Of a DNA stretch of 35,838 nucleotides, positions 1-35,838 are shown piece after piece (positions within the stretch are counted from its first letter, which is position 1; each line of letters begins with the position of its first letter). Origin of the DNA: Planctomycetota bacterium (GTDB taxonomy: Bacteria; Planctomycetota; Planctomycetia; Planctomycetales; Planctomycetaceae). The DNA is taken from the NCBI GenBank assembly GCA_030836185.1, contig JAURQH010000092.1:1-35838 (forward strand). The letters run 5' to 3'. Below the pieces are notes generated by a model. The model was given only the letters and a program-made list of their open reading frames with translations. It was not told the DNA's origin and ran no database searches. Both the position numbers and the translations under genes were made by a program.

Positions 1-2
1 AC

Positions 3-101
3 ATCGAGATATTTTACAATACCGAACGAATCCACCAGACGTTAAACTACCAGACGCCTGAGGAATTCGAGAAAGACTACGCAGCCAGGCTGGCTGCGTG
101 A
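3..101 (+). mobile_element. IS3-family transposase, C-terminal fragment
   Basis: The open frame entering from the left edge encodes the last 32 residues of an integrase-core (rve, DDE) transposase of the IS3 type. The visible pattern is a short Tyr-Asn-x-x-Arg-x-His-x-x-Leu-x-Tyr stretch, then a TP-x-E-F-E motif and a charged tail, which is the usual end of OrfB in IS3/IS150-like elements. The catalytic Glu region lies outside or at the very edge, so activity cannot be judged. It ends in TGA at 99-101. I could not identify the right inverted repeat in the following 119 bases, so the element boundary is unknown. Confidence 0.75.
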
Positions 102-220
102 ATGAAAGATTTGTTCTCCGTTATTGTTGGTCTACCGCAAACAAGCCAAGAGCAATTGCAGTCACAGCATCAAACTGCGGGTTTTTGACAGCGACAACCA
201 CATCAGACGACGAGATGAAT

Positions 221-865
221 TCAAAGTGACTTCTTGATCATTTCTTCCATTTCATCTTGATCAATCGGTGTCCCCTCTGCGTCAATAAAGAAGGTCTTCA
301 ACAACTCTCCCGACTGATCGTAGATTTTGTAGTGTGGCAGGCCGGTATCGCCAATTTTGAAAGACTGGAAACTCTCGTCCTCGCTTCCATGAGCCGACCG
401 GTAATTCAATAGCCCAGTCGCTTTCTGCTTTGACAAGAACTCGCCGACTTGATGTGCGGCAATCTCATCATCACAGGCGATTGTCATCACAACCAGGCCT
501 TGGTCCTTGTACTTTTCAGCCAGTTCGACCGTGTGTGGAAATGATTTTCGGCAAGGAATACACCACGTCGCCCAGAAATCGACCAACACCACTTTCCCAG
601 CGTGACTCTGGATCGCTTGCTGATAACCGGCAAGATCGATTGTGGAAAGCTCCACGGCCGCCGTTTGCGCTGGCTCTTTAGTCGAATCGTCTATATGAGT
701 CTCGGAATTCGCCCATTCCGGCGTTTCGTTCGATTCTTGTTCGTCAGTCGGGCTATTCTGCTGCTCCGCAGAAGTTTGGGTGGTCTCAGGCTTCTCTCCA
801 CAGCCAGAGAGAATTCCCAACACGCTAAAAGCAATCATAAGTGACAATCGATTCATGGCATCCAT
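221..865 (-). CDS. TlpA-like thioredoxin-fold lipoprotein
   Basis: A 214-residue envelope thioredoxin-like protein. The N-terminus is a lipoprotein signal (hydrophobic segment, then Leu-Ser-Gly-Cys with lipid Cys at residue 22). A Ser/Thr/Glu-rich linker of about 50 residues follows, then a thioredoxin/TlpA domain whose redox pair is WCIPC (Cys102, Cys105) in an FWATWCIPCRKSFP context. TlpA/ResA proteins reduce disulfides or apo-cytochrome cysteines outside the membrane; the actual partner here is unknown. I chose the ATG at 865 because an AGGA lies nine bases upstream; an upstream start at 937 would bury the signal peptide, and ATG 856 is a close alternative. It is divergent from the ABC/DUF3299 block, whose products also have paired cysteines, so a redox-partner role is possible but inferred. 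Confidence 0.85.
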   Translation of the reverse strand: MDAMNRLSLMIAFSVLGILSGCGEKPETTQTSAEQQNSPTDEQESNETPEWANSETHIDDSTKEPAQTAAVELSTIDLAGYQQAIQSHAGKVVLVDFWATWCIPCRKSFPHTVELAEKYKDQGLVVMTIACDDEIAAHQVGEFLSKQKATGLLNYRSAHGSEDESFQSFKIGDTGLPHYKIYDQSGELLKTFFIDAEGTPIDQDEMEEMIKKSL

Positions 866-1107
866 TCCCAAAGTTCCTATCCTAGCAAGTGCGGCTTCAG
901 AATTCTCATTTAATCGTTTCCGGACTCCAATTAACAAGGGCAGATCGTTTCTTCAGAGAAGTTTTGTCGAGAGAGCCCAGCGAATTCGAGAATCCAGGCG
1001 TAATACTTGTCATAACGGGTACAGAAAAGAGCATCACCGAGCGGTCTTGCGATCTCGATACAGATTCTTCAAGATGATTCCCCTGTTGTCATCAACGAAA
1101 GATTTGC

Positions 1108-1785
1108 ATGAGCCTCAGCCTGAAAAACATCCAGAAGTCATATCGGGAGCCCTCCGGCAATCGCTTACCTGTCTTGGACATCGCCAGCTACGAGTTAGAA
1201 CGTGGTGAACAGGCCGTGTTATTGGGGTCCAGTGGAGGTGGAAAAACGACTGTGCTCAATGTCATTTCCGGGATCACAGCCCCTGATTCAGGCTCCGTGA
1301 CCATCGACGGAATAGACATCACAAAACTTCATGAAGTGGGGAGAGACCGTTTCCGCGCGGCAAAAATTGGATTCGTATTTCAGACGTTCAATCTTCTCCC
1401 CGCATTTTCGGCTGTAGAAAATGTTCTTCTCGGCTCGACCTTTGCCAACCGCGCGATCAATCGTCAGGAAGCAGCGTCTCTGCTGAAAAGTGTTGGTCTC
1501 GATCATCGACTCGACCATAAGCCGGGGCAAATGTCGGTGGGAGAACAACAACGTGTGGCCGTCGCGAGAGCTTTGGCAAATCGCCCTGTTCTTTTACTGG
1601 CAGACGAACCGACGGCGAATGTCGATCAATCAAATCAGGACGGAATTCTGAAATTGATTCGGGAAGCTTGTGTCGAGCATGAAATCTCATTGATGCTCGT
1701 GACCCATTCACAGGAAGTCGCAGACCAATTTGATCGAGTCGATCAGTTGAGTGAATTTAATCGGGCAGGAGCCACGACTTCATGA
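1108..1785 (+). CDS. ABC transporter ATP-binding protein (MacB/LolD type)
   Basis: A 225-residue cytoplasmic ATPase of the MacB/LolD/FtsE group, which power MacB-fold (FtsX-domain) permeases. Visible motifs: Walker A GSSGGGKT (residues 40-47), Q-loop Gln92, signature MSVGEQQRV (142-150, a variant of LSGGQ), Walker B VLLLADEP (161-168) and the H-loop His200. Length is normal for a stand-alone ATPase. Its stop overlaps the next start (ATGA, 1782-1785), so it is translationally coupled to the permease and certainly its partner. MacB-type systems are mostly mechanotransducers or exporters of lipoproteins, peptides and toxins. Substrate is not shown by this protein; the neighbouring DUF3299 genes and the permease's His-rich loop point toward metal handling, which is inference. 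Confidence 0.95.
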   Translation: MSLSLKNIQKSYREPSGNRLPVLDIASYELERGEQAVLLGSSGGGKTTVLNVISGITAPDSGSVTIDGIDITKLHEVGRDRFRAAKIGFVFQTFNLLPAFSAVENVLLGSTFANRAINRQEAASLLKSVGLDHRLDHKPGQMSVGEQQRVAVARALANRPVLLLADEPTANVDQSNQDGILKLIREACVEHEISLMLVTHSQEVADQFDRVDQLSEFNRAGATTS

Positions 1786-3131
1786 ATCTATTTACCATTG
1801 CGTATAAGAGTATTCGGCAACGAGCCCTCGCTTCCTCTTTAACATGTCTGAGCGTTTCGCTGGGTGTCATGTTGATGGTCATTGTCCTTTCAGGATTTGC
1901 CATCGTCGAGAAAAACTTCAGCCAGAACTCCATCAATTATGACTTGATCGTTGGCCCCAAAGGAAGCTCTCTACAACTGATCCTCAACACGGTCTATCGA
2001 ATCGGTGATCCGGTGGGAAATCTTCCCTACCGGTTCTATCGAGAAATGCAGGACGACCCGAGGATCAAAGTTTCCGTCCCCATTGCTCTGGGGGATGTCA
2101 CGGAAGAAGGCAGCTTCAAAATTGTCGGCACGACGACCGAATATTTCAAAATCGGCTACGCACCGGGGCGATCCTTCAAAGTGGCCGGCAAAAGTTTCGG
2201 AACAGCGTTCGATGCGATTATCGGTTCTCAAGTCGCCTACCAAAACGGATGGGAAATCGGCCATAAATTCAAACTGGTGCATGGAGGTGCCGAGAGTGAT
2301 CACGTTCACGATGAAGAATTTACGGTCATCGGAATTCTTGCCCCAACGGGAACCGCCAATGATAAAACAGTGTTTGTCAATCTGGAAGGCTTCTACTTGA
2401 TAGCCGGTCACGATAAGCCGGTCCGAGAAGCAGTGAAACAAGAGATTGAGTTCTTTGGCAACACCTCTCTCACAGAAGAACAAATCGCCAAGATTGAAAA
2501 AGCAGAAATTGAGGAAGCCGAAGCCCATAGTGCAGAGGGTGGACACGATCATGCCCATCACCACGCTCATGAGACGCCGGAAATCAAAAAAGATTTGACC
2601 GCCATTTTTGTGCAAACTCACAAACCAATTCAGGCTGCCTTACTGGAAGGCCAATCTCGACGTGGATACCGGGCACAATACGTAAACCCCATTCGCCCGA
2701 TCAGTCGGCTGATGAACAACATTGTGGGCAACATTCGCACGGTCATGTTCATGATGACTTCACTCATCATCATTGTCAGCGGCGTGGGAATTTTTGTCAG
2801 CATTTATAATTCGATGTCTGATCGCAAAAAAGAGATTGCCGTGATGCGAGCCCTGGGAGCCCGTCGGCAAACAGTCTTCTCCATCATCTTGGCAGAGTCA
2901 GTTCTGTTATGTCTCACGGGAGGGGTTCTGGGAATTTTGATGGGACATGGTCTCATCTATGCCTCGGCCCCCTATATCGAACGATCTGCGGGCATTCTCG
3001 TCGATCCGCTGACCATCGAACCGCTGGAATTTATCCTCTTTCCCGTGCTGATGGTTCTGGCAACACTCGTGGGCTTTATTCCCGGCATGACAGCTTATCG
3101 GACCGATGTTGCAGACGCACTGGCCGGTTAA
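1782..3131 (+). CDS. MacB/FtsX-domain ABC permease with His-rich periplasmic loop
   Basis: A 449-residue permease: one N-terminal membrane helix (about residues 17-41), a large external domain, and three C-terminal helices (about 315-340, 365-390, 415-440) with the typical cytoplasmic 'DRKKEIAVMRALGA' coupling segment. That topology is the MacB/LolE/FtsX plan. The odd element is an insertion around residues 240-270, Glu-rich then His-rich (HDHAHHHAHE), just before the last part of the external domain. Such clusters commonly bind Zn, Cu or Ni. A second His/Asp cluster (SDHVHDEE) lies near residue 172. It is coupled to the ATPase by a 4-base overlap. I infer a transporter or mechanotransducer linked to divalent metal at the envelope; a plain lipoprotein or peptide exporter remains possible. 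Confidence 0.93.
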   Translation: MNLFTIAYKSIRQRALASSLTCLSVSLGVMLMVIVLSGFAIVEKNFSQNSINYDLIVGPKGSSLQLILNTVYRIGDPVGNLPYRFYREMQDDPRIKVSVPIALGDVTEEGSFKIVGTTTEYFKIGYAPGRSFKVAGKSFGTAFDAIIGSQVAYQNGWEIGHKFKLVHGGAESDHVHDEEFTVIGILAPTGTANDKTVFVNLEGFYLIAGHDKPVREAVKQEIEFFGNTSLTEEQIAKIEKAEIEEAEAHSAEGGHDHAHHHAHETPEIKKDLTAIFVQTHKPIQAALLEGQSRRGYRAQYVNPIRPISRLMNNIVGNIRTVMFMMTSLIIIVSGVGIFVSIYNSMSDRKKEIAVMRALGARRQTVFSIILAESVLLCLTGGVLGILMGHGLIYASAPYIERSAGILVDPLTIEPLEFILFPVLMVLATLVGFIPGMTAYRTDVADALAG

Positions 3132-3379
3132 CGGCTTGGATTTGCCCAGAAACGGCCAACAGAGCCAGTTTTACGGTCGTAACAGACAGTAGGGCAATAA
3201 CCTGCGCCAAATCGTCATAATTCGTGACTTCAACGACCAGTTAGTAGAGATTCATCCGCTTTTCATCGAGTTTCTCTGGAGAGTTCGCTTCTGGAGGTTA
3301 CTATAGAAGAGTTCTCTTTTGGTTCTCGCGATTGCCAGACTCCATACACCGTATCACCTTAAAACAGGATGAAAGTCGT

Positions 3380-4177
3380 ATGTCACAATCGACTCTCCCC
3401 AACAATTCTTCGGAAACGACCGCTTCAATCGAGCCTGATACCGAAACCGTTGAAGAATCTCTCGAACAGAGCGAAATCGTCGCTGAAAGCCCCGTGCCTA
3501 AAGACTTGAGCATGGAGAACGAGTTTCATTACAAACCGATCCCGGTTCTGGCCCCCGTCTCGTTTGTTCTGGGCGTTGCCTCTCTGGTGGTCTTTATCAC
3601 GGCCTTCGGAATTATTGTCGGTGCGATTGGTGCGATTCTTGGCGTGATCTGTCTTTTGGGAATTCTCCGAAACCGTAGTGAAATTGGCGGATTCCGCATG
3701 ACTAGTATTGGTCTGCTACTCTGCTTATGCACGGCGACATACGGTTCAAGCAAGCTGATTTACGACTATCAGACGGAAGTCCCTGCCGGGTTTGAACGAA
3801 TCAGTTTCTCAAATGATATTGCAGAAAAAGGCTTTTCCTACGAAAAAGGGAAAGGTTCATGGGCCATTCACGCGGATGTTGAGAAATTGGATGGTCAGGA
3901 AGTCTTCCTGAAAGGGTTCATGTATCCCACCCGAATTAAAGAAGGCATCACAGAGTTTATCCTGGCGAAAGACAATGGAGATTGTTGTTTTGGTGGCGAA
4001 CCAAAAGTGACCGACATGATTTTGGTTAAACTCGACAAACAACTGAAAGTGGATTTCACCGATAAACGCGTCTCCATCGCGGGTGAGTTCCAAACAAATC
4101 GAAACCAGTCTGAGGGGCTGACTCAAGTGTATGAGATGAAAGCCTCTCATTTCGAGATTTCAAAAACGGCGTTCTGA
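3380..4177 (+). CDS. DUF3299 protein with N-terminal membrane helices
   Basis: A 265-residue protein. It has an acidic, Ser/Thr-rich cytoplasmic start, then two or three membrane segments (about residues 50-125; DUF4190-like, with repeated GAIGAILG) and a C-terminal DUF3299 domain (about 165-265). The domain shows the family hallmarks: 'LDGQEVFLKGFMYPT', a D-x-x-x-CCFG motif (Cys202, Cys203) and a final 'V-x-I-x-GEF' strand. The start is the ATG at 3380 with AGGAT nine bases upstream; the frame is open farther upstream but lacks a better site. It lies 248 bases after the permease and 2 bases before a second DUF3299 gene. DUF3299 has no assigned reaction. From memory, DUF3299 genes occur beside MacB-type ABC genes in zinc-regulated Vibrio loci. 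Confidence 0.85.
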   Translation: MSQSTLPNNSSETTASIEPDTETVEESLEQSEIVAESPVPKDLSMENEFHYKPIPVLAPVSFVLGVASLVVFITAFGIIVGAIGAILGVICLLGILRNRSEIGGFRMTSIGLLLCLCTATYGSSKLIYDYQTEVPAGFERISFSNDIAEKGFSYEKGKGSWAIHADVEKLDGQEVFLKGFMYPTRIKEGITEFILAKDNGDCCFGGEPKVTDMILVKLDKQLKVDFTDKRVSIAGEFQTNRNQSEGLTQVYEMKASHFEISKTAF

Positions 4178-4179
4178 GC

Positions 4180-4917
4180 ATGGATCGAATTCAGACTATC
4201 GTTACTTGTTTCCTCTGTTTCGCGCTCTGCACATTCTGTGGATGCCAACAGGAGTTTTCTCGAGACTACCAGGATTTTTCATCACTGACTGATGAAGAAA
4301 CAGATTCTGAACTCACTGAGAATGAAGTTGGCGAAGAAGATCTGGAATCCATTGAAAAGACAGCAAACATCGCTGACCAGACGATTGAACCGCTGGTTGC
4401 CGTCAAACCTGTCTATGGACAAAACGCGGCTGAACTGAAAACTAACATTGACAACAAAACCTCAACACCAACAGAAGCACGCGAAATCAAGCTGCTTGTG
4501 GAGCCCCCCTCCTTTCGCCAAGAGAGCGGAGCCGCCAGAGTCTCCTATGATGACCTTGATCTCTTGAAGGTTCTCAATATGGAGCCGGTCCCCCCTGACG
4601 CTGTCTCCCATTTCCCTGAATGGATGATGGGACTCGATGGACAGAAAGTACGAATTCGTGGATTCATGTATCCTCCATTCCGAGAAACGGGCATCGAGTT
4701 TTTCGTCTTGGCTCGCGACAATCAAATTTGCTGCTTTGGCCGTAATCCCAAAGTCTACGACTTGATCAGCGTTGAGATGCAAGAGGGACTGACAACCAAT
4801 TACATTCTCAATCGGCCCTTTGATGTGGTCGGAACATTTCATATTCGACCTGAAGTCGACGGCGATGAACTATTTGGACTTTATGAAATCACCGACGCCA
4901 AAGTCGTGGACCAGTAA
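4180..4917 (+). CDS. DUF3299 lipoprotein
   Basis: A 245-residue secreted protein, probably a lipoprotein: the signal ends in Phe-Cys-Gly-Cys (Cys22), an imperfect lipobox. An acidic, low-complexity linker (about 25-110) leads to a C-terminal DUF3299 domain with 'LDGQKVRIRGFMYPPF', the CCFG motif (Cys184, Cys185) and the closing V-x-G-T-F strand. The domain is clearly paralogous to that of the preceding gene, so the pair arose by duplication and then acquired different anchors (membrane helices versus lipid). The 2-base gap implies co-translation. The adjacent cysteines are conserved in both copies and are the best candidate for metal or redox chemistry. Biochemical function is not known. Confidence 0.85.
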   Translation: MDRIQTIVTCFLCFALCTFCGCQQEFSRDYQDFSSLTDEETDSELTENEVGEEDLESIEKTANIADQTIEPLVAVKPVYGQNAAELKTNIDNKTSTPTEAREIKLLVEPPSFRQESGAARVSYDDLDLLKVLNMEPVPPDAVSHFPEWMMGLDGQKVRIRGFMYPPFRETGIEFFVLARDNQICCFGRNPKVYDLISVEMQEGLTTNYILNRPFDVVGTFHIRPEVDGDELFGLYEITDAKVVDQ

Positions 4918-5041
4918 ATGGCATCTCGCTTTGCCATTCTTCAATTGGTATGCTGAAAGAGTAGAGAACCACAGTGAAGTTCGTATAGAGTGAATTCCGC
5001 TTAGAACGACCATGTTCAACGCCGACAGGAGTTATTATCCC

Positions 5042-6217
5042 ATGAAGTTTACACGTCCAACGAAATTGGTGACCTGTTTTCTGGCGATCGCGATCTTTCT
5101 CTTCGCACCAAGACCGACACACGCCTGCCCTTTTTGCTCCGCCCCTTCATTGACTCTCAGCGAACAAATGCAGCAAGCCGATGCCGTCCTCCAGATTGCC
5201 TATGTGAGTTCAGAGAAGGGTGACACCGGCGAAGCTGGCAACACCACGTACAAAATCATCAAAATCGTCAAGGCTCCCGAAGGATTGCTAAAGCAGGGAG
5301 ACTCACTGGTCCTTCCCGCCTATCGATCAGCCAGCAAAGGCGAACTCTTCCTACTCACAGGAACACAAACAGCCTCGATAGAGTGGGCAGCACCGCTTGA
5401 CGTTTCCCAGCAAGCCTTCGACTACATTGTGAATGCACCTGGCCCTGATGCTTCTTATGAAAAACGATTGCCGTATTTCCTTGAGTATCTCGAACACCAA
5501 GACGAAGTGATTTCTAACGATGCTTACGGCGAATTTGCCAATGCTCCCTACGAAGAGATTGCGAAAGTCTCTGATAAAATCTCCACCGAAAAAGTGCGAC
5601 AATGGGTGGCCGACAAAAAAACAGTCCCCACTCGACTCGGTCTTTACGGCTTGTTACTCGGGCTGGCGGGAGATGCAACGGACGCCAAGGTCATGTTGGA
5701 GAAGATTAACGAACCGACTCAGGATTTTCGGCTCGGAATCGACGGCATCATGTCGGGCTATCTGATGATCGCAAAATCGGACGGCTTGAAAGAGATGGAA
5801 AAGTCCAAGCTCAAAGCCAAAGATGTTCCCTTCTCCGAAACTTACGCCGCCATGCAAGCTCTTCGGTTCATGTGGAAATACGAATCGGGGACAATCCCGA
5901 AAGAAGATTTACGAGCCGCCATGCGTGTTTTGTTGGAACGCCCTGAGCTTGCCGATTTGGTTATCGCCGATTTGTCACGTTGGGAAGACTGGGCAGTCAC
6001 CGACCGCCTGATCGCCATGTATGACGAGGAAGATTTCAGTATCCCTTCCATCAAACGCGCCATTATTCGCTTCCTGCTGGTCTGTTCCTCAGAAAACACA
6101 GTGTCGGCTGGCGAGGCTCCGGCACAAGCCACCAAAGCGGCCAAAGCGCTGGAAGAAATTCAGGCGAAAGATCCGAAAATTTACCGAGACGCCAAACGCT
6201 TCTTCCGGTTGAGGTAA
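5042..6217 (+). CDS. secreted CPFC protein, tandem paralog A
   Basis: A 391-residue exported protein with no named function that I recognise. The signal peptide ends Thr-His-Ala, so the mature protein would begin with CPFC (Cys29, Cys32), a redox- or metal-type CxxC at its very N-terminus. Residues about 29-130 look like an NTR/TIMP-type OB-fold domain (secreted beta domain beginning with Cys and containing a 'Y-K-I-I-K-I-V-K ... G-E-L-F-L-L' pattern); this is a weak, eye-based guess. The remaining 260 residues are mostly helical and could be HEAT-like. I chose the ATG at 5042 because AGGAG stands ten bases upstream. The next gene is a full-length paralog 6 bases downstream. The CxxC fits with the neighbouring DUF3299 and thioredoxin-like proteins. 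Confidence 0.8.
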   Translation: MKFTRPTKLVTCFLAIAIFLFAPRPTHACPFCSAPSLTLSEQMQQADAVLQIAYVSSEKGDTGEAGNTTYKIIKIVKAPEGLLKQGDSLVLPAYRSASKGELFLLTGTQTASIEWAAPLDVSQQAFDYIVNAPGPDASYEKRLPYFLEYLEHQDEVISNDAYGEFANAPYEEIAKVSDKISTEKVRQWVADKKTVPTRLGLYGLLLGLAGDATDAKVMLEKINEPTQDFRLGIDGIMSGYLMIAKSDGLKEMEKSKLKAKDVPFSETYAAMQALRFMWKYESGTIPKEDLRAAMRVLLERPELADLVIADLSRWEDWAVTDRLIAMYDEEDFSIPSIKRAIIRFLLVCSSENTVSAGEAPAQATKAAKALEEIQAKDPKIYRDAKRFFRLR

Positions 6218-6223
6218 TTACCC

Positions 6224-7468
6224 ATGACATGGACCAACTGTGAAACACGTCCGATTCAACTTGCTTTGCTTGTCACTTTTCTGACGGCACTGGTTTCTAA
6301 AAACGTTGTTGCGTCAAACTGGCACTGTCCCGGATGTGTTCCCACGGCCAGTGAGACACGTGCCGAAACGGTCGCTCGTTCGGATGTGATCTTGTTAGTT
6401 CAATGGGTCTCCTCGACCGCCAGAGATGGCGAGAATGCGGCCAAAACTGTCTATGAGGTCACTTTAGTCGGCAAAGACGACACGAAGCTCTATCAACCGA
6501 AACAACGGATCGCACTCGATAATTATCGGGAAGCCGAACCCGGTGATCTCTTCTTTCTCAACGGCCTCAAAAACAGTGAAGAGACAATCGACTGGGAAGC
6601 TCCTGCAGAAATCAGTGAAACCGGCTATCACTACGTGATGCAGGCACCCTCTCCTGAACTGCCTCGTCACAAACGTCTACCCTACTTTGTGAAGTTCCTG
6701 GAGTTTCCCGACACACTCATCGCCGACGATGCTTACAACGAGTTTGCGTTTGCTCCCTTTGAAGATGTCGTCACCCTTTCTGACTCATTGCCGAGAGAAA
6801 AGCTTCGCAAGTGGCTCAACTCGAAAGAGACACCGCAGTCACGGGTGGGACTTTATGGGATTCTTCTCGGTTTGTGTGGAGAGAAAACAGATGCCGATTT
6901 ACTGGGAGAGAAGTTCTTTGAAAAAGCAGATGAATACGTCTTTGGTATGGAAGGAATTGTCACCGGGTATCTCTTTCTGACGCGCGATCAGGGGTTGTTG
7001 AAAATCCAGGACAAAATCTTGGCCACTCAAGAGAAGAGTGTCGATTTTCTGTATCCATTGATGCGTGCCTTTCGCATTGTCTGGACTTATGGTGGGGACC
7101 GCGTTCCCAAACCAGCATTGATTTCTGCAATGCGGACATTCCTGCAACACGACCGACTCGACGAACTGGTCATCCCCGACTTGGCACGCTGGAAAGACTG
7201 GCAACCTATCGACCTGCTCATCGATAAATACGAAGCCCATCCCGAAAAGAAACATGAATCACTCAAACGTGCCATCATCATCTACATGATGGAATGTGCC
7301 AATCAAGAGACCGACGAAAACGGCTCACCGTCTCCCACTGCCGACAAAGCACAGGCATTTTTAGACAAGGTCGAGCAGGAAGATCCCATCCTGATGAAAA
7401 AAGTACGTCGCATCTATCGCGTTGAACCTCGCAAAACGCCAGAATCGGAAGAGTCACCCGCCGAATAA
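6224..7468 (+). CDS. secreted CPGC protein, tandem paralog B
   Basis: A 414-residue exported protein paralogous to the preceding one along its whole length. Shared landmarks are a leading CxxC (CPGC, Cys35/Cys38), 'RLPYF-x-x-F/Y-LE', 'DDAYNEFA-x-AP', a 'LGLYG/VGLYG-x-LLGL' motif, 'GI-x-x-GYL', a 'L-x-DLVIADL/LVIPDLARW-x-DW' motif and 'SLKRAII'. Identity is moderate, so the duplication is old. A hydrophobic signal segment covers about residues 10-30. Its ribosome site (GAGGTAA) overlaps the stop region of the upstream gene, indicating co-expression. The C-terminus carries an extra Glu/Pro/Ser tail. No function can be assigned; a secreted thiol or metal-binding scaffold is an inference from the CxxC and the operon. 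Confidence 0.8.
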   Translation: MTWTNCETRPIQLALLVTFLTALVSKNVVASNWHCPGCVPTASETRAETVARSDVILLVQWVSSTARDGENAAKTVYEVTLVGKDDTKLYQPKQRIALDNYREAEPGDLFFLNGLKNSEETIDWEAPAEISETGYHYVMQAPSPELPRHKRLPYFVKFLEFPDTLIADDAYNEFAFAPFEDVVTLSDSLPREKLRKWLNSKETPQSRVGLYGILLGLCGEKTDADLLGEKFFEKADEYVFGMEGIVTGYLFLTRDQGLLKIQDKILATQEKSVDFLYPLMRAFRIVWTYGGDRVPKPALISAMRTFLQHDRLDELVIPDLARWKDWQPIDLLIDKYEAHPEKKHESLKRAIIIYMMECANQETDENGSPSPTADKAQAFLDKVEQEDPILMKKVRRIYRVEPRKTPESEESPAE

Positions 7469-7488
7469 CGACTCAAACGAGGATGCCG

Positions 7489-8679
7489 ATGTTTTCGCTC
7501 TCAAAGATTCAGGACGCACTCAAACAATTCGAGATTGATGTTTGGTTATTGTACGACTTTCGTGGCAGTAATGTTTTTGCTCGTCGCGTTCTCGACCTTC
7601 CCGACGACCAAATGGGTTCGCGACGCTGTTGCTATGCGATCCCCGCTGAAGGTGAGCCGATCAAATTGGTTCATCGCATTGAGTCCTCGGCTCTCGATCA
7701 CTTACCCGGTCGGAAATTGGTCTATCTTAAATGGCAAGAGTTGGAAGCGGGTTTCGCAGAGTTAGTACAAGGTCATCAGACAGTGGCGATGGAGTATTCT
7801 CCCCGCAATGCCAACCCCTACATTTCCAAAGTCGATGCGGGAACTGTTGAACTGATCAAAAGCCTCGGCGTCGAAGTGGTTGATTCCGGGAATCTGATCC
7901 AACTGTTCGAAGCCGTCTGGACGGAACAGCAATGGCAACAACATCTTGCCGCTGGCAAACTATGCGATGAAGCGTTCAATGTCGCTTGGACGTTCATCGC
8001 GGAAGAAGTTCGCAACAACGGATCCGTAGAAGAATCGGCGGTCTGCGATCAGATCATGAACCATTTCCACAGCCATAACATGACAACTTATCACCCCCCC
8101 ATCGTAGGGGTCGGACCGCATAGTGGCGATTGCCATTACGAAACAGGATCGGGCGATAACACGTTAATCAAAGAAGGAGATTTCGTCCTCATTGACCTCT
8201 GGGCAAAAATGGATGAGCCAAACAGCGTGTATGCCGACATGACACGCACCGGATTCGTCGGTGAATCAGCCCCCGAGAAATACACTGAGATTTTCAATAT
8301 TGTCGCTGCTGCGAGAGACGCTGCTATCGCTTATGCCAAAGCGGCTTTCGCCGAAGATCGACCGTTACAAGGATGGGAAATCGACGATGCCTGCCGAAAG
8401 GTCATTGAAGATGCCGGTTATGGACAATACTACGTCCATCGCACGGGACATAACATAGGGCAGGAAGTCCACGGCAACGGCGCCCATATGGACAACTTGG
8501 AAACTCGCGAAGAGCGTCTCGTCTTACCGATGACCTGCTTTTCCGTCGAACCGGGAATCTATCAGGAAGAATTCGGTGTTCGCAGCGAAGTCGATGTTTT
8601 TGTCGATGCAGACAAGAACGTCCATGTGACGTATGGCGAGTTACAGAGAGAAGTCGTTCCTATTCTCAAAGATTATTGA
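7489..8679 (+). CDS. M24-family metallopeptidase (Xaa-Pro aminopeptidase-like)
   Basis: A 396-residue pita-bread-fold aminopeptidase (M24; prolidase or aminopeptidase P type) that releases N-terminal residues next to proline, normally with two Mn, Co or Zn ions. An N-terminal creatinase-like domain (about 1-165) precedes the catalytic domain. The five metal ligands are visible as Asp236, Asp250, His321 (in HRTGHNIGQEVHG), Glu354 (SVEPGIY) and Glu367 (RSEVDV). The spacing of the two Asp (13 residues between) is slightly longer than usual. I prefer ATG 7489, preceded by AGGA at five bases, over ATG 7483. It is the last gene of the plus-strand block, 20 bases after paralog B, and is followed by the hairpin terminator. 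No signal peptide, so cytoplasmic; its tie to the upstream genes may be only positional. Confidence 0.92.
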   Translation: MFSLSKIQDALKQFEIDVWLLYDFRGSNVFARRVLDLPDDQMGSRRCCYAIPAEGEPIKLVHRIESSALDHLPGRKLVYLKWQELEAGFAELVQGHQTVAMEYSPRNANPYISKVDAGTVELIKSLGVEVVDSGNLIQLFEAVWTEQQWQQHLAAGKLCDEAFNVAWTFIAEEVRNNGSVEESAVCDQIMNHFHSHNMTTYHPPIVGVGPHSGDCHYETGSGDNTLIKEGDFVLIDLWAKMDEPNSVYADMTRTGFVGESAPEKYTEIFNIVAAARDAAIAYAKAAFAEDRPLQGWEIDDACRKVIEDAGYGQYYVHRTGHNIGQEVHGNGAHMDNLETREERLVLPMTCFSVEPGIYQEEFGVRSEVDVFVDADKNVHVTYGELQREVVPILKDY

Positions 8680-8692
8680 CCGACCATAAAAA

Positions 8693-8717
8693 AGGGGACA
8701 TCACACGGATGTCCCCT
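8693..8717 (+). terminator. rho-independent terminator, possibly bidirectional
   Basis: A perfect 9-base-pair stem AGGGGACAT / ATGTCCCCT (8693-8701 with 8709-8717) encloses a 7-base loop. A run of A precedes it (8688-8693) and GTGTTTT follows a few bases later. It sits between the M24 peptidase stop (8679) and the convergent ThuA gene stop (8749). The leading A-run would give a U-tract for transcripts arriving from the minus strand, so it could serve both. Confidence 0.8.
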
Positions 8718-8748
8718 GAAGTGTTTTGACGGACATCAACAATCATAA

Positions 8749-9594
8749 CTACTCACCAGCATCTGCTTTCGCTTTTTCTTCCTGCTGCTGGGAGACTTTC
8801 GGGTTCGGCTTGGCCGGGGCATCAATCAGACCGGCGGACCACAGAATCCCCTGCTTCGTGGATTCCAGGAAAGTGGGGTTCGTCCAGGTTCCCTCGTTAT
8901 GACCCAAGTTTGTGTAATAGACACGACCTTGATCCCACTCTTTGGCCCAGGCGACGGCCACATGATAGGGTTTGCTCGGTTTGCACTTCGCCATGTTCAA
9001 GCTCATCAAGACGTGGACTTTTTCCGGTTGCCAGTTTTTGTACTGGTAAATTTCATCTTTAATCTCGAATTCATTTCCGAAAGGTTTCATCGCTGGAAAC
9101 GAAGTATCATGGACACTAATCGTCACGGTTGTTCCCGACCCCCAAGGATGGCCATTGAACGAACCACCAACCATATCCCAATACGGCTTATAATCTTTGA
9201 AGGTATCTGTCGCTGAATGAAAGCCGACGAATCCATGCCCCTTCTGTTTCAACCAATCGTTGAAGAAGTAATCCAAATCTTCTTCTTTGATGGGAAGTTT
9301 ACCTGTGGTGTAGAAAAACACGAGATCATAGTTTTGCAAATTCTCTTTGGTGAAATCGGCAGCACAGTCCTGAGAACAGTGAACGGTCAGATTGCCCATC
9401 TGTTGACCGAGCTGGACCATGGCGACTTCTGCAGGAGCCAGTTCCTGGTCACGCCGATTCACACTACCGTGCCGAAATCCTGCTGATTGCGTAATCATCA
9501 GTGCTTTTAATTTTTTTTGAGCGTGAGCAGGCTGGATCGTAAAAGCCAGCAAAGCGACTGGAATCAAAGCCAGTACAAGATAGCGTCGAATCAC
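8749..9594 (-). CDS. secreted ThuA-like domain protein
   Basis: A 281-residue exported protein of the ThuA family (class I glutamine-amidotransferase-like fold named for trehalose utilisation), very common in planctomycetes and often tied to sugar or glycan turnover. Landmarks: opening strand 'KALMITQSAGFRHGS', central 'YDLVFFYTTGKLP', 'GHGFVGFHSATDT' and the closing 'GRVYYTNLGHNEGTW'. I set the start at a GTG (first base 9594): AAGGAG lies seven bases upstream and the product then starts with a textbook signal peptide (Ile-Arg-Arg, hydrophobic core, Ala-His-Ala-Gln). The frame stays open upstream to 9702, but that would add a 36-residue Ser/Arg-rich leader without a ribosome site. The reaction is unproven for this family. 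It has a short Lys/Glu/Ala tail. Confidence 0.88.
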   Translation of the reverse strand: MIRRYLVLALIPVALLAFTIQPAHAQKKLKALMITQSAGFRHGSVNRRDQELAPAEVAMVQLGQQMGNLTVHCSQDCAADFTKENLQNYDLVFFYTTGKLPIKEEDLDYFFNDWLKQKGHGFVGFHSATDTFKDYKPYWDMVGGSFNGHPWGSGTTVTISVHDTSFPAMKPFGNEFEIKDEIYQYKNWQPEKVHVLMSLNMAKCKPSKPYHVAVAWAKEWDQGRVYYTNLGHNEGTWTNPTFLESTKQGILWSAGLIDAPAKPNPKVSQQQEEKAKADAGE

Positions 9595-9706
9595 AAATCT
9601 TCTCCTTGAAAAAGAATGTCGTGTATGGGGTTGGGAACTCGGTTCCCCCATCATAAAATCAGATGATTGAAAACGCGAGCAATCTCTGAAATTGTGAGAC
9701 ACTTCG

Positions 9707-10252
9707 ATGCCGACAATAAATCAAACGTCTGCGAAAACCGCGAAGAAAAACATCATTGGAAAAGGGCGATATCTGACTCTTGTCCAGGAAAATGGTTGGG
9801 AATACGCCCAGCGCAACCAAGTCAGCGGAATCGTGGCCATTATCGCCGTCACACGAGACAAAAAAGTAGTATTGACGGAACAGTACCGCCCTCCCGTCAA
9901 AAAACGTGTGATCGAACTCCCAGCGGGACTCGCAGGTGACACTCGGGAGTTTGATGGGGAAACCTTGGAAACAGCCGCTAGACGGGAATTGCTGGAAGAA
10001 ACCGGCTATGAAGCCCGAGGTATGAAGAGCCTATGTGGAGGGCCAATCTCGGCTGGGTTTGGAACAGAAGTTTTGACCTTTTTTAAGGCCACCGGCCTGA
10101 AAATAGTGACTGAAGGGGGAGGAGATGATTCCGAGGATATTACCGTTCATGAAGTACCGTTGCGAACCGTGAAAAGCTGGTTGCTCAAACAGGAATCAGA
10201 GACCGTTTGCATTGATCCTAAAATTTTTACCGGTCTCTACTTTGTCAAATAA
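9707..10252 (+). CDS. Nudix hydrolase (ADP-ribose pyrophosphatase-like)
   Basis: A 181-residue cytoplasmic Nudix hydrolase, cleaving nucleoside-diphosphate-X compounds; the 'VVLTEQYRPPVKKRVIELPAG' lead-in is the pattern of the ADP-ribose/NDP-sugar pyrophosphatase subgroup (NudF-like). The Nudix box is present: E-x7-RELLEETGY fits the catalytic REUxEExGU core, but the expected leading Gly is two residues farther upstream than in the strict consensus, so there is a small insertion (GDTREFDGE). Starts at ATG 9707 without an obvious Shine-Dalgarno sequence. Divergent from the ThuA gene and 39 bases ahead of a glycosyltransferase, which is compatible with NDP-sugar metabolism, though that link is inference. 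Confidence 0.9.
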   Translation: MPTINQTSAKTAKKNIIGKGRYLTLVQENGWEYAQRNQVSGIVAIIAVTRDKKVVLTEQYRPPVKKRVIELPAGLAGDTREFDGETLETAARRELLEETGYEARGMKSLCGGPISAGFGTEVLTFFKATGLKIVTEGGGDDSEDITVHEVPLRTVKSWLLKQESETVCIDPKIFTGLYFVK

Positions 10253-10291
10253 AGACGACCCATTCTCTGAACAATTCGAAGGACGTGCTAA

Positions 10292-11566
10292 ATGAAGATC
10301 GCCATTGTCACCGCAGGAGGAGCCGGCATGTTCTGTGGCTCCTGTATGCACGACAATACTTGGGCGAAAGGTCTGCACGCAGCCGGTCACGATGTCACTC
10401 TTCTTCCCACGTACACTCCCATTCGAGTTGACGAAGAAGATCTCAGCGCAAAGCGAGTATTTCTCGGCGGAATCAACATCTATATGGAGTCAAAGTCCCG
10501 ACTTTGGCATCGCCTCCCGAGACCATTGACACGCTGGCTCGATCATCCACGCATTCTCAATTTGGCGTCTAAAATGAGCATCAGCAATGATGCCAAAGAA
10601 CTCGGCGAACTCACACTCGCATCTCTTCAAGGTACAGACGGACCACAAGATCGGGAAGTTGAAGAGCTGATCAATTACCTTTGTGAGGAGCTCAAGCCCG
10701 AAGTTGTCTGCTTCAGCAATATCTTGCAAACAGGCGTCGTGAAATCATTACGCAAACGGTTCACCGGCAAGATCTATTGCGTCTTGCAAGGTGACGATAT
10801 TTTCCTGAAAGATCTTCCTGAGCCGTACCAATCTCAAGCGGTCTCCATGATTTCAGACATGGGCGAGCATTTCGATGGCTACATCACTCATAGCGATTAC
10901 TATCGTGATTTCATGTCTCAATTTTTGAGTTTGCCAGTCGAGAATTTTTACAGACTCCCACTTGGAATTGATTTATCAGGACATGATGGAAAACCTGGGG
11001 CTAAGGAGAACAGCCCATTGACCATCGGATACTTTGCACGAATTTGTCCCGAAAAAGGGTTTCACCACAGCTTGGAAGCTTTTCGAATCTTCCATGCTGA
11101 ACACTCCGACTCTCGTCTTCTGATTGGTGGCTATCTTGGTTCCAAAGACCAGGCATTCTATGAACAGCAACTTGAAAGCGTTCGTGACCTCGGGAACGCG
11201 ATACAATACATCGGCAGCCCCACGTCACAAACAGAAAAGGTGGACGTTTACAAACAGTTTGATCTCTTTTCGGTCCCGACGACGTATCACGAACCGAAAG
11301 GCTTGCCCGTTTTGGAGGCGTGGGCGAACGGTATTCCCGTGATTCAACCCAACCACGGCGCATTCCCGGAGATGATCCAACGGACAAATGGGGGAGTGCT
11401 AGTGTCTCCAGAGAACTCGGAAGAGTTGGCCAATGCCTGGTTAAAATTAGCAAAGGACCATGGTCAGCGTGAAGAATACTCTCACGCCGGGCATCGTGGT
11501 GTTCGGGAACATTTCAGCGTCGAGACGATGGTGAGCGAAACAGTCCGTATATTCAATGAAAGCTGA
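10292..11566 (+). CDS. glycosyltransferase family 4 (GT-B fold)
   Basis: A 424-residue retaining glycosyltransferase of the GT4 type. The N-terminal Rossmann domain opens with 'MKIAIVTAGGAGMFCGSCMHDNTWAKGL', where the Gly-rich loop receives the donor-acceptor pair. The C-terminal domain shows 'TIGYFARICPEKGFH' and the E-x7-E motif (EPKGLPVLE) that positions the nucleotide-sugar donor, then 'NGIPVIQPNHGAFPEMI'. No membrane helix, so cytoplasmic or membrane-associated. Acceptor and sugar are unknown; there are no other cell-wall or LPS genes nearby to give a clue. It ends at 11566 directly against the stop of the convergent M28 gene at 11567, leaving no room for an intergenic terminator. Confidence 0.93.
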   Translation: MKIAIVTAGGAGMFCGSCMHDNTWAKGLHAAGHDVTLLPTYTPIRVDEEDLSAKRVFLGGINIYMESKSRLWHRLPRPLTRWLDHPRILNLASKMSISNDAKELGELTLASLQGTDGPQDREVEELINYLCEELKPEVVCFSNILQTGVVKSLRKRFTGKIYCVLQGDDIFLKDLPEPYQSQAVSMISDMGEHFDGYITHSDYYRDFMSQFLSLPVENFYRLPLGIDLSGHDGKPGAKENSPLTIGYFARICPEKGFHHSLEAFRIFHAEHSDSRLLIGGYLGSKDQAFYEQQLESVRDLGNAIQYIGSPTSQTEKVDVYKQFDLFSVPTTYHEPKGLPVLEAWANGIPVIQPNHGAFPEMIQRTNGGVLVSPENSEELANAWLKLAKDHGQREEYSHAGHRGVREHFSVETMVSETVRIFNES

Positions 11567-12517
11567 TTACTCGTTCAATCCCGGCAGTACCTGTATCCAG
11601 TACAACAACACCTCGGCCACGCTCTCCAGACTTTTTGCCGAGCAATTTCTTGGAGAATCCGCCGTCGTGTGCCAATAGCGGTAATCGAAGTCAATCAGAT
11701 CGGTTGTCGGAATTTTGGCAATTTCATTGAGGGGGATATGATCGTCGAGCACCTCATGTCGTGCTCGGGGGACGAATGCCCGGTTCTTTTTGTCAGCAGC
11801 CGCCTGCCATACGCTTTGCGTCACTTGGGGAGCGTATTTGAGGCTGTTTCGTTCGTAATAGAGACGAAGCGGTTTACCGGCAATCATATCGACCAATACG
11901 CCGTATTTGTATTTGTGAGCAGGAGGATTGTCTCGATATTCCGTGGCAAAATGTTCCGATCCCAGGAAATATTTATCTCCTCTTCTGAAGACAAGCTCTT
12001 CCCCATCAAATAGCAACATATCAATGCCGTAGGGCACATCTAACGCCTTGATGTGATGGGCCATTTCCATGAATAAGGCGACTCCGCTCGCTCCATCGTT
12101 GGCTCCGATAAAACGGCCACGAGGATTTCTAGGGTCTTGGTCGGGGAACGGGCGTGTGTCGTAGTGACAACAAAGCAAAATTCTCTCTTTCTGTTCAGGA
12201 TGCCAACTGATGACCAGATTTTTCATCCGCACCGGTTCACCACTCAATGGATGCGGGGCATCAAAATTCTGTTCGGCAACCTGCGCACCCAATTTTTTGA
12301 AATGATGCACAATGAGTTGCTGCTGTTTGATCATCCCCGCAGAACCACTGATGCGTGGCCCGATCTTACAAATATCATTCAGGTATCCAAAACCTCGCGC
12401 ACCACTCACCTCTGGTGTGACGACTTTAGCCTCCTCGGCTTGAAGAACACACACAGGAAGAACCACACACATGACGAGACATGGAAAGTTAGCGATTTTC
12501 ATCACAGCGTCTTTCAT
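11567..12517 (-). CDS. secreted M28-family zinc peptidase / glutaminyl-cyclase-like
   Basis: A 316-residue exported protein of the M28 fold, which includes aminopeptidases and the structurally related animal-type glutaminyl cyclases. After a signal peptide (to about residue 27) the domain shows the metal-site landmarks CCHYDTRPF (His), GANDGASG (bridging Asp), FDGEE (catalytic Glu and ligand), SEHF and the late WHTTADSP (His). The short single-domain length and the 'HYDTRPFPDQDP' and 'FDYRYWHTTADSP' wording are closer to glutaminyl-peptide cyclotransferases than to large aminopeptidases, but I cannot settle which. Start is ATG 12517, with ATG 12502 equally good for secretion. It begins 13 bases after the PEP carboxykinase stop, so it probably shares that transcript. 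Confidence 0.87.
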   Translation of the reverse strand: MKDAVMKIANFPCLVMCVVLPVCVLQAEEAKVVTPEVSGARGFGYLNDICKIGPRISGSAGMIKQQQLIVHHFKKLGAQVAEQNFDAPHPLSGEPVRMKNLVISWHPEQKERILLCCHYDTRPFPDQDPRNPRGRFIGANDGASGVALFMEMAHHIKALDVPYGIDMLLFDGEELVFRRGDKYFLGSEHFATEYRDNPPAHKYKYGVLVDMIAGKPLRLYYERNSLKYAPQVTQSVWQAAADKKNRAFVPRARHEVLDDHIPLNEIAKIPTTDLIDFDYRYWHTTADSPRNCSAKSLESVAEVLLYWIQVLPGLNE

Positions 12518-12530
12518 AAATATCTTACGC

Positions 12531-14282
12531 TTAGAGACGCGATTTTAGGGCATCGAGCTCTGCTCGAATCCCTTCGGGAAGTTTCTCGCCAAACATCTGG
12601 AAATAATCAGTCTGTGCTTCCACTTCTTCCTGCCATTCCTCGGCGTCCACAGAAAACAAAACTTTCACGTCGTTCGGGTCGAGGCCCAATTCATCAATCT
12701 GCATTGTTGCAGGATCGGGTAGATATCCGATAGGAGTCTCGTTCACTTGCCCCTTCCCATCACACCGTTCGACAATCCACTTCAGCACGTGCATATTGTC
12801 GCCAAAGCCTGGCCAGACAAATTTGCCTTCACTGTCCTTACGGAACCAGTTGACGTGAAAGACGCGAGGCATATTATCGCCCCCACGTTCGCCCATATCG
12901 AGCCAATGCTGCCAGTAATCGGCCATGTGATAGCCGCAGAAGGGAAGCATGGCCATCGGATCGTGTCGTAATTCACCCACCTTACCGGCAGCGGCGGCCG
13001 TTTTCTCACTGGTCATCGTGGCCCCTAAATAGGTTCCATGTTGCCAGTTGTAGGATTCATAAACGAGGGGAGTCGTTGTCGAGCGACGACCACCGAAGAT
13101 GATCGCATCGATGGGTACTCCGGCAGGATTTTCAAAATCGTCGGAGATACTCGGACACTGGCCAGCCGGTGCTGTAAATCGACTGTTGGGATGTGCGGCT
13201 TTATCCCCTGACTCGGGAGTCCAGGGATTCCCTTTCCAATCGATGGCAGAATCAGGAGGCGCTTCAGTCAGTCCTTCCCACCACACGGTGTTATCGGGAC
13301 ACAATGCTACGTTTGTGAACAGGGTGTTCGCGCGACAGGAAAGTAACGCGTTCGGATTGGTCTCCATGCTGGTTCCGGGGGCGACACCAAAGAATCCATA
13401 TTCAGGATTGATGGCATAGAGTCGACCATCCGGCCCAAATTTCAACCAGGCAATGTCATCACCGACGGTTTCGACTTTCCATCCCGCATCAAGAAACTCT
13501 TGAGGAGGAACCAGCATTGCGAGATTGGTTTTTCCACATGCGGAAGGAAACGCGGCACAAATATGACTTTTCTTCCCTTCGGGAGATGTGATCCCGAGGA
13601 TCAACATATGCTCGGCCATCCACCCTTCTCGCTTCCCCAAGACACTGGCGAGGCGAAGTGCAAAACACTTCTTCCCCAAAAGCGCATTCCCACCGTAATT
13701 GGACGAGAAACTCATGATGAGATTTTCATCGGGAAAATGAGAAATGTATCGTTGATCGGGGTCGAGTTGACCGGTTGAGTGAAGTCCTTTAACAAACTCT
13801 CCATCCTCACCAAGTTCATCGAGCGCGATTTGTCCCATGCGAGTCATGATACGCATGTTGGCGACAACATAGGGACTATCGGTAATCTCGATTCCCACTT
13901 TGGACATTGCCGATCCAGCAGGCCCCATCAAATAGGGAATGACGTACATCACACGTCCCTGCATGCACTCTTCAAACAGCGGATCGATCACCGCATGCAT
14001 TTCTGTCGGTTCCATCCAGTTATTTGTTGGACCGGCATCTTCTTTTTGGGCAAAACAGATAAAGGTCCGCCCCTCGACGCGAGCAACATCGTTGATGTCG
14101 CTACGTGCCAGATAACTATCAGGATGTTTGTGGTCATCCAACTTTGTGAGAGTGCCGTCGGAGACCATCAACTCATAGAGAGTATTGATTTCACTTTCAG
14201 AGCCATCACACCAATGAATACTGTCGGGAGTCGTGATCTGGGTAACTTCCTGTACCCAGTCCTCAAGTGCCTGATGCGCCAT
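12531..14282 (-). CDS. pckG: phosphoenolpyruvate carboxykinase (GTP)
   Basis: A 583-residue GTP-dependent PEP carboxykinase, converting oxaloacetate plus GTP to PEP, GDP and CO2 at the gateway to gluconeogenesis. Visible signatures: substrate-binding '[18 protein letters not shown]', the P-loop [12 protein letters not shown] with the hyper-reactive Cys249 typical of the GTP class, the metal/kinase-2 segment '[11 protein letters not shown]', the '[14 protein letters not shown]' loop and '[15 protein letters not shown]' near the guanine site. Length is slightly short of the usual 590-620 residues but nothing seems missing. The start has AAGGAACGG just upstream. The four-CBS gene lies upstream on the same strand (147 bases away); the M28 gene follows after 13 bases. 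Confidence 0.97.
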
Positions 14283-14429
14283 TCCGTTCCTTCAATCCTT
14301 GCATTGCAGTTAGTAGCCTATCCATCTGGTAATACAGAGGATATGCCTCTTTCTGGCATGTCGCAAGGTGTGTTACAGAACTACTGGCGGATTCCCTCGG
14401 GAAACAGGCGTCAAGCGACCAATGAGAGG

Positions 14430-15413
14430 TTAATGATTTCGTGTCGCAATCGGAGATTCCCGCCGTTCCATCAATGAGCTCAGGTACAACAGATTCGAAT
14501 CTGTTGGCGAAGCAACAGCCATCTGATGATGGGCGGCCGTCAAAAGATCTCGACGACTCACTTGACCCGTCAGGTGTTCTCCGTTGAGGACGGGCAACCG
14601 CCGATAGGGACTGGAACGGAAAATCTGGGCAAGAGACAGCAGGTCGACCTCTTGACTCACCGTTTTTGCAGCAGTATCCATAAACTCGTAAACTCGTGGA
14701 GGCCGTTTATTTAATGAGGCTTCCGTCAGATTCACCGTCTCGACATCATGCAGCGGACGGTCAAAGACCGTGTTTTCATTCCAAACTTCTTCAGAAAGTC
14801 GGATTTGAGTGTTCATGACATCGCGACGGCTAATTTGACCAACCAATTTCTCATCCCGTAGCACAATCAAACGGCGATAGGGAGTCTCCAGAAATATGCG
14901 GGCAATCGTCAATAAATCGGTATGTTCATGAATCAGACGCCCTCGATCTGCATCCATGAATGAACCAACGCGCGTGGTCGGTAATTGCGAATAGGACGAT
15001 TCAATGACAACATCCATACTTCCCTTTTCAGAGAATACACCAACATAGTCACCATCAGCATCAAGAACTGGTGACCCCGAAATACGATTTTTCAAGAGAA
15101 AGCCAATTGCATCGAACACATCTATGTCGGGCGTCAAAGTGACCAACTTGGTCTGCATGATGTCCATCGCTCGCACTCGACGAATTCGCTCATATTTCCC
15201 GCGCTCAGTTGCCAAACGAGCCGCCTTGGAAAGAAGATTCATACAACACTTCTCAGAGAACACACCTTGATAGACACCATGCTGATCGATTACTGGTGCA
15301 CCAGAGATTCGACATTTAAGTAACTGTCGAATTCCCTGCAAGACATTTTGTTCCGGCTGCATCGTGTGCAGTTTTTTCACCATGATATCATGAGCTAAGC
15401 GCGGCTTTGACAT
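14430..15413 (-). CDS. protein with four CBS domains
   Basis: A 327-residue cytoplasmic protein composed of four CBS motifs in two Bateman modules: about residues 5-65, 80-145, 150-215 and 235-305. The repeats are recognisable by 'D/E-IM-x-K-L-x-T/TM-x-P', 'I-x-x-LLK-x-RISG-PV-D' (copies 1 and 2) and 'I-x-TPYRRLIVL ... GQISRRDV', 'SSPYRRLPVL ... GQVSRRDLL' (copies 3 and 4). Within each pair the copies are similar, suggesting stepwise duplication. Such stand-alone CBS proteins sense adenine nucleotides (AMP, ATP, SAM) and regulate a partner. Being upstream of PEP carboxykinase on the same strand, energy sensing for that step is conceivable but unproven. AGGAG seven bases before ATG 15413 fixes the start. 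A perfect 20-base palindrome lies inside the 3' end. Confidence 0.9.
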   Translation of the reverse strand: MSKPRLAHDIMVKKLHTMQPEQNVLQGIRQLLKCRISGAPVIDQHGVYQGVFSEKCCMNLLSKAARLATERGKYERIRRVRAMDIMQTKLVTLTPDIDVFDAIGFLLKNRISGSPVLDADGDYVGVFSEKGSMDVVIESSYSQLPTTRVGSFMDADRGRLIHEHTDLLTIARIFLETPYRRLIVLRDEKLVGQISRRDVMNTQIRLSEEVWNENTVFDRPLHDVETVNLTEASLNKRPPRVYEFMDTAAKTVSQEVDLLSLAQIFRSSPYRRLPVLNGEHLTGQVSRRDLLTAAHHQMAVASPTDSNLLYLSSLMERRESPIATRNH

Positions 15414-16005
15414 AGCGAATCTCCTATTCCATGAGCATGAAGGCTGGCATCTCCTGGGTCTCTGCTTGTCTGAATATCTCTACACTGATTTCAAAATGGA
15501 CGGGCTATGATTTGCGAACTCGATATGCTCGCACGAGAATTTGAGAAAAGACTATGCATTGGTTATTAAAAATCGAATGTCGATTGACATGTTTGAGTTT
15601 CTCAAGATTAAGAATTTACGGTTTAGATAGCAAGATTTTTTTTTACCAACAAAACCACCACAAAAATGCCCGACCTTGCGAACTGAATCCGCTCAACTCA
15701 TTTTCATCTTGTTAACACACATAGCCAATGGTAGTTGCGCTGATTGATCACACATCCGTCAGTAGGAAAGGTCGCAGAATCAAGCCAGACAAGATTTGAT
15801 CCCAACTGCTCTGAGGAGTACAATTAAGTCCTTATCAGTAGAGACCTTTTCACGACTGGGACAGTAAATTCCCTAAAAGTCTGGTTTCTCTGAAAATCAG
15901 CGAGTTTGATGCCCACCTCAGCAATAGTTCCCACCCGAGTGAGAAGCCCACAGTCGGGACAGCAGTCCTACCAGTAATCATGTGCAATCTGAAACGGATG
16001 TCTGA
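15414..16005. other. 592-base non-coding divergent region
   Basis: No credible gene. It separates the divergent CBS and alcohol dehydrogenase genes and should contain both promoters. The middle is AT-rich, with a TTGACA at 15584-15589 followed at 17 bases by ATTAAG (a weak -10), and a run of nine T from about 15635 downstream of it on the plus strand. I see no stable hairpin in front of that T-run, so I do not call a terminator or small RNA. The length is long for this otherwise compact window. Confidence 0.6.
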
Positions 16006-17190
16006 ATGAGTGCGTCTGCCGATACAACGTCATCAATCATACCCATGATCGATTACCAACCTCGCACCCGCTTAATTTACGGTCCAGGGACGATTGGCTT
16101 GATTGGCAAAATCAGCAAAGACGTCGGTGGGCAACATGTCCTCTTGGTTACTGACCAAGGACTTCGAAATACGGGGCAAATTGATCGAGCCACCGCACTG
16201 ATCGAAGAAGAGGGATTGAACGTCACCATTTTCGATGAGGTTCAACCGAACCCAACGACAGAAGATGTTGAGAGGGGACTAGCCGTTGCCAAAGAGATCA
16301 ACGCCGAACAAATCATTGGTTTCGGAGGTGGCAGCAGTCTCGATTGCGCAAAGGGTATCAATTTCCTGTTCACAAACGGTGGACGTATGGAGGACTATTG
16401 GGGTGTTGGTAAGGCCAAGAAGCCCATGCTGCCACTCATTGCCATTCCTACGACGTCGGGAACTGGTAGCGAAGCACAATCCTTCGCTCTGATCGCGAAT
16501 CCCGACACACACATGAAGATGGCTTGCGGCGACAAAAAAGCCGCCTGCAAAGTGGCAATCCTCGATCCCGAACTTACGGTCAGCATGCCCGTCTCGGTCA
16601 CGGCCAATACTGGAATCGATGCCATCACCCATGCCGTCGAAAGTTACGTCACAAACCGCAGAACTCCCATATCAAATTTGTTTGCTGCGGAAGCCTGGCG
16701 TCTCCTACACCAGGGGTTCACAGATATTTTCAAACAGGCGGACGATGTTGAGGCTCGCGGGCAAATGCAACTGGGGGCCTATTATGCAGGAGCTGCCATT
16801 GAAAATTCTATGCTAGGTGCCGCACACTCGTGTGCGAATCCACTCTCGGCACACTTCGGCACCACACACGGAATTGCCGTCGGCGTCATGCTTCCGCATG
16901 TCATTCGGTTCAATGCCAAAGTCGCCAAACGATGGTACGGAGAACTCGCTGAAATCGCCGGTCTGAGTGATCAGAATGATCCCACGGCTTCTCATAAACT
17001 TGCTGATTACATTGTCTCATTAATCGATTCGAGCGGCAGCCCGACATCCCTCAAGGCCTGCCATGTGGATCGTGATTTGATCCCCAAACTGGCAAAAGAA
17101 GCCTCCCAGCAATGGACGGCACAGTTTAATCCACGCGAAATCACTGCACCCGATTTTGAGGAGCTATATCGATGCGCTCTCGACACATAA
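16006..17190 (+). CDS. iron-containing (group III) alcohol dehydrogenase
   Basis: A 394-residue NAD(P)-dependent alcohol dehydrogenase of the Fe-ADH family. The nucleotide-binding GGGS lies at 107-110 in 'FGGGSSLDCAK'; 'IPTTSGTGSE' follows at 148-156. The metal ligands are visible at the canonical spacing: Asp205, His209 (GIDAITHAVE), His274 (GAAHSCANPL) and His288 (TTHG). Length is normal. The physiological alcohol or aldehyde cannot be told from sequence. The 3' end overlaps the start of the PQQ-propeller gene by 19 bases. It opens a five-gene plus-strand run that includes the radical SAM, chorismate-lyase-like and halogenase-like genes, but whether it belongs to the same pathway is open. 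Confidence 0.95.
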   Translation: MSASADTTSSIIPMIDYQPRTRLIYGPGTIGLIGKISKDVGGQHVLLVTDQGLRNTGQIDRATALIEEEGLNVTIFDEVQPNPTTEDVERGLAVAKEINAEQIIGFGGGSSLDCAKGINFLFTNGGRMEDYWGVGKAKKPMLPLIAIPTTSGTGSEAQSFALIANPDTHMKMACGDKKAACKVAILDPELTVSMPVSVTANTGIDAITHAVESYVTNRRTPISNLFAAEAWRLLHQGFTDIFKQADDVEARGQMQLGAYYAGAAIENSMLGAAHSCANPLSAHFGTTHGIAVGVMLPHVIRFNAKVAKRWYGELAEIAGLSDQNDPTASHKLADYIVSLIDSSGSPTSLKACHVDRDLIPKLAKEASQQWTAQFNPREITAPDFEELYRCALDT

Positions 17191-18359
17191 CCCTTTATCT
17201 GGTGCTGGCTGCTTTCTTGTCAATCGGCCAGAACATCTCCAATGCCGACGAGAAATCGTCGAAGGTCAGCAAGCCCTCCAAAACGAGTTGGTCTTCATTT
17301 CGTAACGGTGAACAACAACGAGGAGTGGCAGGCTCAAAACTCCCCGATCAACTGGAACTGTTGTGGACCTACGACACGGAGTTTGGTGTTTCAGGAACAG
17401 CGTGTATTGTTGGCGACCATATCTATGTCCCCACGATTGACGGCCTCCTACTCTGTTTGAATCGTGACACGGGATCCCTAATCTGGAAATATCGCTCGAT
17501 TGAAAGTGACGACCCAAAAGCATTCGCTCCAGGGTTTAAGGCCGCCCCTTTGATCACTGATCAATTTGCGTTGGTGGGAGATGAAGACGGCGTTTTCCAC
17601 TCGGTCAACCGAATGACCGGCATGAAAGTATGGTCGTTTGCGTCAGAGGCCGAGATTGCCGGGGGAGCAAATCTTTCCGGTGACAAAGTCATTTTTGGGT
17701 CGCACGATAGCCATCTCTATTGTCTGAACCTCAGTGATGGAAAGCTAAACTGGAAATTCCAAACTCAGGACCGTGTCAATTGCGCTCCCGCAATTGCCGA
17801 CGGGCATACATTTATCTCTGGTTGCGACGAACACCTGCGAGTGATCTCGATTGATGAAGGGAAGCAAATTGCCGATATTCCCCTGAATTCGTTCCTCATT
17901 GCTTCGCCCGCCGTGTGGGACAACATCCTCTATGTAGGAACCTATGGCAGTGAGGTGGTCGCCTTGGACTGGAAAAAAACCGAATACGAATGGAAATACC
18001 GAGACGGAAACAAAGAGTTCCCCTATCACAGTTCTGCTGCAATTACTGAAAAACATCTCATCGTGGGAGGTGGTGATAAAGCATTGCATTGCATCGACCG
18101 AATCACCGGCAAAGTAATCTGGAAATTCCGAACTCGTGCCGGAATCGACAGTTCACCCGCCATCGCCGGAGACAGAGTCTTCTTTGGATCCTCAGACGGA
18201 AACCTGTATGGTGTAAGTATCACGACTGGAAAAGAAGTCTTCAAATACAACGCGGGACGCGACATCACTGCCGGACCAGCCATTGGTGAGAATGTTTTGG
18301 TCGTTGGTGCCGAAGGCAACCGCGGAAAGATTTTCTGCTTCGGCAAGAAACCTGAATAA
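17172..18359 (+). CDS. secreted PQQ-like beta-propeller protein (BamB-like)
   Basis: A 395-residue exported beta-propeller. A signal peptide (about residues 1-24) is followed by repeated blades with the pattern 'G-x-L-x-W-K/K-V-x-WK-F ... V-x-x-x-x-V-F-x-G-S-x-D-x-x-L-Y-x-L'. At least seven can be picked out, for example 'TGSLIWKYR', 'GMKVWSF', 'GKLNWKF', 'GKVIWKFRTRAG'. This is the PQQ_2 repeat type, found in BamB and in many planctomycete secreted proteins; no PQQ ligand or dehydrogenase domain is apparent, so a binding or scaffolding role is more likely than catalysis. The start at 17172 lies inside the preceding gene and is supported by GAGGAG eight bases upstream, suggesting translational coupling. 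Confidence 0.9.
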   Translation: MRSRHITLYLVLAAFLSIGQNISNADEKSSKVSKPSKTSWSSFRNGEQQRGVAGSKLPDQLELLWTYDTEFGVSGTACIVGDHIYVPTIDGLLLCLNRDTGSLIWKYRSIESDDPKAFAPGFKAAPLITDQFALVGDEDGVFHSVNRMTGMKVWSFASEAEIAGGANLSGDKVIFGSHDSHLYCLNLSDGKLNWKFQTQDRVNCAPAIADGHTFISGCDEHLRVISIDEGKQIADIPLNSFLIASPAVWDNILYVGTYGSEVVALDWKKTEYEWKYRDGNKEFPYHSSAAITEKHLIVGGGDKALHCIDRITGKVIWKFRTRAGIDSSPAIAGDRVFFGSSDGNLYGVSITTGKEVFKYNAGRDITAGPAIGENVLVVGAEGNRGKIFCFGKKPE

Positions 18360-18408
18360 TCTTTCATTTTGACCATCCGCATTTTGTCTATCAGAAAGTG
18401 AGTTATTT

Positions 18409-19719
18409 ATGGCGACCGATACTTCAACAACTACGGAAGTCGGAAGCTATTTCATCTCGAACTATCCGCCTTTCTCTCTTTGGTCGAAAGAGCAAGTCCC
18501 CCGTGCGCTTGATGCGCTGTCAAATCCTCCCCAACACAATCGACCACTTGGCCTTTACATCCACATTCCGTTCTGTCGAAAACGCTGCAAGTTCTGCTAC
18601 TTTCGTGTCTACATTCAACAAAATGCGAAGACCATCGAAGAGTATGTGCAGGCTGTTATCGCTGAGAACAAAATGCTGTCTGAGCAGGCCGGGATTGCCG
18701 ATCGAAAGCTGAAATTTGTCTATTTTGGCGGTGGCACCCCGTCATATTTGAGCTCCAAACAATTGCTGTCTCTCCGGGAACGGATGAGCGAATATGTCAC
18801 TTGGGATGAAGCAGAGGAAGTCACCTTCGAATGTGAACCGGGGACGTTAAGCCTGGAAAAAGTAAAGACGCTGAAAGAAATTGGAGTGACCCGAGTTTCG
18901 CTCGGCATTGAAAACTTTGACGATGCCATTCTGGAAGCAAATGGCCGGGCACACCTCTCCCCCGAAGTGCTCAAGGCATACGGCTGGATTCAGGAAGTGG
19001 GCTTTCCGCAGGTCAACATCGACCTCATTGCCGGAATGATTGGTGAAACCGACAAGAACTGGGAGGTATGTGTGGAGAAAGCCCGCGATCTCGACCCCGA
19101 CAATATCACCATCTACCAGATGGAACTACCCCACAACACCATCATCTCAAAAGAGATCAAAGAGCTCGGCATCACTTCACCGATTGCGGATTGGCCCACC
19201 AAACGACGCTGGGTCTCTGAGGCGATGGACACACTTTCTGAAGCGGGTTACAAACCTTCCAGCGGTAATGAGCTGGTCAAAGATTTGGAAAAAGACCAGT
19301 TTGTGTATCGCGACAATCTCTTCCGCGGCTCGGACCTTCTGGCAACAGGAGTCTCGTCCTTTGGTCAATTCCAGGGAGTTCAATACCAGAACCTCGACCA
19401 GATTGAAGAGTACATGCAAACGGTCCAAAGCGGAAAATTACCCATCAATCGAGCATTAGTCCCGACTGATCACCAGATTCTCATTCGTGAATTTGTCTTG
19501 CAGCTCAAAGAAGGCCAGATCGATGCGGCTGACTTCCGCAAGAAGTTCAATGTCGATGTCCTCGAAGAATTTTCCACGCCACTCGCCAATCAACAGGCTG
19601 CCGGATATCTGACCGTCAATGGAGATGACATCAAACTGACCCGTAAGGGACTGTTACAGGCCGATAGTTTGCTTCCCGAATACTTTGAAGAGAAGCACCG
19701 TGCGGTTCGATACACCTGA
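18409..19719 (+). CDS. radical SAM protein, HemW/HemN-like
   Basis: A 436-residue radical SAM enzyme of the coproporphyrinogen-III-oxidase-like family. The [4Fe-4S] cluster motif is CRKRCKFC (Cys56, Cys60, Cys63), the CxxxCxxC form with Phe before the last Cys as in HemN/HemW. It is followed by the SAM-binding '[11 protein letters not shown]', 'FECEPGTL', '[10 protein letters not shown]' and, at the end (about 350-430), a HemN_C winged-helix domain. Family roles range from anaerobic coproporphyrinogen oxidation (HemN) and heme delivery (HemW) to SAM-dependent methyl or cyclopropane chemistry. The genomic partners here (chorismate-lyase-like and halogenase-like) favour a role in a dedicated pathway rather than in heme synthesis; that is inference. 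Confidence 0.88.
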
Positions 19720-19773
19720 TCTCGTCAATTCTCTCTTTTCCCTGCTGACTCTCAGACCCAGGATAAATCACAA

Positions 19774-20310
19774 GTGAACCCACTGGTTGAACTCAAAGCA
19801 TTGACCGATCTGTTTCCCGACGAAGATCCACTATTTACCAAAGCCGAACATTGCCCGTCATCCCTCACGCCCGAACCTTACAAATCCATGCTGGTCCACG
19901 AACACCACATGACAGTGACGATGGAGAAGTATCACCACTCGCCCGTCGAAGTGCGCATTTTGGACCGGAAAGACTCTGAAGGCCTATACTGCCGAAAAAT
20001 TATTCTTGTCAAAGAGGGAACCGATGAAGTCGTGCAGTTCGGAATTGTGAAATTCAATTTCGAGTACGTCACTCCCCAGGTCAAGGAAGAGATTGTCGAA
20101 GAAAATATCCCTCTTGGCCGAGTTCTCATCAACCATAACGTGCTCAGACATATTGACTTAGGTGCCATCATCAAGTTTGAAGCCGGACCAGGACTTGCGA
20201 AATATCTCCAGATGGACGAGAAGGCAGAAACCTACGGGCGAATGGCGACTATCTTCTGCAATCATCAGCCAGCCGTCGATTTATTGGAAATTTCGAGACC
20301 TCTCTCCTAA
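19774..20310 (+). CDS. chorismate pyruvate-lyase-like protein
   Basis: A 178-residue cytoplasmic protein that I match by eye to UbiC-type chorismate lyases, which convert chorismate to 4-hydroxybenzoate and pyruvate. Three blocks correspond: '[22 protein letters not shown]' with Arg74 (compare the LREILL arginine of E. coli UbiC), 'NIPLGRVL-x-x-x-x-V-x-R-x-x-x-LG' (compare [21 protein letters not shown]), and the terminal 'YGRMATIF ... LLEISRPL' with Glu172 (compare TELFLP). So the two key active-site residues appear retained. It starts at GTG 19774 with AGGAT ten bases upstream. It lies 54 bases after the radical SAM gene and 96 before the halogenase-like gene. A DUF98-like, non-lyase member is the main alternative. 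Confidence 0.75.
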
Positions 20311-20406
20311 AACTTAAGATGAGACGACGCCAAGTGACTGGTCGCAGAAAACAGTCAATCGCATTTTGCTAACAACCTCGTTGCTGATCCGATGGATGGA
20401 TAACTC

Positions 20407-21723
20407 ATGATAACGACAACTCCCAAAGAATACGGACCTCAACCAACGTTGAAACAAGAGTACGATGTCATCGTCATGGGAGCCGGTCCCGGTGGAGCGG
20501 TCTCTGCCGCTCTCATCGCTGAGGCGGGACATTCTGTGCTTCTTTTGGATCGTTCAGAGTTCCCACGCTTCCATGTCGGCGAATCTCTGATTCCCGAAAC
20601 GTATTGGACACTGAAGCGTTTAGGTTTGCTGGAGAAACTTAAGGCCAGCAATTTTCCCCGTAAGCATTCTGTACAGTTTGTCTCCGACGGACACAAAGAG
20701 TCGGCTCCTTTTTACTTCGAAGACTACAACCCGCATGAATGCTCGGTTACTTGGCAGGTTGAACGAGGTGTTTTTGATCAAATGCTGACAGACAAGGCTG
20801 TTGAGAACGGCACTGTCTTTCGATCCGATGCCTCGGTCATGGATGTTCTGTTTGAGGGAGATCGCGCAACGGGAGTGAAAGTTAAACTCTCAACCAAAGA
20901 GCAGAATCCCGTTCGCGAAATCAAATCGCAGGTTGTCGTAGACTCGACAGGACAATCATCTTTTCTTGTGAATCGACTAGGCCTGAAAGATACCGACCCC
21001 TGCCTCAAAAAAGGAACGATCTGGTCTTACTACAAAGGCGCTCTTCGTGACGAAGGACGTGATGAAGGAGCCACGATCATTCTACAAACCGAAGGCAAAA
21101 AATCATGGTTTTGGTACATCCCGCTCAGCGACGATGTCGTCAGTGTGGGATGTACTGGTGACATGCAATACATGTTCAACAAATCTCGAAGCAAACCGGA
21201 AGAGACTTGGGCTGAAGAGCTCGAACGATGCCCGGCGCTCAAGCGTCGGCTGGAAAACGCCCAACAGTGCGAAAGTTTTTATGTTACGAAAGATTATTCC
21301 TACAAAGCCACGCAACCGGCTGGCCCCGGATGGGTACTCGTCGGTGATGCCAGTGGCTTCATCGACCCCTGCTATTCCACCGGAGTCTTCCTGGCTCTCA
21401 AGTCGGGTGAATTCGCAGCCGACGCCATTGTTGAAGGATTTCAAAAAAACGATTTATCAGGTACTCAGCTCGGGAAATGGCGGGAAACATACAACAAAGG
21501 TGTCGATAACTTCCGACGACTTGTTTATGCGTTTTATACGCCCGGATTCAGTTTCGGTTCGTTTTTGAAAATGTACCCTCAATACAAATCCAACATGGTG
21601 GACATTCTGATCGGCGATGTCTTCAAAGACGGTGTCGATGAAATCTTCCGAGAGATGGACCCGGTCATGAGAAAAACACTTGAATCACATAACGAAGTGA
21701 CTGATTCAACGACGACAATGTAG
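20407..21723 (+). CDS. FAD-dependent halogenase-like oxidoreductase
   Basis: A 438-residue flavoprotein of the tryptophan/phenol-halogenase and geranylgeranyl-reductase superfamily. The FAD Rossmann motif is GAGPGG (25-30), followed by 'RSEFPRFHVGESL' and, later, 'WVLVGDASGFIDPCYSTGV'. The halogenase hallmark W-x-W-x-I-P is present as WFWYIP (about residues 236-241, in KSWFWYIPLS). Lys86 in 'FPRKHSVQF' sits where the hypohalite-carrying lysine of phenolic halogenases lies, judged by eye. Together these favour halogenation of an aromatic substrate over simple hydroxylation, though many planctomycete members of this family are uncharacterised. It is the last gene of the run, 18 bases from the convergent thiL stop. 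The chorismate-lyase-like neighbour suggests a 4-hydroxybenzoate-derived substrate. Confidence 0.85.
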   Translation: MITTTPKEYGPQPTLKQEYDVIVMGAGPGGAVSAALIAEAGHSVLLLDRSEFPRFHVGESLIPETYWTLKRLGLLEKLKASNFPRKHSVQFVSDGHKESAPFYFEDYNPHECSVTWQVERGVFDQMLTDKAVENGTVFRSDASVMDVLFEGDRATGVKVKLSTKEQNPVREIKSQVVVDSTGQSSFLVNRLGLKDTDPCLKKGTIWSYYKGALRDEGRDEGATIILQTEGKKSWFWYIPLSDDVVSVGCTGDMQYMFNKSRSKPEETWAEELERCPALKRRLENAQQCESFYVTKDYSYKATQPAGPGWVLVGDASGFIDPCYSTGVFLALKSGEFAADAIVEGFQKNDLSGTQLGKWRETYNKGVDNFRRLVYAFYTPGFSFGSFLKMYPQYKSNMVDILIGDVFKDGVDEIFREMDPVMRKTLESHNEVTDSTTTM

Positions 21724-21741
21724 TTGGCTAGTCAACACAAT

Positions 21742-22656
21742 TTATGAGAAATGATGTTTCCAACCCGAATCGGGTAACGGGATAATTTCACCTGGACGAG
21801 TCATGAGCAACACCTCATCCGCGTCGCCTTGCATGACTCCGATCTCATACAGCTCAATTTCCCTTTGCTGTTTCAACTGTTCTCCAACTTCTGGAGAGAC
21901 CGTGAATAACAATTCAAAGTCTTCCCCGTCTGAGAAGGCATGAAGTAAACGATCTGCCTGATGCAGATTTTTGGCTACTCGATCAGAAATCGGTATATTA
22001 TGTTCGTTGAATACGCATCCCACCGAGCTAGCCTTAGTGATGTGACGAATATCAGAAGACAACCCATCCGAAATATCGATCATCGAATGGATGTCGTAGT
22101 GAGATGTTAGATAATCTGATTCTTTCAATCTGGGCTCGAAAGACCAATGATGTCCAGTTATTGAGCCGCCTAACGGACCGGTCACAAAGATTGAATCGCC
22201 CTCTGCCGCTCCAGAGCGAAGTATAGAACGTCTTGTTGCAATACCAGTAATCGCCACGTTGACGATCAATGGCCCTTCATGAGATGTCGTGTCTCCTCCA
22301 ACGACAACCGTGTCATATTCTTGAGCGAGAGCAATCAAACCGTTCATCAGATCTTTGAGATTTTGAGTTGATGCCGAGGTGGGAATACCCAAAGAAACCA
22401 ACGCAGTCGCAGGTTTGCCTCCCATCGCTGCAACATCAGACAAATTTACCGCGAGAGCTTTGCGCCCAATCTGTTCAAAAGAAAGTTGATTGAGGTCAAA
22501 ATGAACTCCCTCAATGAGAATGTCTGTTGCTAAGAGAATTTGCGATTCAGAGGGGTTCCAGACAGCACAGTCATCTCCAATACCAACTTCAATCGAAGAA
22601 GACTGAGTGTTTGCAATTTGAGAAATGTAATCTATCAGGTCAAATTCGTGCGACAT
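21742..22656 (-). CDS. thiL: thiamine-monophosphate kinase
   Basis: A 304-residue ThiL, phosphorylating thiamine monophosphate to the active diphosphate with ATP. Seen in order: N-terminal 'EFDLIDYISQ', the GIGDDCAVW Mg/ATP motif, 'LLATDILIEGVHF', 'IGRKALAVNLSDVAAMGGKP', 'VVVGGDTTSHEGPLIVNVAITG' and 'SMIDISDGLSSDIRHI', all standard for the AIR-synthase-fold family. I chose ATG 22656, which gives the length and N-terminus of characterised ThiL; a TTG at 22689 is open but would add eleven residues. It lies 97 bases downstream of the Deg-like protease on the same strand. No TPP riboswitch is evident in that gap, and no other thiamine genes are nearby. Confidence 0.95.
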   Translation of the reverse strand: MSHEFDLIDYISQIANTQSSSIEVGIGDDCAVWNPSESQILLATDILIEGVHFDLNQLSFEQIGRKALAVNLSDVAAMGGKPATALVSLGIPTSASTQNLKDLMNGLIALAQEYDTVVVGGDTTSHEGPLIVNVAITGIATRRSILRSGAAEGDSIFVTGPLGGSITGHHWSFEPRLKESDYLTSHYDIHSMIDISDGLSSDIRHITKASSVGCVFNEHNIPISDRVAKNLHQADRLLHAFSDGEDFELLFTVSPEVGEQLKQQREIELYEIGVMQGDADEVLLMTRPGEIIPLPDSGWKHHFS

Positions 22657-22753
22657 GAAATGGGAATTCTTCAAAATACGTGTTCCCAACCATCATACAG
22701 CTCCTCTCTCAAGTTGGGGGCTTTACTAGAACAAACCGTACACAAATCGAGAA

Positions 22754-24115
22754 TTAGAATTCGAGTTTGCCGTGGAGAGGTTGGCGACCACGCAGGATGA
22801 AGAATTTCAAGGATTTATCCGCCAGAGTCGACTTCTGATCGAGGACGTATTCGATATTATCAACTGATACAGTGGCCCATCGATGCAATCCGACGACAAC
22901 GTCACCTGGCTGTATGCCACCTTTCGCAGCGGGACTTCCGGCTCGAATTGATGTCACTCGCAACCCACTCTCATAAATCGTCCCTTGGGTCACAGTCTGA
23001 CTGTCTGGCAAAGATTGAACACGAACACCGATTTCGTTCCAAATGCGCGTCGAAAGTATATCTGACTCTTTCGACGACTTGACGACAGAATCACTCTTCA
23101 CACGAACAACTTGTGAGGGATCGTACTTGCCAACTTCTATTTGTGCGGTCAGTTCTTCTTCGGCTCGTTGATATTTGACATCAATTTTTTCACCCGGCTT
23201 TTTTCCGATCAGAGCACGCTCGAGATCAACCCGATCGGTAATTTCGAGATCACCGATCTGAAGTATAACATCCCCTTCTTTGAAACCGGCTTTCTCAGCA
23301 GGGCTTCCCGTCTCTGCACTTTGCACAATGAGCTTTTTCTCATCGGGTGTCTTCAAGTCGCGTGACACGAAACCATGACTTGTTTGATCGATTTCATTGA
23401 CACTGATCAGATCAGCAATCACTTCTCTTGCCTGGTCAATAGGAATCGCAAAACCGATTCGCTGGGCTCCGGCTCGAATGGCCACATTGATGCCGACGAC
23501 TTCACCATCGAGATTTAACAATGGGCCACCACTGTTGCCCGGGTTAATACTTGCATCAGTTTGAATTAAGTTGAAATATGATTGAGTCTCGTTCACTTCA
23601 ACATCTCGCGAAAGTGAACTGACAATCCCGGATGTCACGGTGTGTTCGTAACCAAATGCGTTACCCACAGCAAAAACCGTCTCACCCAACATCAAGTCTG
23701 ATGACGTTCCAATTGTCATGACGGTCAGCGGCTTCGACGGTTTGATCTTGATAATGGCCAAATCTTGCTTGCGATCATAAGATACGACGCTCGCCTCGTA
23801 GGTACTTCCATCAACAAGAGTCACCCTGAGCAGATCAACTCCATCGACGACATGATGGTTGGTTACAATATAACCGCGCTCATCAATCACAACCCCAGTT
23901 CCCATCCCGTTGACTTTGCGACCTTTGGTCGACTGAAAAACGGTATCGGTAGAGTAGGTCGTTTTTTCACTATGGATATTAACGACTGCTGTCTTGGAAT
24001 TACTAACGGCCTTCACGAGTGGTGTTTCACGTCGTGCGCTTGCGGCAAATAGGCTAGTGGCAATTGTCATGAGAGCAATTGCCTGAATGCCAATGAGTTG
24101 GATTCGCTTCGTCAT
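22754..24115 (-). CDS. Deg/HtrA-family serine protease with two PDZ domains
   Basis: A 453-residue periplasmic trypsin-like protease or chaperone. A signal peptide (about 1-25) precedes the protease domain with catalytic His88 (TNHHVVDG), Asp118 (RKQDLAIIKI) and Ser195 (NPGNSGGPLL). Two PDZ domains follow: about 255-335 ('SPAEKAGFKEGDVILQIG') and about 365-445 ('SPAAKGGIQPGDVVVGL'). This is the DegP/DegQ/DegS arrangement, here for quality control of envelope proteins. Between the protease and PDZ1 the sequence is conventional. A short linker rich in Ser/Lys/Asp separates the PDZ domains. Divergent from the TPR-htpG pair across a 377-base region, so both stress-protein units may share regulation; that is inference. 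I do not assign degP specifically. Confidence 0.95.
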   Translation of the reverse strand: MTKRIQLIGIQAIALMTIATSLFAASARRETPLVKAVSNSKTAVVNIHSEKTTYSTDTVFQSTKGRKVNGMGTGVVIDERGYIVTNHHVVDGVDLLRVTLVDGSTYEASVVSYDRKQDLAIIKIKPSKPLTVMTIGTSSDLMLGETVFAVGNAFGYEHTVTSGIVSSLSRDVEVNETQSYFNLIQTDASINPGNSGGPLLNLDGEVVGINVAIRAGAQRIGFAIPIDQAREVIADLISVNEIDQTSHGFVSRDLKTPDEKKLIVQSAETGSPAEKAGFKEGDVILQIGDLEITDRVDLERALIGKKPGEKIDVKYQRAEEELTAQIEVGKYDPSQVVRVKSDSVVKSSKESDILSTRIWNEIGVRVQSLPDSQTVTQGTIYESGLRVTSIRAGSPAAKGGIQPGDVVVGLHRWATVSVDNIEYVLDQKSTLADKSLKFFILRGRQPLHGKLEF

Positions 24116-24492
24116 TATTGGGTGCTGCTTTCGCGAATGTCTCTAAAGTGCGTACTCTCGGCATCCATGCCCGTCTGTAAATGCAGTCCTTGCAACGAGA
24201 ATCGGATCCTTTGCAGGGATCTCTTGAGGGGCAAACCCATCCGCGAAACAGTTTGCCTATCCTTCCACCCTGTCAGAACAGGTAAACCATGACGATCATC
24301 CTAATCGGATCTGTAAGACCGTTAAAATCCTCACCAAATAGATCTCAAGTTGTTACAGTTCAACAACTTTTAACACGATAAAATTGCCCTTTCGCTTGCA
24401 GGTTTCTCTCAGTTTGAGAAAATGGCTTCTCCAGTTCGTCTACAAAGACTTCATTACTCCATTTTATTTTATTTCGACGTTAAGGATTTTGC
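24116..24492. other. 377-base divergent intergenic region between stress genes
   Basis: It holds no gene that I can support. It must carry the promoters for the Deg-like protease (minus) and the TPR-htpG unit (plus). The TPR side contains an inverted repeat (24347-24369, listed separately) followed by an AT-rich tract with a -10-like TAAAAT at 24379-24384, but no matching -35. No CIRCE-type heat-shock operator is present. Confidence 0.55.
24347..24369. promoter_or_regulatory. inverted repeat upstream of TPR-htpG, candidate operator
   Basis: AAGTTGTT (24347-24354) and AACAACTT (24362-24369) form a perfect 8-base inverted repeat around a 7-base centre. It lies about 125 bases before the TPR gene start and only ten bases before a TAAAAT element. 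An operator for a dimeric regulator is the natural reading. A weak hairpin terminator is less likely because only two T follow and no gene precedes it on the plus strand. Confidence 0.4.
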
Positions 24493-24804
24493 ATGGCGCG
24501 CAAAGAAAAACTCCTTGCAATGCTGGAGACGGATTCTGAAGATCCGTTCCTGCACTATGCACTTGGTAAGGAATATCTCTCGTGTGGAGAGAGAACAGAA
24601 GCCATTGAAAAACTTCGCGATGTTTTGGTCCGTTTCCCCAACTATCACGCAGCACATTTTCAATTAGGCCAGGTTTTGGCCGAAGATGATGAATTTTCTC
24701 AAGCAATTGAAATCGTCAAAGCAGGAATCATTGCAGCACAGCAAGATGGTGATTCTCATGCGGTTTCAGAAATGACAGGCTTTCTCGATACATTAGGACA
24801 ATAG
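24493..24804 (+). CDS. small TPR-repeat protein
   Basis: A 103-residue soluble protein of about two tetratricopeptide repeats: 'LHYALGKEYLSCGERTEAIEKLRDVLVRFPNYHAA' and 'AHFQLGQVLAEDDEFSQAIEIVKAGIIAAQQDG', with a capping helix after. The first repeat matches the TPR consensus (Ala8, Gly/Ala20, Pro32) well. TPRs bind peptide tails or partner proteins. AAGGA seven bases before ATG 24493 fixes the start. Its stop is 4 bases before the htpG start, so the two are almost certainly co-translated, and it may act as a co-chaperone or client adaptor; that is inference. No signal peptide. Confidence 0.85.
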   Translation: MARKEKLLAMLETDSEDPFLHYALGKEYLSCGERTEAIEKLRDVLVRFPNYHAAHFQLGQVLAEDDEFSQAIEIVKAGIIAAQQDGDSHAVSEMTGFLDTLGQ

Positions 24805-24808
24805 AATC

Positions 24809-26707
24809 ATGGCTGAGACACAAAACACCGAGCAGTTCACATTTCAGGCAGAAATCAAAGAACTTCTGGATCTGCTTTCACACTCTTTGTACCAGAACCG
24901 TGAAATCACAATTCGGGAACTTGTCTCCAATGCCTCCGATGCCTTAGACAAAATGCGTTTTCAACTCGCATCTGGTGAAGCCAGTGGGCAGAACGAAACG
25001 CTGGAAATCTCGATTCTTCCTGATTCCGATGCCAAGATTCTCACCATTGCGGATACGGGCGTCGGGATGACTCGTGACGAGCTTGTCCAAAACTTGGGGA
25101 CCATTGCCCACAGTGGCTCCCGGGATTTCCTTTCTAAGTTGAGTCAGGAAAAGCAGCCCGATGTTTCTTTGATTGGCCAGTTTGGAGTCGGATTTTATTC
25201 GGCCTTCATGCTGTCTGAAAAAGTCGAAGTCTTCACTCGTAGCTTTTCTGAAGACCATGGATGGAGATGGGAATCAGACGGCACCGGTCAATTTACGATC
25301 GAACCTGCTGAAGGTCTCGAACGTGGAACACAAATCAAACTTCATCTCAAAGAAGAAGCTTTGGAGTTTGCACGTCCTGAACGGTTACAACACATTCTGC
25401 AGACCTACTCTACATTTGTCGCTCACCCAATCAAACTCGATGGCGAGCAAGTCAATACTCAACCCCCTATCTGGGTTGAACCCAAGTCACAACTGAAGGA
25501 TGAACAATACCAGGGATTTTATCAATATCTCACACACGGCATGGCCGGCGAGAAGCCAAACTGGCATCTCCATTTAGCGAGTGAAACTCCGTTTGAGTTC
25601 AAATCCATTCTCTTTTGCCCCGAGTCAAACTTTGAAAAACTCGGCTTTGGGAAAATTGACCACGGCTTGTATTTATGCGCAAAACGTATCCTTGTTCAGA
25701 ATGACTGCGACAAACTGCTTCCTGAGTATCTACGTTTTCTGTACGGGCTCGTTGATTCAGCCGACCTTCCTCTGAATGTTTCGCGAGAGGCGCTGCAAGA
25801 CAGTACCGTCTTTATGAAAATCAAGAAGGTGATCACCAAAAAAGTTCTCGATCACCTGACCGACCTGCAAGCTGATCAGACCGAGCAATACTACACATTC
25901 TACAAAGAGTTCGGCACAATTTTGCGGGAAGGGGTGAATACCGATTTTGGAAACAAAGACCGACTCAGCAAATTGTTACTCTTCCCCTCAGACAAGACTC
26001 AGCATGAATCGGGCCTGACGACACTTACCGAATATTGTGAACGAATGCCCGATGATCAGGAACAGATTTATTTCCTCAGCGGACAATCGAAAGAAAAACT
26101 CGCACGAAACCCACATCTGGAGGCATTCCGTAAACGGGGTATCGAAGTGCTGCTACTCGTCGATCCTGTCAATGAAATTGTTTTGAGTCAGCTCGATAAA
26201 TTTGATGGTAAAGAGATCGTCTCTGTCGATTCCGCAGAAGTCAAACTTCCCTCGAACAAAGATGAAAACGAAGAGACGAACGATGAAACTTCGTCTCAAG
26301 ACCTGCCCGCTGGCTTCGAGACGTTGATCGAGTTTTTCCAAAATCAGTTGGGAGACCGTGTGGCCGAAGTTCGAAAATCAGACAGATTGACAGACAGTCC
26401 GTGTTGCCTCGTCAACAAGAACGGCAAGATGAGTACACAACTGCAAAAAGTGCTCAGCATGCAACACGATGACTTCCCGATGGCTGAACGAATCCTCGAA
26501 CTCAACCCTCACGCACCGTTAGTCAATCGACTGTCGAACCTGGTTGGAAATGAACAAAATCATGACTTCGTCGCGAATTGTGCCGCGACATTGTTAGATC
26601 AGGCGCTTCTCCAAGAAGGAATTGCCCCCGACGATGATGATATGACTCAGCGAGTTTTCGGCATGATGCAGGATCTCGCGGATGGCAAATCATCCATCGT
26701 GACCTGA
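24809..26707 (+). CDS. htpG: molecular chaperone HtpG (Hsp90)
   Basis: A 632-residue cytoplasmic Hsp90. The N-terminal GHKL ATPase domain shows 'IRELVSNASDALDKMRF' (catalytic Glu and Mg-binding Asn), 'DTGVGMTRDEL', 'LGTIAHSGSRDFL' and 'IGQFGVGFYSAFM'. The middle domain has 'CPESNFEKLGF' and 'SADLPLNVSREALQDS' with the ATP-sensing Arg. The C-terminal dimerisation domain is present and full length; there is no MEEVD tail, as expected in bacteria. A Glu/Asp/Asn-rich linker (around 490-505) lies near the middle/C-terminal junction. It folds or remodels late-stage client proteins with ATP. Expression is likely coupled to the upstream TPR gene through the 4-base gap. Confidence 0.98.
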   Translation: MAETQNTEQFTFQAEIKELLDLLSHSLYQNREITIRELVSNASDALDKMRFQLASGEASGQNETLEISILPDSDAKILTIADTGVGMTRDELVQNLGTIAHSGSRDFLSKLSQEKQPDVSLIGQFGVGFYSAFMLSEKVEVFTRSFSEDHGWRWESDGTGQFTIEPAEGLERGTQIKLHLKEEALEFARPERLQHILQTYSTFVAHPIKLDGEQVNTQPPIWVEPKSQLKDEQYQGFYQYLTHGMAGEKPNWHLHLASETPFEFKSILFCPESNFEKLGFGKIDHGLYLCAKRILVQNDCDKLLPEYLRFLYGLVDSADLPLNVSREALQDSTVFMKIKKVITKKVLDHLTDLQADQTEQYYTFYKEFGTILREGVNTDFGNKDRLSKLLLFPSDKTQHESGLTTLTEYCERMPDDQEQIYFLSGQSKEKLARNPHLEAFRKRGIEVLLLVDPVNEIVLSQLDKFDGKEIVSVDSAEVKLPSNKDENEETNDETSSQDLPAGFETLIEFFQNQLGDRVAEVRKSDRLTDSPCCLVNKNGKMSTQLQKVLSMQHDDFPMAERILELNPHAPLVNRLSNLVGNEQNHDFVANCAATLLDQALLQEGIAPDDDDMTQRVFGMMQDLADGKSSIVT

Positions 26708-26732
26708 ATCGCAACACATTGAACGAGCAACG

Positions 26733-27815
26733 ATGAGCAATCCATTCGATCCGATTCTGGCCAACTCAAAGTTTCGGGAACACCTTTCCAAACTTTCCAC
26801 CTCGATTGAGGAGACCGGAGGTTGGCCCACAGAATCATGGCAGGCGATGTGCGAAAGTGGAGTCCCCGATTGGTTTTTACCAGAGGAATTTTGTGGGAAT
26901 CCGCAGTCAGAAATGACGAAGCAGTTCGGCTATTTGGAATTGGCTGCGGCTTGTCTGACAACGACTTTTATACTCACACAACGAAATGCCGCCGTATCCC
27001 GGATCCTCAATTCTGACAATCAGGAACTAAAAAACAGATTATCGCGAGAACTCGCTCGCAACGAATCTTTTGCAACTGTCGGCATTTCCCATCTCACTAC
27101 GTCCAGACAACACGTTAAAGATCCTATTCTGAAAGCAACTCCGACAAACGGAGGTTGGCTTCTGAATGGCGAGATCCCTTGGACGACAGGAGCAGAAGCG
27201 GCTGAGGTTATTGTCACAGGTGGTGTTCAACCCGACGGTCTACAAGTCTTATTGGCGTTGCCCACCAATCTCATGGGTGTCGAGATCAATCCAGCCCCGA
27301 AGTTGTTGGCGCTCAACGAGTCGTGCACAACTTCTGTCTCTTTGAAGAATGTTGAAGTCCCCAAGGACATGCGGTTGATCGGTCCCTGCGAGAATGTTCT
27401 TGCCGCCGGGACTGCGGGTGGAGTCACCACGTCTGCACTGGCATTAGGGGCTGCCCAGAAATCAATTTGTGGACTCGAAACAGAAGCCGAGAAAAGGCCC
27501 AATCTCAGGGACTCCGCGACGGAGCTACGAACCACCTTAGACCGTTTGAAAGAGTCTGTTCGGAAAATGACGACTTCCTCCGACACGTCGCCGTCTGCCG
27601 AAGAACGAGAAGCATTAAGAAAACAATCGAATTCTCTCGTGCTCCGCGCGGCTCAAGCGTGGTTGACGGCCTCAAAAGGTGCCGGCTTCTTGGCAGGACA
27701 CCCCGCTTCGCGAGCCGTTCGTGAAGCTCAGTTTTTCTTGGTCTGGTCGTGTCCGCAAAATGTTATGGCTGCAGCACTCGCGGAATTCGCTTGCGTTTCG
27801 ATCAGTTCATCGTAA
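26733..27815 (+). CDS. acyl-CoA dehydrogenase-like flavoprotein
   Basis: A 360-residue protein of the acyl-CoA dehydrogenase fold: an N-terminal helical domain, a central beta domain with 'VGISHLTTSRQH' (where the FAD-contacting 'T-x-G/S' strand belongs) and 'NGEIPWTTGAEAAEVIVTGG', and a C-terminal helical domain. The usual C-terminal catalytic Glu region is not recognisable; its place is taken by 'AQFFLVWSCPQNVMAA'. So it may not be a classical acyl-CoA dehydrogenase but one of the related flavin monooxygenases or a divergent member. It starts 25 bases after the htpG stop, on the same strand, but a functional link to the chaperone is not evident. Ends convergent with a small minus-strand ORF. 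Confidence 0.8.
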   Translation: MSNPFDPILANSKFREHLSKLSTSIEETGGWPTESWQAMCESGVPDWFLPEEFCGNPQSEMTKQFGYLELAAACLTTTFILTQRNAAVSRILNSDNQELKNRLSRELARNESFATVGISHLTTSRQHVKDPILKATPTNGGWLLNGEIPWTTGAEAAEVIVTGGVQPDGLQVLLALPTNLMGVEINPAPKLLALNESCTTSVSLKNVEVPKDMRLIGPCENVLAAGTAGGVTTSALALGAAQKSICGLETEAEKRPNLRDSATELRTTLDRLKESVRKMTTSSDTSPSAEEREALRKQSNSLVLRAAQAWLTASKGAGFLAGHPASRAVREAQFFLVWSCPQNVMAAALAEFACVSISSS

Positions 27816-27845
27816 AACACCAAACGCCATACTCTGGCTGAATAA

Positions 27846-28049
27846 TCATTCAGACAAGGTTTGCTCACGATTCCAAGCGTCCATCGCCTGCTGGAGATAG
27901 CCAGTCAAAGCGTAAATATCCATCGGGGGATCATCGACCCACTCGATATCCGCCGGCTCTACTCGACAATCTTCTAGCCGTCGTACGACCACTCGAAATC
28001 GGGGTTCAATATCACGTTCGACAATATTGCCGTTGACCAAATGAGACAT
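27846..28049 (-). CDS. small hypothetical protein
   Basis: A 67-residue cytoplasmic protein that I do not recognise. The case for a gene is the strong ribosome site: AAAGGAGG six bases before ATG 28049, the best Shine-Dalgarno sequence in the window. The product is polar with charged and Pro/Asp-rich middle ('EWVDDPPMDIYALTGYLQQAMDAWN'), a likely C-terminal helix and no membrane segment. It lies just downstream of the M29 aminopeptidase (42 bases), in the same direction, so it may be co-transcribed with it. Could be a short conserved planctomycete protein. Confidence 0.65.
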   Translation of the reverse strand: MSHLVNGNIVERDIEPRFRVVVRRLEDCRVEPADIEWVDDPPMDIYALTGYLQQAMDAWNREQTLSE

Positions 28050-28091
28050 CACACACCTCCTTTCGGCGACTCGTGATTCTCTTATTCTATT

Positions 28092-29207
28092 CTACAATCC
28101 TATGTTCAATGGTTGGAGATTTTCCGGCAGGAATCGGCCATCTTTACGAATTAATTCGCCGTCAAAAAAGATCTCCCCACCGCCGTATTCGGGAGTTTGT
28201 ATCAGCACCAAATCCCAATGAACCTGAGACCGGTTGCCGTTGTCGGCTTCGTCGTAGGCATTCCCGGGAGTCAGGTGGAACGAACCACCAATTTTTTCAT
28301 CAAACAGAGTATCCAGCATAGGCCGCTTGACCGCGTTGTTGCATCCCAATGACCATTCACCGATATAGCGGGCGCCTTCATCAGAATCCAGAATCCCATT
28401 CAGGGTGTCTGTTTCACTTCCGCTTTCGGCATGCACAATTTTACCATCTTTGAATTCAAATTTGATATTCTCAAAGACTGTCCCCTGATAGCAGGAGCCG
28501 GTGTTGTATTGGATCGTACCATTCACGCTCTCTTTGACGGGCGCGGTAAAGACTTCACCATCAGGAATGTTGCATTCACCGGCACACGGAATGACGGGCA
28601 GCCCTTCAATCGAGAAGGACAGATCAGTCCCCGGTGCTGTAATCCTGACATCCTTTGTCTTGTCCATTAAATCAGCGAGTGGCTTCTGGTTTTCTGACAT
28701 CTGAGCATAATCAGCCGTGCAGACATCGAAGAAATAGTCTTCAAAAGCAGAGGTGCTCATATTGGCTGCTTGTGCCATGGAAGAAGTCGGATAACGCAGC
28801 ACAACCCAACGTGTCTGAGGAACGCGAATACCAATATGCACCGGCTTCCACCAATGCTTTTGAGAGAGTTGCATTTTGTCAGCCGGCACATCCGCGAACT
28901 CGTTACTGTTGGCTGTCCCGCGAATACCGATATAGGCATCCATCTGCGACATTGCATGACTCTCCAATTCACCTTGCAAAGTCATCGCTTCCTCGGTGGC
29001 ATTCAGATATTGCGATCTAAGAACCTCGTTTGATTTCAAACTCACAACCGGGATCGCTCCACGTCCTGCGACGGAGTCCACCAGACGCGAAATCAGCTCT
29101 GTGCTGGGCAAATCAAAAGCCTCGATCATTACTTTTTGCCCAGATTTCACCTGACAACTGTGTTCAACAAGCACTTTTGCGAGTTGCGAGATACGGGAAT
29201 CGGCCAT
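28092..29207 (-). CDS. M29-family aminopeptidase
   Basis: A 371-residue metalloaminopeptidase of the M29 (AmpS, thermophilic aminopeptidase T) family, removing N-terminal residues from peptides in the cytoplasm with two metal ions. Recognisable family segments: 'GQKVMIEAFDLPSTELISRLVD', 'TDLSFSIEGLPVIPCAGECNIPDGEVFTAPVKESVNGTI' (metal-site Glu residues), 'GARYIGEWSLGCN', 'KIGGSFHLTPGNAYDEADNGNRSQVHWDLV' (His and Asp ligands). Length is slightly below the usual 400-410. ATG 29207 is chosen because AAGGA lies seven bases upstream. Divergent from the histidine kinase. Confidence 0.93.
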   Translation of the reverse strand: MADSRISQLAKVLVEHSCQVKSGQKVMIEAFDLPSTELISRLVDSVAGRGAIPVVSLKSNEVLRSQYLNATEEAMTLQGELESHAMSQMDAYIGIRGTANSNEFADVPADKMQLSQKHWWKPVHIGIRVPQTRWVVLRYPTSSMAQAANMSTSAFEDYFFDVCTADYAQMSENQKPLADLMDKTKDVRITAPGTDLSFSIEGLPVIPCAGECNIPDGEVFTAPVKESVNGTIQYNTGSCYQGTVFENIKFEFKDGKIVHAESGSETDTLNGILDSDEGARYIGEWSLGCNNAVKRPMLDTLFDEKIGGSFHLTPGNAYDEADNGNRSQVHWDLVLIQTPEYGGGEIFFDGELIRKDGRFLPENLQPLNIGL

Positions 29208-29366
29208 TATTGGTTCCTTCATATTTGATTGTCTGGCAAGATGCTGGTCGTCTGCGGTTGTGTGGGCAAGCCTGAAACGGAAAAATAGAGGCTCTGCGTG
29301 AGGGCTTACTGTTATGTCCCCTCAAACCTATCTCGAACAGTTTACACTCCCTGCGGGTTTGACAAC

Positions 29367-31145
29367 ATGTGGCGTTCTAAACTGTTTCGACGATTTTTTG
29401 TCATTCTTTTCCTGTTGGGAGCACTCGTCTCAACTCTACTCATCTCTTTCATGACTGGAAAGATGGAACAACTTGTGACTCAGCAAGTTCAGCAACGACT
29501 CAAAAATGTTGCCAATATGGCTGCGATAGAGGCTCGAATTTTTCTTCCCAATCCACCCGACGATACATTCCGAAGTCAGCTCGATCAATTAGGGCAGACG
29601 ATGGATGTTCGATTGAGGATCTATGATGCGGAAAAAACACAAGTTGCCGACACTTTAAGAGACAACACCAAATTTGACGCACTCTTGCCTCCCGCAATAT
29701 CCCTACTGGATATTGAAGGGTGGGACTCCACTTCTGAGGCCAGACAATTGTTTGGTGACGACCTGATACTTTATAAATCCAGCATTAACAACAAGAAGGT
29801 TCATCTCGGTTTCGTTTTGACCTCATTGCCTCGGTCGGATTACAACCTGGAATTGGCGTCAGCTCAAAAAACGATTGTCACGGTGATACTCTCAACCTAC
29901 GCATTGACTCTACTATTTGTTTCTCTGTTCATCTCGCGGATCGTCTCCTCACTCTCAGAGCTTCAAAAAGCCACCGAGCGGCTGGCTAAAGGGGAGTTCA
30001 ATCAAGGCGTTAGCATTGAAACTAACGATGAATTCGAATTGCTGGCAGACGGCTTCAACCGAATGAGTCAGCAACTCGAATCACGCATGAATCGTCTGAA
30101 AGAAGAAAGCCAAGAAATCCACAACGGCAGTGAAAGATTACGCACCGTATTGGGAGCAATGATCGAAGGTGTGATTGCCGTGGATGAACGGCAACAAATC
30201 CTCTTTGCGAATCGAGCTGCGGTCAACATTTTTGAGATTAACAGAAACTATGTTGATCGTCCTCTTGTTGAAACAATTCGACACCCCGGCGTCCTCGATC
30301 TCGTGCATGATGTGCTCCACAATCGTCGGCTTCTTACGGTTGAAATTGAAGTCCCTCGGAAAGACATCATTCTGTCGGTCATCGCGTCTCGCTTGCCGGG
30401 AGAACCGACGGGGGGAGTCGTGATGGTATTTCACGACATGACAGAACTGCGACGACTCGAAAATTTGCGACGGGAATTTGTTTCGAACGTCTCCCACGAA
30501 CTGAAAACCCCTCTTGCTGCGATTCAGGCTTATACGGACACTCTGCTGGAAGGAGGCCTCCAAGACCCATCGATCAATCGTAAATTCCTTCAACGTATCG
30601 ACGAACAAGCAGACCGCTTACATATGCTGATTGTCGATGTCATCAAGATTGCGCAGGTCGAAAGCGGTCAGGACATGTTCGACATGACAGCCATCAATCT
30701 CGCCGAGATGGTCGATGAATGCATTCAGGATCATCAAGCTGTTGCGGACTCCAAACAGATCCAACTTCGAACCATTCCCGCCACACAAAATGGGTTGACG
30801 GTGCATGGAGACATCGAGGGCTTGCGTACGATTCTCGACAATCTCCTGGACAATGCCCTGAAATTCACCCTCGACCAGGGAACGATCACCATCGAGTGGA
30901 CTGCCGATGAAAAACGCGTCTGGATCTCCATCAACGACACCGGGCTCGGCATTCCCCAAGAACATCTCAGCCGCATCTTTGAGCGATTTTATCGTGTCGA
31001 TAAAGCCCGCTCACGAGAGATGGGGGGAACGGGTCTCGGCCTTTCCATCGTCAAGCATCTCTCGCAAGTCTTCGGCGGCTCAATTCGCGTCGAAAGCGTT
31101 CAAGGAGAAGGAACAACTTTCACCGTTGAGCTACTCAGGGCTTAG
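29367..31145 (+). CDS. PhoR-like sensor histidine kinase
   Basis: A 592-residue membrane histidine kinase. TM1 (about 10-31) and TM2 (about 168-192) enclose an external sensor of roughly 135 residues with 'LGQTMDVRLRIYDAEKTQVADT', typical of the PhoR/CACHE-like type. After TM2 come HAMP (about 190-245), a PAS domain (about 260-360, 'LGAMIEGVIAVDERQQILFANRAAVNIF'), HisKA with phospho-accepting His377 (SNVSHELKTPLAAI) and HATPase_c with N-box 'DNLLDNALKF', G1 'DTGLGIP' and G2 'GGTGLGLSIVKHL'. Domain order is that of PhoR. I start at ATG 29367 rather than a GTG at 29298, since only the later start places TM1 normally. No response regulator or phosphate genes adjoin it, so it is an orphan here. 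Confidence 0.93.
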   Translation: MWRSKLFRRFFVILFLLGALVSTLLISFMTGKMEQLVTQQVQQRLKNVANMAAIEARIFLPNPPDDTFRSQLDQLGQTMDVRLRIYDAEKTQVADTLRDNTKFDALLPPAISLLDIEGWDSTSEARQLFGDDLILYKSSINNKKVHLGFVLTSLPRSDYNLELASAQKTIVTVILSTYALTLLFVSLFISRIVSSLSELQKATERLAKGEFNQGVSIETNDEFELLADGFNRMSQQLESRMNRLKEESQEIHNGSERLRTVLGAMIEGVIAVDERQQILFANRAAVNIFEINRNYVDRPLVETIRHPGVLDLVHDVLHNRRLLTVEIEVPRKDIILSVIASRLPGEPTGGVVMVFHDMTELRRLENLRREFVSNVSHELKTPLAAIQAYTDTLLEGGLQDPSINRKFLQRIDEQADRLHMLIVDVIKIAQVESGQDMFDMTAINLAEMVDECIQDHQAVADSKQIQLRTIPATQNGLTVHGDIEGLRTILDNLLDNALKFTLDQGTITIEWTADEKRVWISINDTGLGIPQEHLSRIFERFYRVDKARSREMGGTGLGLSIVKHLSQVFGGSIRVESVQGEGTTFTVELLRA

Positions 31146-31149
31146 TCCT

Positions 31150-33123
31150 TCACGTTCCCAGTGACCGTAAGAAGTACAACAAACCGATGCAGAAGGCGAC
31201 CATCACCCAGGATCCCAGAAAACCAATCATGCCAATACGACTCGGGGACGGAATTTCCCAATCCGGGTGATTGATCAGTTTTCCCGTTTCCATCGGTGCC
31301 GGGTTCTCGGGCAAGGTGCAGGGAATCTCCACATGCTCGCCGGGTGTAATTGGCGTGCGGATCAATTTGTAAAAATGATCGAGTTTTTCTTTGGGTGTCG
31401 GCTTCGACAGGAAGCTGGTCACGATCCCTGAAATGGCGCCTAACGAAAGATACATTGCCATCTGATAAGGGACTCGCGTGTCGGCAGAAAGAATCTCTCC
31501 CGCTTCGGTCAGTTTGACGTTCATCACAGACGGAATGATCTCGGCTAACCAATGACGCACCATGCTCGGGAAGTAATCGATATTTTGTTGCAGGAACTCA
31601 GAGCCTCCCATGCCGGCCATCCAGTCCAACGGTTTGTGCGTTTGCGTCAGGTACCAAACCCCCGCCGTGATGACTGTCGAAACCCAAACAGCAGCCGGGC
31701 TAAATCGTCGCCAGAGCAGTCCGATCCAGAAGGAAAGACCAATGAAGGCCGGTAACGCCTGAATGTATCGAGTCAACACTTGAATGACGTTGTCGAATTG
31801 CGTCAACATCGCCAGCGCCAATGCAACAATCCCCAAACTGGCCAAACGCCCCACCCACAGATAATGCGTTTTACTCGCATTTTTAACCATGAAACGACGA
31901 TAAATATTCTCGGTAAACAACCCTGCCCCCACCACCATTTGAGCATCACAGGTACTCATCACGGCAGCCAGAAGTGCAGCCATTAAAAGTCCCACCAAGC
32001 CATGCGAAATCGTGGGCAGAATATCATGCGCGGCCCGCCCGAAGACTTGATCGGCGAAATCTCTAAACGCATCGGGACTTTCGTTGATGGCCGCCAATTC
32101 AACATCGGTGATGTAGCCGTTTTCGGGCGTCAAATAAATCACAATGCAGGCCAACCCCGTGAAGGACCAGGCAATCGTGCAAAACCTCTTGATGAAGTTT
32201 CCGAAGGTGAAGCCAACTCGTCCTTCCATTTCAGTTTTACCCGCACCACAAACACCCATAATGTGTGGCTGAACAACGATTCCAATCAATCCCGAGATAG
32301 AGAGCATCATCACGAAGAATGGTGTGATCGGTTCTTTCCCGGTCTTCTTTGCAAACTCCTCGTCGATGGTCAAACTCAGCATTTCTTCCCCACTGAAATT
32401 GGGGACGCCTTGATGGAGGGCTTCGAAGCCCCCTTCTGTACCGGCGACATTCGCCGCAACCACCAAGGCGAACGGTAACAGCAAGAACGAAAAGACAATC
32501 GTCAAAACGCCTTGCAGAAAGTCCGTAATAATGGCCGCACCAAGACCACCCGCAAATCCGTAAATCACAAACATGACCGTCATCGCACCAATGGCGTATT
32601 CCTTCGGAAAGAAAGGCTCATTCGTCGCCGGGTTGATACCCCCTGCCAGTCCTTCAATCATTGCGCCCGCACCGAACAATCCACCGGCAATAAAGACCAC
32701 GGAGATCAATATTCCCAACGCGGAATACAATGTTGCCGTGGAACTGTTGTAGCGAGCTTCGAAGAAGTCACTCGTCGTCAGCGCTCGCATGCGGCGAAAG
32801 ATCGGAGCAATGATCCAATAAAAGGGTGTCGCAATCAGCCACAAAAATTGATACCAGATACCGGCCAATCCAAAACGAAACGACCCCGCCGCAACACTGA
32901 CGGCCTGCTCGCTGCTCGTCCCTGAACCGAAGGCAAAGAACATCATGAAGACCTTGCCGAAGCGACGTCCTCCCATGAAGTAATCAGACATGTCCGAAAC
33001 TTTGAGATAGGAATAAAGCCCGATCCCCAGAATCACAATGAAATATCCGACCAGCACAATCCAGTCAATCGGGTGCAACCCCATCCAATCCGCCGGATCG
33101 ACTTCCGCAAGCAACGTGTTCAT
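31150..33123 (-). CDS. sodium:solute symporter family protein
   Basis: A 657-residue inner-membrane secondary transporter of the SSS family (LeuT fold), driving solute uptake with Na+. About 13-14 hydrophobic helices can be counted. Landmarks: 'IDWIVLVGYFIVILGIGLYSYLKVSDMSDYFMGGRRFG' at the start, 'GSGTSSEQAVSVAAGSFRFGLAGIWYQF', 'TTSDFFEARYNSSTATLYSALG' and 'STCDAQMVVGAGLFTENIYRR' (helix 8 region, where Na+ site residues lie). A hydrophilic insert of some 25 residues follows the loop between helices, and the C-terminal cytoplasmic tail is extended. Substrate is unknown; sugars, carboxylates and inositol are all common. Its stop is 4 bases from the convergent kinase stop. Confidence 0.95.
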   Translation of the reverse strand: MNTLLAEVDPADWMGLHPIDWIVLVGYFIVILGIGLYSYLKVSDMSDYFMGGRRFGKVFMMFFAFGSGTSSEQAVSVAAGSFRFGLAGIWYQFLWLIATPFYWIIAPIFRRMRALTTSDFFEARYNSSTATLYSALGILISVVFIAGGLFGAGAMIEGLAGGINPATNEPFFPKEYAIGAMTVMFVIYGFAGGLGAAIITDFLQGVLTIVFSFLLLPFALVVAANVAGTEGGFEALHQGVPNFSGEEMLSLTIDEEFAKKTGKEPITPFFVMMLSISGLIGIVVQPHIMGVCGAGKTEMEGRVGFTFGNFIKRFCTIAWSFTGLACIVIYLTPENGYITDVELAAINESPDAFRDFADQVFGRAAHDILPTISHGLVGLLMAALLAAVMSTCDAQMVVGAGLFTENIYRRFMVKNASKTHYLWVGRLASLGIVALALAMLTQFDNVIQVLTRYIQALPAFIGLSFWIGLLWRRFSPAAVWVSTVITAGVWYLTQTHKPLDWMAGMGGSEFLQQNIDYFPSMVRHWLAEIIPSVMNVKLTEAGEILSADTRVPYQMAMYLSLGAISGIVTSFLSKPTPKEKLDHFYKLIRTPITPGEHVEIPCTLPENPAPMETGKLINHPDWEIPSPSRIGMIGFLGSWVMVAFCIGLLYFLRSLGT

Positions 33124-33226
33124 TTATCAAGCCCCATCATGTATGGGCGGAATGTTCTTATTCCCCCAATTGTCCAGTTCATCTAGCCAGAGTAAGGGGC
33201 CAATTCTCCACAAGCAATCCCCGACT

Positions 33227-33255
33227 TTGACATTCCCCATCTCTCCACTTGTACT
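33227..33255 (+). promoter_or_regulatory. candidate sigma-70-type promoter of murD
   Basis: A consensus -35 TTGACA (33227-33232), a 17-base spacer and a -10-like TGTACT (33250-33255, four of six matches to TATAAT) lie 49 bases before the murD start. The geometry is ideal and the position is in the short divergent region with the symporter. Judged by eye; planctomycete promoters are not well defined. Confidence 0.4.
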
Positions 33256-33303
33256 GGGGGGCGTATTCCTGATATCAATGGAATATCTGAGGAATGAAAG
33301 ACC

Positions 33304-34710
33304 ATGTTCACCCGCCAACAACTTGACGATATCCGCGTGACGGTAATGGGGCTCGGCCGATTCGGCGGAGGCACCGGCGTCATTCGTTTTCTGGTCAATC
33401 AGGGCGCTCGGGTCACTGTCACCGACTTGAAGCCAGCCGACGATCTCGCCGACTCACTCGACTTGATTTCCGATCTGAAACTTGAAGCCGTCCATCTTGG
33501 CGGGCATCACGAACAGGAATTCACAGATACCGACCTGTTGATCGTCAATCCTGCGGTCCCTCGTGATAGCGAGTGGTTACAACTAGCGATAGATGCCAAT
33601 GTTCCTCTTTCTTCGGAAATTGGACTGTTCCTGCAATTCAATCCCGCCAATGTCATTGGAGTAACCGGCAGCAATGGCAAGTCAACGACGACCGCACTGA
33701 TACATCATCTCCTGAAAGAAGCCGGCATCAAAGCACATTTGGGAGGCAATATCGGCGGCAGCCTCTTGAATTCTCTGGATGAGATTGAATCCTCTGATTG
33801 GGTCGTTCTGGAGCTTTCGAGTTTTCAATTGGCGGCACTCGATCAAATGTTCTGCAGCCCACGCATTGCCGTCATCACCAACTTCACTCCCAATCACCTT
33901 GACTGGCACGGTTCGTTAGAAGATTATCGTCGCGCGAAACAGACAGTCCTCCGCTGGCAATGCTCGACGGGACATGCCGTTCTCCCCTTGGAAGATCCGC
34001 ATGTTTCGCATTGGCCCGTCCACTCAGACCCGATCTGGTTTGCATTGAAAGACACCGGCGGACGTGGCGTCTATCAATCCGATTGCGGTCAACAAATCAT
34101 TTACAGAACGAAAAACAACGAATCCCGCTGGGAAGTCACCGAACTGAACCACCTCCCCGGCGAACACAATCTGCGCAACATCCTCGCAGCATGTGCGACG
34201 GCCCTTTCTGCCGGAGTCCCCGGTGAGACGATCAATCAATCTCTTAGCACATTCAAACCATTGCCTCATCGGCTTGAATATGTGGGAGAGTTCGCCGGTC
34301 GTCGATTTTTCAATGACTCGATCTCCACAACTCCCGAATCGACCATCGCCGCATTGGATGCGTTCCATGAACCGATTGTCCTGCTCGCGGGTGGCTACGA
34401 CAAACAAGTCGATCTGACCCCAATGTCGGCAAGGATTGCGGAAAAGACAAAAGCCGTGTCACTGATGGGACAAACCGGCAATCGTATTTGCGAGCAGATG
34501 AACAAAGCTGCCGCTCCCAAAACGGTCAATTGTGCCGTTCATGAATCGTTCGAAGACGCCTTCCATTGGGCGATGTCTCAATCTTATCCGGGAGACATCG
34601 TGCTTCTCAGCCCCGGCTGCGCCAGTTACGATTGGTTCCAGGACTTCCGCGACCGCGGCGAACAGTTCGTCGATTCCGTCCAACGCTGGGCCTCACACCA
34701 GACGAATTAG
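33304..34710 (+). CDS. murD: UDP-N-acetylmuramoylalanine-D-glutamate ligase
   Basis: A 468-residue Mur ligase adding D-glutamate to UDP-MurNAc-L-Ala in peptidoglycan synthesis, in the cytoplasm. Domain 1 opens with 'VTVMGLGRFGGGTGVIRFL' (UDP-binding Rossmann). The ATP loop GVTGSNGKSTTT lies at 119-130, followed by 'VLELSSFQLAAL', 'ITNFTPNHLDWHGS' (His and Asp), 'LNHLPGEHNLRNILAA' and the domain 3 marker 'FNDSISTTPESTIAAL', which is diagnostic of MurD among Mur ligases. AGGAA lies nine bases before the ATG. The gene stands alone, away from the dcw cluster, but peptidoglycan synthesis genes are known in planctomycetes. Confidence 0.96.
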   Translation: MFTRQQLDDIRVTVMGLGRFGGGTGVIRFLVNQGARVTVTDLKPADDLADSLDLISDLKLEAVHLGGHHEQEFTDTDLLIVNPAVPRDSEWLQLAIDANVPLSSEIGLFLQFNPANVIGVTGSNGKSTTTALIHHLLKEAGIKAHLGGNIGGSLLNSLDEIESSDWVVLELSSFQLAALDQMFCSPRIAVITNFTPNHLDWHGSLEDYRRAKQTVLRWQCSTGHAVLPLEDPHVSHWPVHSDPIWFALKDTGGRGVYQSDCGQQIIYRTKNNESRWEVTELNHLPGEHNLRNILAACATALSAGVPGETINQSLSTFKPLPHRLEYVGEFAGRRFFNDSISTTPESTIAALDAFHEPIVLLAGGYDKQVDLTPMSARIAEKTKAVSLMGQTGNRICEQMNKAAAPKTVNCAVHESFEDAFHWAMSQSYPGDIVLLSPGCASYDWFQDFRDRGEQFVDSVQRWASHQTN

Positions 34711-34805
34711 TGTCATAGCTGATTCTTGGGAAACATTTTGTTAATCCGAATTATCCTTGTCGTTTTTGCATACGGACATTTTATTGAGCGGTTGTAAGAA
34801 GCAAG

Positions 34806-35060
34806 ATGATTGAAATCAATCTCAAAATAATTCGGGACGTTTTTGACAAGGTCCTGTCTGGTGAGATGTCCAGAGAACAAGCATCAGCGCAAGCTTATCA
34901 ATGGATGGAAGCTGCGGATTATGACAGGCTGCTCTACAGACCAGAGACAGATGAAGATAAGATATGGCAATGTATCTTATGGGTCCTCGGAATTGATTTA
35001 TTAGATAGCCCTACGACATACCTCCATTGCGAAGAAGATATCATCGACGCGCGACCATGA
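34806..35060 (+). CDS. small hypothetical protein, immunity-protein-like size and composition
   Basis: An 84-residue acidic cytoplasmic protein that I do not recognise. It is compact, helix-rich and contains several Trp and Tyr ('AQAYQWMEAADYDRLLYRPETDEDKIWQCILWVLGIDLLDSP', then 'YLHCEEDIID'). This resembles small immunity proteins of polymorphic toxin systems in size and charge, but no toxin gene is in the window, so the likeness is only suggestive. Its base composition seems more AT-rich than its neighbours. Preceded by a 95-base gap after murD; the ribosome site is weak. A GC-rich hairpin (35104-35126) follows. Confidence 0.55.
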   Translation: MIEINLKIIRDVFDKVLSGEMSREQASAQAYQWMEAADYDRLLYRPETDEDKIWQCILWVLGIDLLDSPTTYLHCEEDIIDARP

Positions 35061-35103
35061 ATCTGGAATATTAGCAAAAAGCATTTCTTCTAGCGCAGGG
35101 TGG

Positions 35104-35126
35104 CCCGGTCAGTTTCATTGGCCGGG
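35104..35126 (+). terminator. GC-rich hairpin after the 84-residue gene
   Basis: CCCGG...CCGGG closes a 23-base hairpin that extends inward through a T-G wobble, C-G and A-T pair to about eight base pairs, leaving a small loop. It lies 44 bases after the stop at 35060. It lacks a U-tract (TGACAAAG follows), so it may be a transcript-end stabiliser or a factor-dependent terminator. Confidence 0.45.
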
Positions 35127-35233
35127 TGACAAAGTCACAAGATGACTCGTCATGATCATGCAGTTGTGTGACAAACGTGGCAAACACAATTTGTAACCGC
35201 ATGAGGATTCTTCTTGTCGCCCGAACGGCCATG

Positions 35234-35252
35234 ACAGATCTTCTCGATCTGT
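35234..35252 (+). terminator. hairpin with T-tract, possible terminator
   Basis: ACAGATC (35234-35240), loop TTCTC, then GATCTGT (35246-35252), followed by TTTATC. A 7-base stem with a short U-tract is a modest intrinsic terminator for a plus-strand transcript. It may be part of the larger structured cluster rather than a gene-end signal. Confidence 0.4.
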
Positions 35253-35658
35253 TTTATCAGCGTGCTCCGCGGTGAAACCATTCACGTTCAATTACCGGGG
35301 GCTTCCGCTTCACGGAGCACCCGCCGCCACCCCAAATATATAATTTCATTCGTTTGATTCGAGTCATTCGTGGTGAATTCTTTTTATTTGTCAGGCACAG
35401 CCTGCGATACACAGCATCCAATTCACCGGCTCCCGATTTGCCAATTCGGTTGGAATGGTTCTATTGATGAAACAAGCGAATGAACATCGAATCGAGTTGT
35501 CGGGTTACGACTCGCTTTGCTCGGCTAACCCGACCTACCGTTTTTCTTTTCTTCGTGTTTCTCTACGGATTTGCGTCATAAAACTGATCCTTCAAACTGC
35601 TCTTGCTAATTCGTTCGCACCAGAGTTAGCGTTCGTGGTTCGTTGAAATCTTTGAGCC

Positions 35659-35674
35659 GCTTGCGCTAGCAAGC
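35659..35674. repeat. short palindromic element
   Basis: GCTTGC, a four-base centre GCTA, then GCAAGC. It is a 6-base stem with a tetraloop, of the kind found scattered as REP-like units between genes. Only one copy is visible in this window. Confidence 0.35.
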
Positions 35675-35810
35675 AGGGGACGTTGACACTGATTCAGCCA
35701 GGGCAATCGCATGATATTTCGGCTTGGAAGTTGCATGGTTTGAAGAGTTCACACGTGAGGCCAGGGACTGCCTCGGAATACTCAAAACCCACTTCCGAGG
35801 AACCGTTGTC

Positions 35811-35838
35811 ATGCTTACAAAACCGCCTGCCATTTTCA
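35811..35838 (+). CDS. start of a gene truncated by the window edge
   Basis: An ATG at 35811 has GAGGAA eight bases upstream, a good ribosome site, and the frame runs open to the window edge (nine codons, opening MLTKPPAIF). The first residues give no clue to the product. It would be transcribed from the right part of the non-coding region. Confidence 0.45.

Follow-up and report, generated by a model that had tools for sequence, protein, structure and literature searches.

The window, a stretch of 35,838 nucleotides, is the whole of contig C73 of a 5.16-Mb draft genome. Towards its right end lie a murD-like Mur ligase gene (33304–34710, + strand; PF08245, PF02875 and PF21799) and an 84-amino-acid open reading frame (ORF; 34806–35060) with no Pfam or NCBIfam match, followed by the hairpin cluster analysed here. 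The last feature is the end of an insertion sequence of the ISAs1 family with the start of its transposase (35699–35838, + strand), cut by the contig end and 98–100% identical to C69, C24 and C53; the transposase of the C24 copy matches NF033564 with 389 bits. A BLAST search of 35060–35420 against the same genome returns 45 matches at E ≤ 10, which fall into two separate blocks, A (approximately 35092–35224) and B (approximately 35247–35385). Separate searches of pieces confirm this split, and much of 35498–35699 is repeated too. Most of the interval 35098–35699 is made up, as a mosaic, of repeats that are dispersed in this genome, here called modules A–D, with 21 (A), 27 (B), 14 (C) and 30 (D) distinct sites, counted over the extracted genome stretches rather than over the whole genome. 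It is a non-coding patchwork of short palindromic DNA repeats, not one structure.

An earlier, sequence-only reading of the cluster had described five inverted repeats, and all five can be read directly from the letters where it placed them. Among them are a T-tailed repeat, ACAGATC/GATCTGT with a T run (35234–35255, + strand), the hairpin GTGAA-ACCA-TTCAC (35272–35285, + strand) and a pair of long-range arms, GTGCTCC (35262–35268) and the complementary GGAGCAC (35314–35320), spanning 35262–35320 on the + strand. The same reading held that there is more structure here than spacer needs, which is borne out for 35095–35335 as a whole. This 241-nt segment folds with −94 kcal/mol on the + strand, as opposed to −73.2 (s.d. 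4.5) in 200 dinucleotide shuffles (z −4.66), and with z −4.21 on the − strand; no shuffle is as stable on either strand. Pieces folded separately as DNA (the A copy on each strand, the junction 35222–35286, the B hairpin and 35250–35325) reach z values between −2.1 and −2.9, equalled by 2 to 7 of 200 shuffles, and two pieces outside the cluster give −0.55 (35337–35470) and +0.35 (34711–34805). The structure of the cluster is real and above chance as a whole, but it is split between two different dispersed repeats.

Module A (35098–35221, + strand), delimited by covariance model R1, by alignment A1 and by identity to a copy on C50, is laid out as a REPIN, that is, two inverted REP units, of which the right one is truncated. 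The left unit starts with the foot GGGTGGC (35098–35104, + strand), common to most A copies, as is the GTGG inside it (35100–35103) directly before the hairpin that starts at 35104; similar feet stand at the flanks of genes for REP-associated tyrosine transposases (RAYTs) in relatives. The foot leads into a GC-rich hairpin 1 (CCCGGTCA/TGGCCGGG, 35104–35126, + strand) and then hairpin 2 (GTGACAAAGTCAC, 35126–35138, + strand), both with pairing conserved among copies, and into the left REPIN arm (35137–35154, + strand), which is 83% complementary to the right arm (35200–35217, + strand) in the inverted repeat I2. Full A copies measure approximately 150 bp, from GGGTGGC to its complement, and each half has one hairpin beside its foot and another of the type GTGACGAAGTCAC, together with an arm CAAGATGA..TCATCATG that pairs with its counterpart in the opposite half. 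The window copy is without the right terminal hairpin and GGACGTGCCACCC, both present in L002 and L006; its GTCGC runs directly into CCGAACGG, where L002 and L006 have approximately 30 more bases before CCAA. The suggestion that the cluster includes a remnant fits this loss.

The genome contains many dispersed copies of module A, with 16 BLAST matches at E ≤ 1e-3 and at least 29 matches to model R1 at E ≤ 0.001, where the best 30 candidates were scored and some copies are counted on both strands. Within the window, R1 matches a single place, on both strands, at 114.6 bits (E 7e-30; this copy is among the 12 used to build R1), and the copy is 82% identical to C50:263–388. Alignment A1 comprises 12 of 13 delimited copies, with L077:18403–18526 left out. 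Standard pairs account for 87.0% of the cells over its 37 pairs, as opposed to 25–46% when the partners are slid, a control that favours the helices because they were picked from the sequences before counting. Ten pairs are changed on both sides, a number reached by 9 of 500 shuffles; neither the covariation score nor the percentage paired is reached by any of the 500, and further pair types are no more numerous than in shuffles, of which 354 of 500 have as many. Hairpin 1 is paired in 93.7% of cells in the copies that hold it, with two pairs changed on both sides, and hairpin 2 in 96.7% over the 12 copies, with three such pairs. The REPIN arms, helices 3 and 4, are paired in 84.4% and 81.7% of cells over the 12 copies, and only 1 of the 14 long-range pairs is changed on both sides, so that most two-sided changes lie in the small hairpins. 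RNAalifold, applied to the 12 copies, predicts hairpin 2 alone (5 pairs); the other helices were named from the sequences and counted afterwards.

The Y1 transposase family (PF01797) has six matches in the genome. The gene of one of them, at C12:14921–15469 (L077:9921–10469), encodes a protein of 182 amino acids that scores 109.9 bits against the RAYT model NF047646 (cut-off 80) and 28.9 bits against the IS200 model NF033573, below the cut-off of 55. Read by eye, a left A half lies before the start of this gene and a right A half after its stop. The right flank aligns with the A copy at L077:10794–10944 with a score of 98 (best of 200 shuffles 33), and the left flank with four A copies (two in L077, one each in L012 and L002) with scores of 38–42 (best shuffle 28–32) and with L006 at 32 (best shuffle 31). 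The window copy itself gives a modest score against the left flank (41 versus 35 in the best shuffle) and, being truncated on the right, 30 versus 36 in the best shuffle against the right flank; its putative membership in the family of this RAYT rests on the other A copies. With many copies in the genome and an element that matches the flanks of a RAYT gene, the idea of a repeated mobile palindromic element, one of three offered by the sequence-only reading, fits well. Behind the C12 gene (L077:10472–11060), the 5′ part of a gene, which we take to be DNA-3-methyladenine-glycosylase-like, is duplicated, and a full A copy lies between the partial and the complete gene.

RAYT or Y1 genes at C23:41737–42216, at C23:47888–48397 and on C82 are flanked by other tagged hairpins and lie between TTGGGTGGCACTGGCGG..., TTGGGTGGCTGGGGACG... 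and GTAGGGCAGGGG..., respectively, and the complement of each; C76 holds a decayed RAYT between A-like halves, and C27 a RAYT fragment beside one A-like half. On C103 (L080:1200–2160), a Y1 transposase gene has on each side a copy of a longer repeat, AACCGCACGCTGGCGCG... to ...CAGCCGCAGGGCG, the two in direct orientation, in contrast to the inverted flanks of the other Y1 genes.

Matches to the RAYT in named records come from metagenome-assembled genomes of Planctomycetota, two of them Planctomycetaceae, with a weak match in Hyphomonas. Model R1 was run on 99 genomes of relatives at E ≤ 0.001 with stricter filters, scoring up to 30 candidates in each. Fifty of these genomes have a RAYT match at E ≤ 1e-10, and 30 of the 50 contain A-like elements, compared with 7 of the remaining 49 (Fisher p 3e-6; as the genomes are related, this and the following p values are too small and overstate the evidence). 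With the RAYT cut at 1e-40, chosen after the list of matches had been seen, the counts are 22 of 26 versus 15 of 73 (p 1e-8), or 19 of 23 versus 15 of 73 (p 1e-7) once the three genomes of the genus are removed. Against this link, A-like matches also occur in seven genomes that lack any RAYT match, and G004, whose only RAYT match is weak, has 23 of them.

The layout of module A recurs at several RAYT genes of relatives. Of 30 RAYT loci returned, 24 entered a test for inverted flanks (L117 and L122–L126, partial or distant matches, were left out), and 13 of these exceed all 200 shuffles. The arm at 11 of the 13 starts with GGGTGGC, GGGTAGC or a sequence one letter off, followed by two hairpins and mostly then by CAAG; the letters of the hairpins differ between genera, while the plan is kept. 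The remaining two are L116 and the C12 locus of the genome itself, where the inverted match is unrelated to the REP, and because the test matched unrelated sequence there, the link between the C12 RAYT and module A rests on the half elements seen at the flanks together with the flank alignments. Five of the 11 loci that fail the test have strong direct repeats (scores 63–98), and two of the 11, L103 and L105, run into contig ends. A further 26 RAYT or Y1 genes from this and other genomes, a selection of the matches rather than every match found, have inverted flanks that beat all shuffles in 23 cases. By reading, GGTG[G/C]C is present in the arm of 19 of these 23 supported loci, as GGTGCC in 12 of them, and a scripted search counted 8 of the 23 with GT[AG]G no more than 14 letters from the arm start.

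To the right of module A, modules B, C and D are further dispersed repeats, B and C with feet that look REP-like. Module B (35247–35385, + strand) consists of 9-nt periodic stretches around a hairpin that lies on the − strand (35299–35322) after a GGGTGGC (35332–35326), the same REP-like foot as in A. In alignment A2, which comprises the window, 19 of 20 B copies (L056 left out) and the related genome G002, this hairpin is paired in 89.9% of cells over the 21 sequences; three of its pairs carry changes on both sides, and each measure is equalled by 11 to 15 of 500 shuffles. In most aligned copies, periodic stretches (for example ATCCGCGTGATCCGCGGT and ATTCGTTTGATTCGAGTCATTCGTGGT) lie on either side of the hairpin; those of the window are at 35247–35275 and 35345–35375. 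Module C (35538–35499, − strand) is a GTAG-tagged hairpin of canonical REP form, GTAG-GTCGGGTT...AACCCGAC. Among the RAYT loci searched, no RAYT was found between B or C copies, and the sole C match at E ≤ 1e-3 lies approximately 1.3 kb beyond the C12 RAYT. Module D (35551–35699, + strand) is 84% identical to C15:112685–112831, and the insertion sequence end follows it at 35699.

The locus differs between genomes of the genus. The murD protein of G002 is 95% identical to that of the window and that of G001 81%. At the same place in G002, modules B, C and D are 85%, 94% and 80% identical at aligned positions (D over 120 of 155), with an extra stretch between C and D, and identity is 92% over the part of the murD end that was compared. 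The A stretch is less conserved than murD, with 68% identity over 85 of 130 aligned A positions. At this locus of G002, model R1 gives no A match; the stretch in place of A has CGCAGGGTGGC and GACGTACCACCC as its ends but a different interior. From its ends, this stretch may be a rearranged A, or possibly another element. In G001, the murD frame ends 5 bp from a convergent 377-amino-acid ORF, and none of the repeats matches at the locus. With the repeats absent in G001 and A altered or replaced in G002, the intergenic stretch differs among three genomes of the genus. A search for the empty site of another A copy, C12:8898–9043, gave scattered matches in G001 and G002 and no clean site. Copies of A are mostly extragenic: of 17 copies, a single one has more than 80% of its length within an ORF of at least 150 amino acids, as opposed to 50% of random places in the same stretches.

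Three other explanations of the cluster were weighed. The sequence-only reading had proposed that arms at 35262–35276 pair either locally or at a distance, giving two alternative folds, and one could read the cluster as a structured non-coding RNA that switches between them, a case that we consider highly improbable. The predicted folding is strong, on both strands alike, and both pairings are present in the letters, as GTGAA (35272–35276) can pair with TTCAC at 35281–35285 or at 35309–35313; both helices also exceed their slid versions in cells paired, which is expected as the structure was drawn from one of the sequences. Against shuffles, however, the GTGCTCC/GGAGCAC helix is paired in 70.2% of cells versus 71.2%, and GTGAA/TTCAC in 66.0% versus 67.7%, over the 21 aligned B sequences, so that both look like chance matches in the window copy, and G002 breaks both helices, carrying GTCATCC/GGAGCGC and GTAAA. 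The T-tailed hairpin, at the A/B junction, is absent from the other aligned B copies and from G002. By these comparisons, three of the five inverted repeats are specific to the window copy, and as none of the three is conserved, the alternative folds are left without support; the covariation that the earlier reading had looked to is seen in the A hairpins and the B hairpin, and the long-range and GTGAA/TTCAC pairs do no better than shuffles. Rfam 15 gives no match at gathering score in the window, nor is there a tRNA or tmRNA in it. With alternative pairings at shuffle level, no such Rfam match, and copies that are dispersed and transposase-linked, we rejected the non-coding RNA reading.

A role at gene 3′ ends is unlikely, although it has some evidence in its favour. 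The hairpins would be kept here as terminators or mRNA stabilizers of murD and the small ORF, and mobility would belong to their past. ORFs end towards A in 13 of 15 cases on the 5′ side and 9 of 12 on the 3′ side of 17 A copies (a different set of 17 from that of the overlap test), and REPs have been reported mainly downstream of coding regions (PMC3733652). These directions show a tendency of A copies to sit between gene ends and do not give A itself an orientation preference, and intergenic tolerance explains the position equally well; moreover, murD of G001, a member of this genus, has none of the repeats next to it, and A is less conserved than murD in the comparison with G002. A doubtful proposal, with a minor but appreciable chance of being correct, is that the copies of A arose when one old intergenic mosaic was duplicated, and not by transposition of single REPINs. 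Module pairs within 700 nt keep the same order and orientation in 9 of 9 cases for A–D, 8 of 8 for A–C, 6 of 6 for C–D and 14 of 16 for B–D, and window positions 35095–35698 align with C84 over their whole length at 65% identity. Yet A–B (4 of 6) and B–C (3 of 5) pairs within 700 nt show no rule, several A copies are without B nearby and the reverse, and mosaic duplication alone does not give A ends in common with RAYT flanks. At C73, C84, C34, C9, C7 and C19, the modules tend to follow each other in a set order and orientation, with A ahead of C and D and B ahead of D; this could reflect duplication of an old mosaic or oriented insertion.

Our verdict on the whole stretch is a REPIN/REP mosaic. 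Very probably it is a mosaic of intergenic miniature mobile palindromes, with a REPIN of the C12 RAYT family as its left part. We observe dispersed copies, covarying hairpins, a RAYT gene between A halves and a joint distribution across genomes, as well as an extragenic position and a locus that differs in three genomes; on the first four of these, module A is most likely a REPIN, and the window copy most likely a worn remnant of this known kind of miniature mobile element. The family at 35098–35221 would belong to the 182-amino-acid RAYT on C12, with each unit made of a GGGTGGC foot and two small hairpins. By analogy with published work on other RAYTs, a REP in single-stranded form would fold into its hairpins, the RAYT would bind a hairpin and cut at the GTGG foot, and the excised unit would be pasted elsewhere, whether in the past or still at present; short REPINs without a gene would be carried in trans.

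The hairpin cluster becomes an identified element with a transposase partner, and annotators should not call it an RNA gene. The analysis adds a Planctomycete lineage with several coexisting RAYT/REP pairs, in which the plan is the same across genera although the hairpin letters vary, and which offers natural material for studying RAYT–REP co-evolution; the recurring order of repeats in the mosaics poses a small puzzle. One speculative generalization, which we think is probably wrong as a whole but worth stating, is that the REP used by RAYTs of this Planctomycete family has two hairpins and a GGTG[G/C]C foot, and that their different REP families insert next to each other in fixed polarity, A before C or D and B before D. 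If true, one REP family would act as an oriented landing site for another, and mosaics would be built stepwise.

REPINs and RAYTs are already described (PMC3116915, PMC2817692, PMC3733652, PMC6006769). Among the matches listed in a search for literature that joins RAYT or REP with Planctomycetes, no title is on Planctomycete REPs in particular. On this basis, we take module A as an addition to these systems. The REPINs of Pseudomonas fluorescens SBW25 are REP doublets that form hairpins and go with a RAYT (PMC3116915). Module A is likewise made of two inverted REP units around a less conserved spacer, is extragenic and multi-copy, and shares its ends with the sequences that flank a RAYT gene of its genome. 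It differs from them in having two hairpins in a row in each unit (GGGTGGC, hairpin 1, hairpin 2, CAAGA), in its letters, which are unlike the SBW25 REP letters compared, and in copies that number at least in the tens, with the best 30 candidates scored in the model search.

GTAG-tagged REPs and TIR-flanked tyrosine transposases (TIRYT) have been reported across prokaryotes including Planctomycetes, and R. baltica has numerous tyrosine transposases flanked by repeats (PMC3733652). Module C has the GTAG foot of those REPs, and, as here, that paper describes tyrosine transposase genes between long inverted repeats, some of them ‘double palindromic’. GGGTGGC does not occur at the start of a word in the main text of that paper, and identity with a Planctomycete repeat in its figures or supplements is possible. 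As opposed to the IS200/IS605 insertion sequences, with which it shares a Y1 transposase domain (PF01797) and flanking hairpins, the C12 protein exceeds the cut-off of the RAYT model and stays below that of the IS200 model. The subclasses of TnpA-REP have GT[AG]G feet (PMC6006769). Unlike these, 12 of the 23 supported arms here have GGTGCC before the hairpin, outside strict GT[AG]G; like them, module A has a GTGG foot 0–2 nt before its hairpin, and the genome has several RAYTs, each with its own REP family.
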